The notes below the pieces were generated by a model. It searched no databases, had not been told where the DNA came from, and was given only the letters and a program-made list of their open reading frames with translations. The translations under genes were made by a program, and so were the position numbers. Positions 1-64,000 of a stretch of 64,000 bases of DNA are shown here, in pieces. Source of the DNA: Rutstroemia sp. NJR-2017a BVV2 (Eukaryota; Ascomycota; Leotiomycetes; Helotiales; Rutstroemiaceae); assembly GCA_002946415.1 (NCBI GenBank), contig NJPS01000034.1:682001-746000 (forward strand), read 5' to 3'. Positions within the stretch are counted from its first letter, which is position 1; each line of letters opens with the position of its first letter.

Positions 1-1256
1 GGACCTCCAAAGTCACCTGCGTGGTCGGTAACCTCGGCGATCCCAACCTTGGCCTCTCTTCATCCGACTGGAAACTCGTCTCCGAAACCGCCAACGTCAT
101 CATCCACAACGGCGCACAAGTTCACTGGGTCTATCCTTACAAGAACCTCAAACCAGCCAACGTTCAAGGAACCCTCGATATCCTTACTCTCTGCTCAACC
201 GGCATCCCTAAGCGCCTTTCCTTCGTCTCCTCCACCTCTGTTCTTGACACAGATCACTTCGTCAAGCAATCCCAGTCCGGCGTCCTCGTCTCTGAAGACG
301 ACGATCTCTCTGGCTCCGCCAAAGGTCTCGGCACTGGTTACGGCCAATCTAAATGGGTATCCGAGTATCTCGTCCGTGCCGCCGGCGCCAAAGGTCTCCG
401 CGGGACTGTCATCCGTCCAGGCTACATTACGGGTGACAAATCTACCGGCATCACCAACACTGATGATTTCCTGATCCGCATGGTCAAAGGTTGTATCCAG
501 CTTAACTGCCGTCCCCGTATAACCAATACCGTGAATCAAGTCCCTGTGAACCACGTCGCCAGAATCGTCGTAGCAGCTGCGCTCTCGCCACCAAAGACAC
601 CCTTGGGCGTCGTACAAGTTACGTCACATCCGAGATTGACATTCTCGGAGTACTTGAGTTTCTTGGAGAAATATGGATATGAGGCTCCCGAGGTAGATTA
701 CGAGGTTTGGAGTGGCAAGTTGAAGGACTATGCGGCAGACACGACGGAGGGGAGGGAACAGCATGCCTTGTGAGTTTTATTTTCCATTTCGTCAACTGCT
801 GCTTTCACTAAAAGTAACCCGATTGCCCCTGCCTTCTTGCTTCCTCTATTTCCCCACTCCCATCCTCACTACCTCCTCATTCTAACTACCCTTACCACCT
901 AACCTTCCCTCTACCACCACAAACCAAAAACTAACACCCCGTCTCACAGGATGCCCCTTTACCACTTCGCTACGACCGCCCTTCCCGCCGACACCATCGC
1001 CCCTGAGATGTCCGACAGCAACGCCGCCACTGCACTCAAATCCGACGCGCGTTTCACGCATCAAGATCTTTCTGCTGGCGCGTGCGTCGACGAGGAGATC
1101 ATGGGCAGGTATATAGCTTACCTAGTAGGCATCGGATTTATGCCTTCGCCTACTGCAGCCGGTGCAAGCGGAGCTAAGAATCTGCCTGATATCAAGATCA
1201 GTCCGGAGCAGAAAATTGCGCTGTTGAGGGTAGGCGGGAGGGGTGCTTTGGTTTAA
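1..1256 (+). CDS. LYS2: L-2-aminoadipate reductase (alpha-aminoadipate semialdehyde dehydrogenase), 3' part
   Basis: This is the C-terminal ~357 residues of the large fungal lysine-biosynthesis enzyme (about 1,400 aa in the family); the adenylation and carrier domains lie left of the window. It is the NAD(P)H-dependent thioester-reductase (Rossmann, extended SDR) domain that releases aminoadipate semialdehyde from the phosphopantetheine arm. Visible marks are the NVIIHNGAQVHWVYPY stretch, the SSTSV strand, the catalytic-type Tyr-x-x-x-Lys in GTGYGQSKWVSEYLV and RPGYITGD. The frame is open from base 3. Exon 3-769, intron 770-949 (GTGAGT donor, CTAAC branch site, CACAG acceptor), last exon 950-1256, TAA stop. 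Homology is clear; the 5' end is cut only by the window edge. Confidence 0.93.
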
Positions 1257-2811
1257 AGAATTGAGGAAAAATGTTGAATGAAGTGAGAGAGTGATTTAGA
1301 TTTCTTAAGAAGAGAAGATGATAGATAGAATGATATGTGCTTTGGGGATTTGCACCTCATCTCATCTCATCTCATCTATCCACCTACCCTTTGTAATGTC
1401 GGAAAACATAGGACAAGAAAACAAAAATAGACCAAAACTAGATGTCATTTCCATTCTACTTTGGTCAAATCTATTATACTCACGCGTTCTCGAAAATGAA
1501 ATAAAAAGACCTTTTCCTTTTCCACATCTAAAGACATGATGGCGTATTTGCCGTGGTAATATTTCCCATCCATTCTCTCCTTATTCTCCAACACCATCAA
1601 AAACCCATTCACTCACTCACTCTCACTAATACCTAGGTAGGTAGCTAGTCACGATATTCATTTTCATGTTGCGTTTGAACTTTTTGAAAAAGGGTTCTTT
1701 CATTTAATCTCGTCTGATTTCTCATTCTCATCCCATCTCATTCCTGATTTGGTTCTCATCTTAACTATCTACTTTTTTTATGTAGGGTGCGTGGCGCTTC
1801 CTCTCTCTTTGGTCTCTGTCCGCCCCCACTCTATCCATCGACCCGTTGCGTTCTCTTAGGACGATATCCATGCTGCGGGGGTTTTTCCTTCACGGTCCTT
1901 TCCTTGTCTCCATTTTCAGCATATCTGCAGCCGCGTCGACCCCATCTCCATCTCCAACCCCAACCTCAGCAGCCACGCCCCCAACTTTTCCACCCCCAAT
2001 TCCCTGCCCTCTCTACACCACACTCCGCTTCCCCTTTCCCCATCCCATGCCCTCCCACAAGTATCCATCCTCTCCCTCCTCAAAAAATCCAGACGTAAAA
2101 CCCAAGCAAAAACGAAACCCCCATTCCCGCAACCAACCAAATCAGACCAACCCACAACCCAAACCCAACTATGCTCCCCTGCAAAACCCCGAAACGATTC
2201 GTTCGAAAGACCGAACAATGTAAAAAAGCAACGACAACACCACATACACATAAAACGAAAAAAGGGTAAGTCAGCCCTGAAATAAAGAATCGATACATAC
2301 TATACAAATAATTAAACCACGACTTTGCATATCCCCCTGTCAAGTTTCGCCCATTCCGGACGGACATTCCCCCCTGAGTAAAGTTTTTTCGCCATTCTCC
2401 CCTCACACACCGGAAAACAGAACACAACGCCTGAGACTATGTAAAAGACTTGACTGGCAGAGGCAGGAAAACAGAGACGAGGAGATGAATATGTAAGATG
2501 CCGGTTTGTAGTGCTGTGCTACGCCAAAAAAACATACAACGACAACAAGCGCTGTGCAAGTATATGTGTATTTCCGCATCTACGTTCTTCGCCTGTGGAG
2601 AACGCAATGGAATGATGATAAGTAGTATATGGTCAATAGGAGAAGGAGGCAAGCTTCTGCTCCTCCTTTGGTGTACCACACCAGCTTCACGAAGAGGTGC
2701 GGCTAGCGAGAAGAACTGGAAGTGGCTTCACCACTCAGTCTCGCCGTTCCCTGATCTTTGAAGCACGAGTTTAAAAAGAAAGAAGGTTAAGGCCAAGCAA
2801 CCATGTGAGAA
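1257..2811. other. Intergenic, convergent 3' ends of LYS2 and the LIM-binding gene
   Basis: No convincing gene. It holds a short TCTCA pentamer run near 1357-1378 and a strongly pyrimidine-rich stretch about 1780-2100 (+ strand). Open frames in that stretch are Pro/Ser-rich composition artefacts on both strands. It probably contains the two 3' UTRs. Confidence 0.6.
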
Positions 2812-5262
2812 CTAGGCCTGATTGCCCTTCTGCCTCTTTGTCATGCGCGGACTGGGTTTGACGCCGGGTTTTCCCGTCCCATTAACCTGACCTTCGTCTT
2901 CTGCCTTCACGGTGCTTGGTCTCCGTCGCTTGTTACTTGCATTAGGACTCGTGTTCGCACTAGGACCGCTGGATGTAGTGCCGTGTTGACTTTGTTGAAG
3001 TTGCATACCAGGTGCTTGCGCTGGACTTCCACCCATGTGAGGTGATCCTTCCGGTAGTTGAAGATGTGCAGCTGCAGGTGATGCGCCAACTGGGAAATTG
3101 GTCATTCCGGGAGTTCGTGGTCCGGAAGGATTTTGTTGCCCATTGTTGGCTCCATTGGCTACCTGTGCGACATATTGGTTAAGCGCCTCGTAAGGGGAAA
3201 GTGACGAGTTCTGGTGCGAATAGTGGAACAAAGGGTTCATCTGTCCTAGAACCTCTACAAACTAATAGATTGTCAACTGCGATGGTCACTTTCCGCATCT
3301 GTATTCTGGGGAACATACCTCTAGAAATCGAAACACCGCATGTGTAATACCCATACGTTCATTAACCAATGTATCGGGGATATCAATTTCTGGTGGTGCA
3401 GTTGGCGGCGATTTCATGGCCTTTTGCTTCTTTTTGTTCATTTCGGGAGATGGTTTTCCGTCGGCTCCAGAATTCAAAATTTTCCACTCTTTATTCCAAT
3501 TGTGCAGCGGTCTTGCAGCTTCCAAAACCTTACTACGAGGAACGTACTCTTCGTGTTCGCTCGTCACAAATTCAAGCAATTCGATCTTCTGGTCTCCGTC
3601 CAGATGAGCGCGTAACGAACCAGTAGCGACCAGCTAGAGTACTTGTTAGAAGATAACGTGATGTAGCTTGGTAGAAAGACTTACTTGAGAACCATTATCG
3701 AACCAGTAAACGAAGCTGGCATTTTGACTTTCAATATAATGCCCAGCCGGCAATGCCTTCTCGGTGCCCTTTTCCAGAATCATCTGCATATTTTTGACAC
3801 CACTGTCGAAATGCGTATAGAAGTACCGTGGAAGAGCAGGAAACGTAATTTCGTACTGCTTATTCGAGTGTTCATCGTTGACAAAAACCGAATGGCGCAA
3901 AACTCCCTTGGGGGAGAAGAACTGCTCAACAAAGGCGCCCCAATACCCTAAGTCATCTTTTTGTTTCATGCCTTCGGCGACTAGCCGTTGAACCCCGTTG
4001 GCCATATAAGCTGCAAGTGGCTTGGTCTGTTTTCCAAACGCACTAAGATGTTCACCGAACTGTATTAATCGCATCAAGGATTGGCCTTTGATCTTGTCAC
4101 CCTGCCTTGCAGCTTGCTGTAATGACGCATTTTGCTGAGCCTGAAGTTGCTGAGCCTGAAGTATCGCCGCAGTGTGTTGTTGCTGCTGCTGCTGGGTGAG
4201 TCCTCCGGGTACCTGCTGAGCTTGCATGGCTGGTTGCTGAGCAGCTTGAGATTGAGGGGTCGAGGCTTGTTGAGGGGGTTGTGACTGGCCCTGAGGCTGA
4301 TTTTGATTTTGTTGCTGAGAAGCCGCTGCGGCCTGGGCTTGTTGAGCTTGCTGTTGCTGAGCTTGCTGTTGTTGCTGTTGCTGCTGTTGTTGGGCAGCTG
4401 CTTGGGCTTGCTGCATATTCTGTATTTGCTGAGTGGTCAATTGCCCGGGTTGTCCCGGCTGATTATGCGCCGCGTGGTTTTGGGCATTTTGGTGCTGTTG
4501 GAGAGCCATGTGTTGCGCGATCATCTGCTGCTGATGTTGTTGCTGCGAATTTTGTTAATATGATGATGATTATCAAAAACCAAACAAAGTTCCTCACCTG
4601 CGCCTGTTGTTGAGCTTGTTGCTGTTCCATAGAATGCTGCGCCTGTTGTTGTTGTGCCGCGAGGTGTTGTGGTAAATTTATTGGCCGTGCCATCGGAGTA
4701 GCACCTCGCATCGCAAATTGCGCGTTCATCTGCGCTGCTGCCATTGGATTCATCCCATTTGGCATTGCAACTGGTATCCCGCTATACTGTTGCGCCATTA
4801 TGGCCTGACGCCGTTGCTGTGCTGCTTGATGTTGCATCATTTGGTGTTGCTGCATTAATTGTGGGTTAACTAGCATGGCAAAAGGGATTCATTAGCAAAG
4901 AAGTCGATAACGCGTGAGAAACATGGACAAGGCGAGAGAAGTAGAGAAGAACATGACTCACAATTCATTGCCTGTTGCTGTTGTTGGTACAATGCCTGCT
5001 GGTTAGGATTCAAATGCTGTAATGCATGTGCATTTGGCCCTCCAGCTCCGGGTGGCATACCTGCCATCATAGCGCCGGCTTGACTAACTTGAGGACCTCC
5101 TGGAGCAGATACGCCCATATGCATTTGTTGAGGCATGCCCTGACCAGGTTGGCCTTGGTGACCCGGATTGTGTGGCATCCCCGCCATATGACCCTGAGGA
5201 ACACCTGGATGCTGAAGTCCTGGATATGGTGAGTGTGCCTGTTGTGCCAGACTCGTCATCAT
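2812..5262 (-). CDS. LIM-domain-binding (LDB/SEUSS-type) transcriptional co-regulator, PtaB/Mfg1-like
   Basis: Five exons (5262-4962, 4869-4598, 4542-3685, 3633-3319, 3261-2812) join in phase to give 731 aa; the introns are 51-92 nt. The N-terminal ~330 residues are Gln/Met/Pro/Gly-rich with polyQ and QA runs. The LIM_bind core follows: QSLMRLIQFGEHLSAF, GYWGAFVEQFFSPKGVLRHSV, FPALPRYFYTHFDSG, FVYWFDNGSQ, and after an intron a segment ending in GITHAVFRFLEV. The C-terminus is disordered and basic, with KRRRPS and TKRQKG-like nuclear signals. In Aspergillus and Candida, members (PtaB, Mfg1) act with Flo8/SomA-type factors in adhesion, development and biofilm formation. The role here is inferred from family. 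The start is the first of two adjacent Met codons. Confidence 0.88.
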
Positions 5263-8200
5263 CTTGCTTAATGTCGATAATCCACGGGAGGTGGATATCG
5301 AACGGCTTTCGAATAATCACCAATCGTAATCCTATCCTAACCAATCCAAATCCCTATAGGTGCATGCGCCTCGGGCCACAAAATCCACCTCCGCCGTCGT
5401 TCGCACAGAAAGTTTTTTCCACAACCACGCCGTTATTCCACGTCAGATCTGAATCGAAACCAGCAATTATCTTTCGGATGTTGTTGATATAGTTGTGGCC
5501 TGTCGAATACAGTGTCGTCGCGAAGGTAATGCAGGCTAAATCCCGATCGCGCACGATGATCACTCAAAGTGGGTACTCTATTATTTGGAACCGCGATTGT
5601 ACCTTGGTCGGTCGAAGATTGTGAAAACAACAAGAATCGAAGGATCGAGGGGATTTCGCAGAGAATGGTAAACACGATGATATAAGTGGCAGAATGAGTC
5701 GAGCACAGCAGCGAAAGTGCGACGATCAGGTCGCCTGTTTATAAAAGAGCCGCCTCGAGTGAAAAAGTCGTGTCGCTCGTCTCGTCTCGTCTGTTCTCCA
5801 ACCTCGCCGATATGTAATCCGCGAGTCTTTTGGGGCGAGAGTCGGGTAAGGTTAGGTGAAAAGAATAAAATTAATAAACAAAAAATAAGAATTGGCAATA
5901 AGCAAAAGCATGCGCAAATGGAAAAAAGAATATAACAATGATCCTTTGGGCGAGTAGAGGGGACTCGAAGATTGTCGCGCAAAAGGAGAATCCGGGGATG
6001 GACAATAACCTGAAGCTCAGAGCTGTTCTGGAACTTATTTTCCAGGAATCCTTGCGGTGGGAGGGCGTGCGGCGTGATTTTGTCAGTTAGAAGGCGAAGA
6101 GACTCAGAGAACCCTGGGCGACAGAAACGGAGTACGGTTGTACGGTTGTACGGTGTTACGGTGTTTGTACGGTGGTACAATTAAGACAAGTCGGGGGACA
6201 GTTTGAACTATGAAAATTGGCGCAACTCCGTGTACTTGGGATGTACGTATTGTATTGTATTGGTGGTGGGTGTGGGCGGGTGTGGGTGGGTGCGTTGGGG
6301 TTTCCACGTTCTGTTCTATGTTCTATGGTGAAGGGTGAGGGTGAGGGTGAAGGGTGGGAGGAAAGAGCGTTAGAGATTGGGGCAGAGTAGAGGTCTGAGA
6401 TTTGTTGTACTGTGTAGATAAGTCGCACGTTGCACATCGGTGGAGCGAAGAGCGACGAGGTTGCGGTGGTTGCACTTCTTAGTTCACTTTCACAGTTGTG
6501 GTTGTTGTAGGGTCAAAACGTGGATTGCTGGGAACAACACCGCCATCTGCACTTGTCTGCGCTTGTCTGCACTGGAGAGTCCTAATGATCTGCCCAGGCC
6601 TGGCTCCCACCCAATGAATTGCCAGACAGATTCACGGAGCGAGCACAGAAGTACCTCCACACGGAAGATCGAAGGAGAATACAGGTATGGGACCTCTTTG
6701 CAAAAACTCGATTAATGACAAAACACGAACAAGGTGAAGCAAGCAAGCAAACGGCCATGAATAATGGGAGACGTCAGACGCCACACGCCAGAAAGAGGCC
6801 GTTCCCGTCTTCACCGTAGAATTCATGACAAGATTCGGGGAATAAAGTCCCCCCCAAAAGCAATCGTGATTTGTGTGCCTTGGGGGTGTGATGCGTGATT
6901 TGTGGTGAATAAATGTTTAAAAATAGAAATAGAAACAAAACCGAAACAGAAGCAGCGTGTCTCCCGTCCCCCACAAGCAAACAATCACTATTATTCCAAT
7001 TATATGTCGGCAGTGCTCTTTTGACAGATATGCCCATGGAAGTCTCTCAGTACCCTTCCACCAAGTAGATCTATTCAACTATCAAGTACTAACGATACCT
7101 TCATCCACTCTGACACCAGTCCCTTCTTCACCACCACGGTTTGCGGCTACGCTCAATGATGTGCCACCTGACAGCATTTCAAATACAAAGACGAAAAGCA
7201 GCGAACAGGACGGAAACCCAAACTGCGACCCCAGCAGGATTTAGCTCTCCCAGTTCCTTTTCTTTGCTTGCCAGTAGCTCTCGCTCACCTGAGCAAGAGC
7301 GGCTGGTGGAGTTGAAGGTTATCGCAAACCTACCATCACGTGACTTACCAGCCTCATCGCATCTAGCGCGTAATCGACATTCGCTTACGGAAAGCTCTGA
7401 CTTCTCCAATATAAATTTTTTCTTCTAAACTTCTATAGCTTCAACTTTTTCTTCCCACAATGTCCTCAGTTTTTCTCGACAACGCGTCGCATACCAGCAA
7501 AAGGAGCGCAGACTAGTAGTGTCTCGTGTTCCAATTGCAGCAGTCATGGCGACAACCATTGACTGAATTCCATCAACAGGAAAAGGTATGTTTATGGTCC
7601 TTCCATCCATTTCCCCTCATCTTCCCTCACTTCTTATGATGACAATTCATTGAAACTTCTTTTCCCAAATTAATCGACCATGATTAAAATTACGCTGTTC
7701 GAGAGATACCTACGGGTTGATCTTGTTACTTGCCAGTACATGTTGTCTGAAGAATCTTCCTTCTTCTCTTTCACTGTCATCGTTGAAGAAGACATTTTGC
7801 TGACCATGCAAAGATTTTTTTGCTTTCTTCCTAGGGCTTCCTAAGGCTGGTCTGCCTACGTGCAGCCGGCTACAACGCCGCAATGCAACATTGCCCCGGA
7901 ACCGAGAGATGTGCCGCCATTGTCTGACAATGCGCATAGATGATTCGATTTGATCACTGTCTTGCACATTTTGCTATCAACATGACAATTTTGACTAATC
8001 TTCAGCCTGCATTGGCTACTACAATTCATCTTAAGGTCAGTTCAAACAATTTTTTGTACCCCCCGCTTCGATGATGAAACACATACCACATTCGCAGTTT
8101 TCACTCGAGTCCTCGCCTTAGAACCTAAACAGAGGATAAATGAGGGCCAATTCTTCCTTGGATGTCTGATTGAAGCACATTAGCATATCATATTTTGTCA

Positions 8201-9229
8201 GCAAAACCTTGGTACATCATGCTAACATTTACATGAAGATAGAAGTTTTTTCATACCAAATCTTCGAGTTCTCTGCGAGGGAAGACATTTCATCATCCAA
8301 AGGTGAGGACGGATCCGCGCGACAGTCATCCAACAACTAGCATAGCAGAAGAATATAATACTGGCTTCAATACCTCTCACTCTTCACTGTCACTGTGATT
8401 ATTATACACAACACCGTCGTCCTTGCCAAACACTCTGGCCCTTACCTCCCTTCCCATCGAGGATCGGTTCAATCTGTGGTATAGGCCTATTTTTGGAGCA
8501 AGAAGATTGATATTCGTCCGATTACTCACCGAGGTATTCTCTTTCCTTTTCGGAGGATGTGGATATTTTGGTCCATATCTTTTGGTCAACAAATTTTTTA
8601 TCTATCATAGATTTGCAAATATTGCATAAACACCAATCAAAATAACAATTCTCAAGATGTAATACTTCCGCTAATGTGAAAATGTCTGCTGTATACAAGT
8701 AACTCACTGGCAATCTAATGTATTTAATATGTCACCTTTCGGAAAACATGACTGAGACTATGGATGCTCTAGACATGATTTGTAGGATTTCCATTCTTCC
8801 TAGTTAACCCCTCCCCCCCTATTTCTTACCACACTCGAGTTTACACACCACATTCGACCTGTGCCTTTGATCCTATCCATCTCCCCATTTACTCCTTTTC
8901 CTATTCCCTTTTCTATCTTACAACCAAATTCCCGCTGATCCCAGGCGACTGAAGGGGAGAAATGCCAAACGACACCACCGTAAGTAAGCATTAGCGAGCC
9001 AGAAAGAAAAACGAGCAATTGAACCAAAAAGCCAAAGATATCCGCCGCCCACCACCAACCAATCTATACCTTCCATCCCCAAACCAAACCAAACCATTCC
9101 CCATCCCATGACCTAAAATCAAGAAACAAAAAAAAAAAGACCAGACCAGACGACCATAAGACCTCAATCCGACGACATACAGAGAAACGAGACGCCTATA
9201 TGGAAAGAAACATCCAACTCCCCACTCCC
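5263..9229. other. Long gene-free interval upstream of the LIM-binding gene
   Basis: About 4 kb between the start of the LIM-binding gene and the 3' end of the HbrB gene. No frame shows a recognisable domain. It includes a GTACGGTT-type short repeat (6132-6178), GT/GGGT-rich sequence about 6240-6360, AT-rich sequence about 8000-8800 and a poly-A run near 9128. The right end probably carries the HbrB 3' UTR; the left part is promoter and 5' UTR of a developmental regulator. Open frames such as 5581-6180 (-) look fortuitous. Confidence 0.5.
6132..6178. repeat. Short degenerate GTACGGTT tandem repeat
   Basis: About five imperfect copies of an 8-9 base unit built on TACGGT, in the upstream region of the LIM-binding gene. 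No coding context is evident. Confidence 0.7.
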
Positions 9230-11941
9230 TCACAAATTCCCAAACTCCCCCACCCCTCCCCCTCCACCACACGCCCCCGTCTTCACCCTCCCCCCCACCA
9301 ACCCCCTCCGATTCCTCCCCGTCCGCCCTCTCCCCAACCAATTCAACTTGAGCCCCCTCCCCAAATCCTCCATCTTCTCCTGCGCGTCTTCATCTCCCAC
9401 CGCAGCGCCGCGCATCCCCACCGAACTCAGCACGCTCATGCACTGCAACATGCGCCCCACCGTCTCCGTCAGCATCTTCGACGAATCCTCCACATCCGCT
9501 CGCCTGCGCTCGCGCGCACTCAGCCCCGTTCCCAGCCCCGTAGCCGCAGCCGCACCCGGATGCGTCGAGCTCGGCGTAAACGGCCGCGGCGGAATCGGCA
9601 TCCCGATACCTGTCAGACCGAGCCCCTGATCGGATCCATACGAGACATTCGAGATGGCGCGGCTTCTGCTGCCGGCGGCATCGCCTACGCTAGAGGCGCT
9701 CCCGCCGCCGCCGCCGAGGAGCGTGGTGTTTGGTGAGGAGTACGAGCCGTGCGAGGGGTCGAGGGAGATGGCGGTTGAGGGGCGGCCCTGTGAGTCGGGG
9801 GATAGGGAGCGCAGGTCGGAGGACGGGGGGATGGAGAGCGAGATGGAGTCGAGGGAGAGCCGGGAGAAGAGCGTTTTGAGGGTTTCGAAGCGCGGGAGGA
9901 TGACGGTGTCGCGGTAGGCGATGAGGACGATTTTGCGGACTTCGAGGGTTTGGGTAAGGGGGGTTGGGGGTTGGGAGGAAGAGGAGGAGGAGGATGGGGG
10001 ATGAGGTATAGGGAGAGCGCCCCAGAAGTCGCGCGCGGCGTCGGGGGACATGAGGGGGCCGTGGCCGGAGAACTCGAGGTCGAGAGGGAGGAATACGGCT
10101 TGCATGTAGGGTAAGACGGAGGTGAAAGTGAAGAGCCACATTTCGACGAGGTGTGGGACGAGGCGGTCGTCAGGGATGCGGTGGAGGGTTTGGTCGAGGG
10201 ATTTGAAGCCGGTGATGAGGAGATCGCGGAGGTCTTCGATAATGACGTTGGGGGAGCGCTTTTGAATGCAGCGTTGGATGTGAAGACTGAGTTTTGTGAG
10301 TATGGAGTATGGTGGAACTGACAGGATTGTGGAGGGTGCGAATGGACTTACGTGACTAGGCGGTTGATGTCTTCTACGCACAACCGGAGATCTTCACCCT
10401 CAAAGATGATGAGTAGCTTTGCTCGCAGAAATGGCCATGCGTCGTCTGCTCCCATGGTGCTCACGCCCAATTTTGAGAGATCCGAATTATCAAATCCATA
10501 AAGACTAGAAGGATACCCAAAGCTTGCACCACCTGAGCCTAGATAAGATGCGCCGCCAGCTGAACCAAGACTCGAAGGTCCCGGCCATTCGTTGCTGGTT
10601 TGATAAGACAACTCTCCTTCTCTCAGAGCCGACTCTGCCTTCTCCTCTTTCTTTTTGTCCCTCAGAGCTCTTCCACCGTGCCGGAGATCTAAGCCGCTCA
10701 TGCTCTTCGCAAAACTCGTAGACGTTGGCCCGGGACTTGGGGGTAGGTTGAAATTGTATAAGCTGCTGGGGGCGCTTGGATCTACCGGCTTCGAGTTTGA
10801 TGCAGCTGACGACAATGGCAAGTGGTGGTCTTCCTTGCTACTTAATTTGTGCTTCTGTCTAGACAAGAAGTGGTGTTTATGCTTTTCCTTGTCCTTCTCC
10901 TTCTCCTTTTCGGGCTGTGCAGTATCGATGGGCCGTATTGTTGCGACAGAGGAATTCGACATGTTGTACATACTCGAAGCACCTATATTATCTGTAAATT
11001 CGTCAGTACTTCCGCGCCTTTTTGTATATTATAAGAATAGACATACTGGGACTTGGGAGAGCCCCAGACTTTGCTTCCTTATCCTTGCTTATGCTAATCT
11101 TCCCCGGCCTGGAGAACAGTTTCACCTTGGATTTCTCCGTCTTTGCAGGTTTCTCAGGATATTGCAAAATGCGATGCTCATATTCACTTGTAGGAGTAAC
11201 TGCTGGTGATGATCCAGGAGATTTGGGAAATGCGACATTCGCTGCAGTCTGGGCAGCACTGGCGCTTCCACCCAGTAGTCCATTATGATATGCCTGTCCA
11301 CTAAATGTAAGATCTCGCGGACCGGAAGCTTCAGTTAAGCTCAAAACTGGCGGAGATGCAGGGCCTTTAGAAGGTCTGCGACCGCCGGACTCGTTCGCCG
11401 AGGTGTCTATCTGGGTCGGCGCGGTCTGCGACCTTTGTCGCGCATGTTGCGATTGGTGTTGCATGGCCGCCTGGGCAGCTATTTGACTCGCATTAAGTCC
11501 CGTATTTACGTTCGCCATATTTCCCAAGTTTGAAGTAGCAGCCGTCGGAAGATAGGCTTCGAAGGAACCCTGAGTCTGCGAGTGTTTGCGTCCGTGACCT
11601 CTAAAATCACTAATTGAAGATTTCGCGGCGACGGTCAATGGCGACGCATTCCTCGAGGGCGTGTCACTGCGAACTTGAGCGAGGGTCGGTCTTGAGAAGT
11701 TCTGGAGGCTGGTCGCACTAGAGTTACTTTTCGGTTGCGCGTAAAAGGGTCGCGGGGGGGCAGGCGCATTCTGCGACTGAGGTCGAGCTTTGTTGCCGGC
11801 AAGGGAGGGTGGTGGAGGTAAGTCTTCGGACGACGAGGACTCAACTCTTTGTAACGAGGGTCGTTGCGCTGAAGGAGGTTGCACAATTGGAGAGAAGCTC
11901 CCTGGAGCCCTTGGCACAGAAGGCCCTGTCGATTGTGACAT
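9230..11941 (-). CDS. TORC2 subunit, HbrB/Bit61/PRR5 family
   Basis: Three exons (11941-11047, 10991-10352, 10286-9230; introns 55 and 65 nt) give 863 aa. The N-terminal half is disordered, Ser/Pro/Gln-rich, with a charged KEKEKDKEKHKHHFLSRQKH patch. The HbrB domain covers roughly residues 440-650: DAWPFLRAKLLIIFEGEDL, VEDINRLVTLHIQRCIQ, VIIEDLRDLLITGF, LVEMWLFTFTSVLPYMQAVFLPL and KIVLIAYRDTVILPRFETL. Family members (Bit61/Bit2 in yeast, PRR5/Protor in animals, HbrB in aspergilli) are accessory subunits of TOR complex 2 at the plasma membrane, acting on actin polarity and hyphal growth. The acidic PRR5-type tail is Gly/Ser-rich. The second acceptor was chosen because only it keeps both phase and the conserved LVT-HIQRC junction. 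Confidence 0.87.
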
Positions 11942-12415
11942 TGTACCTGTGCTCGAAGTGGGACTTCTTGTGTGTTTTGCGTTAGGCTTCTGGGCTACAA
12001 TAGCGGGGCATTGATTGTAGCGAGTGACTCGGAGTCTGGCGCATTTCTACCATGGGCGGACGAGGCTCTTCACAATAAAAAGTTGGGTGGAAAAGCTCAA
12101 ATCTCGAGGAAAGGGTAAGTTGCCAGTAATATGATGTCGCAGCGATGATATATGTACCATAATCCATGTTGATAAAAGGAATCAGTACCTAGTGATTTTG
12201 GGGCTGTTTGGGCTACTTTAGGCTTGTTCTATTCGCTGCCTTTGGCATTCCGTGCAAAGGTATAAGGTTAGTGGGGATATCTAAGCCTTGTTTCCGGCGC
12301 CAAACAAGGCAGGCCACCTTCCAGAGTCGGAATTCTCAACCCAGGCGACCGGTACTTGTCACAGCTACAGAAATTTCGTGAACACAGAGTCTGAACGAGT
12401 TGGCGCGGAGCAGAG
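11942..12415. promoter_or_regulatory. Bidirectional promoter region, HbrB (-) / GON7 (+)
   Basis: A 474-base divergent intergenic space with no ORF of note. It must contain both promoters. No element is confidently recognised. Confidence 0.5.
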
Positions 12416-12766
12416 ATGACGATACCGAACACTACTTCCCCTGCGGCTGAGGTCCAAGCCGACAGTTCGCACCAAATCCTCCATGCAACCTATTCTTCAC
12501 CCGACAGCGAAGCCTTCACGCACACGCACCAAATCCCCACTCCTGCAACAGACAAAGTTAGCGATAGGACGGCATACCTTGGTGCATTGAGGAAAGCCGT
12601 TATAGATATGCAGGAACGAATTAACAAGGAGTTAACGTCGCGGATGGAGGAAGATAAAGTTCGGGAGACGGGAGCTGCAAATGGAATTAAAAAGAATGGT
12701 GGGGTAGTTGATGAAGCAAAGGAAGAGGATAACTACGGCGAGGAGGTTGTGGAAGAGGAAGACTGA
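12416..12766 (+). CDS. GON7: EKC/KEOPS complex subunit Gon7
   Basis: Single-exon 116-aa acidic protein. Residues ~58-83 (AYLGALRKAVIDMQERINKE followed by LTSRMEE) match the one conserved helix of fungal Gon7, which reads TYLGxLRxxLxxxQxxINxxLTxRME. The rest is low-complexity and the tail is Glu-rich, as in the family (~120 aa). Gon7 binds Pcc1 in KEOPS, the complex that makes the t6A modification of ANN-decoding tRNAs and influences telomeres. It is convergent with VPS39, only 93 bases apart. Small size and weak conservation mean automated annotation often misses it. Confidence 0.75.
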   Translation: MTIPNTTSPAAEVQADSSHQILHATYSSPDSEAFTHTHQIPTPATDKVSDRTAYLGALRKAVIDMQERINKELTSRMEEDKVRETGAANGIKKNGGVVDEAKEEDNYGEEVVEEED

Positions 12767-12859
12767 AATGTGCTTCGTCAATGTGGATGTTCAATATTGC
12801 ATTCCCTACCATCCAGACTCCATCGCTATGTAATAATCGCTATACGAAAGAAATGAATA

Positions 12860-15800
12860 TTATCGACCTCCCCACGATCCCTTCGCAGAAGCAGGACGCT
12901 GCCCACTCGCTCGAGCCAAACACCCATAATGTACAACAGAACTATCAGGCAAGACAGCAATCACGCTGCTTCCCAGCCTCTTATGACAGACCCCGCACAC
13001 CCTTTCTTCACTGACGACTACCCGCCTACTTCGGCCTCCATGTCCACCTGGCAAGCCATCTCCGAGCAGAAGTGTTGCTTGTGCGCTAACCACCTCACTC
13101 TTCCGCAAGCCCGTCACAATCCGAGATTCGCTCACAATTGAGTTAGCCGCACGTATGCGCCCCCTGAAATAGGATTCCAATTCTGCTACAGGAAGTTTTT
13201 CTGGAATTAGGTCCAATGTCGACGAAGCAGGAAGACGAGACCCGTGCTTCGATAATAGGTCTAATGCCGGCGGCCAGTTTGGCTTATGTGGGGGAGGAGG
13301 CTTAAGATACAGTGCGAGGAGCGTATGATATATAGAGGGCAAAGCGTCATCTGGCTCTGATGTAGATGAGCGATGTGTCGGTATTGGTGATGCTGTGTTG
13401 GATTCTTGACTCAAATGAGTCCGGTTGCAGTACCTAAATGGATCAGCACACTGCTGCAGAATATCCTACAAATCATAGCTTACTCTTCTGCTTTCTCAAA
13501 GTCATGAATCTTGAAAACGTATATCTCAAGCGCCTGTTTATGCTGGCCCATATTGCTCAAAACAATGGCTTGCGCCTCGTAGAAATTGGCATCTAAAATA
13601 CTATCAGTGACATGGTCAATTGTCTGAGACGTAGAGCACATACCATCCCTAGGCAGTGCTGAGAAAGCTCTCCCAAGCGAGTAAACAGGAGAGTACTGTT
13701 TACTCGATCCGGTCCCACTTGATCGAAGGAATGAAAGCATTCGCTGCATAAGACCTTTCCAACTCTCGGAATCCCTATCCTGCCTTTTCTTTAGTTCTTC
13801 AATGTATGCGTCTGCCAGCCGATTGTGGAACTGTGGTGTGAGATCGTTCAGTTCATTAATCACATGCTCCAGATATCTGATCTCAAGGTTGACGTCAATT
13901 TTGTGCAGGAATTCAAGCACTCTTTCTCTTGGTAAAGTCTCTGCATTCTCGGTATCTGCCAAAAAGACTTCCATACCGACATCAGGGTCAGCTCGTAATG
14001 GCCACTCTGCGAACTCGAGGATTAGGTCAATCATCTCGGGAGGTAGATGCTGTAAATAGCCAACAGTTCTCTGCGGGCCACGTAGGGTTGGTGTCTCCTC
14101 GCTTTCTTCTTCGCCAGTACCAAACTTCTTCAGCAGCTCTAGTGCAGGGCGATGAAGCTTCTTGCCATGGAAGAAATCTACCAAATCGTTATACCTGCCT
14201 GTCTCAAGCAGTTTCTCATTGACAACATCCGGATCACAGAAGTTCGGTAATCGAAAGAGTGCTCCAGCTAAACTAGGCATAGACAACATATAGGACCGGA
14301 AGAGTGTAGTATCCACCAATTTTGCTGTCTCCAACAACTTTTGTTCCCGGTCTTTTTCAGCTTCAGCCTCAGACTCTGGGCGCACGAGCAAGGATCCAAA
14401 GGTTGGATCCGCTGCAGCGTCGTGCCCGTTTTGCGGTTGCGGGATGAGCTTGCCCGTTTCAGCATCAAGAAACTTCTTCATTCTCGTTCGTGTGTCGACG
14501 AGGAACGAGTTTAGCTCTTTAGCAGCTGCTGTCAAATCCTTGCCTTCGAGCGGCTTGTCCTCGTTTACAGACGCCTTGATACTCGCATTATCATTGTCTG
14601 GACTCTCATTCCTTATGAAAGATCGGATTGATGCTGTATCAGAGGTCGACTTTTGATGCTTCGAGATAAGCTTATTCACGATGGCAGGTTTCGGTGACCC
14701 TACTTCTTCTGCTTTCGAGTCCGAGTCACTGTTTGAGCCGCCATTGACTTCTTCATTATCTGTCTGAGAGTCTGCATTCTTCTCCTCGACCATTGACAAA
14801 TCCCCTGCAATTGCTCTGGGATATAGCTTGATAACTTGCTCAGGGGGTGCTTGGATAGCAATGAATATATCAATTGCCGCACGATACTTTCGCTGATCGA
14901 ATAGAATTTGGGCTTTTTGAATCTGCTGATCAAAGTATAGCTTTCCCCTGAGAGACTCCACTTGTCCAACTCGCTCAGCCTTGTTGTGCAGTAAGGCATC
15001 TTCCAACATATTCAGTATGCTCAAAGCTTCGTCATATCGACCTTTCTCGACAAGTTCGTCGATTTGTGTGTCGTAGTCCGTGGCAGCCATCCGCCATATA
15101 CATCGCTCACTAGCTACATGAAATCCCTTTCCGGCGTGTGCTAGACTGACGGTTGGAGGGAAATGTAGCTGGTTAGCATTTGGTAGCGAGATTGACTGTA
15201 AGAGCGACAAAGTATCAGGATTTCTGATTTCTAGTGAGCCTTTCGATGGCGAATGTAGCGTGATAATATATGGATATGAATATCCTATTGCCTCTGGAGC
15301 TGCCTGCCAGGGGATTTGCCTCTTTTCCAGTGGCTTTCCTTCCGAGGTTATGAATAGGGAGTTGATGTCTTTGGCTAGTAGGATTTCGCCATCTGAAAGC
15401 TTGGTTGCCAGTGGCTTCGGTATATACCCTCCTAATCCCATGTATCCCATACTCGCTGAACCCATACCTCCAAATCGCCCGCCTTGGTTGGTTGTTGCGC
15501 TTCCAATAGCTCCCGGGCCAACGATATCCTCAACTTCCTGGCTTATAACATCCACAAGAACATAACCTGAATTCATGCCGCATATTATCTTAGTTGCTGA
15601 CGCCCATGTCAACGTCCGAATCGACTCCGCAAGGGTGATCTCGGTCGTTTCAGACGATAACTCGAATTCGTGCCACGTCCATAACAGCAGTCTTCGTTTT
15701 ACAGCCACCGCTAGCCTGGCTATGATCTCTGGTATACCCGTAGCTGCATCCTTTACTACGTTGGAAGTTACAGCAAAAGTCGACGCATTCTTCGTTTTCG

Positions 15801-16227
15801 TTAACTGCTCCTGGAGCGAGTAGGATTGCAGGTCGTGTATAGAGACATAGTAGTTCGATAGCGATATTAGGATGTTGGCTTCCTTTATGATCGCGAGTTG
15901 TTCTATAGCCCGCGGAGAGAACTTTTCTAGCTCTCGTAACAGCTCCACAGGTTTGATGTTTGCCGGCGAGTTCGACTTCGGGCTGTCCGCCGTGTTGTCC
16001 AGCTTCGCTTTTCCATTTTCTTTCCTTGTATCGTCTGCAAGCTCGTTGACTTGGTATACCTTCAAACTTCCAGTACTGAGACCAACCAGTAATCGATTCC
16101 CTAGAATATGTCAGTAAGCCCTCGCTGCACAAGTGCAAGCCATACCGAAAGCAACTATAGATTCGATCTTGTACTTGTCTCGCTGGCGGAGCTCAAGGAT
16201 GGGCCGAGCTGTGAAAGCGGAAAGCAT
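12860..16227 (-). CDS. VPS39: HOPS/TRAPP-type vacuolar tethering protein Vps39/Vam6
   Basis: Four exons (16227-16146, 16100-13644, 13592-13484, 13433-12860; introns 45-51 nt) give 1,073 aa. The short first exon encodes the start MLSAFTARPILELRQRDKYK, the beginning of the N-terminal CNH/citron-type beta-propeller, which continues to about residue 320. A clathrin-repeat-like alpha solenoid follows (YDEALSILNMLEDALLHNKAE, RKYRAAIDIFIAIQAPPEQVI, RYNDLVDFFHGKKLHRPALELL). The Vps39_1 core MGQHKQALEIYVFKIHDFEK leads to YCNRTH, and the C-terminal Vps39_2 zinc-binding end has CGVCHKRLGSSVIAV and VVHYGCL. Vps39 binds Rab7/Ypt7 and tethers vacuole/late-endosome membranes within HOPS, and in yeast also joins vacuole-mitochondrion contacts (vCLAMP). 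Confidence 0.92.
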
Positions 16228-17526
16228 GGCGGTAGCTTGCCAGCTTCAAATAAAATAGAAAAAACTGGTTGATACCCCAATCATGGATGCTTAGAACATC
16301 TCATTTTCAGATCCAAATCGGGCGGTGAACCGTTGCATCCGTTGGCGCATGTAGCTTTTTGTTTTCATGTTGCACTGTACCTCTTCGACCTCACACAAAT
16401 GACGATGCACGGGCCCGAGCTTCTACATTACCGACGAAGTCCCACCTTGCAGCAACAACTCCACGAACGAGTTCGCAAGTCTCTGCTGGTGTAGCTTGTT
16501 CCCCGCGCTACCCTCAACATGTGGGATGAAAGTCAGTAGATTCATGGATTTACAGCATTACAAGCTCAAGTGAACAAGGATCAACCATAAGTCTACGACA
16601 GACAGGCTCACAATAGCCAGCTGACTAGTTCCGGGAGAAGTTGCCCTACTCGTCCATAAGAAAGCAGAGCGCTCTGGACGCGATTACACTTCCAACACAC
16701 TTGCAGTAAGAAGGCTTCTGCTGGTCGCGTGATATGACATTCAGGTATCCCACGGCATCACCGTTGCGGGCCTGGATATCCTTCCAGTAGGCAAATTCAC
16801 AAAGACACCGAACTATTTACAGCCCTTTGCCGGTTTTGATTTTGCCTTGGCGTACGCTTCATGGGGACTTGAATTATGAGGGGATATATCGATATTGTGC
16901 AGCGAAGATGGCGGAGATGAGCTTTGGATAACGGCCCATGGGTTTGTAGAATCGTGTCGGTCCTGGGTCGCTCTGGAGACACCGGGATGTTTAGGACAGT
17001 TTATCATTCAACTTCGATTAAAGTGGTGAGGTAAAGATGGGCATACTTCGAGAATCATCGACGAGAATCATATATGGCCAGTGAGGATTTATTCACAAAA
17101 TATAATACTAAGACTGGTGAGTAACGGCAGTCAGTCAACATGCTTCTGTCCAGTCTCTCATTGAAGTTTGTGCCCTCACAACCGAAAAAATCTAGACATC
17201 AGAAATCGAAGCAGCTTTGCAGTCGACTCCTGAGCAAAGTCCACTTCTCATTCACTATAAGACACGCCAAAAATAAGATATCGTGCTTGAAAGGATACTT
17301 GTTGCCTGATAATCCAGGCACTAACTGTGCACCTTAACTTTTGAAGATTCGTCCCAGAATGCTAAAATTGGCGACGATCAACGAGCTCATGAATTGAACG
17401 GATCAACCCGCGTGTGTGATATACTGGGAAGACAACATCTACAGGCCAGCAGTAGCCGATTCATTCCTTTGACAGCGCGGAGGTCTAAATTTTGGGGTCT
17501 GCCCAAACAGTACCCCCTCCTCCACC
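16228..17526. promoter_or_regulatory. Divergent intergenic region, VPS39 (-) / bL28m (+)
   Basis: 1.3 kb with no recognisable gene; small frames at 16797-17007 (-) and 17140-17337 (+) have no homology I can see. It contains both promoters. Confidence 0.45.
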
Positions 17527-18216
17527 ATGCCTTTCCTACCAACCCTCCACCCCTCCCTCTCCTTCACCCGAAGCTTCACATGCACTGCGCGGACTCTTGC
17601 CAAATCTACGAAGCAGCGACTAGCACACGAACACAGCGCGATACCTCCATATCCTTATGGCTCCTCCCAATTCTACAAACAATCCAATTTCGGTCTTTAT
17701 GGTCTACAAAAAATTCGTTTCGGAAACAAAGTTTCAGAGAAAAACGAGATCAAGACTAGAAGACACTGGCGACCGAACGTTCAGAGAAAGAAGCTGTATA
17801 GCCCGAGCTTGGGAAGGTACATCAGATTGAGGATTACGGCTAAAGTGCTGAGGACGGTAGACAAGTCTGGGGGATTGGACGAATATTTACTCGGAGAGAA
17901 GGCGCAAAGAATTAAGGAATTGGGAATGGGAGGATGGAAGCTACGGTGGAGAATCATGCAAACAGATATGGTGAAGGAGAGATTCAGACAGCAGAGGGCG
18001 CAGTTGGGGTTGGAGGAGAGGGACGAGGTATATTACGGCTCAAAGGGCAATATAATAACTAAGGAGGAGGTCATGGAGGAGGTTAGGAGATATGATCGAG
18101 AGCTCGCGAAAGAGGCCGAAATTGATATTGGTGAGGAAGCGGAAGCAGAAGCAGCGTCTGGTGGAGATGGATTCATGGCGGAAGAGCCAGCAAAAGAAAA
18201 CAAGGTTGTAGTATAG
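17527..18216 (+). CDS. MRPL24: Mitochondrial large-subunit ribosomal protein bL28m (MRPL24-type)
   Basis: Single-exon 229-aa protein. The N-terminus is a basic, Ser/Thr-rich mitochondrial presequence. The ribosomal L28 fold follows: GLYGLQKIRFGNKVSEKNEI, then KTRRHWRPNVQRKKLYSPSL, GRYIRLRITAKVLRTVDK and GGLDEYLL, the usual fungal bL28m order. The C-terminal extension (about residues 135-229) is charged, helical and Glu/Ala-rich, as in yeast Mrpl24. It is a structural protein of the mitochondrial 54S subunit. Two Met codons lie upstream in other frames; this start immediately precedes the targeting sequence. Confidence 0.88.
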   Translation: MPFLPTLHPSLSFTRSFTCTARTLAKSTKQRLAHEHSAIPPYPYGSSQFYKQSNFGLYGLQKIRFGNKVSEKNEIKTRRHWRPNVQRKKLYSPSLGRYIRLRITAKVLRTVDKSGGLDEYLLGEKAQRIKELGMGGWKLRWRIMQTDMVKERFRQQRAQLGLEERDEVYYGSKGNIITKEEVMEEVRRYDRELAKEAEIDIGEEAEAEAASGGDGFMAEEPAKENKVVV

Positions 18217-18788
18217 CCGCAAAAGCTGGTGTAAAAATATGTATCAATATCTGCCTGTATAAGTGTATACATGGCACATTGGCTTCAATGGGTGTGGTTT
18301 TACTCCGGCTGCTATTTGATATGTTCATTTTTGCTGGTGAAATTCTCGATTTCATTTCGTGTTCCAATCACGATTTGACCTTCCAATGATGCCCTTAATT
18401 CTGCTTGGCTACAACAGCCAAGTCCATGCAAGTGCATGGAGCTATTCCTTCGGATTTCTGATTTACATACATTGTTGAGTCACTCCTACCAAAAATCACA
18501 TTTGATACAGGCCCTAGCTTGGGGATCTGGAAACAATCACCTATGGTGAAGACTACAAGCTGTCACATCTGTGTCACAATGAGTTGACTCATCCTTCGAA
18601 TTGCCTAATGTGGAAATGGACGGCCAATGATTTTGCCACCTCAAGAGTCATATGAACATGTGATTCTCTTGCAGCAGGATGGTATGAGGACATAAAGCAC
18701 GGGGTTTTGGAGGATTTTCCATATTGCAACATCCTCTCCTTAAGTCTCTATCCTTTAAAGCTCCATTCCAACTAAGACTCACTTCGTC
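18217..18788. other. Intergenic with a pair of adjoining perfect hairpins
   Basis: The bL28m 3' UTR and the promoter of the SIMPL gene. The only structure seen is two back-to-back inverted repeats at 18404-18440. Confidence 0.55.
18404..18440. other. Two contiguous perfect inverted repeats (stem-loops)
   Basis: CTTGGCT-(5)-AGCCAAG at 18404-18422 is followed at once by TCCATGCA-(2)-TGCATGGA at 18423-18440. Both stems are perfect (7 and 8 bp). They lie about 190 bases after the bL28m stop. Confidence 0.75.
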
Positions 18789-19508
18789 ATGAATCCCCCA
18801 CCACTTGAGATTCACATCCAGGGCTCCTCGTTGATCCAGTGCCCCGCTGAGCGCGGCACCTTAATTATTGCTGTTAACTCCCAAAGTACCTCTCAGGTGA
18901 CTGTTTCCAATCAAGTCATACAAACATCCAACAGCCTTCAGGCACTATTCAAAGGTCTTTCTACTTTTGACAATTCTCAGGAGTCTGATGACTCTTCAAA
19001 GGAAGAACCTCCTGTCACTGGTTTCACGATGACCAACCTCCGCACTCGTTCCTGGGAACCAGAGGGTAGAGATGGGAATAAACTCGAACGAATATATGAA
19101 GCCTCTTCTCATTTTGAAGCTACTTTCCGGAACTTCGATAAGCTGGCAGAGATAGCAAATACTCTCTTCACCACGCCACATATGGAAATACGCACAACCA
19201 CTTGGTCGCTAACTGACGAGACCAAGAGAGCTACCAGAGTCTTAGGCCGTGAAAAGGCACTGAAGGATGCGATTGCCAAAGCAGAGGACTATGCGAGAGT
19301 TCTAGGAAGGCAGGTGGTGGCTACTGAAGTCAGAGACAATGGAACGAATTTGAAGAATCTCCCACCCAGAAGCGGGTTCGCAGCTATGGTGCCTAAAAAG
19401 AGGTTCGGGGAATCGGAGCAAAAGCTTGTTCTAGATGGGTTGGTCTTGGAACCCCAGGAGGTGGAGATTCGTGGTCGGGTGCAGGTTAGGTTTGTTAGTG
19501 TGGATTGA
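18789..19508 (+). CDS. SIMPL-domain (DUF541) protein
   Basis: Single-exon 239-aa protein without signal peptide or membrane segment. It has the SIMPL/DUF541 layout: an N-terminal strand (LEIHIQGSSLIQCPAERGTL) and a helix with SNSLQALFKGL. Middle strands follow (RIYEASSHFEATFRNFDKLA), then the diagnostic helix GREKALKDAIAKAEDYARVL. SIMPL proteins form ring-like oligomers; fungal members have no established function. It is convergent with the UstYa gene (355 bases between stops). Bacterial relatives are usually periplasmic, so a soluble fungal version is mildly unusual, but it has counterparts in other fungi to my knowledge. Confidence 0.78.
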   Translation: MNPPPLEIHIQGSSLIQCPAERGTLIIAVNSQSTSQVTVSNQVIQTSNSLQALFKGLSTFDNSQESDDSSKEEPPVTGFTMTNLRTRSWEPEGRDGNKLERIYEASSHFEATFRNFDKLAEIANTLFTTPHMEIRTTTWSLTDETKRATRVLGREKALKDAIAKAEDYARVLGRQVVATEVRDNGTNLKNLPPRSGFAAMVPKKRFGESEQKLVLDGLVLEPQEVEIRGRVQVRFVSVD

Positions 19509-19863
19509 GATTAAGGGAACTGGCCTTGATAAGATGTATGAACAATTTGGGGTTATCAGTCACTACACGAGGAATGCGCTCTAGAGGATGTTATGCGACT
19601 AGTCATATTTAACGGTTCTAAGAAATGGTTCTATCTTGAATAGCAACTTTCCACCACGAGGGGTATTATTTGTTGCAAATTATTTTGGTTTTCAGGCTTC
19701 AAGGGCTCCCGATTCTGAAGCTCCAATTTCATTACCTCAAGCGGCCATATTGTGATGGTCATGGCTTAGCGCTTTATCGGCTCCTCGAATAACACCCAGT
19801 TGACTTCCTTCCCCATCAGGATATGCCGGTCCTGCTTTTTTGTTAGGTTTCATCTATCCAGGC
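19509..19863. other. Short convergent intergenic region
   Basis: 355 bases between the stops of the SIMPL (+) and UstYa (-) genes. It probably holds both 3' UTRs. Nothing else seen. Confidence 0.5.
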
Positions 19864-20929
19864 TTATATTTGCGTACCTTTACCAGGGTGAACAAGCCAA
19901 CCTGGTTTCATCATGTCCACTGATCTTTCTCTACTCCACTTTTCCAGTCTGTCCCAATTGATGCACTGATGGGGAGTCTGGTGGTTAACAGGCATCAGAC
20001 TTTCTTCCGACCATTCATACGTTACAATTCCTATATCACCATGGCACATGGCAGCTTGCCGAAGGAAATCTAGACAGTGTTCTACAAGATTGTCATTAGT
20101 CATAAACAGGAGACCATAGCCAATTGGACATACCGTTGTGTATACGGTTGATCTCGCTTTGCTTCTCTGTCAAATTTGCCCAATATACCTCAGGGTAGCT
20201 ATACGAATATAGGCGTTTCTCGAAGGAAGTTAGCATGAGGGCGGCTTCAAAGACTGCTCCAAGAACGTACAATACAATGGAGCTCATGGAAGACATTGAG
20301 TGAGCCGATATATTTGTCGCTACCTGGGACTTTCACACCTGTGTCCTCACGACCATAACGACGCATGACCTCAGGCTCCAGCATGATGTTGTAAGCTTTA
20401 TGGTGTCAGTTTCGCTTTCTGGAACGCGAAGGGAATTTCTACCACAGACCGGTGAGCAGCTCATGCCAGTTATTATCAATCTCGGGTCGAGGATATCCTG
20501 AAAATGGACCATGCGCTGTATTGGTTTCGTTGTATGCTTGCTCTTGCCATATTATTGCGCTGTAAGCAGGAGCTACTTCGGTCTCAGTTCATTGTTCTTA
20601 CATCATTAGTCATTTGGTGGAAGACTGGACTTCTTACAATGAATAATGTCAGGTCCTTTAATTACTCGATCATGGAAGTGTCTGTTTAAGAGGAGGATGG
20701 ATATGATATAGAAAACGAACACGGCGCCGTTGAGAAGTATTAGTCGTGAATGTTTGCTGTAGTATGATCTATCTTGCCGCAACAGTTGTATCTCCTTTTC
20801 TAGAAGGGTGTTGTCTGACGACATGCCGTCGTCGGAATCAGAGGACCTCTCTTCGGATTGATCTTGTACTGATCGATATTTCTCGAGACTCTCAGACGCC
20901 CATGTCTTCTTAAAGAATGAAAATGACAT
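19864..20929 (-). CDS. UstYa family (DUF3328) oxidase, probable RiPP-cyclising enzyme
   Basis: Five exons (20929-20638, 20572-20450, 20395-20271, 20218-20134, 20081-19864) join in phase to 280 aa; the introns are 52-65 nt. A ~60-residue cytosolic, acidic N-terminus precedes one membrane anchor (about 62-82, LILLNGAVFVFYIISILLLN). The luminal domain carries both family signatures, HxxHC at 175-179 (HELHC) and HxxHC at 207-211 (HNEHC), then LRQAAMCHGDIGIVTYEW and HQCINWDRLEKW. UstYa proteins are copper-dependent oxidases that install macrocyclising C-O/C-C/C-N cross-links, often at Tyr, in dikaritin RiPPs, and also act in other pathways. It sits divergently ~2 kb from a KR-repeat precursor, which points to peptide cyclisation. 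The exon 2 donor (GTCTGT) is the least certain junction. Confidence 0.87.
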
Positions 20930-22906
20930 AATGGTCCGAATCTCAAAAATGGTTTGAAATTAAGAGATGAAATGGAAGACTTCAAACATCGTGGCAGAAG
21001 GAGGCAGGAGACTTTTGAAGGATAAGTCAATCCGGAACCTCTCCTTGCGATTTCGATGGCTGCCTCACGAGACCATAACAAAACATTGTTTTGGCTATGG
21101 CACGCCATACGCAGTGTGCATCTTCTAATCAAGGCATATCAACGTCGTTTAAGGATTGCGTGCTCATGAAGCTCATGATACAAGGCATCAGCTACGGCTG
21201 AGAAGCCCTAAGTGCGACACTGGCCAGAGTACGCAAACGAAGCATGCTGTGTAACTTGACCTGCATGTAGTCGAATCCCGCGATCGGTCTTGTTAATTGG
21301 TCTTGAATTTTTTATCAGCATGCAAGCTTGTGGTATACAAACACATGTGGTATTTTCCGAACCATTTCTCACCACACTTATAGGTTACGGAAAGCAGCCC
21401 TCAAACGCCTTTGGCCGTTGGTTTCAGCTGAAGGGTGCCAAGATCTAGTATACCGGCCGACGTGGCAACGTACGGCTACATCCGAACCTTAATTGGACAT
21501 CTGGAGATGTCTTGCAGCATCATGCTCACGAACTCCGGAACGCCTTTGGGCCGTATACATAAAATGATATCCAACCAGATGGTTTAATCCTCGATCTCTT
21601 CATGATATGATTTTGGCACAAGTTGACCACCCATCGAGGTGATGTAGCGGGAAACTACTTTCAACTCAGATATGGATATTCACCGCTCATTCCAAGAGCT
21701 TTGGCCGATAGATGATGTTGCATTCAATAAGTATATTGAAGTTGAGATAGGCTGAAAGTTTTTGCCGGAATCTACATGCAGGGAAATCGACGGAGTCTAA
21801 TCACATATTGGAGGCATACCTGAGGAACTCAATGAAGGGTAGTATTACGAGGGACTGTCGAAGGTCACATGCACAACGTCTTCTACAAGAATGTAACGTC
21901 GTCTATCCACTCCGAACTCCATTCATCTTAACATACTAAGGGTAGAGTGTATAGCATATATGTTTGTTGTTTGTTGGTATGCTGGCGCCTAGGAATATGC
22001 AAACGGTGCTGCCATAGTTGGCGTCTGGTACAAGGTTGAGTCCGGTATCTGCACATGATACCATTTACTTGGCCGACTTTCTTCGAAGCAACACGGTTCT
22101 TATGCTCTTAATTCTGCCATCTGGCTTGAACCGACAACGAGATGAGGTCTTTGGCGTCTAGAGTTGTATCTTGGAGTCAAGCTCATGGTCGTCGGCCGAG
22201 AGGATTTAGGTCCGTCGATGCCTTGAATAACGTCCGCCAAGGTCATTGAAACTCAAGGGTCTATGCAATGAAACTTTGTAAAGCCTCATGATTTTTCTAT
22301 TGCACAGCCAAGAACGTGCACACTGCTTCCTGAGCATGTAAGACTTCGTCGCCAACGGCCGTAAGGAGTTGCAAATCCATCAATGAGAGCTATTGTTGAT
22401 GACGAAAACGTTGAAGGGACTGTCATTTCCGACACTTTGCATATGTTATGCAACAGCAATGTCATGTCGTCGGTGGTTCAATGGCAGTTGTTTACAGAAG
22501 AGTCCAACGCGCTGGCCGATGTATCAATTTTGGCTGATGTGAAGCCTGCCACCTTCTCTCCTGCCTTGGACAACCAATCCAAGTTGAAAGATGTTACCCT
22601 ACTCTCGATTTTCCAGATCAGGACAGATGAACTCTCCGCATCTCGACGTCGTATGAACAGCCGGAGGACTTCAAATCACTTTGCTGCTACTCCCCCGTCC
22701 GAAGTGTATCTGGGCTGGCTAAGTGCGGATGAAGTGATGAAGGTCTTCTAAAGAAGACAAATATAAGAATGAGAAGATCTCCAGTCCAAACTCTCAACAT
22801 CATCAAAGCATCCTCAAGTACTTCACATCCTACACTTGCATCTTCAGACCTTCAGATAGCATTTCAAATTCGAAATCAACACAACTTCACGATCATCATC
22901 TTCACA
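20930..22906. promoter_or_regulatory. Divergent region between the UstYa gene (-) and the peptide precursor (+)
   Basis: About 2 kb that must contain the promoters of both putative cluster genes. The only sizeable open frame is 22383-22751 (+, 122 codons, no recognisable domain), listed separately. No transposon ends or transcription-factor gene seen. Confidence 0.5.
22383..22751 (+). CDS. Doubtful small ORF, unknown
   Basis: A 122-codon frame just upstream of the repeat precursor. I recognise no domain, signal peptide or membrane segment, and composition is ordinary. It ends about 155 bases before the precursor start, so it could be part of that transcript's leader or simply chance. Listed only because it is the longest frame in a 2-kb gap inside the putative cluster. 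Confidence 0.15.
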   Translation: MRAIVDDENVEGTVISDTLHMLCNSNVMSSVVQWQLFTEESNALADVSILADVKPATFSPALDNQSKLKDVTLLSIFQIRTDELSASRRRMNSRRTSNHFAATPPSEVYLGWLSADEVMKVF

Positions 22907-23896
22907 ATGCATTACTCATCTATCGTTCTTCCTCTTCTTGCCGTTATGGCATCTGCTTCTCCAATCCGCCCCGCTGTCGATGCCGACAATGCCATCGTCT
23001 ACCCAGCAGACGCAAAGCGTGCCGTTGATGCCGACAACGCTATCGTCTATGATGCTAAGCGAGCAATCGACGCTGACAATGCAATTGTCTACCCCGCCGA
23101 CGCTAAGCGTGCGGTCGATGCTGATGCGGCAATTGTCTACCCTGCCGATGCAAAACGTGCAGTCGATGCCGACAACGCCATCGTCTACCCAGCAGACGCA
23201 AAGCGTGCCGTTGATGCCGACAATGCTATCGTCTATGATGCTAAGCGAGCTATCGACGCTGACAATGCAATTGTCTACCCCGCCGATGCCAAACGAGCTG
23301 TTGATGCCGACAACGCCATCGTCTACCCAGCAGACGCAAAGCGTGCCGTTGATGCCGACAATGCTATCGTCTATGATGCTAAGCGAGCTATCGACGCTGA
23401 CAATGCAATTGTCTACCCCGCCGATGCCAAACGAGCTGTTGATGCTGATGCGGCAATTGTTTACCCTGCCGATGCCAAACGTGCAGTCGATGCCGACAAC
23501 GCTATTGTCTATGATGCTAAGCGAGCTATCGACGCTGATAATGCAATTGTCTATCCCGCCGATGCCAAGCGTGCGGTCGATGCTGATAACGCTATCGTCT
23601 ATGATGCTAAGCGAGCTATCGACGCTGATAATGCAATTGTCTATCCCGCCGATGCCAAGCGTGCGGTCGATGCTGATGCGGCAATTGTTTACCCTGCCGA
23701 TGCCAAACGTGCAGTCGATGCCGACAACGCTATCGTCTATGATGCTAAGCGAGCTATCGACGCTGATAATGCAATTGTCTATCCCGCCGATGCCAAGCGT
23801 GCGGTCGATGCTGATAATGCTATTGTCTATCCTGCAGACGCCAGAAGAGCTGTAGATGCCGACAACGCCATCGTCTACCCCGCTGACAATAACTAG
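22907..23896 (+). CDS. Kex2-processed multi-repeat secreted peptide precursor (dikaritin/UstA-like RiPP precursor candidate)
   Basis: Single-exon 329-aa protein. Residues 1-18 (MHYSSIVLPLLAVMASAS) form a typical signal peptide. The remainder is 20 head-to-tail repeats with consensus AVDADNAIVYPADAKR. Thirteen repeats have 16 residues and six lack the PA pair after Tyr (14 residues). The last one ends in ADNN and stop. Eighteen junctions are Lys-Arg and one is Arg-Arg, matching Kex2 cleavage. Each repeat has exactly one Tyr in IVY, no Cys and an acidic N-terminal part, as in fungal dikaritin precursors such as those of ustiloxin and phomopsin. The neighbouring UstYa gene supports a RiPP. The in-frame Met at 22769 would bury the signal peptide, so 22907 (context CACAATG) is taken as start. 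The mature core boundaries are not known; NAIVYPAD or a sub-part is likely. Confidence 0.88.
   Translation: MHYSSIVLPLLAVMASASPIRPAVDADNAIVYPADAKRAVDADNAIVYDAKRAIDADNAIVYPADAKRAVDADAAIVYPADAKRAVDADNAIVYPADAKRAVDADNAIVYDAKRAIDADNAIVYPADAKRAVDADNAIVYPADAKRAVDADNAIVYDAKRAIDADNAIVYPADAKRAVDADAAIVYPADAKRAVDADNAIVYDAKRAIDADNAIVYPADAKRAVDADNAIVYDAKRAIDADNAIVYPADAKRAVDADAAIVYPADAKRAVDADNAIVYDAKRAIDADNAIVYPADAKRAVDADNAIVYPADARRAVDADNAIVYPADNN
22973..23893 (+). repeat. Coding tandem repeat, 20 units of 48 or 42 bases
   Basis: Each unit encodes one DAD(N/A)AIVY(PA)DA-KR block. The 42-base units (repeats 2, 6, 9, 12, 14, 17) are each followed immediately by a unit starting Ala-Ile instead of Ala-Val. 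So the duplicating element is partly a 90-base pair of units. Repeats 4, 11 and 16 carry DADAA instead of DADNA and always follow an Ala-Ile unit. Confidence 0.9.
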
Positions 23897-24699
23897 ATTG
23901 CGAATTTACGCCTCTGGTGAGCACATACAATCCATTCCCCTAATTGCTATTTTCCTAATCAGAATCATCACAGATGCCGCAATAACTTCCTAGCAGCATA
24001 TCTAGTCATGTAGTTACTGGGATAATTTATCTTCTGCTTCAGCGCAAGGTGTGGCAAAGTGGTATCTAGAGTTAACAGGAAGAATACTGTGGTCTTTTGG
24101 TGGAAATATATGCTTGGATTGATTGATTGTGTTTGGCAGACGGTATTTGTTCATGGAGGAGTGGGTAGAAGTGATTGAATGAAGTATTTCTTTGCAAACT
24201 ACAAGTTCCATCTGTGCTTTGAAAACTACATTAACCTCGCATTTACCATCGTGAGATTCCCTCCCGAAGTCACCGAAGTTCAGGGAATCCGATTAGCTGT
24301 AGTGGATTAAAACAAAGTACTGCACCTGTCATGAGCCGCAACTCCGGAACCCATGTGAGACGCGCCTCGTGTTTTCGGCTTGCCGGGACAAGATAGACTT
24401 CGGGAGTTAGGGATTTACCTTGGCATGTAAGACGGATGAGTAAGTGTCTAATAGACGTCGTCTGCAGAAATTATGGATATCTTTCAGTTGAGGACTCATA
24501 AGCTTCATAAGCTTGCTGCGCAACCAATTCCGCAGTGGATTCCCCCAAAACTACCAGGCGAGGGGTTTCACGAATATGACAGTCGAAAAAAGGAATTATA
24601 ATAGTAGGCAATCTCGATTCTTATTTGTTTTTATCAGTAGAGTTTGTTTTGCAGTTTCATTCATCCAGGCACTTTTTGTCCTCATATTTAGCTTCGTGA
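23897..24699. other. Convergent intergenic region, precursor (+) / P450 (-)
   Basis: No gene. A possible 3'-UTR intron of the precursor lies at about 23917-23973 (GTGAGC donor, CTAAT, CACAG acceptor). The 24014-24211 (-) frame is unremarkable. Confidence 0.4.
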
Positions 24700-26503
24700 C
24701 TAGAGAGCAATTCCTTCCCTCTTTCTGATCTTGATCCAGACATTATCCCAGTAGAACATTGCACCAACAAGGACACGCTTCGTGGCTGGTGTCTCCTTGC
24801 TAGGGAGGCACAATCTTGGCTCAAAGTGGCGGAAGAACTGTTCGCCATAGTTATTAGTTACTGCTGTACAACACAAAACCGGAAGGGAAAAAGGGGAGCG
24901 AACTTACCATCAAAGGAGTCTTCATCAACTCCATCATTGCCAACTCCTTGCCCAAACAACCGCGAGTTCCGAAACCAAAAGTAGCAAGATATTTATCAAA
25001 CAATTTCCCCTTCTCTCCATCATCTTCCAACCAACGATCAGGTCTAAACTCATTCGCGTCTTCACCGTACAGTTCAGGATCGCGATTTGCCATGTATGCT
25101 GTGCTAGTAATTTCTGTGCCCACGGGAATGGTTTTTCCATCGATAACAAGAGGCGCATGATCGGCTTGCACAAGACGGGGGAAGATATTTGGAGCAGATG
25201 GGCACAATCGCAGAGATTCTTTGACGCAGGCTACATAGTAGGGGCAGTTCTTGGACACTTCGATAGAGGTGGGGATCGGCTTGGAGAGAACGCCGCGCTC
25301 GAAGGCAGAGTCGATTTCGGCGAGCATTTTACCGTAGACAATAGGTGAGCCAAGCATATAGTTCATCATGGCGCCCATAGTGGTGCCGGTAGTGTCAGCG
25401 CCGGCGGTGAAGAGGAGCATGCATTCAGCTCGGATGTGGTCTTCGGTTAGGGGCTGACCGGCTGGATCACGGGCTTCATAGAATCTGTTGAATTTGTTAG
25501 AAAAGTCTGCTCAATGAGGAAGGAAAAGATTGCGTACGATTGAAGAAGATCAACCCTGTTGTGGTTCTTTCCATCTGCAATCTCCTTTTCTCTAGCAGCC
25601 ATAATTCTATTGGTCCATCGGATGAGTAATCCCATTCCTCCCCTATCATTGGGGCCGGAAACAAGGAATTTTCCGAGCGGTGTCCTCTTGATGAACTCTA
25701 CGAATGGGTATAATCTACCGACAATTCCAAAGTAGAAGAATCCTCGATGAAGTTCCTTGATCAAATCATTGACATCAGTAGCAGTTTCAACAAACCCGAA
25801 TGCCTCTCCAAACCCAACCAAGCTGATGACATCAAATGCAGCATATGTAGCCCACTGTGCCATGTCAAATGCTTTATCAGTAGTCGCGAATAGCTCATCT
25901 AATTTCTTGATCCAGGCGACAATGACCTCGTCGACAAGGCTCTCACTCTTTTGAATTCTTGAAAAGGAGTATGGGAGAGCAATCAAGCGGCGGAAATGAG
26001 CGTGCTGTGAGTGCGGCTGCATGTTGAAGACGGACTCTCCGGGACCGAGAGCTCCCGTGACATACCATTTTGTCTTGACGGCTTGACGATGGTATATTTG
26101 TGGCAGAGAAAGTGCTGATGGAACCAGGAGCTCAGTTGGTGAAATTCGCAAGATTTTGGCTGCAATATTGTGTTAGTTACGAGATTACAGTAGAGATTGC
26201 GGAGTGCATACTTTTCTTCTCTTCCAGAAGTCTCTGGTAAGTTTCTAATTCAGTTCCTTTGATGTTTTCCAAAGTGTGCCATATCCTGGTGACAGATCCC
26301 CAGAACGGCCCAGGGTAATCTTTCAAGGGATGGAAGAATCGGTAGTAGATGATCTGGTAAAGGAATGGAACAATGATAGAGGCAAGAACCGCACCAGATA
26401 CGGTCGAGAACGTAAAGTAATCGTTGATTCGTACCACGGAGTCCGCGGACTCTGCGGGGTAACCGTCCACAACGGTGGAGGAGTTCACCATATACTCATT
26501 CAT
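24700..26503 (-). CDS. Cytochrome P450 monooxygenase, membrane anchored
   Basis: Four exons (26503-26212, 26159-25538, 25484-24908, 24837-24700; introns 52, 53 and 70 nt) give 542 aa. An N-terminal anchor at about 32-54 is followed by the hinge FFHPLKDYPGPFWGS. The I-helix oxygen-binding motif is AGADTT (332-337), the K-helix ExxR is E394-S-L-R397, and the PERF-type segment is FRPDRW. The haem loop FGFGTRGCLG spans 474-483, with Cys481 as thiolate ligand. The overall pattern resembles pisatin-demethylase-like fungal P450s of secondary metabolism. It lies convergent to the repeat precursor and may tailor the peptide; that role is inference from position. In the B-region the usual YGP-type residues read KTK across the first splice junction, so that junction merits cDNA checking. 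Confidence 0.9.
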
Positions 26504-29500
26504 ATTGAATATCGACTGCCCAAGAAAGAGAAAATAGGAAAGACACCGAGCTGAGGAGGCAAAAAAGATGAGCCCGCGACTCCCTTATATCTTCATCCCA
26601 TCCACTCCGACAATGCTTCGACTCTTCCCCGCAGCTTCCGAAAAATCGACTGCGAATTCGCAAGCTTAGCTAGGATGAGTACTTCCATCTTCTACATTCT
26701 AACCCGAATTCGAGTAACGGAGATGTAATGGGAGATAGACGTGTCGCCAAGCGGCGATGTGAGGCAATTCTAACTTTATGGAAATGCGGAGAGGCTCTCC
26801 AAAATCTTACGTGCATGTCAGAATCCTGCGCATTTATTTTCAGCAAGGAAACACGAGGAATGACGCCGGAAACTGCTCCAACGATGATCTCGAACGTTGT
26901 TGACCTTACCATGTCGTGCAACTCCGGCGCCTTAGGACGTTGGGACGGAAATTTTCCGAAGACCAGTGGCGTGTAAGCGTGTAGTCATCGGCACATTTCG
27001 AAGAATGTAACCGGTATTTAGTCCGGAGTGCTTCTGATTGGTCGCTTAGCGTGGAGGCGTAGATTATACAACGCGATTCTGATACGTACTTGACGATTTT
27101 ACTTTAATGTTCAGCCAAAGAATTATGCACTGCTACCTCCTCTGCAGAAGATTTTCGTGGTGCTTCCTGTCAAATCTCAATGAAACATGGAGTCAAGTAT
27201 GCGTATGTACGTAACACACACGTGCGAAGTGACAAAGTTGGGTGGTATTCCGAATATCCTTATGCACCGCCAATCTGGTTGAACTCAAGATCTTCTTATC
27301 TAGAAACGCCTCGCCGTGTTGATGTTTCGACCAGATATGGTTTATCAATTGCCATAAGATCGTGCGACGACAAGGATTTTGTATGCGAGAGGCTCGTCAG
27401 AGTTGTCACTTCGAGCGCATCGTCGCGTTTGGTTGGGACCGTTCGCCTCGTTGCTGGCCTTCACCATTTCGAATGTAAGATGACCGCCATATATTTCCTT
27501 TGCTTGACTAGACTTACTTGTTATAAAAGTTCTATCCTTCTCTCTGCGCATCTTGCCCTATGGGTTGACCATGTAGTCGACTCCACCGCGCATGGATGTG
27601 CAGCAATGCGACCTGCTGCTCACTGCTTGAATTGATTCTCTAGATTGATCTTTTCTTTCTGGTTTCAAATTGCGTTATCGAGGGATTTCAAAAACCCCTC
27701 ATAGCCGTGGAGGATTCTTGAATCCGTCCATAGGTTGTACAAGTGAGAAGTTTCTGACTTTGCGACCATCATCGCAATGATCTTGCTAATGATTGAGCTG
27801 CATTTCGAATACCCGGCTAGAATTGGTATCTTCATGAAAATGTTTCCTCCATGTCTAGGTCTATATTTGGATCCCATCCATAACGAAAAGTGGCCTAGCA
27901 GGTAACCTCCACTCGACCGTCATGCTGATGAAACGTGGCTAGGTGCAGAAAAGACTATAAGGCCAGGACTCAAAAGGTGCCGAAGTTTGATGTAAGCCCC
28001 GAAAAGAACAACGTGATATCAAATCCAAGGTATCTCAGTGTCTGGATAGTTAAAATACAGTGTGTAGTTGCACTATGTGTATAAACTCTGAGAGACAATT
28101 TCTATTCAATTCAACGTTGTAAAGTGATCATATAGGATATATTTAGTTAGGAACCGAATACTATTTGATTTGTTAACTATAGAAGATTATGTTAAGATAT
28201 GAGACGTACCCTCAAGTGCACACCTCCTTTCGAAAGGAAGATAGAACAGAATGACTACGGTGGGGAGTACAGAACGGTAGTCCGAACTGCTCGGGACTAT
28301 ACTCCGCTGCCGATTAGATGAAAATCTCACTCGAAAGAACATTCGATATTCGGTGTCGAAGTCGCTCTGTTTGAGAGATGGAGAATCTGTCGTAGTTTGA
28401 ACAGCATGAAAAATCCCCATTGGGACAGTCCGGATAGAAATTCAGCACACTCGAACCAGGAGCATCACTCAGCGCTTGCCGAAATTGGTGGAAACGTACG
28501 GTACAAATGATAGCCGCGCAGCGCACGGAGTACGGGAAGTCAGATGGTAAGATTCGCCCATACAGTCGGGTTCTCAATGGGACGAACACGCTATCACTCC
28601 TGCGGAGGTGAACCCCACATCACACTCCTCTGGGATAATTAGGCACAAGCAATTTGGCCAAGCAGGAGATCTTCATGGACTGCGTGCCTGGAAAAAGTGC
28701 ATCACTAAATGCTGGCTGTCTAGCCGTCTAGCCGTCAGGGAGGCATAACGATATTAGAGGAGTATCTAGTATACAGCTCTGTACAGGGTTTCGTAGAGCA
28801 CTGTGAGCACATCGCTGTAATCCTCTCAGCCAGAGGAAGTTGATGTAACGGCAACATCAACGTACACTGTCCGTCAATGCTTCACGGAATCCATCTTAAG
28901 AGAATCATGCTGAGCCGCACGGCTATACATACAAGTGATTTCTCAGCTGATCTCAGAAGCTCAATTCCCAGGACTCTCACGATGAACTGCAAGATGATCC
29001 CTTTCTCTAGTAAGCCCCGGCCAGTACCGGAGTCTTGTCATATCCCCACTTTATTCGTTTCTCATTCATCCTTAGTAAGAATTTGGATTGGTGCATATTA
29101 GAACTCCCACTACCTATTACGGTTAGAGTGATTATGTCCGGTCATGCCATTACAGTTGCATCTCCTTCCATGCAATGTAGTAGTTACAGGATTTGGAAGA
29201 AACGTTGAGGTTCCAAATCGCGTTTGTCACACTTGTGGAGACTGTCCTGATTCGGATTATGGTCGCCATGTCCACTTGGCCACTATTTTCTCGGAGTAAT
29301 CCCAAATATTTGTTCTACCGCCTTTGGAAACATAGGGATATTACTATGGAATTATGGATCTGCTTTTGGCGCAGATTAAATTGTTCTGGCAGAATTGGCA
29401 AATTGGCAAAATTACTCCACAAGGGGCGGACGCTAGGGCGGTGTGACGGACATGTTTATGCATAGCTAAGCTCAGAGTGAGCCATTGTGATAGTTCCCGA

Positions 29501-29716
29501 ATAGGAACTTTGGAGTGACTGGAGGTAATGGTTCAGCGTTAAGCGCATGGGGTGGGATGAAGGAGATGATTATATCAACTGATGGATGTGATATATTTAA
29601 ATATGATCTGTATTCCCATCGACAAAGCCATCATTCAGCAGCCTTGCATTCACAACATCAGCTTTGCATCGAAAACTACCCGTGCCTATAAATCAATACA
29701 TATCATACTCGCAAAC
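26504..29716. other. Gene-poor 3.2-kb interval
   Basis: Between the start of the P450 and the start of the PrnB-like gene. The left ~300 bases are the P450 promoter and the right few hundred the promoter of the PrnB-like gene. AT-rich about 28020-28200. Frames such as 27180-27635 (+) have no recognisable domain. No transposon remnant was identified by eye. Confidence 0.45.
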
Positions 29717-31192
29717 ATGTGGGCTGTCCAAGATCTCATACTTGCTCGAACGCACATTGTACTCTTGTACACATTCCCAGTTGCCCTCATTGGCTTTTTC
29801 ATCAAGCACTATCTGAAGACCATCATCAACAGCTTCAGAAAGCAGGTCTCCTACTCCACCGCATACTACACCGAAGTCAAAACACCTGTCCGCGCACTCC
29901 ATCCAGCCGAGGCATCATTGAAAAATCTCATCGACGTAGACGGTGCAGGATCATGGCCACCACGGACTACATATGGGCAAGCTTGGCCGGAAGTTCTTCG
30001 ACCATACCACGACATTTACCTCGAACTTGTTCCTTCTCTATCAACTGAAGAACTATCCAAAGATGACAGGGTCAACTATCAACGGTGTTTGGATTATCGT
30101 GTCAGGTACAGACAGCTATTGACGGAACGTATCGATATGAAACAAGTTGCTGCAGTTCTCTCTGCATCTGAAAACGGAGCCAAGGACTTGCTGCCTGGAG
30201 AGGCTTGGAATGGACTCTTTGCTTGCATTGCTCTCTCAAGACATGCCTTCCGGTAAGTACTACTCATATATATTCAGGTTACATTTCTAACATGAAGTAG
30301 CTGGGGGACAATTCCTATCGTCAAGCTTGCCCAAGAAGAACAAGTCGTAGACATACCTGAAGAGCTAAACGTACCCTGGGAGTATCTCAAACGACGCTAT
30401 GGAGTGACATCTCAGGGTGGAAACGTAACTAGCAACTATCTCTGCAACTTCGACACCAAGGCACAGATTGTCTACCCAATTAACCCGGGCAAGTCCGACC
30501 TGATCCAACTAGCGGAATACCACTTCGGCCATGTATTCCCTGCAATGGAAGAACTAGCGCTGCCAATCTACCACTTAGTGACCAAGGCGATCCATCAGCA
30601 CTCCATTGGCGATCGCAGTGGCCTTCTCCAAACGCTCCGACAAATGAACGTCGAGATAAGGATACCCTTGAAGAACTACTACGAGACTATGGTGGAGACA
30701 AAAATCTCACGAAAGGTGTGGATGCATTACGCCCAGGGCTTCCAGGGGTGGGCTGCGGGAACCATCGATCCCGTTACTGGGGAATATACAGAATACGACG
30801 GTCTTTCTGGCAACCAATTGCTCTTCCCACAAATCATTGATGCCTTCCTGGGACTCGAAAAATACTTATCTGACGAAAACACAATCCGCTACATTCCGAA
30901 AAGCCAACAACGATTCAGAGAAGTCATCAAAGAACACAACTTCAGACAAAAAGCAAAAGATGCCGGCGATCTCGAAATTGAAGAAGAAATGAACAATATT
31001 GTGAAGCAAATGAGAGTGTTCAGAACTGCTCACAGGGTCAGAGTCAAGCCATACCTGAGCGTTCCCGCTCCGGAGCGACTGATCATGACGGCAGGAAAGA
31101 GTGTCTTGGAAAGCGAACGGGTTCAAGGGTATGAAGAGGCGATCGCGCCATTAGACAAGATGCTTGGCGACAGATTGATGGCAACAAGGTGA
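29717..31192 (+). CDS. IDO-superfamily haem-dioxygenase-like protein (DUF1864/PrnB-like)
   Basis: Two exons (29717-30252, 30301-31192; 48-nt intron) give 475 aa. A hydrophobic N-terminal segment at about 14-36 (VLLYTFPVALIGFFIKHYL) looks like a signal anchor. The body is all-helical, with GEAWNGLFACIALSRHAFRW, VTSQGGNVTSNYLCNF, GHVFPAMEELALPIYHLV, GFQGWAAGTID, YDGLSGNQLLFPQIIDAFLG and RTAHRVRVKPYL. These resemble the DUF1864/PrnB family. The indoleamine-2,3-dioxygenase superfamily to which it belongs binds haem through His and acts on indoles; PrnB converts 7-chlorotryptophan in pyrrolnitrin synthesis. The substrate here is unknown and the family call is from memory of conserved blocks. It is ~6 kb from the peptide precursor, so cluster membership is uncertain. 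Confidence 0.6.
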
Positions 31193-32204
31193 AAGCCTAC
31201 TCAACACGGCCCAGGTCCCTGAGCATGATCGAATTACGACTTGAGATGACACTTTGTGGCGGGGGATTGGATAGGTGGGATGGAGTAATATATGGAACGG
31301 AGTAGAGAAAATTCGGTATTGGTTGCGGGCGTTAAGGTAGTAGATGGTAGATAATAGGTTATAGCTTAATACAGTATGGTTTCATTTTGACTCGAAGGAT
31401 TTCGGAGTGTGCGGTTCAGAAATGTGCAGACGCGAGAATTGTGTGGGGGATGTGTAGAAAATGTCCGTCCGATGTGTTGATGAAGGATCTGGATGGTATG
31501 GGGTTGGACGTGCTTGCCCGTCAATCCACGTGACGAAGCTAGTCCCAGAGCACTTTTAGTGCACAGCCTTAAACGATGTGACAGTGCAGTACTTCGTATT
31601 TGGACCAAAAACATCTTCCGGGGTATAACTTACTTATCGGCGATAATCATTCTTTTCTGCCTCAAAGATCTACTCTGTGCTCTCCTACGCTACCTATTTC
31701 GCATCAGAACGGGCAATTGATCGTTACGGAGTACTGGAGAGTGCGACGCAAGCGAGCAGGAAGCCACAGTCTCAATCCAGCATTGGCATCGACACAATTC
31801 GTGATGTAGCACTTGGTATCAAATTGATGCTGGTAATGGGAAATGGCATTCTGGGGTAACCCCCATGCAAGTGCGTGCAAGGATAAGATAGGCTGTGACA
31901 AAAATAACCAAACAAAAAAGGGGCATTTTTGGTCGCGATTGTTTTCTTTTTCTTCCCTCCTACTCAACAAGCTCTAATAGCCTTCCTTGACCAGCTGCTG
32001 CTCCTCGCCCCCGCCTGTTCTTTCCCCGAAAACGGCTGCACTGTGCATGATTCTGCCTAATCGAAACATCTCGCCCGAGCTCGGCACATATGTGCAACCG
32101 CGTTCACCACACGTGCCGGATTCTGATTTGTGTAACGCCTTCGCTTCATACCGCTGTCTCTGCACTGTCGTTCGAAGATAACCGCGGACTGTTCGACTAC
32201 TAAG
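31193..32204. other. Intergenic, PrnB-like 3' end to glucoamylase promoter
   Basis: 1.0 kb with no supported gene. It contains the 3' UTR of the PrnB-like gene and the glucoamylase promoter. Confidence 0.5.
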
Positions 32205-33966
32205 ATGTTGTGGGAACATAAGACGTACGTACCATTGGAAGCCCCGAAGAAACGGAGAACTTTCTAATGATTATGCGGCGCTGATGTGAGAACAGGCGAG
32301 TCATCCAACTTCTATCTCTCGTTGGATGTCTTGCGCAAGCTGACGCTGTACCGGATACTACATTGACAGTGGAAAGGTACCTCTCAAATGAATCCCCGAT
32401 CGCATTACAGGGTGTCTTGAATAATATCGGCTCAAACGGCGCCAAAGCTCTTGAAGCAAGTCCTGGAATTGTCATTGCAAGCCCCAGCACGGTTGATCCA
32501 AACTGTAGGGTAGCTTCCACAAACACTTTGCCATGCCAGCTGACATCTGATAAGACTTCTATACATGGACGCGAGACTCGGCCCTAACTTACCGGTACCT
32601 CGTTGATAGTGCTAACTCGAGTCTGCAATCCCTCATCGAGGATTATGCAGTAGCTCAAGTGAGGCTACAAGTGATCTCAAATCCTTCAGGTGATTTAACA
32701 TCAGGAGCGGGTCTGGGCGAACCCAAATTCTATACAAACGAGACTGCGTTCCTGGAATACTGGGGCAGGCCACAGCGAGATGGACCCGCATTACGAGCGA
32801 TGGCATTAATGTCCTTCGGCAATGATCGATTGGCACTTGGACAAAATACCACCGTTAAGGACATCATCTGGCCTGTCGTACGAAATGATTTAGCTTATGT
32901 AGCTCAATACTGGAATTTATCCACTTTTGATCTTTGGGAAGAAGTGAACGGATCCTCCTTCTGGACAACCGCTGTTCAGCACCGAGCTTTGGTTGAAGGT
33001 GCCAAATTCGCCACCGCGGTCGGCGACTCCTGCCAGGATTGTGACTCGCAAGCACCTAATATTCTTTGTATGTTGCAAAATTATTGGAACGGCAACAGCA
33101 TCAATTCCAATATTCAAGTACAATCCGAGACATATGACCGATCAGGGTTGGATTGCAACTCCATTCTGACTTCCATACACACTTTTGATCCTGATCCGGA
33201 CGTGGGATGTGATGCGATGACCTTTCAGCCGTGCTCTGATCGTGCCCTCGCCAACCATAAGGCTGTCATCGATTCGTTCCGTGACACCTACGTGATCAAC
33301 TCCAACCGTTCTTCTGGTCAGGCCGTAGCGATTGGTCGCTATGCCGAGGATATTTATGAAGGCGGGAATCCTTGGTATATTTGCACATTTGCCGCAGCGG
33401 AACAGCTTTACGATGCTCTGTGGACATACAATTCAAGCAAGAGCATCACCATTACCGACATCAGCCAGCCATTCTTTGACGATCTGATCCCCGGGATCTC
33501 CCTTGGCACATACACCAGTTCATCCAAACAATATGAAAACATTATCCAGGCAATTCAATCTTATGCAGATGGATTTGTGTCGATTGCCGAGCAATATACA
33601 CCGAGCGACGGGAGTCTTGCAGAACAGTTTTCCCGAAACAATGGTACGGCCATGAGTGCAGTCGATCTCACCTGGTCATATGCATCCTTTCTCACCATGC
33701 AGAGAGCCCGACAAGGGAAACACGGCCCAAGCTGGGGCGCCGCCCATGCAAATAAATTACCAACGCAGTGTTCTGGCGGTGGGGCTGTGGGGAATTATTT
33801 GACGCCGTCTGCGACTGCATTTCCAAAAAACGAGGAGGGCACTTTTGGAAGTGCTTCTGCCTCTGCCGCTCAAGCAACACCGACGGGTACTGCGTCGGGT
33901 ACTGCGGCCAGCCCTACAAAGTCCAAAAGTGCAGGAAACAGAATCCGGCCCTTTCCCTGGTCTTGA
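32205..33966 (+). CDS. Glucoamylase, GH15, without starch-binding domain
   Basis: Three exons (32205-32224, 32296-32504, 32555-33966) give 546 aa. The 20-base first coding exon plus exon 2 yields the signal peptide MLWEHKTRVIQLLSLVGCLA. GH15 landmarks are SPSTVDPNYFYTWTRDSAL, QVISNPSGDLTSGAGLGEPK, WGRPQRDGPALRA, the acid-catalyst segment DLWEEVNGSSF (Glu205) and the base-side segment SLAEQFSRNNG (Glu433) before DLTWSYA. It hydrolyses terminal alpha-1,4 (and 1,6) glucose from starch and is secreted. The C-terminus is only a short Ala/Ser/Thr-rich tail ending RIRPFPWS, with no CBM20. The second intron falls inside the conserved NYFYTWTRD block, which confirms the join. The start exon is the best in-phase solution but unsupported by transcripts. 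Confidence 0.88.
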
Positions 33967-36900
33967 TATCTGGAGGATTTTCTCGGTACACTATGTAGAT
34001 TCAAAGTGCGAGGATCAATTCTGATCTAACTGTAGAATACTTCGTAGCATTCGTTCACTTTACAGCTCATAGTTTGGTCCATGCGTTGCTTCTAGGCAGC
34101 ATAATTTCACAATTTAATTTAATCAAGGAGTAGAGAGTAGATACACTTTCCACTTCACATGCTTGCTGTCGGGGCTTGTCGATTCCCAAGTGCTTGTATC
34201 ACATCAAAATGCGCAATCCCCCTGGACTTCAGGGTGCTTGTTTTGGCTGCCTTGGATTTACGCGATGGAGAACCGTTGTAACTAAGGTTATCACTATCAC
34301 GCTCGACATCCCACTCTTTTCCTTGCCGCGGATTCAATAAATACACATCATTCAATTGAACAAGTTTGTTCCCACCCCTTTCACATCGTTGCGTGCACAC
34401 ACACACACTTCTTAACACTTACTTTATTGGACACTTCCGGAAAACACCGCATAAGTGGCGCATTATTGTGACTCGCGAGCCGCAGCGGCACATAAATTTT
34501 TCTGGGCTGGCGGACACTCGGATACTGGTTGCCGACCGGCGCTGAGAGTATTGATATTTTCCAATTCTTTTCAGTTCGGCGTCTTATCCTCCAAGGCCGA
34601 GTCTGGAAGATCGAATCTTCTAAGCACAATATTTTCCCCGTGTCTGTCGGTCAGAAGGCTTATGGCTGCGTGTTGGAGACAGCTGTTCTTCCTTGGAATT
34701 TCTGTCCCTGTTTTGTGCGACCCGTCAAGTGACGTTTGGTGTTACCGTCCTGTCTGTTGCCTGTTTTGGTAATTTCTTGGATTTCAATTGGAATTCCAAG
34801 GAATGAATTTTGATCCTTTCTTCGGGATCATGGGCAGTAGGCTACTCTCTCCGTGTCTGTCCGATGATGGTAGGCGTGAATGGTTCGATTGCTTGATGGC
34901 GGTTTCATGTGCTGCAATTGAGTCACGTGATCTATATTTTCGCTGGGAACGATAAATGTAGAAGTTTGCTGGCATTTCAGAAGAATCAATTATACCATGT
35001 TGAGCAGTCTGACCTCGTGTGAGAATGGAAATAATCAGAGTCCCGTATTTTCATCCCATGTCTCAAGTGAGTGCTCACCTGGAATGAAGACCCTTCTCGT
35101 TGGTCATGGCCAGTAAGCTTCTATGAATAGTTTTCCAACTATAAATCCGTAGATTTGTTATACCTCACATGATAGTCTTCAATCTTGGACTAGCAATTCC
35201 TTCTTCTTTGAAACAACAACTAAAATTTCCTACGGTAGAATGGTTCTTTGCTTCGGTAAGATCTCCTTTTCATTCACGGCGATCCCGAGTGGCGCCATAA
35301 GTATAGAATCCGCACATGTAAAGCTTGCGTGTAGACGCATTCCATTGGTCCCCCTATTCACATTCGTCTCAACCATCCCATACCATAGCCTACCTCTTCA
35401 AAACCATACACATATCTCCTATGTGACCATCAAATGCCATACGAATTGGGCTGCACGTCATCTTGAGGTAACCCGTCCAGTCAAGAGACCTTTCCAACAG
35501 CCATCATGCGTCGTCGATGAAACAGAAAGGGTTCAATACCTACTTTTCACAAGACAAACGGAAATCCCACCACGGGTCAACGATGTAACACGCGCATTCC
35601 TGCAGACGGTAAATGCACATGAAAGTTTCATGTGCTACTTCATCTGTATCTCATACCCGCATCTCTGAGAAAAAGACAAACTTGCAGAAGGAACGTAGTA
35701 TTCACAAAAGCTAGGTGATAGACTTCCATTGACCCATTGCAGCTGTGTATGCACTTCCCCTCGCATCTTTCAACATCTCCTTATAGATTTACTCCCTACA
35801 CACTCAGTACCTTATTCCCTAACCCCATAAGATTCGTGTCAGTATATATAGTCTCATCCCATCTGATTGATATTTTGTGTATCGTCTTCTACAACTACAG
35901 ATTTCAGGCTCATCACTGAACTCTACTACTCTGAATCTTTCCCTACTACTCAATACATCTTCCTTCCTACAATCCACAACCGATACCGAACACAATCGAT
36001 CTTCTGATCTGAATCCAGATCGCATTCCTGCACCTTAATCCATCATATCTTTACAACTATACCCCGCGCAGAATCCATCTTCCCCCTCAAGTCCCATCTT
36101 TATCCTCTGTGCAGTCCTATATTTCATACCGACCTCCCTCCCAATCCATTCCTGCCTTCTATCCTCTTTCCATTGTTCTTCCCCCTTTTTATCACTCTCT
36201 AGTATTCGCCCCTGACTTCACTCTGTTCTATCTCTCACATCCCCTCCACCACAATCTCTTCTCCCGACCCTCCTCTTTCCCCTCCTCGCCCTAATCTACT
36301 CTCCATCTTCCAGCCCCGATCCCTAAAGAATCCCTACCCACCCATCAATCTCCTATCTTCGTTCCTCGGTTACCAACCGGCAATTACCCACTTCTCCTCC
36401 CCCTTCCTTCATCTAACCGTCAACACCATACCTCTTCCCCCATGTACCGGCATCTCATCACCATCCCTAATACCATCACCAACCCTCTTTCTCTTTTCCA
36501 TATGTAGTATCATATCCGGCACCACCAATTCAAAAACAAAAACAAAAGCAAGTCAACACACGACGAGGGTTTGATCACTCATCCCAATCCCCATCCCTAT
36601 CTCTTCCCCCTCAGATTATTTCCCCATCCTATCCTTTACATGCTATTATCCACCTCCCCCTCCCCCCTACACGCTCAATCTCCTCCCTCCTCATATTAGT
36701 TCCATAGCCGCGAATATAGTCTCTAGGGTAGACCCCCCCCTTTCCCCTTCACCACCTCCCCCTGCCAACCGTCCAATCACAAACCCCAAACCCGAACCCG
36801 AACTTTTCCCCAAACCAAGGAGTAGCTCTACCCCGACAGCAAGTTATTTTAAAACGATATAAATGCTTGGACGATGTGTTGTATATGAGTATATAGTCAG

Positions 36901-37517
36901 TAGATATATCCAACAGGAGTAGCAGTATAGTCCGCAGCCATGGGTATGGGAACTTCCCGAAAGCTTGCTCGGGGAGGCGCCGTTGGAAGCATATATGGTT
37001 TTATGTAGCTGTGGGTTCAGTGGAGTATAGTGCAGTCCAGCAAGTGATGTGTACGAATGAGTGAATGATTGGCAGATGATATCCGTGGAAAAGAGCGGCG
37101 CAAAGAGACTAGGCATGAGAACTTAAGTAAAAGCAAAGATGGGTTGAAGAAGTATGAAGTGAAGAAAGCAGGAGTTGAAGAAGCATTGGTTGAAGAGGTA
37201 TGAGTCGATCGACGAGAAAGACCCAGATGAGCCATCATGAGGTTCAGTAGCCAGCAGGCAGGATACTTGCCTCTTGCAAGACGACCGAGCAGACACATAT
37301 TTAGAAAATTGCGTTATTAGATTATGTATCATGTAGTACCGGGTCGAATCATCGATAGATTGACCCTTGATTTCTAAAGTATGACCTCGATATTGAAGGC
37401 GTCATAGAAAGCTATTATGTCTCCCATTCACCTGTCACCTCCAACCATCCTGATCATACGATGCCCCTTCCTCCTCTTTTCCGCCGCCTAGATCTCGGCA
37501 AACTGCACCCGACCTCA
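33967..37517. other. Long gene-free interval with pyrimidine-rich tract
   Basis: 3.55 kb between the glucoamylase stop and the 3' end of the peroxygenase gene. No domain was recognised in any frame, including 35240-35668 (+). The tract about 35730-36840 is described separately. Confidence 0.5.
35730..36840 (+). other. ~1.1-kb C/T-rich (pyrimidine) strand-asymmetric tract
   Basis: The + strand is overwhelmingly C and T, with purines mostly as single A residues, and lacks long conserved frames. It ends at about 36840 near a TATAAA-like sequence. Such tracts occur in long 5' leaders and promoters of fungal genes, but no + strand gene follows. Confidence 0.55.
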
Positions 37518-38903
37518 CTAAAACGGCTCCGCCTTCCCCGTCGGATTATACTTATTCCCCGGAAACGCCGCAAAGAGTCCCGTATTATATCCCGCCAGCT
37601 CCGGACAACTCAATTTCGTCAAAATCGGCGCCAACTGTGACGTAGCCCAAGCCAGTACCGCCGCAACGTCACTCACAATGCCCGAAATCGCATCCGGGAT
37701 GCTCAACCGCATAGCCTGAATGACGAAACACGCCAGATTATTTCCCTCCACCAAATTCGCACTGTTATATGTACCACCCGTGAGATTCCCTAGATCCACA
37801 CCTGCAAACGAGTTCACAGTCCCAGTGTTGCCCCCGATGCGGACAGAGTCCGGGTAGGCGCGGAGATTGGCAAGGACATCAAGAACTCCGGAGGTGAGGG
37901 TGTAGGGGTTGGTTGAGGGACGGCGGTACCAGTTGGTGGGGATGCGTTCTTGGCCTTTGTTCCAGACAAGAGCAGAGTCGGGACCGCTGACGCCGAAGAA
38001 GGATTTCAGAGTATCGCGGTCGAGGTAGCCGTTCGGTTGTTCAGCACTATGATTCGAGAACATATTGATGACGAAGGGGTGTGCTACGGAGGCAGCGAAA
38101 CCAGCGAATGGGGGCGAGAAGAAGTAGGGGTTGGTGGATACTGATTGTGCGCGACTCCAGGCTCCATGGTCGCGGGTAGCGGAGATATTGTAGTTGTCGT
38201 TGTAGGCGAGGTTGTAGAAATCTGGCGACGGTTAGGTTAGTTCAACGTGGTAGAAATTTTTGCGAAAGGGATGAAATTTACGTTGGAACTTGGTCATATT
38301 AAGGGAGTGAGCATCTCCATGATTAGTGTAGGCATCAGACTAAGAAGATTAATAAGTGAAATGTCGAGAAGAGCGGTAGACTGTAGACTTACTCGAGCAA
38401 AGGATGCATCAGCCTCATACCTATTGTGAGAGTATGAGATACCCTGAGGATTTCCGCCCAGTAAATTCAGAAGAGAGCTAGTATAAGGACCGCCAATTGA
38501 CCAAGTCAAAGTACTAATATCTCCAGCTTGGACGACAGCAACAATTCCTAGGACAGTAGCCAAGTCAGTGCCAAAGTTGAAAGCTGCCTCCAGGCCCAAG
38601 ATAGCTAAAGGAGTTAGCAAAAATACATTATGATAACAATCAGAGAACGTATTTACATTGTGCGAGGGTTGTAATGCCATTGTGAGGAAGGTAGCCATGA
38701 TTGGCAGCAGCATTCAAACCAGGACAAGGGCCACGAATATCTGTGGCTCCAGGTGCAATGTATTGATGGCCCGTTGCGGAAGAGACATCAACGAATTGAT
38801 CAACCGGATCAAAATTAAGGCAAGGGATTTGACCACAGTTAGATTCCGCAGCTGTACCAACAATGCTAGAAGCAAAAGTAATGACCAACGTAGAGATCTT
38901 CAT
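37518..38903 (-). CDS. Peroxidase family 2 haem-thiolate enzyme (unspecific peroxygenase/chloroperoxidase-like), secreted
   Basis: Four exons (38903-38657, 38604-38393, 38339-38282, 38221-37518; introns 52-60 nt) give 406 aa. Residues 1-19 are a signal peptide. The haem-ligand motif Pro-Cys-Pro is at 59-61 in DIRGPCPGLNAAANHGYLPH. The acid-base region is YEADASFAR, with Glu146 in the place of the Glu-Gly-Asp or Glu-His-Asp of characterised enzymes. NHGDAHSLNMTKF and ARDHGAWSR-like segments also fit the long-type family. These extracellular enzymes use hydrogen peroxide to oxygenate or halogenate organic substrates. Several N-glycosylation sequons fit secretion. Actual chemistry cannot be read from sequence. 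Confidence 0.87.
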
Positions 38904-40608
38904 CGTTTTAAATTTTCTTTGCTTGATGATGTGTGCAGTTACTTTAGAAGAAAGGTTGGTGGGATTTTAAGAAAGAAGAGGCCATCGCGAGGACGAAGCA
39001 GTTTTTGGGGAAGCTGATTTCTTGTGGAAGCTGGTCTGTGGAAGCTGAAATTCCGTCACGGAGCGAGTCAAGCTGGAAGAATGGCCCAATCAGAAGGCAG
39101 GAATGAAGAAAGGAATGAGGGCAGTACTGCTAGTAATAGCTACCTAGGGACTGGGCTTGCTTCAGAAGCCACTTAAACCACTCCGATTCTTTTCTGCTTC
39201 TCTGCTTCATTGACTAGTACAATACTCTCTTCGTTTCTTGAGATTCTCGTGCGACCCTACCGCATTTTCCAATACCCGAGATTCAGTTGGACAAGAACGA
39301 TGCGGAAAATTACTACGTACTTCCACGATCGAGAAACGGAATCTCTCGAATCTTTGGGACTTAGCTAGCTACTTACCGATACCGTTCCGCTCGTGATATT
39401 TCCTATAACAGCGAATATACACCTTTGACCAACGATATATGCCGGAGCACTAGCTATTTAGGCATACGAAATCGTGAGTATGGGAAGGAGCTGACTCAGA
39501 GTGCAGTCAAAATTGGAGAGAGTGAAGTTGGAATATGGAGAGTGCATGTCATATGACAGTTTAGTTGGTAGAAATCTATATCTTAAAGTAGAACAATTGA
39601 CAGCGGTATATTTAACCCGCATCAACATCATACTAGAAGTTGAGACACACTAGTCCCTTCAACAAGAGGGGAAGACCATAGACACGTGCAAGTAGTCAAA
39701 AATCACGTGTCAACATTGCCAAGACTCAATGTCCTCAAATGGAAGCAGACATGGGAGCTGAAAATACAAAAAGGCAAAGGATCAACATCTCACTGAGCAA
39801 GCATCATACAAGGACGAAAGCGACCTTCAAGTCTATCTCGAGCTGTCCACCCGCTTCTCTCGCCTCCCTTGGAGGCGCAAGTCTGGACTCAAGGTATACC
39901 AAACTTGGTGGAGCACGATGTCTCAAATCCGAGGTCACTAGACCAGTCTTTGTGATACGCCGATTTCGCCCAGCTGGAGTGGATGGGTGACAAGATATCT
40001 GTACTTTTGAGTCTGTTGATACTTTGTAGGCACGAATGAAAAGTGTCGCCACCATGAAGCCACCCGAATGTATTGTCACTAATAACGTGCGAGTATTGCA
40101 TTGATGACAAGGGTATTGGTTCTTAGTCCGTCGGGGAAGTTGGAGGATCCTTTACGAAGGAGGGGTACGATGGTGCTGCAACGAAGGAGGTATATCCGAG
40201 GGGTAGTATATCTTCATTTTCATCTGGAAAGTTGTGTATCGAAAAGTTCTTTCTCGTGAGTGTAAAGATATGGAAGTTATGAGGGAAAGAAGATTTCCCC
40301 GGAGTTTCGAAACGACCAACCAAGGCCGGTTTAGCGCGCACAGCTGGAGGAAGTGGCTCGAGAGTGGGAAGCGGAAGCCGAGAAAATTAAGGTTAAGCAT
40401 AGAAAAAAGAAAGCAAATTTCTTGCCAAGCCGAGTTGTTGGGGTACAACAACTCGAAGGCTTTTTTGATAACGTTACGAGGATAAGGACGGATAATCTTA
40501 CAAGAGTATTCGCACATCAGATGAATCTCTTTGTATTGCCCAACGCCTGCCAATATCCTATCCACACATAAATTATATCCTCAGATACTCGATTACAAAC
40601 AATGCGAC
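38904..40608. other. Divergent intergenic region, peroxygenase (-) / DUF4050 gene (+)
   Basis: 1.7 kb, containing both promoters. Small frames at 39739-39990 (+) and 40152-40565 (-) show nothing recognisable. Confidence 0.45.
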
Positions 40609-42427
40609 ATGTCTCACGAAGATGGTCCAATCAATAATGCTCCTTCGGACGAGGCACAAGACCACCGCCCTCACGCACAAGCCGATGCCGATAGTAATCG
40701 AACTACCGATTCTCGTACATGTACTAAGAGGCCCAGGAACAATAATACTAGCATGAATTTGGAATCCCCAATGTCCGACATAAATCTGAATGATCCATCC
40801 GCGGATCAAAAAGACTTCAATGCGTCGAAACAATCCCCTCTACAGCTACCACACCGGTCTGTTGTTGGGCATGCAAACGGTGAAGTCGACGGCGATAAGG
40901 CGCCAGATGCGATAATTGACACGACAACGACCTCGACCTCAACCATCTCTGCGGGGAAAGTGGATGCGGAGAACCCTGATTCAGGTATGACTGCTTCAAT
41001 TTGGATGGTTCCTTTCGCTGTCATGTGAATGTCCTGTCCCATAAACTTTGTTGTTGTTCAACATTACATAGTTCATTGTCCCTCCCGGCCTTCTCTCTTT
41101 TATGATGAGTTCACTTTTCTAACCACGCCCATTCTTAGTTTTAGTCGCACCACCTTTTATCGTACGACGCCCCAGCGAGAATATAGATAGCCCTGCCCAG
41201 TCCCAACATTCTAACACCGCAACTACAACTAATATACCTTCCGCCGATCAACTTCCTACTCAAGAATCAACAGCCTCCTCCTCCGCAACCCCACCAAGAT
41301 CGACGAACGCTACCACCAACTCTGCTACCACTTCGCAGGAGAGCAAGATGCTTTTTGGTAGAAAGGCTGCCGCACGTCGACGTGTATTGGCGAATTCCAA
41401 TGCGCTGACTGAATATGAGGCTGATCTCACAAGCAAAGATCGAGCAAAGCAGAAAGAGGCTGTGAGGAAATATCTGGATGAACACATTAAGACGGATTGG
41501 AAATGGGATTGGCCACCCAAGACAAGCGAGTCTGCGGAAGCAGAAGAAATACCAATTGAAGGAACAGTCACCATCGAGGAAGATTGGCGAGAGCGAGAAG
41601 AATGGGAGAGCAACGCCAGCGAAAGTGACGAAGACCCCACCTCACCCAAAGGACCTGTAAACATAAATTCCCCCGAAAAAGAAAGCGCCTTCCGCTTCGA
41701 CAGTCCCGACGGCGTAGGCGTCTCCATCCAAAAACGAGCAGCCGACCGCAAACGCCGCCGCAAGAAGCGTCTCGCAGAAGAAATCAAATGGAACGACGGG
41801 GCACGCTGTTTCGCCGCCCGCCGCAACGCCTGGACCTGCGCCCGCCAAGTGCCTCCCTCCTCCAAGCGCGCCCTCCGCGTAAAAACCAACCAAACCATCA
41901 CCTCCCTCGCCGAAGACGGCAGCAGCACCGCAGCCGACGACGAGTATTCCTCCGACGAAGAATGGGACACGGAAATTCCGATCGCGGGGCCGCTCCTCCC
42001 GCCGGATAATGCCATGCGCGCAAGCATCACGCCGTCCGCCTACAGCATGATCTACGACAAGGTGGTCGTGCAAGCGCTGACGCCCAGCTGCCCGATGAAT
42101 CTACGAGACGTGACGCGCAGCTGCGTGGAAGGGTGGAAGCGCGATGGCGAGTGGCCGCCGAGACCGTCGGTTGTGGAGCAGGCGGGGTTGGTGAAGAAGA
42201 GGAATCAGAGGAGGCTGAGTCTGGCGAATATTTTGGGTCTGGATAGGACGCCTGGGACGCCTGAGCCAAGACTGGATTTGGGGTTGGTGTTGGGGAATAC
42301 GGCGGGCGCGGGGCCGGAGAGTCCGGGGGGTTTGAAGAGTCCGACTACGCCGGGGGGGAGTATTAAGAAGGGGTTGCAGAAGATATTGAGTTTTGGACAT
42401 GATAGTGCGGGGGGGAAGAAGAGTTAG
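40609..42427 (+). CDS. Gag1-like clamp domain (DUF4050) protein
   Basis: Two exons (40609-40984, 41139-42427; 154-nt intron) give 554 aa. The N-terminal ~180 residues are disordered, Ser/Thr/Asn/Asp-rich. A conserved block begins at MLFGRKAAARRRVLA, with YLDEHIKTDWKWDWPP. It continues with the C-terminal KWNDGARCFAARRNAWTCAR, IPIAGPLLPPDNAMRASITP and a segment ending DGEWPPRP, which resembles the fungal DUF4050/Gag1-like clamp domain. The tail has KKRNQRRLSLANILGLD and phospho-Ser/Thr-Pro sites. Fission-yeast Gag1 attenuates the PI4P5-kinase pathway at the plasma membrane; transfer of that function is inference. Two in-phase acceptors (41138 and 41144) differ by two residues. An earlier ATG at 40602 is out of frame and stops quickly. 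Confidence 0.68.
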
Positions 42428-44028
42428 GGGAGATGAGTGGACGTGCGGGGTTGGGTTTTAAGTGCTGAGATGAGATGACGTGGAAGTCGCGGAGATTGAA
42501 ATGTAGAATGCATAGCGTTCGTCTTTTTTCATTCCTTTTTGTTAAACCTCTAGTTTTTTTGGTTTGGCGGTATTCGGATTTGGGGATGAATGATTGATGA
42601 TAATAATGATGAACAGAAGGGGAAGAAGCGAGACACGGTTGGAAGAATGGAAGGATGGGTAAACTGATTATGAATAAATCAATCGATGCATGGAATCTGA
42701 AGCACCCACAGGGCTTGGGCTGGAGCTGTATGGTATGGGCAAGTTTGCATCTGTTGGATAGTGGGTTTGGGTGGGGGTAGCTAGCTAGCACGATGAGGAG
42801 GGGGAGAGCGGAAGATGCAGTAGGATGGGCGGAGCGGGGAGACTGAGGGAGATTTATATATCGTTAATACTATACTCTACCCTACTATACTATACTATAC
42901 CATAGTCTTCACGGTATGTTTACACGCTCTGCCAACTACCTTTCGGATTCGTATTATCTTATATCTCTTCACTTTCTTTCTTCCTATCTTTCTCGATCCT
43001 CATCCCTACTCTCCTCCACACTCTCCTCCACTCCCCCTCAGCACTCCCCTCCCACTCCCACTTCTCTCCTCCTTCCACTCCCCTCCCTCCCAACCAAGCC
43101 CAGCTCCGCCACCCCCGAAGCAAATATCCACACCTTCAAATCCACAAACTGCACATGAACCAAAGCCGAAGAAGAGCACATCCAGTCCAGGAATGTGCGT
43201 GAATAGCGAGTTGGAGTTGATTGCCTTGCTCTAACGACTTTAATTTATGTAGAAAAAGTTGGATTGTGTGTAGATACATACATACGTAAATAAGAAGAAA
43301 AAAAAAACAAAAAGAAATACTCTGCCACCACGGCAGTGGCCCTCGGAGAGCCAGCGGAGCGTCATTCCATCTTTCGTTCTTTGCGTCTTGCATCGTGGTA
43401 TTACTGATGCTTTGATTTGGGGAGAAGAAGGACAGAGAAGGAGAGAAGGAGAGAAGGAGACAGACTAGCTATATAACATACAAAATTATATAAATAGAGA
43501 AGTCATAGAATGTATACACAACATATAGGTTTCCAAAAGCTGCAAAGTTTAGATATTGGGAACTTATTCCTATCTTGTAAAACACATGCTTTTCAAATCA
43601 ATAAAGTTATATAAACTAAAAATGGCATACAGTACATTAAAAAATCCAAGCTCATCTTAACTATGCATCTCATCTCATCTCATCTCATCCATCCGCCCAT
43701 CAATTCATTCCTCTCCGCTCGGCGAAAGAGGGGAATCCTGTCCTATCCTATCCTACAGCCTGCATGCGATGCCATGTAAGAGGAAACTTGAATCTGTATC
43801 TAATAAGAACATCGAAAAAGTCTGTATGTTGCATATGCTTGCTTGTAAATGCGTTGAAATAGAACAACCAAAGCAAACCAAATGCTCCACCCTATTAACG
43901 CCATGCTTAATTTTTCCTTCCCTTTCCTTTCCTTTCCTCCCTGCTTTCAATACTATGCTACAATTTTGATATGATTTTTAAAAGAACTTTCTTTGCGCTG
44001 CACTTGCATTTCCACCCCTTGGGAAAAA
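42428..44028. other. Convergent intergenic region with simple repeats
   Basis: 1.6 kb with no gene. It contains an ACTAT run near 42868-42901, a C/T-rich stretch about 42930-43110, a GAGAAGGA run near 43430-43460 and a CATCT/TCTCA run near 43664-43690. Probably the two 3' UTRs plus spacer. Confidence 0.55.
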
Positions 44029-45845
44029 TTACGCAACACTCGCGCTCGTCTCGCTCTTCCCATTCAGACTCTTATCCGCCGCACTCGCCTCCGAGCCTCT
44101 ACTCTGTCTCTCAGCAACGACCACCTTTGCAGCCAGAGCCTCGCGGATCTCCTGCTCCGATCTGTTTCTCCACATCCTCACGCCGCTGTTGCTCAAAGGC
44201 CACAAGACCTTGTTCTCCCTCAACAACTCATCTGGGGAATCACTTGAGAGATCCTCTTTTCTTCCATACACGATCTCGTTGAACGAGGGTGCTTTGACGG
44301 AGGTAAGAATATCTAACTCACGTGCCAACTCAGCGCAGTAGTGGTCGAGCGGGAGATCGTTAACGTCGTTTCCGAAGGGATTCTCGAGCTCGTTACCGAT
44401 AGCCATGAGACCGACGATGATGTATGCGGCGGCGATGGTACCGGGGATGGTGACCCAATGGAGGGCATCGTACAGTTGGAAGGGAAGGAGATAGACGTAG
44501 AGGAAGACGATCTGCGAGATCAGGATGTTGTAGCCGACGGGAAGAGGAGTAGCGAGGACACGCTCGGCGGCGGCTTGGGCGTCGGTGAGGGCGTTGAGAC
44601 AGCCGAGGATTTGGCCGAGGACGACGGGTGAGCCGAGGGTTTCGTTCTTGACGGCGCCGTCGACGTATGCACTGAGGTAGGTGAGGATTTCACAGGGAAG
44701 ATTACCGACGGGTTTGGAGGCGCGTTTGAGGGCCTTACGGGGGTTGCTGCTGGCGAAGGTGAGGCCGAGGTATTCGCCGGCGGCTTTCCATGGGGTGCGT
44801 TTTTTGGGGGCGAGAACTTCGGGTGTGGCGGCGGATTGAGCGTAGGTGTTGAGGTGGTGGGTGAGAGCCGCGATATCGGGGTAGTGGGCGTAGGGCTCGA
44901 AGCGGAGCTTGTGCTTGAGGGCTACGGCGAATGTGAGGATGAGGTTGATACCCGTGACCTTGCCGAGGAGATCTTCTTTGCCGAGATCACCTTCTCTTTC
45001 TTGGATGTGAACCCAGAGGTATCGTGCGAGGTTACGGCTCTGAACCGAGATAGCTGCCCATGCTTTGCGTCCGTCGGAATAACTATTTTGCATGAGTATG
45101 TTGTGGTTTCAAAATATAATAAGGAATATGACATACCGTTCATAAGCAGTAGTACTCTTGAAACTCAACGCCAAAGAAATAACGAAACCAAGAACTGTAA
45201 GAAGTAAAGTGCTAACACCCACTATTCATCATCGTCAGTTTCAATTTTCATTTCCCATGTGTGGTATCGGATGTTCGGATTGGAAAGAGGAGCATAACAT
45301 ACGTGAATGTCCAGAGAATTTAGAGATACATGTAATCAAAGTCGACCAGCATGCAATCAAGGTCAATGGCACTATCATTCGTGGGATAACACTTCCATGT
45401 AGTCGCATAAAATAAGGTAATTTGGAATGAGCGTCGAGATCTCGGGGACCAACCTGTGGAGGTGAAACCAACAGTCAGTATTCTGTTCCATCTTGCGTGA
45501 TCGAAACGGGGAGGGGAGATGGAATTGAATTGTGCATATTGCTTCAATGCAACGGGGAAGGAGGAATGAAGAGGAACCACAGGAGAATGCAAGACTTACA
45601 AAGTATTCATCGAAATCAATCATATGCCTACTCCCTCTATTTCCACCACCAAAGAAACTATTCGGCGTAGCGGTGCCGCTGACGTGAACGTCCATTCCAC
45701 TTTTCGACCTCATGGTTGACTGTCTTGAGGGAGTGATCTTTTCGAGAGGAGGAACTGGAGCAGAAGTGTTGATGATAATGGGAGGAGCAGTATCATGAGC
45801 GAGTGTAGAAGTAGTGGAATGACCGTGACCGTAATCGTCAGCCAT
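44029..45845 (-). CDS. Bestrophin/UPF0187-type anion channel
   Basis: Four exons (45845-45600, 45453-45303, 45221-45137, 45082-44029) give 511 aa. A ~90-residue Ser/Thr-rich cytosolic N-terminus precedes the bestrophin core. TM1 is RMIVPLTLIACWSTLITCI; TM2 follows as LLLTVLGFVISLALSFKSTT with the conserved AYERYSDGRKAWA. Paired C-terminal TMs follow at YNILISQIVFLYVYLLPFQL and VTIPGTIAAAYIIVGLMAIG. The family signature GNELENPFGNDVNDLPLDHY closes the channel domain. Fungal members of PF01062 are predicted chloride or anion channels, with membrane location not established. The C-terminus ends in a Glu/Arg/Ser-rich tail. All joins are in phase and keep the conserved segments. Confidence 0.88.
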
Positions 45846-48800
45846 GATGAAATAGGTCTTTGCTTGGGACTAAGGGAAAGGGAGGTCCGGTCTAGTTCGA
45901 TCTAGAATGAGCAGCAAGAGGCAATGGATGCAGGTCGACACGGCTGTGGGTCGAATTGTGGAATCTGTTGGAGAGGTCCGGTTGGGTTGTGCGGAGGATG
46001 TGTACTTCGTTCGGCAATGCAGCGTGGTGCAGCTGGTGCAGTTGGTGCAGCTGTGGTAAGGAAAGACTCGATTTCTCTCGCGTTATGCGTAGGGATTGGG
46101 ACCAGGTCGGGGATGATTTTTGTTTTTTTGCTTTTTTTGGAGACCAGTCTCGTATGAAGGTGAATCACTGTGGAGAGATGAGAGAAGGTGGAACGAAGGT
46201 TTTTGATCGGTTCGATCGGTTGGGCCGAAGAGTGACTCGGATTGAATGTTCAGTGGACGACTTCAGGAAAATCTTAGTCAAAGAAAGGGATGTTGGAAAG
46301 AAAAAACTGGAGCGATGGTCGAGGAGCTTATGAGAAGTTTGGAAGAAGGAAGAAAAGAGGGGAGAAGAAGCGTGGTCCAAACATATATTGGCCAGATGTT
46401 AAGGTTAAGGGAAGCCAGAGCAGAAGCCAAGAATAAAAAAAGAAGCAGTCGAGTGCAGACCCCTGCCCTCTCATCTCCATATAAAACGTTTCTGAAGCCC
46501 CTGGAAAAGGTACCGCACTACCGCGTAACCAGTCAGGGACGTTTCTTACAGCGCATCCCGGTCGTCAATTTCCCCATCGAGCGACTTGATGTAAGCCGAC
46601 GACGCCCCCGAGGAGGTGGACAGCGGATGGAAAGGTTAAAATGTGCCCTGTCGCACTGCATTGGGGGATATATTGTGCCAATCATTGGGAGAATAGAAGA
46701 AGCTGATACAGCGATACAGTAATCGATACAGAGTACAGGAACACAAACACAGTCATAGCCTTAAAAATAAGAAATATTTCTCTCCTGGGACTTTGCCTGA
46801 GTCTATACGCCGTGCACCTACAGTTACGAAGCCCAGTTACGAATTTCTTCGATCGTGTACTTTTCTTCTCTCTTGGCCTCTGCCCTCCCCATTCATCCCG
46901 TCTCGTCTCATTTCGTCTCATCTCATCTCATCTCTCCTCGTGGATACTGTCGACACTGCACTCCGCTCTCCGCTCCGTGTCCTGCTAATTTGATGTGCTC
47001 AGATAGTATACAGTCCGTCTCTACTTCCGCACCATCTTAGAACCGTGCGGGTCGGGCCACCCTTCAGTCTACTGTATACTTGTGCATCCCTACGTAATCT
47101 TAGTGTACCGTACATCGTCCATACAGCAGGCTAGCGGAGAAAAAGCTATTAATGAACACACGGCTCGCAGTACCTTAACTCGACATAAGTTATTCTCCTT
47201 TCTTTCTTACCCACCCGTTGAATTACGGGTATTGCGTTCGTTCGTTCGTTGTCCTGCCCTACCGGGAGTTGTGCTGCATGCAGTAGAGTAAGTATGCAGA
47301 CGTTATAAATAGCTCTGAGTTTCCGCAACTCAGCCTCGCTGTCATCGTCACTTCACTTATTTGCATCTCGATCGAATCAATGGAATCTACGAAATATCTT
47401 CCAAAATTCTACTTGCACCTCCTACAAAGATATGCAAAAAGCAATGCCATAAGGATTATCAAACTCAGGGGCAAACACACCAAAAACGACAACTCGGCTC
47501 CCCTTCCCTTCCCATCCCATGTAACGATGGATTGTTTCACGATCGTTTTCCCCCTCTCGACCCCTGCATCCGTGTGAAACATTAATAGCCCATCCTATTC
47601 CCGTCCAATGAACGGGGTGGTTCGGTACGGGTACCTGTTCCTTTGCTCTTGGCAATACGGAGGAGAGAAAAGAGATCGGGTTCGTGTGTGAGGTGAGGTG
47701 AGGTGAGGTGAGATTCGATTCGGTTCTTAGAGAAATTTTTTTATTTCGTTGAGGGCTGAGCTTGGGTATTTACTTGTGCTGGGTTAGGGGCTACGGTAGG
47801 AACGTACATAGTATACCTCTGCTCTGCATCTGCATCTGTACCTGCAGTGAGCATACGCCAAGCTACTGCACAAGTAACGTTTCGCCCAAGACACTCCCGA
47901 CACAACAAAGTGGCAAAACCCGCCGATCATGCCTCTCCAGTAAATGAACACTTCATCATACGAAGTGATCGGCCACGAACAGGAATCAAATCCGCCCCCA
48001 AGGCCATCATTGATCCTCACATTCATTCCGCCCCTTGCAAAGCACAACTGCACAAGTGGAAAATCGGCAAATCTGCGAACATCCCGTCCAGGCATGTGAT
48101 ATTTCTTGTCTCGGATGGATCCAGTCGTGAGATGACGTTCTGGAACGAATAATCTACGGATACGAAGAAGGGCATGGTAGGTAGGTGGGTGGTTATTGTG
48201 GACTACAGTATGGAGTTCTCCAGGTGTTCTTGGCTTCTTTCTCCATCTTGATCTTTCATGTTCAGTTTGCAATTGGAACGACTGGTACTCCATCTTTGCA
48301 AGGTGCACCTCTCTCTGAATTAATGTTTATGTTAACCTACGAGGTTCTCACGCTAGTCTCTATCTCTCCCTCGTCCATGACTTCCGGAATGAAAGTAAGT
48401 AGGTACTACAATCATCTGTCTCCCTGCATACCATGAGCATCGAAATACGATACCCATCCATCATATGAATCAACCACTCTCCAGTACAGTATACTATACT
48501 CCTAAGGTTACATACCTACTGGGTATCCATTCCATTGATTTATTTCCTTCCCCTATCACCATATTCGGGAACAACATTCTACATGGGCACACAAATTCTT
48601 ATTCCCTCCAAGGTTACTCACTCACCTTCACCTTCACCTTCACCTTCCTTCTTCAATCGCACTCCCACACTCCCCAGAACATGTTTGTTCTCTCCTCATA
48701 CCCATCCTCACCCCATCCAATCCCCAACCCCAGATCCACCCCCATCCCTCTATCTTCAGCCTCACTCCTCCATCCCCCAAACGCCTCCCAGTCCGAATCT

Positions 48801-49541
48801 TTCTATATCCAGCACGCACCACAACATGCTGACCAAGCACATCCACCTCACCCCCATCTCACCTCCACATCTTACCTCATCCTATTTCACCTCTCGATCT
48901 CACCTCATCTTCATCCACCTATCCACCCATGCACCCGATACCCACCGCTCAGAATAAGTAGAATAAGAAGAATAACAAGAAGGATATACCTGCTACCCTC
49001 CCCTCCCCTCCCCTCCATCTCCCTCTCAGCCGCATTCCCATTATAGGTCAAAAAGAAGAAGGCTTTCTTCACTCAACAAACACATCCAAAGCAAGCAAGA
49101 CAAGACAAAATTTCCGAGTTCACCAAGCTACTTACTAATTTTTGACATGAGATATAACTAGAAGGGGAAAGATAAGATAAGATGAGATGAGTGACTGGAC
49201 TGCACTTTCTATCCCATCTATCTATCCATCCAACTACCGGCTGCTTGAAAACCTACCACCCGGGCAAAACTAGACGGCACATCTCGTTCTTTGCCAGGGA
49301 CTCAAAAACTCACTCTTCCGTCTTCTCTAGCTACTTTCCAATTTGGATTTCTCTTTAAAGAAAAGAATAGAAGAGCAAATAGCTGCATCTCATTCGCAGT
49401 TATCGAGATATCAATTACATGCACTATGATGGATTATTGGTGACGATATTGTTGTTTCGTTATTTAATTTGGTATATACACTAGCTGTAGATTGTACTTG
49501 CTTCCTTCTATGATACTAGCTAGATACGCAACCTCCAAACT
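45846..49541. other. Long gene-free interval upstream of the bestrophin gene
   Basis: 3.7 kb. The left part is the bestrophin promoter and 5' UTR. Simple repeats include TCTCA-type pentamers about 46903-46936, GTGAG pentamers about 47685-47712 and TTCACC hexamers about 48611-48640. A C/T-rich tract covers about 48470-49030. Frames such as 47784-48308 (-) and 48465-49046 (+) look compositional. No recognisable gene. Confidence 0.5.
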
Positions 49542-51811
49542 CTACTCATCCGCACCCCCATCATCACCCCGCCCCGTCAGACTGCCCACCAGCCCCAGCA
49601 TCCTCCTCCCCAACAAATCATCCTCACTAGCCAAACTAACCATACTCTTCTGTCTCCTCATCCCCCCAGCAGCTCTCCCCTTCCCCGCCCTCTCTCTCTC
49701 CCTCTCCCTCTCCCTCTCCCTCCCAATCTCCTCCTTCAACAACCTCTCCTTCCTCCTCCTCACCTCCCCCTTCCCAATCCCCACCCCACTCCCCACCCCC
49801 TTCCCACTAATACTCATCTCCAGCCCCATATCCTCATCGCCCGAGCTCTCCGTCCTCATCCTCCTATGATGTCTGCCCTCACGCTTCCAAACCCCATCTC
49901 TTCTTTCCTGCTCCTTCTCCTTCCTTTCTCCATCTTTGAAAATCTCCTCCACCCACTTCCCGCACCTAAAGATGTATTTCCAACCCTCGGGGAACACGCC
50001 CGCGAATTGTAAAAACCCATGACTAATCCCTGGTATCAGGACTACCTCCGCGACATCCGCTTCATCGAAGCCGGCTTCCCTTTCTATCCCGCCCTCATCC
50101 CTCTCTCTCTCCCATGCCTCGCTCTTCGCCCTCCTCAGCCGCCCGGCAAAAATAACTGTGTCATCGACCAAGGGATCTCTCTCGCCGGTTAAGAAGTAAG
50201 TTTTTGGAAACTTGGCTAGCAAGGCATCAGGCGCGAGGATCGGACTCAGGAGATAATCAGATGAGAAGTCAGGACGGTTGTGCGGACCGATGTAGAGGAT
50301 GATCATGGCGCGCATCATTTCGGGTGTGAGGATGCGGTCGTTGAAGTAAGATATCATGCTGGACATGGCAAGACGGGTGCGTAGGGGTTCGGGGTGATGG
50401 GAGCCAGTTTGTGGGTGAGGTTTGGGGGTCGTGGAGGGAGGCTGAGATTTGGAGATGCTGGGGGAGAGCAGTGACGGCGCGGCGGTGGAGTATTGAGGGG
50501 AAGGGAGAGAGATGGCTTGAGGTGGGGTTTTGGACTTGGGTTGAGCGGCTGAGGGGGTTGGAGAGGATTCTTTTGGATTTGCGTCTTCGTCGTCGGATTG
50601 ATGGGGTGTTCCTGCTGCCATAGTGTATTGCATACTCTTTCTCTGAATAATGCTTTTATTCGTTTTCCGCGACTTGCGGTCCTTGATCAACGACATTTGT
50701 TCGTCCGACATCCAATTTCCAATGTTCATGTCCAAGCCGGGATATATGAGGATCAAGCCGTCCGGTATTGGGAGTGCGGCTTGTCCTAAGTACTGTCTTG
50801 TATCGGTAGAGCCGGATTCGATAATCATCAAAGTCGTGCTAGCTGCTAGATTTCCACCAGCGCTATCACCTGTTATGACAATCTTTGGAACCACTTCTCC
50901 AGATAATCCAATACATCGACCTTTACTGGCGACAATTGTGGAGTAAACGTCGTAACACTCGTTCAGCGCATAAGGATAGGGAAACTCGGGTGCTTTTTTG
51001 TAATCCAAACTCAAAACCGGTAATCCGGTCTTTCCAGCCCATGCAAACAATTTATCGTCATTCGTTCTCGGGTCCATGGCCACAAAGCCGCCACCAGGAA
51101 TGTCCAGAACGACTTTTGTGTGAGTTTTCAACGCTGACAGCGGCCCGTCGAAATACAACCACCCATTGACCGGCTCCTTGTAATCACTGCTAGAAGGTCT
51201 CGGTATACGAATCGCTCGGGGTGGATATCTCATGAATCGCGGGCGCATCAGATTCGTGAGGAAAGAAAGATACGGAGTCGTCCCTTTGTTCCAACTGACT
51301 CTCAAATGATCCACGGTCAACATACCCCGCACCTTTCGCACCTTCTCATCTGCTTGCTCAGCAGCAATCAAATAGTACATGGTGAAAACGATGCTCGCCA
51401 GATCTCTGACCCATTTCCTGCGAATGCGCATTGCACTCCAGAACCCCGCATCTAGCGCTGTTGTAACCCATGTTGCTCGAAAGTATGATCGTGTGTAGAG
51501 GTTCGCAAGAGGTTCGGGACATTCCAATCCAACTAATTTCCCGAGGTTTCGCGCAATGTAGAGATACAGGAGGGTTATGACGAGGGTTTGCCATGGTGTA
51601 AGATATTGCGACAGTCTGCGGGATAGTTTTCGAAGCTTCGGAGGGCCATGTTTGTTTCCTCTGCGTGGTTGCGAATTAGTAAACGCTGAGGGTTCTGGAA
51701 TGTTGGTTCTTACCTGACGAGGTAGAATGACCAAAACGATACAACAGTTAGGACTTGAATCTTGCGAAACTGTACCGACGGGCGTCCCAAAACATGATCT
51801 GTGAGTTTCAT
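49542..51811 (-). CDS. Membrane-anchored alpha/beta hydrolase, hormone-sensitive-lipase (GDSAG) family
   Basis: Two exons (51811-51714, 51660-49542; 53-nt intron) give 738 aa. The first exon adds a hydrophobic stretch (VLTVVSFWSFYLV) to a second one at about 56-70 (WQTLVITLLYLYIA). The hydrolase core has the oxyanion loop DIPGGGF (PGGG 221-224), the nucleophile elbow GDSAGG (Ser299), the acid loop TGERDPLVDD and the His loop GISHGFLQF. Relatives include yeast Say1-type sterol deacetylases and other ER esterases; the substrate is unknown. A ~100-residue Ser/Pro/Gln-rich insert follows the lid region. The C-terminus is a highly charged tail with an Arg-Glu dipeptide run encoded by a CT-type microsatellite. 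The ATG was chosen because it is the only one joining through the intron to the core. Confidence 0.85.
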
Positions 51812-52134
51812 TAGTTTATATTGACGGGAGAGAAAGTGTAAAATGTACCTATCATGTTGACTATGCTTATATTTTGTTGTACAATAGAAGTGGAATGAAA
51901 ATGAATGAGAAACAAAGACTTCTTTCTGACATGTGAGCCGCCAACGAAGCCCGTCACACGGAGCTACTTTAATAGCAGAATCTATTACTACAATGCGAAG
52001 CTAGAACGAGGATAGAAAAGAGTTTGGCTTCTTGGACAAACATGAGAAGAAAAGGGAAGAAGAGGAATTCGGATCACTCGGTGGATAATACAATAGTCTC
52101 AAGTCATGATTCAAATTGCTTTGAACTTTGAGTG

Positions 52135-52467
52135 TCAAGTGAAGCATATGACCATTACTTCTGGACGACTAGTTAGGGCCGAGGCTTGATTCTGCCAAGA
52201 CCAGCGAATTGGATCAAAGAACGCTCCTTGGAGATATGAATTGTACCAGTCACCGTTATGAATCGTGGTATTGTCGTATCGCGAGTGCATAGAATTGTAT
52301 GAATCGTGGGGTTTGGATGGAGAAACTGGAGAAATGCCTGCCCCGGTGGTGGAGTTTCCAAGGAAGTTGGTTTGTGCTGCGCTTGGTTTGACATGTGAAA
52401 ATGAAGAATAATGATGACTAAGCTGCATCGTGGGCTCTTCTGGTTCATTGGAATTCTGCTTCGTCAT
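52135..52467 (-). CDS. Doubtful small ORF, unknown
   Basis: A 110-codon frame rich in Ser, Asn and His with aromatic residues near the end (NGDWYNSYLQGAFFDPIRWS). No domain, signal peptide or membrane segment is recognised. It lies between two divergent genes and could be an exon of an undetected small gene, a relic or chance. Kept at low confidence because its composition is less biased than typical shadows here. Confidence 0.22.
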   Translation of the reverse strand: MTKQNSNEPEEPTMQLSHHYSSFSHVKPSAAQTNFLGNSTTGAGISPVSPSKPHDSYNSMHSRYDNTTIHNGDWYNSYLQGAFFDPIRWSWQNQASALTSRPEVMVICFT

Positions 52468-52662
52468 CCTTCCACCATATCGTCAGCCGCCAGCCTCCCG
52501 GATTCAAGGTAAAAAATCCGAAAGCAGCCGCTCTCCATGGATCTGTGGATTAGCATACGAAATGCATGCTTCAATACATAATTTACAAGGGCTGAAGCAG
52601 ACTGCGTCTTAATTGTTCATGGTTATGCAACCTACTTCCCTGGTATGGCGGTAACCCAAGCT

Positions 52663-52792
52663 GTCGGGTCGGAAATGGTTCTGCATTCTGATCGTATCAA
52701 TGATCCTCCGATTCTCCTGTATCAGATTCTGTACGTCGGGTCGGAAATGGTTCTGCATTCTGATCGTATTCCGATTTTCCTGTATCAGGTTC
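52663..52792. repeat. Direct repeat, period 72 bases, about 1.8 copies
   Basis: Copy 1 starts at 52663 and copy 2 at 52735. The first 35 bases (GTCGGGTCGGAAATGGTTCT and onward) are identical; the rest diverges by a ~13-base indel and a few substitutions. On the - strand both copies read in one open frame (52609-52857), giving TIRMQNHFRPD twice with LIQENR before each. Confidence 0.8.
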
Positions 52793-53034
52793 AACGCGGG
52801 CATGGCTCTGGGAAGTTCAGGCGTTTCCCGGCTGTCTTCAGACCGTATTAAACTCACCTACCATTGCTGCATCGGCGGCAGCATTGGGGGCGATGGCTAC
52901 TTTTACTGTCATCCAATCACCCAATGCGACGACCATCCATCTGACACAACCCTTACGGACAGATGAATATTAAACACAACTGCACCACCACTCTGTGTAA
53001 AGAAAGGTATGAAACTTACTATCACTTCACGCAA

Positions 53035-56000
53035 ATGTCTGCAATACACGATCATAAACCCTCTGATGCAGCAATTGCTGAAGCTCGAGAATTGATCGAG
53101 AAAATAGCTTCTGACTATGGATGGATAAGCCCAGAAGATCGAGCAAAGACGCCCGCAAAAGTCTTGCGGGCGTTGGAAAATGCGGAAAATACTCATGCAA
53201 TCTCCGCACGCAGGTATGTCTTTGATCCATACAATCTGACTGCGTATTCTTCGTTGACGATATAGACTGTTGGAGAGGCTTCAGAAAAGCAAGACTAATT
53301 TCCTCCTCGAATTAATCCAGAATGCCGATGACAGCATATATACAAGCGTTCCACCAAATGTCACCTTCACTATTACTCCTACTGAGATAGGGATCAAATA
53401 TGAAGAGGATGGTTTTACGGCTGAAGATGTGAAGGCAATCTGCGGCATTGGGAAGAGTACTAGAGTGAGGAGTGACTTCCGATATTCCCTTGGTGATGAA
53501 GGACTTGGCTTCAAATCTGTGTTTAAAGTGGCTTCCAGGGCTCATATTCAATCTGGACCGTATTCATTTTTCTTCGAGCATAACGTCGGCGAAACGGGAA
53601 TGGGCCTAATCACACCTCGTTTCTGCGAGCGAGAAAGTCCACAGGATCGCGGCACCAAAATAACACTGACGCTTCGCAAAGATCTGCAACCCGAAACGAT
53701 ACTAAATCATTTCCAAGACGCCGAAAAAGTCTTACGATTGTTCACGAGAAAAGTGAAGGGGCAACTTATTTTTTCAGACATATCTGCATCCTCCGTATCC
53801 AATTCTAAGAACGGTCACTTTCTCAAAACCAAGAAACTAAGAAATCTACCGCATGACGGCAGGAGGGTCCGTGATGAGGTGGACATCGTGTTAGCATTTC
53901 CACGGGTCTTCTATGATCAGCCCTTGGTTGAAGAACAAAATATTTATGCGTTTTGTCCACTTGGCAAATTTGGGTTTCCGGTAAGGTCCAAAACGATTGT
54001 GGTCATGGAGGGCTTTAAGTGTCTAGAACATTTCAACCGCCTGGAGATGCACCCCACCCTCTCAAAGAATGATTCCCCACTGACTTCAAAAGTTCATAAT
54101 ACAATCCGACTTCTTGAAAGACAACCAGGGCAAAATCGATTTTGATAACGCACGTAATGGAGCGATTTTTGATGGAGTTGCAGTGGCTTTCCTAGATTCC
54201 GTGCTGTGGTTCTGTCAGCATCCAACTCTGCAATACTGCTGGATGAGATATCTTCCTAAAAAGGAAGATGGGCCTCTTGCGTCCAGGATCACCACCAAAA
54301 TCGAACAACTGTTGGTCCAGACTCCAATCCTCCGGCGTAGGGCTAAGGGACTTCTCCGGAAAATCTGCGAACTCAGGATTGTCCCAAAGTCCTTCAAGAC
54401 TCTGGATGGAAGCCCTCTGCTTGAAGACTGCACACAAGGCATCTATCTGGACGACGGTTACCGTATGGAAGATGTCATGAGACTGAAGCCCTTAGGTTTG
54501 AAAGACTTGACTAATCAAGACATTCTTGAAAGAGTGAGGGAAGATTTAGCTTCGACAAAATCCAAGTTCAAGTCATCAGAGACGACCTCGAATTGGCACG
54601 AGCGAATTGCAGACTTCTTCCTAGATGAATTTACGAGCAGCGACATGGCACAGCTTCAGAGGCTCAGTCTAATACCATTGCGGGACGGAACCTATACACG
54701 TTCGCTAGGCAACGCAATCTACTTTCCACACGAAGACGGGATAGAAATACCTGATGATCTCGGGCTACACATTGTCGATCCTCGAGCAATGAGCAAAAAC
54801 TCATCGAGACATTTACTATTTTGGCGTCTGGGTGTGGTCTCGATAGATACAGATACTGTAACGGATTGCATACTTAAGAGGTACGGGAGCGGGGCATATC
54901 AGCAGTGGAGATCGACCCTTACTGTTGAACGATCAGTTTGCCATTTGAAGTATCTTTACTTGACACAGGAACTATCCTCGGACTCAGACTCAGACTCAGA
55001 AGAAGAAGAAGAAGAAGAAGAAGACGAGGGTCCAAGCAGCCCAACTGATGAGATGATCCAGCTGTTTGATCATAGGTCGGCTTTGGTCCCACGTTCCACG
55101 GACCTATACTTTTCAACGGAGGATGAATTTGGAATCCAAAAGCTCGCAAGTGACAAATTCGATGTTTCTTTCCTCAACGAAGCATATTTCACGACAGAAC
55201 CTCGAAAGAACACCCTTTTGGATGTAACCTGGAAAGACTGGCTAAACACTAAATTTGGAGTTCTATATTACCCCAAACTTAGCTCTACTTCACGGCCGAG
55301 TGAATTATCGGACACGGTGAGCCATATTGCCAATTATCAACCCTGGAGCTTCTTAGGATTTCTTCAAACTCACTGGGCCCAATTTTCCACTCAACTCAAT
55401 CCAGGCCTTACCACGACAATAGCTGACGTTGAAGTCCCCTGTAAAGATGACAAGCTAGAACCATTGCATTTTACTTACCTACCTTCATTGGAAAGTTATG
55501 CACAGCAATACCTTAGAGGAGAACAGTTCCCGTTCTTGAAACTTCCATGCAGCTTAGCTGCAGCCGATTGGGGTTTTCTCGCCGGATTCGGTGTAGGGAT
55601 GACAGCAGATCTCGACTTTCACTTACAATTGTTGGAATGCATTTGCGACGCAGCCGAACCATCTGGAGCACTCGATCCGACGGAATTCAAGGAGCCTGAA
55701 CGGGTTCTGCGACTCTACGAAGCAATACAAACAAACTTCACCAATTCCCAAGAACCAGATCATGATAGGGCGAAAATCCAGTTAGTATATTTATCGTTCT
55801 ATAGGAGTTGAGAGAACCGAATGACTAATTGCCCATCCAGATCTTTTCTTGAGAAAACCAGAGCCATCATTGTCCCATACCAAAATGACAGATCAATATG
55901 GACCTCCCCTTCAGATTGTGTATGGGTTGGGCCCGATAACCCACTCAAGGTTGTTCTCTCCTCATGCAAGCCTATCTCAGATAATGCTACCCTTGTGGAC

Positions 56001-57447
56001 TTCTTTAGAAACACTGTTGGAATTCCAAATGTGAATTGGATGGATCTGATAGATATATTGATATGGAATAAAGGTAATCCAGAACATACTGATGCCGATG
56101 ACATATCTGCGACATATCAACAACTCCAAGCTCTCATGATAAATTGTGATCATCAGGAGGTGGCAACAATCTCGTGAGTCGAATATCCTCTCAATGCATC
56201 GAAGCCTCTGTTGACCACTTCAAGCGAACTTCTAAATGAGCACTATCTAGTATATATTCCCGCACAAAAGTCGTGGATAGCTCCGGAGCAATGCACCTGG
56301 GGTTCAATCGCACATGCGGGTGGCAAAATTAATATTGATGCCATCTACCCCTCTCTACAAAACTTTTTCGTTGATTTCCTTGATGTAGAGCAGTTCTCTT
56401 TGGAAGAAGTCATCAACAAGCTCGCAAGACTATGGAGAACAAACCCGTCAATCAATCGAATCAAGATGCTGATTTGGGGTATCAACTCAAGTTCCCCTGC
56501 TCCAGAGGATCTGCAATGCCTCCGCCATGGTAAAGTATTTCCAGTAAGAACAGTAAATGGTATTGTTGAGCTTTTTTCTTGGGACGATGAATTTGTGGTT
56601 GTTGATCGTCAAGATCTGGCAAATGCATTTGAAGGTCAGCTCAACAAGCTTGACTTTACCCTAGAGGAAGTTCACGGACTGCAGTGGTTCATCAGAGGTC
56701 TCGATCTTCATCATCGATTTTTATCTCACCTTGTCTCTGAAAAGTCCGAACTTCTGCATGGTGTAGTATCAACTCTCAATGTCCCTACGAGTTTTCTTCT
56801 AAGGCATCGAGCTCATGCCCTTTTCAGGTACGTTCTATCTTGGCGTTTTGCACGAAAACTGTCTAAGAAAGAGTAGGTGTGCATGTCATTTCGAAAGCTC
56901 ACGGACCTTGCACAATAATCGCGACCTATACAACCTTCTTTTGCAAACAAGAGTTTTCGAAACAGATACAATAGCCATATACCTGTCTATCCCTCACCAA
57001 GGCCGGAAGATCACTGTGCGGAGCAGACAACCGGGCCTCTTCATAGATGAAACTTCATCCCCGTTGCGCATTTTTCTCCCGGGGAATCCCCAGCAACGGA
57101 ATTTCTCTTACTATCGAGCATTACCAACCAAGATCTTTCGGTTCATCATGTCGGAAACGTCTTTAAACACTCAGGAATTCATAGCTCCTACGGAATTCGT
57201 TCGCAATGCTGTTGCAGTTATCACTGATGTACTGTGCGTCGATGAGAGCATGCTTGATGATATTTTGACTACTGCTGGAATCATCCAAGTTCCGCTCCAA
57301 GAACCGGTTATAGACTTTTGTCAAGATATCCCCAAGTTTGGGAAAGACTTGATGCCGTCCAGGGACACATACGACGCTGCCTCCCAGTCCAAGAAGGAAC
57401 ACAAACTCGTACTACGGCAAACCGATAAGGAGGTTGAGCGACACTGA
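53035..57447 (+). CDS. Sacsin/NO VEIN-type GHKL (HSP90-like) ATPase, large protein
   Basis: Six exons (53035-53213, 53266-53980, 54093-55780, 55841-56173, 56225-56827, 56877-57447) give 1,362 aa; the introns are 49-112 nt. After a ~60-residue helical lead comes a Bergerat ATP-binding fold. The N-box is LLELIQNADDS (Glu75, Asn79, Asp82), followed by YEEDGF (Asp108) and DVKAICGIGKSTR. The glycine lid is LGDEGLGFKSVFKV (136-149). The fold continues through KITLTLRKD to YAFCPLGKFGFPFIIQSDFL. The remaining ~1,000 residues match no domain I can name, apart from an acidic DSDSDSEEEE run. Sacsin repeats act as chaperone modules, and plant NO VEIN shares the ATPase; fungal members are uncharacterised. 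The apparent frame break at 53981-54092 is an intron. No DUF3883-type nuclease-like C-terminus seen. An alternative upstream Met is at 52963. Confidence 0.82.
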
Positions 57448-58450
57448 GTAGTGTGAAATTTTCCAAACACAATACTTGTGGCAGAAACAGTTGATTTGGT
57501 TATTATATATGGACTATTGAATTGGGTGGCAGTCAGTGATGGGCCTTGTATTCTCAGTGCTTTTGTATACACTCCACTGTAGTAAGATATATTGGATTCT
57601 TGAGGATAGATTGGAGTATTTTTTAAGGGACTTTGTACTGCTGATAATAAATAGTTTTAATCCAAACACTACAAATATTTGCGAATTTGTACTTCCTAAT
57701 TAGGTAATTTGGAAGCTAAATGGCGAGGGAGGGAGAGGGTGGAAGGGCGGGGAGAGGGAGGGATACCTGGCCTGGCACTACTGCAGTAGCACAGTATGAC
57801 TACCGCGGCACCGGCACCATAAAGGGCTACCAGGTAAAGGACTAACAAGCAGTTGAGCTTCTTTTGTATCGAGTAACTCTGATACATTCCGTCCTGTATT
57901 CCAGCATTTCAGTATATCCTCAACAATACCCAGTTGAACGATTCTACGTGTGTACATAATTAGTATGCCTGTGGAACCAGCCACCTGGTAGTCGTACAGA
58001 CTGAAATAATATACTCATGATTTATTTACGTCTCTACTATTCAGCAATCAGCCTTATTTACCAATATGCCAATTCAGCTGCATTCTCGCGGCGTAGATAG
58101 CATCATGCTCGAGACTGCGCACAATTTGCCGACCTAGCTGAAACATGGGTCGTGTCATCTCACGAATCATCGTCCCTCGTTGCATCCGCCCAGGCTGATT
58201 CTGCATGTCATCTGTCATCCGGTGGCTCATCAATCACAGCCTTAAGGGGGATCATGCACTAAATGTAGGCGCGTTCGGGATCGTTATACGCGGCAGAGAT
58301 CGTTCGGGTTGACTTTTGGATATGGGGGCGGTTCCATCACCCCTGATGCATAACAGCCACATACCCGCGAGATAATTCTTTCTGGGATGAAGCGCTTTTT
58401 TTCTTCCTTTTGAACAAAATTTTTATTTTCTGAATATGTGAGATTTGGTC
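57448..58450. other. Intergenic, GHKL ATPase 3' end to CorA-like promoter
   Basis: 1.0 kb with no gene. A purine-rich GGGAGAGGG stretch lies near 57725-57765. Nothing else seen. Confidence 0.5.
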
Positions 58451-60326
58451 ATGTCGCCGCCGAAACAGAGACTTCTTAGTGCGTTCCCGACGATTGTGGA
58501 AGATGCGGAGGATTCACCGACGCCGGATTCTTCGTTAAGGAGATCGTCAAGCAGGACGCCGTTTGTGGAGATATGGCCTAGAGATGTAGGTGGCTGTTAG
58601 TGAAACTGTATAGCTGAAATTAGTTATGCTAAAAAGTTCGTCTAGAATGCTCCGACTGAAATCGTTCGTGGCAAGCTGCTCGAAGACAAAATCAACAGTT
58701 GGATAGAACAGAAGGGTACGAGAACCTACACTGCGCATCGAACCTGAGACTAACGTATCTCAAGATGAATTCGCATATGCGAAGCGAGAGTCGTCAAAAT
58801 TCGGTGCTCTGAGACTTCTGTACGTCGTCCGCTAGGATCGTGCTCATCCACTTGCAAGGTCTAATCAAAGCACCGCAGTCTTACCAATAGGTCACTGGAC
58901 CAAAACCGCAAAGCAGGAATGACGTTCAGTGACTTGACACTTCAGTTAATATCATCGCGTCTGAAGTTCCCTCCCGCATTTACAAAAATGCTGGCACCTG
59001 ACCAGATCGAACCGCCTAGGTTCTCCCATAACACTTTGTTTGATAGTGCAGGGAACCATAGTGGGATGTGTAAGTGACCTTCTGAGCTTCATGGCAGTGG
59101 AGTATGGTAGTAACTTAACCCAGCACTGGCTCTCCACTTCCCCCGCCAACGTCTCGAATCCCTCACCCTCGGCGTCACCTACTCGCACCCATCCCGAGTC
59201 GTCACCGCCCTCCTCATCGAAAACACCAGCACTCCCACCCCCGACTCCTTCATCAACTACATCCTCTCCCAAGCCAGCTACCTCACACACCCACTATACC
59301 TCCCTCTCCTCTGCACCGAGATCACCCTCGACGTGCACCGCGCCCAAGTCGACCGCACGGTGCTGCGTCTCCGAAGCCTGGAATCCGTCGTCGGGGTACA
59401 CGACTTCGATTCTGGCGGCGAGAAAGCAAGTTATGGCCCGAGCCATAACCCGAAAGGGCCGTTGCCCGATCTGGAGTATGTGACGCGGAGTCTGAGCGGG
59501 GAGAATACGCGTCTGGCGCTGTATGAGACGAAGGTGGCGTCGAGTGTGCAGTTGCTGAGGATGATTTTGAGAGCGGGCTATTTTACGAGTCCCGGGAATG
59601 CTACGGGGGCGATAGGCGTGGGGAGTAGGCTGGCTTGGATGGATGTTGCGAATGTGGTGTTGAGGGAGAAGGCGGAGTTTTTGCTGGGGTGGAATGTGGA
59701 TTTGTTGGCGAGGGTGAATGGACAGAGGAGGATTGGAAAGGGGTTGAGGGAGAGTGTGAGTTCTATCTTCTGCGCTTTTTTTCGGTCCCGAGGGAGACTC
59801 AGAGCAGTTTCTAGAAGGCACAGTTTAACCAGGGAGTATGGAATATGCTAATGGAGGAGAACTAGGTACGCACCATCCTCGCTCAACGCGAAAACCGGAC
59901 ATCGACTTCGATGTGGGAGTCTAAGAAAAGTGATTCGAATGCAATAAGGAGTATTGCAGTTGTACTAGTTTCATTCTTGCCCGGGGCGTTTATTGCTGTG
60001 AGTTATTTTCTACCATTCAGATCTACATAGCTATGATATTCCAATCGTCACATGGTCTATTATCATCTGGCACAGACGTGCTAGAGACAGAATAGGAGTA
60101 TGAATGCGAGGGACGATGCACAGAAGAACCGCAACGGCAATTTAAAAGAAAACAATAACTAACCCCAAACCCCTAGATACTCTTCAGCACCACAATGTTT
60201 AATTTCCAGACCCGACACCGCGACGGCCTTGTATCAGAATGGTTCTGGCTCTACTGGGCGATCACGGGGCCTTTAACAGCCGCCGTGTTGATGGTGTGGA
60301 TATGGTGGGTTCGACCTTGGCTGTGA
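58451..60326 (+). CDS. CorA-like (Mg2+ transporter superfamily) membrane protein
   Basis: Seven exons (58451-58585, 58646-58715, 58765-58819, 58879-59069, 59124-59755, 59866-59997, 60177-60326) join in phase to 454 aa. The N-terminal two thirds are soluble alpha/beta (LESLTLGVTYSHPSRVVTAL, SLSGENTRLALYETKVASSV). A long helix follows (VRTILAQRENRTSTSMWESK). The first TM helix is SIAVVLVSFLPGAFIAILF, and TMFNF stands where classical CorA has Gly-Met-Asn. The second TM helix is WFWLYWAITGPLTAAVLMVW. This is the usual fungal CorA-like layout, in which transport has rarely been shown. Some small-exon boundaries are by eye only. The in-frame TAG at 59863 lies in an intron ending in ACTAG. Confidence 0.72.
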
Positions 60327-61570
60327 GTGAGTGGGGAGGGGAGGGAGGGGCAATCTGAATGCGGCAAGTGGATAAGGTTACACAGTATGAAAAAGAGAGT
60401 TTTTCCTCTTGGACGTTATGATTTTTTAATCTTACGAGGAGCAACCTTATATCTTTCGGAAGTGGACGGTTTTTTTTTGCGGAGAATTTTCTTGTCTATT
60501 CCTTTTCTGGGTTTATGATTTGGCGTTCGGGAAAAGGGAGAAAAGAAGTGGTTCTTTGCTGCAGAGACGTGAGAGCCTGCACAGGAACAGCGGCCGGAGA
60601 AATGAGAGATGTGATGTAGGGATATCTTGCATCGGAATTGGAGAGATGATACTTCCTGATGGAGTCGATTGGAGTGGAGTATTGTGTTTCTAGAAAGAGC
60701 AAAGATATTCACGATTCTCTACGATGGATGGGTCTGGATGTTCTCGGCGTCGGGTAGAGGCATCTAGGTACCAGAGATTAAGACTTTGAAGTTTCTGTCT
60801 ATTGTAATATATATGTAGGAATATAAAGTGTGAACGGCTTCTATCTTCCAACGGCGGAGATGCATGATTAGATTGTGCGTATATACACTACTTATCACAG
60901 CGTTTTCATAGGGGAATTCCGAAAGATCTCACGACCTGAACACAAAATAACGAACTTACGTAACAAGAAGAGATCGACAAGAAAACTTCTTGGATCAGGA
61001 GCGTTCCAATAGAATACCTGATACACGTCCCCGCTTCGACGAAAGAGCCGGGACCAAGCGGGAATTTTGACGTATAACGTGCGCCGCGAATAAATTGCAA
61101 AGTGAATCTGAAAGGTTAATAAGAAACATACTATAGACAAGGAGATTCAACTGCGTTCAAGGTATTTGCCGGTCAATTAGAGGTTGAAAATTGAAATGTA
61201 TCTTGGAGGTTGGGAGGTCAATGTTACTGCTGGCTTGGTGACGTTATTGAGAGTCGTTGAGTTTAGTGAGCTGTTCGAGGAAATTGATGATTTGAGATGA
61301 GTTTACTTTTCAAAACTAATATATGATACGTTCAATACGTGTAAATTTTATTTAGATTCTATTAAGTTGTATTGTTATGCTAATACATAGCTCTATCTAA
61401 CAGTGATGGGTGACCTGATAGTCCAGCACATCTGTCGTGTATCCATCCACCTTGGGTATATCCTACTTCGCCTATTCATTCCATGCCTCCCACATACCCC
61501 AATAGCCCCCTTTACATGTGTACTTGTCCAATATTTCCAGTTTAATGATACAACAAAGGGAATCCTCCCA
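60327..61570. other. Intergenic, convergent 3' ends
   Basis: 1.24 kb with no supported gene; AT-rich from about 61280 to 61400. Confidence 0.5.
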
Positions 61571-62909
61571 TCACCTCAACTTCTGATCCTGAGGCAGCTT
61601 CGTCAACTCCACCTCGTAAGTATGGCAAACGCCAATCCCACTCCCAGTTCCCACAACGATGTGTTCCTCGCTACCTCCCTCACTAATCTCTGAGTCAATA
61701 TCCCTCAGCCTCTTCCAGTCTCCATTATTGGGTGCATGCACTGACGCAAAGCTCTTTCCCTGGTCTGTGGGATTACTGAAAATTCCACGGGGTTTATTTG
61801 ATTTCATCGGTGCGCTGCCGAATGTCTTGAGAGAGGGCCTATTAAGATTCTCGCTGGCTGGTTTGCTGTTTTGCGTGGTTCCGTTGCGGCGCACGATGAG
61901 GCGGCGGAGAGCGGGGAGGGAGGAGGCGACACAGCCGATGCCGGTTTCGATGTTGGAGAGGAGGACGATGTAACCGGTGTAGTCTGGGGGCTGTTAGTAA
62001 ACATTGGGAGAATATGTAGTAATCAAGCTACTTACGAAGCAGGTCATCTGTTGGGTTGTAGTAATGTTGTATAAAAGGTGCACGGATCATGGTTGTGATT
62101 GAAGCTCTGAAAAGGATTAGTAAAAACATTTTTCAAGCAAATTTGAAAAGGAGAAAATACTTACACTGAAGCAAAAGACAGCAAGCCCAAAACCGACCAC
62201 TTTGCTTGAGCTTTCATCTGCGTTTTCCACAATAAAAATGCGGGTAGAATCACACATGCCATATCGGTGATAATCGTTGATGCCGTAGACATGTAACTCA
62301 GCGCAATCATCACACTCATAGGCCTACATGTTGCTTTTCCTTCCGCGACCAATGACGTTTCCCAATTGGCCTTGACCGGGTCGCAAAGGAGTAGGATACC
62401 GACTAATGTCGCGATAAATGTACAGACGATGAAAGTCAGTAGTGTCCATACAGCAATTCTGTATACCCGTTGCACACTCGCAATTCGAAGGAGCGTGACA
62501 CAAATAGACGCCTTAATCACTACCAGCGCGACGACGTAAAGCATCATCCATAGCATGAGGTATTTTGTTCCCTCGACCTGGAAATGGGCGGTGAGTTGGG
62601 CGTTCCGCAGACCGAGTCCCTGAGTTGCTCCATGGCAAGCCAGCGCTACGTCTACGACGTAAACCACCTAAATGGACGGAGGTTCAGCATGAATTTCAAG
62701 TAACAAGTAGATGAATGATCCAATCAAAAGAACTGAGAAAATCTTACCAAACCAGAAAGCATCAATCCATCATCCCATCCAAAGACACCTTCATGATGTC
62801 TCAGATACGTTCTCAGCCCGACAGTGACAAAAGAAAGTGCAAGAAAGACAAGTGACACGACGAATATACCCAAAGAAAGTCCCGACAATGGTAGTCTGTC
62901 GTTCGACAT
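61571..62909 (-). CDS. Fung_rhodopsin/SAT4-family seven-helix integral membrane protein
   Basis: Four exons (62909-62748, 62667-62165, 62106-62036, 61983-61571; introns 52-80 nt) give 382 aa. About seven hydrophobic helices: LGIFVVSLVFLALSFVTVGL, then the family hallmark GWDDGLMLSGL, MLWMMLYVVALVVIKASICV, TLLRIASVQRVYRIAVWTLL, FIATLVGILLLCDPVKANWE, a segment starting MSVMIALSYMSTASTIITDM with CVILPAFLLWKTQM, and YTGYIVLLSNIETGIGCVAS with SLPALRRLI. The last two blocks are the SAT4/PTH11-adjacent signature of PF20684. The ~110-residue cytosolic tail is Ser/Asn/Pro-rich. Members are abundant in plant-associated fungi; some (PTH11) act as surface receptors, most are unstudied. No CFEM domain is present. 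Confidence 0.87.
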
Positions 62910-64000
62910 CTTGCTCTGGCGTGCGTGTTTGTGGGCACCGTTCGTTGGGTCGTATATTTGGATGTAAGCTCAATCAATGATGGGGAAGTGACAAAATTCT
63001 CCGGACAATCAACTTTATCAACCCATTTGCATCCATCTACCAAATCAAAGGTTTGCCGATCTATTCTCAAAGGGTAAACTTGGGGACCCCTTGTTTGCCA
63101 GGTGGAGTTTCAATGGTGAAGGTATTGTGTAGTTCATTTGGGCAGCTCTGGTATCTTTTCGCTGATGGAAATCCTTCGCTTCACGGAAGAGCACAACAGC
63201 TTCCGAGCAGAAGAGCTTCCAAGCACAAACTCGAGATTTTGGATGTTCGGTGTGTTCGAGAACTACTTCGTACTATCCACTTTGGTTGTTGAAAGTTTAA
63301 ATAGTGGGTTGACTCTGAATCTGCGTATATACAAGGGGGGTGTTAATGCAAGGAGTGCGAACGTACGACAACCAGAACTTCCTGGTTTCTTCCCCTCCAC
63401 TTTTCCTTGGTGACGAGATATCCTCGGCAAGAATTGAAGCTGTGCAAATCTCAAATTCCAAATCCCAAATGTCCAATGTCCACCAGATCTTATGGAGACA
63501 TAACTTTAGTCAACCAGTCGGACGAAGCGATCTCAGATGGCCTGGGTCCCTAATCCGTGAGAATGGATGTAGGTAGATGTGGTTGTCACTCTACCACACA
63601 GTCATTGTTGGAATAGGATGAGGATACAATGCAAATGTTGCAACTTGCCAGCACCAAGCCAAGTAGATAGGCGAGGACGCCAAAAGCGGGTAACTTGACT
63701 CGTGTAAAATATCTTACTTGTGCAAAGTGCCGCAGAGGTTACGTATGCTAGACGAGGTGCACCGACCAGGAAATTCAGCATCCGGGGCTAGCCTTGCCAA
63801 TTTGAACCTTTTTCGCCCTCTGAGGGATGTACTCTGTATGAGAAAAAGCATACTGCCGTACTTCGTACATACAGCAGTAGAGTCTCTGGGGCCAAAACGC
63901 ACCCCAAATTCACAACAGATCCAACCTAGTTGTTCTACTCTGTACTTCGTGCCAAGCTAAACTCTGCAGGGAAAATGCAGAATGAAATTGGTAAAAGTGA
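62910..64000. other. Upstream region of the SAT4-type gene to window end
   Basis: 1.1 kb with no supported gene. It includes the promoter of the SAT4-type gene. Short frames at 63053-63576 (+) are overlapping and unrecognised. Confidence 0.45.

Follow-up and report, generated by a model that had tools for sequence, protein, structure and literature searches.

The gene described here, an intronless ORF of Rutstroemia sp. NJR-2017a BVV2, is probably (at about 0.8) the precursor of a fungal RiPP of the ustiloxin/asperipin type. It encodes 20 short repeats separated by dibasic sites and lies next to an intact UstYa gene and, judged from its sequence, it is likely to give rise to a small cyclic peptide, as yet uncharacterised, from a general class that is known. 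The locus is located in a 64,000-nucleotide stretch (the window) of contig C28, in an assembly of 43.4 Mb and 79 contigs. The relevant features are:

22907..23896, + strand: precursor gene (KEP), intronless, 329 aa plus stop, with a signal-peptide-like N-terminus (residues 1 to ~17–18) and 20 repeats
22973..23893, + strand: repeat array, in the order abcdabcabcdbcbcdbcef
19737..20929, − strand: UstYa (DUF3328, PF11807) homologue, 308 aa, transcribed away from the precursor; six exons (20929–20638, 20575–20450, 20395–20271, 20218–20134, 20081–19878, 19831–19737)
24657..26503, − strand: cytochrome P450, ~542 aa, four exons from a simple splice search, the last exon boundary being uncertain
29570..31189, + strand: indoleamine-2,3-dioxygenase (IDO)-like gene, with PF01231 in its second ORF (29.9 bits against a cut-off of 26)

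The precursor sequence occurs once in the genome, at this gene, as seen in a whole-genome search. Its hydrophobic N-terminus ends in ...AVMASAS, which is AxA/AxS-like, and is followed by a short SPIRP stretch. The signal peptide is putative and read from hydropathy, which peaks at a mean Kyte–Doolittle value of 2.49 over residues 5–16. An upstream in-frame ATG at 22769 would yield a product of 375 aa; we favor the ATG at 22907, as this places the hydrophobic stretch at the N-terminus.

The repeats follow the consensus A-V/I-D-A-D-N/A-A-I-V-Y-(PA)-D-A (n = 20) and come in six kinds: a, AVDADNAIVYPADAKR (three copies); b, AVDADNAIVYDAKR (six); c, AIDADNAIVYPADAKR (six); d, AVDADAAIVYPADAKR (three); e, ending in PADARR, AVDADNAIVYPADARR (one); and f, the terminal repeat ending in PADNN, AVDADNAIVYPADNN (one). 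Position 2 is Val in 14 repeats and Ile in six; at position 6, 17 repeats have Asn and three have Ala; and Pro-Ala follows the tyrosine in 14 and is absent from six. These counts bear out the variants listed in the original prediction (N or A before AIVY, V or I at position 2, with or without Pro-Ala). A dibasic site marks each of the 19 junctions (18 KR and one RR), with intervals of 14 or 16 residues between successive sites. The array closes on DNN in its last repeat, and SPIRP stands ahead of the first repeat in place of a dibasic site. Shuffling the precursor residues (2,000 trials) gave a mean of 4.1 dibasic sites and never more than 10, against 19 in the real sequence; a chance repeat was rejected. 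The precursor contains 21 tyrosines, one in the signal peptide and one in each of the 20 repeats. KEPs are recognized by at least three near-identical repeats split by KR, RR or KK, and here there are 20. The ORF, when split at its junctions, thus agrees with what had been predicted (20 repeats, KR or RR at 19 junctions and one Tyr per repeat, with a hydrophobic N-terminus where a signal peptide was called), and the regularity of the junctions supports its reading as a Kex2-processed repeat precursor.

The repeats differ from one another mainly at silent sites. Among 19 of them (the last one was excluded), pS is 0.72 and pN 0.039, resulting in a pN/pS of 0.054. This strong silent divergence, with few amino-acid changes, means that the peptide sequence is under selection. 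At the DNA level, the array has higher-order periods of 90 and 138 bases, the mark of block duplication. The original prediction called the copy number high, which holds for 20 copies as such, but it is unexceptional beside the 3 to 129 repeats of the KEPs in Le Marquer 2019, where the second largest count is 38 (PMC6339444).

The UstYa gene, which was absent from the original prediction, strengthens the RiPP reading. All six of its exons join cleanly at GT..AG, and the product matches PF11807 with 169.5 bits (cut-off 25, E = 1.3e-49). It has one hydrophobic, TM-like segment close to the N-terminus and both HxxHC motifs (HELHC and HNEHC) intact. At least two such motifs are found in 81 of its 90 homologues and at least one in 88; the paired motif is a suspected active-site component (PMC12048977). 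The gene lies upstream of the precursor, with 1,977 bp between the two start codons. A PF11807 profile search of the genome returned 79 exon matches, forming 31 clusters when matches within 10 kb were merged. Contig C28 has two of these exon matches, 2.3 kb upstream of the precursor and belonging to one gene, and the same search found no second UstYa gene on this contig. Since just 0.52% of the genome is within 2.5 kb of a UstYa match, chance adjacency of UstYa and the precursor is unlikely. In a quick tree, the UstYa protein pairs at a support of 100 with P0001 of Monilinia laxa (EYC80_004494), to which it is 74% identical, and this pair nests in a group of 20 sequences (support 98) that also includes Pseudogymnoascus, Hypoxylon, Colletotrichum and Cordyceps. 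UstYa proteins from Histoplasma and Paracoccidioides form an adjoining group.

The same arrangement recurs elsewhere in the genome. We took 22 stretches, chosen roughly by score and touching 19 other UstYa clusters (11 of the 31 clusters are outside this sample), and scanned them crudely for KEPs by looking for 4- or 5-mers repeated exactly where dibasic sites occur. Kex2-repeat genes were found at 5 of the 19 clusters, 1.4–2.7 kb from the nearest UstYa match, a count that is a lower bound because the scan is crude:

L013:8498–8875: Kex2-repeat gene
L017:6613–6963: Kex2-repeat gene
L025:9428–10000: Kex2-repeat gene (cut)
L026:7773–8768: Kex2-repeat gene, di-His repeat
L027:1657–1920: Kex2-repeat gene, QDRGTD repeat

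All five differ in repeat sequence. Three have Tyr-bearing repeats (...YVHGSYGYDKR, ...GANRYATAKR and ...FGPYPEDDYANKKR); the repeats of L026 and L027 are Tyr-less, so adjacency to UstYa is no proof of Tyr cross-linking, and they raise the question of what job UstYa performs there. A looser second scan additionally returned the L013 gene in a different frame, L017:1578–2816 and L021:9234–9587, which were judged not to be KEPs and kept out of the count. In the rest of the window, the crude scan found no further Kex2-repeat gene. These numbers fit the association described by Umemura 2020 (PMC7329392), where DUF3328 genes are near 1,758 of 7,878 KEPs at a mean distance of 3.09 genes, and where Tyr occurs in 65.6% of the repeats of DUF3328-neighboured KEPs versus 38.2% for the rest. 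As side observations, dense UstYa arrays occur at C34:1021121–1031909 (~11 kb, also with a repeat precursor) and C58:584424–590629 (~6 kb). In addition, the UstYa matches on contig C74 score as those on C25 (at the same coordinates) and on C50 (in reverse order). C74 may therefore duplicate parts of C25 and C50, in which case the UstYa counts are slightly inflated.

The main rival to cyclisation is that kexin releases linear secreted peptides (a signal, an effector or a surface component) that are never cross-linked, with UstYa serving something else. Many KEPs do yield linear or minimally modified peptides (PMC9769878), and 78% of those in Umemura 2020 are without a DUF3328 neighbour (PMC7329392). 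Here, however, the distance to an intact UstYa gene is 2 kb, a proximity that about 0.5% of the genome would be expected to have, and the tyrosine is retained in 20 of 20 repeats, which leaves the linear reading improbable, if still worth keeping in mind. Far less probable is a repeat protein with a repellent, cell-wall or structural function, in which the dibasic residues are incidental. The product is indeed repetitive, Ala-rich and predicted to be secreted, and its Pfam scan, which gave no match above cut-off, has sub-threshold hits to the YdcK beta-solenoid (24.8 of 30 bits) and Gp5_trimer_C (17.5 of 30.9 bits). Such a protein is at odds with the regular dibasic spacing at 19 of 19 junctions, with the short and acidic repeats, and with the adjoining UstYa gene.

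Least credible of all is an alpha-type sex pheromone precursor, despite the shared architecture (signal peptide, repeats and KR junctions) and the XA-type dipeptides that follow the junctions, as for Ste13 targets. The repeat at 22907–23896 has neither Trp nor Cys, and a separate gene on contig C55 carries 10 copies of WCGRPGQPC (WCxRPGQxC type), which we take to be the pheromone sequence of this fungal group; these are the 10 matches in the genome, none of them in the window. The sex-pheromone role therefore belongs to another gene. Moreover, pheromone genes almost never have a DUF3328 neighbour in Umemura 2020, the exceptions being three, one of them in another Rutstroemia strain (PMC7329392). 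In our strain, the alpha-pheromone-type precursor (C55:295612–296535, L034–L037) lies ~10.4 kb from UstYa matches at C55:284529–285248.

Returning to a RiPP precursor as the preferred reading, its chemistry, which we infer as a whole, would proceed in four steps. The N-terminus suggests that the translated precursor enters the ER. Given the dibasic sites, kexin would then cut after each KR or RR and Kex1 would trim the ends, resulting in ~20 peptides with four main sequences (AVDADNAIVYPADA, AVDADNAIVYDA, AIDADNAIVYPADA and AVDADAAIVYPADA); the genome has one match to the kexin-type P_proprotein domain. In linear form these four have calculated [M+H]+ values of 1404.664, 1236.574, 1418.680 and 1361.658, respectively, and every cross-link would reduce the mass by 2.016. 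Subsequently, the membrane-anchored UstYa homologue would oxidatively cross-link the repeat's one Tyr to the side chain of a nearby residue. Its most plausible partner is the Ile or Val directly before it, because Ile-Val directly precedes Tyr in 20 of 20 repeats; these contain no other aromatic residue. In known products, the aromatic residue is linked to an Ile after Tyr (ustiloxins and phomopsins) or before Tyr (epichloecyclins) (PMC9233826), and a single UstY protein is by itself essential for the biosynthesis of asperipin-2a, a case in which a lone UstY can do without tyrosinase (PMC6514808). Finally, and speculatively, the P450 might oxidize the product further, while proteases encoded outside the cluster trim the acidic flanks.

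The P450 gene is downstream of and convergent with the precursor. It has an intact haem motif (FGFGTRGCLG) and is apparently intact as a whole, and its position would suggest a role in the pathway. Relatives of the P450 at other UstYa loci are weak matches (30–39% identity) at three loci (L018 with the overlapping L007, and L020). For the IDO-like gene, possibly an outer cluster member or else unrelated, no relative was found at other UstYa loci. Farther out, the right side has, besides the IDO-like gene, a GH15 glucoamylase gene, and the left side has SIMPL and L28-type ribosomal protein genes. This survey of the neighbours probably limits the cluster to the precursor, UstYa and the P450, with the IDO-like gene as an uncertain member. 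Contig C28 has none of the 23 tyrosinase (PF00264) matches and none of the four S41 peptidase (PF03572) matches in the genome, and no methyltransferase was seen among the ten ORF products of the window that were scanned with Pfam. Separately, a haem peroxidase of family 2 that looks secreted (PF01328, chloroperoxidase type) is encoded at 37521–38713 of the window (− strand, two ORF pieces), a call that rests on the Pfam scan of the piece 37521–38231 and is not tied to the cluster.

How the locus is classified depends on the definition used. The genomic features tested for a UstY-RiPP in the broad sense (ust-RiPS, or broad dikaritins) are all present by sequence: a UstYa gene near the precursor and two HxxHC motifs. 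The dikaritin reading of the original prediction is plausible in this sense and unsupported under the first, five-gene definition of the class (by Ding 2016, quoted in PMC12048977). Besides a methyltransferase and a peptidase (S41 type) or transporter, that definition names a tyrosinase and multiple DUF3328 genes; these last two are absent on contig C28, as is an S41 match. With no tyrosinase and a single UstYa, the locus is not that of a dikaritin in the strict sense.

By analogy, the closest known layout is that of asperipin-2a (apr), which shares the Kex2-repeat precursor, the single UstY homologue and the lack of a tyrosinase (PMC6514808). Asperipin-2a differs in its core (FYYTGY, with three aromatics and two rings) and in its cluster, which has a reductase and a transporter where this locus has a P450. 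Ustiloxins and phomopsins share the signal peptide, the KR-split repeats and a UstYa-type enzyme, and the ustiloxin cluster also has a P450; however, their core is YxIx (Tyr before Ile), and they have several UstY genes, a tyrosinase and an S41 peptidase. Epichloecyclins (GigA) come from a multicore Kex2 precursor as well, with an Ile before Tyr that is said to be linked, in the same order as IVY here, whereas their sequence is otherwise unlike ours and their precursor has four repeats with core nonapeptides (PMC9233826).

The closest published sequence is motif 3 of Le Marquer 2019, a conserved KEP core of Pezizomycotina (DADAATXYV[A/V]D; PMC6339444). Compared to this core consensus alone, DADAAIVYPAD, found in 3 of 20 repeats, agrees at 8 of its 10 fixed positions; for DADNAIVYPAD, the form seen in 11 of 20, the count is 7 of 10. 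Motif 3 and our repeat are both short and Kex2-bounded, with a lone Tyr surrounded by acidic and Ala-rich sequence; our repeat carries I/V where the motif has T/X ahead of Tyr, and P where the motif has V behind Tyr. Type G-6 of Umemura 2020 likewise combines Y with several D, has a DUF3328 neighbour in 46 of 49 members and includes Rutstroemia, a genus found in several KEP types (PMC7329392). Among the named matches P0001–P0054, close homologues of our UstYa occur in 9 of the 18 other G-6 genera, against 3/19 for G-3, 4/18 for G-5, 3/18 for G-8, 3/11 for G-10 and 5/34 for G-2, an indirect overlap given the size and good sampling of several genera. The motif 3 match, the G-6 features and this genus overlap together place the gene, as far as sequence can tell, most likely in a KEP group that has been catalogued before and is chemically uncharacterised.

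The precursor had been called undescribed-looking, and in the literature text searched (outside subscription journals, supplementary tables and figures), the exact repeat strings were indeed not found; the novelty is reduced by the similar published core, motif 3 (PMC6339444). The text searches for the repeat led to PMC6339444 and to a paper on plant-virus coat proteins, which was unrelated and set aside. In protein searches, the whole precursor gave no match with E <= 0.001 among 7,997 scored candidates, a list crowded by low-complexity words in which its own record is missing too. Residues 1–90 gave none with E <= 10 among 7,998, which does not imply that homologues are absent. A tblastn search against plasmids likewise came up empty, which is unsurprising for a fungal gene. 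The protein searches returned no precursor homologue in which co-conservation of precursor and UstYa could be traced.

Few of the 7,878 KEPs catalogued by Umemura 2020 have known products (PMC7329392). The locus described here is compact (precursor, one UstYa and one P450), with a single aromatic residue per repeat that leaves Tyr as the sole plausible cross-link donor. This makes the action of a lone UstYa directly testable, and the predicted peptide masses are simple. Should the link to motif 3 and type G-6 hold, one solved product would account for a peptide family in many genera. More tentatively, and at this stage as a minority possibility, a UstYa pathway that is conserved and works independently of tyrosinase (with one UstYa and possibly one P450) may link the Ile or Val before Tyr in DAD(N/A)AIVY, with related precursors and orthologous UstYa proteins across Pezizomycotina, including plant- and animal-associated genera. 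Such a pathway would point to a new type of cyclopeptide scaffold whose role is conserved, and perhaps developmental, and not that of a toxin confined to one lineage.
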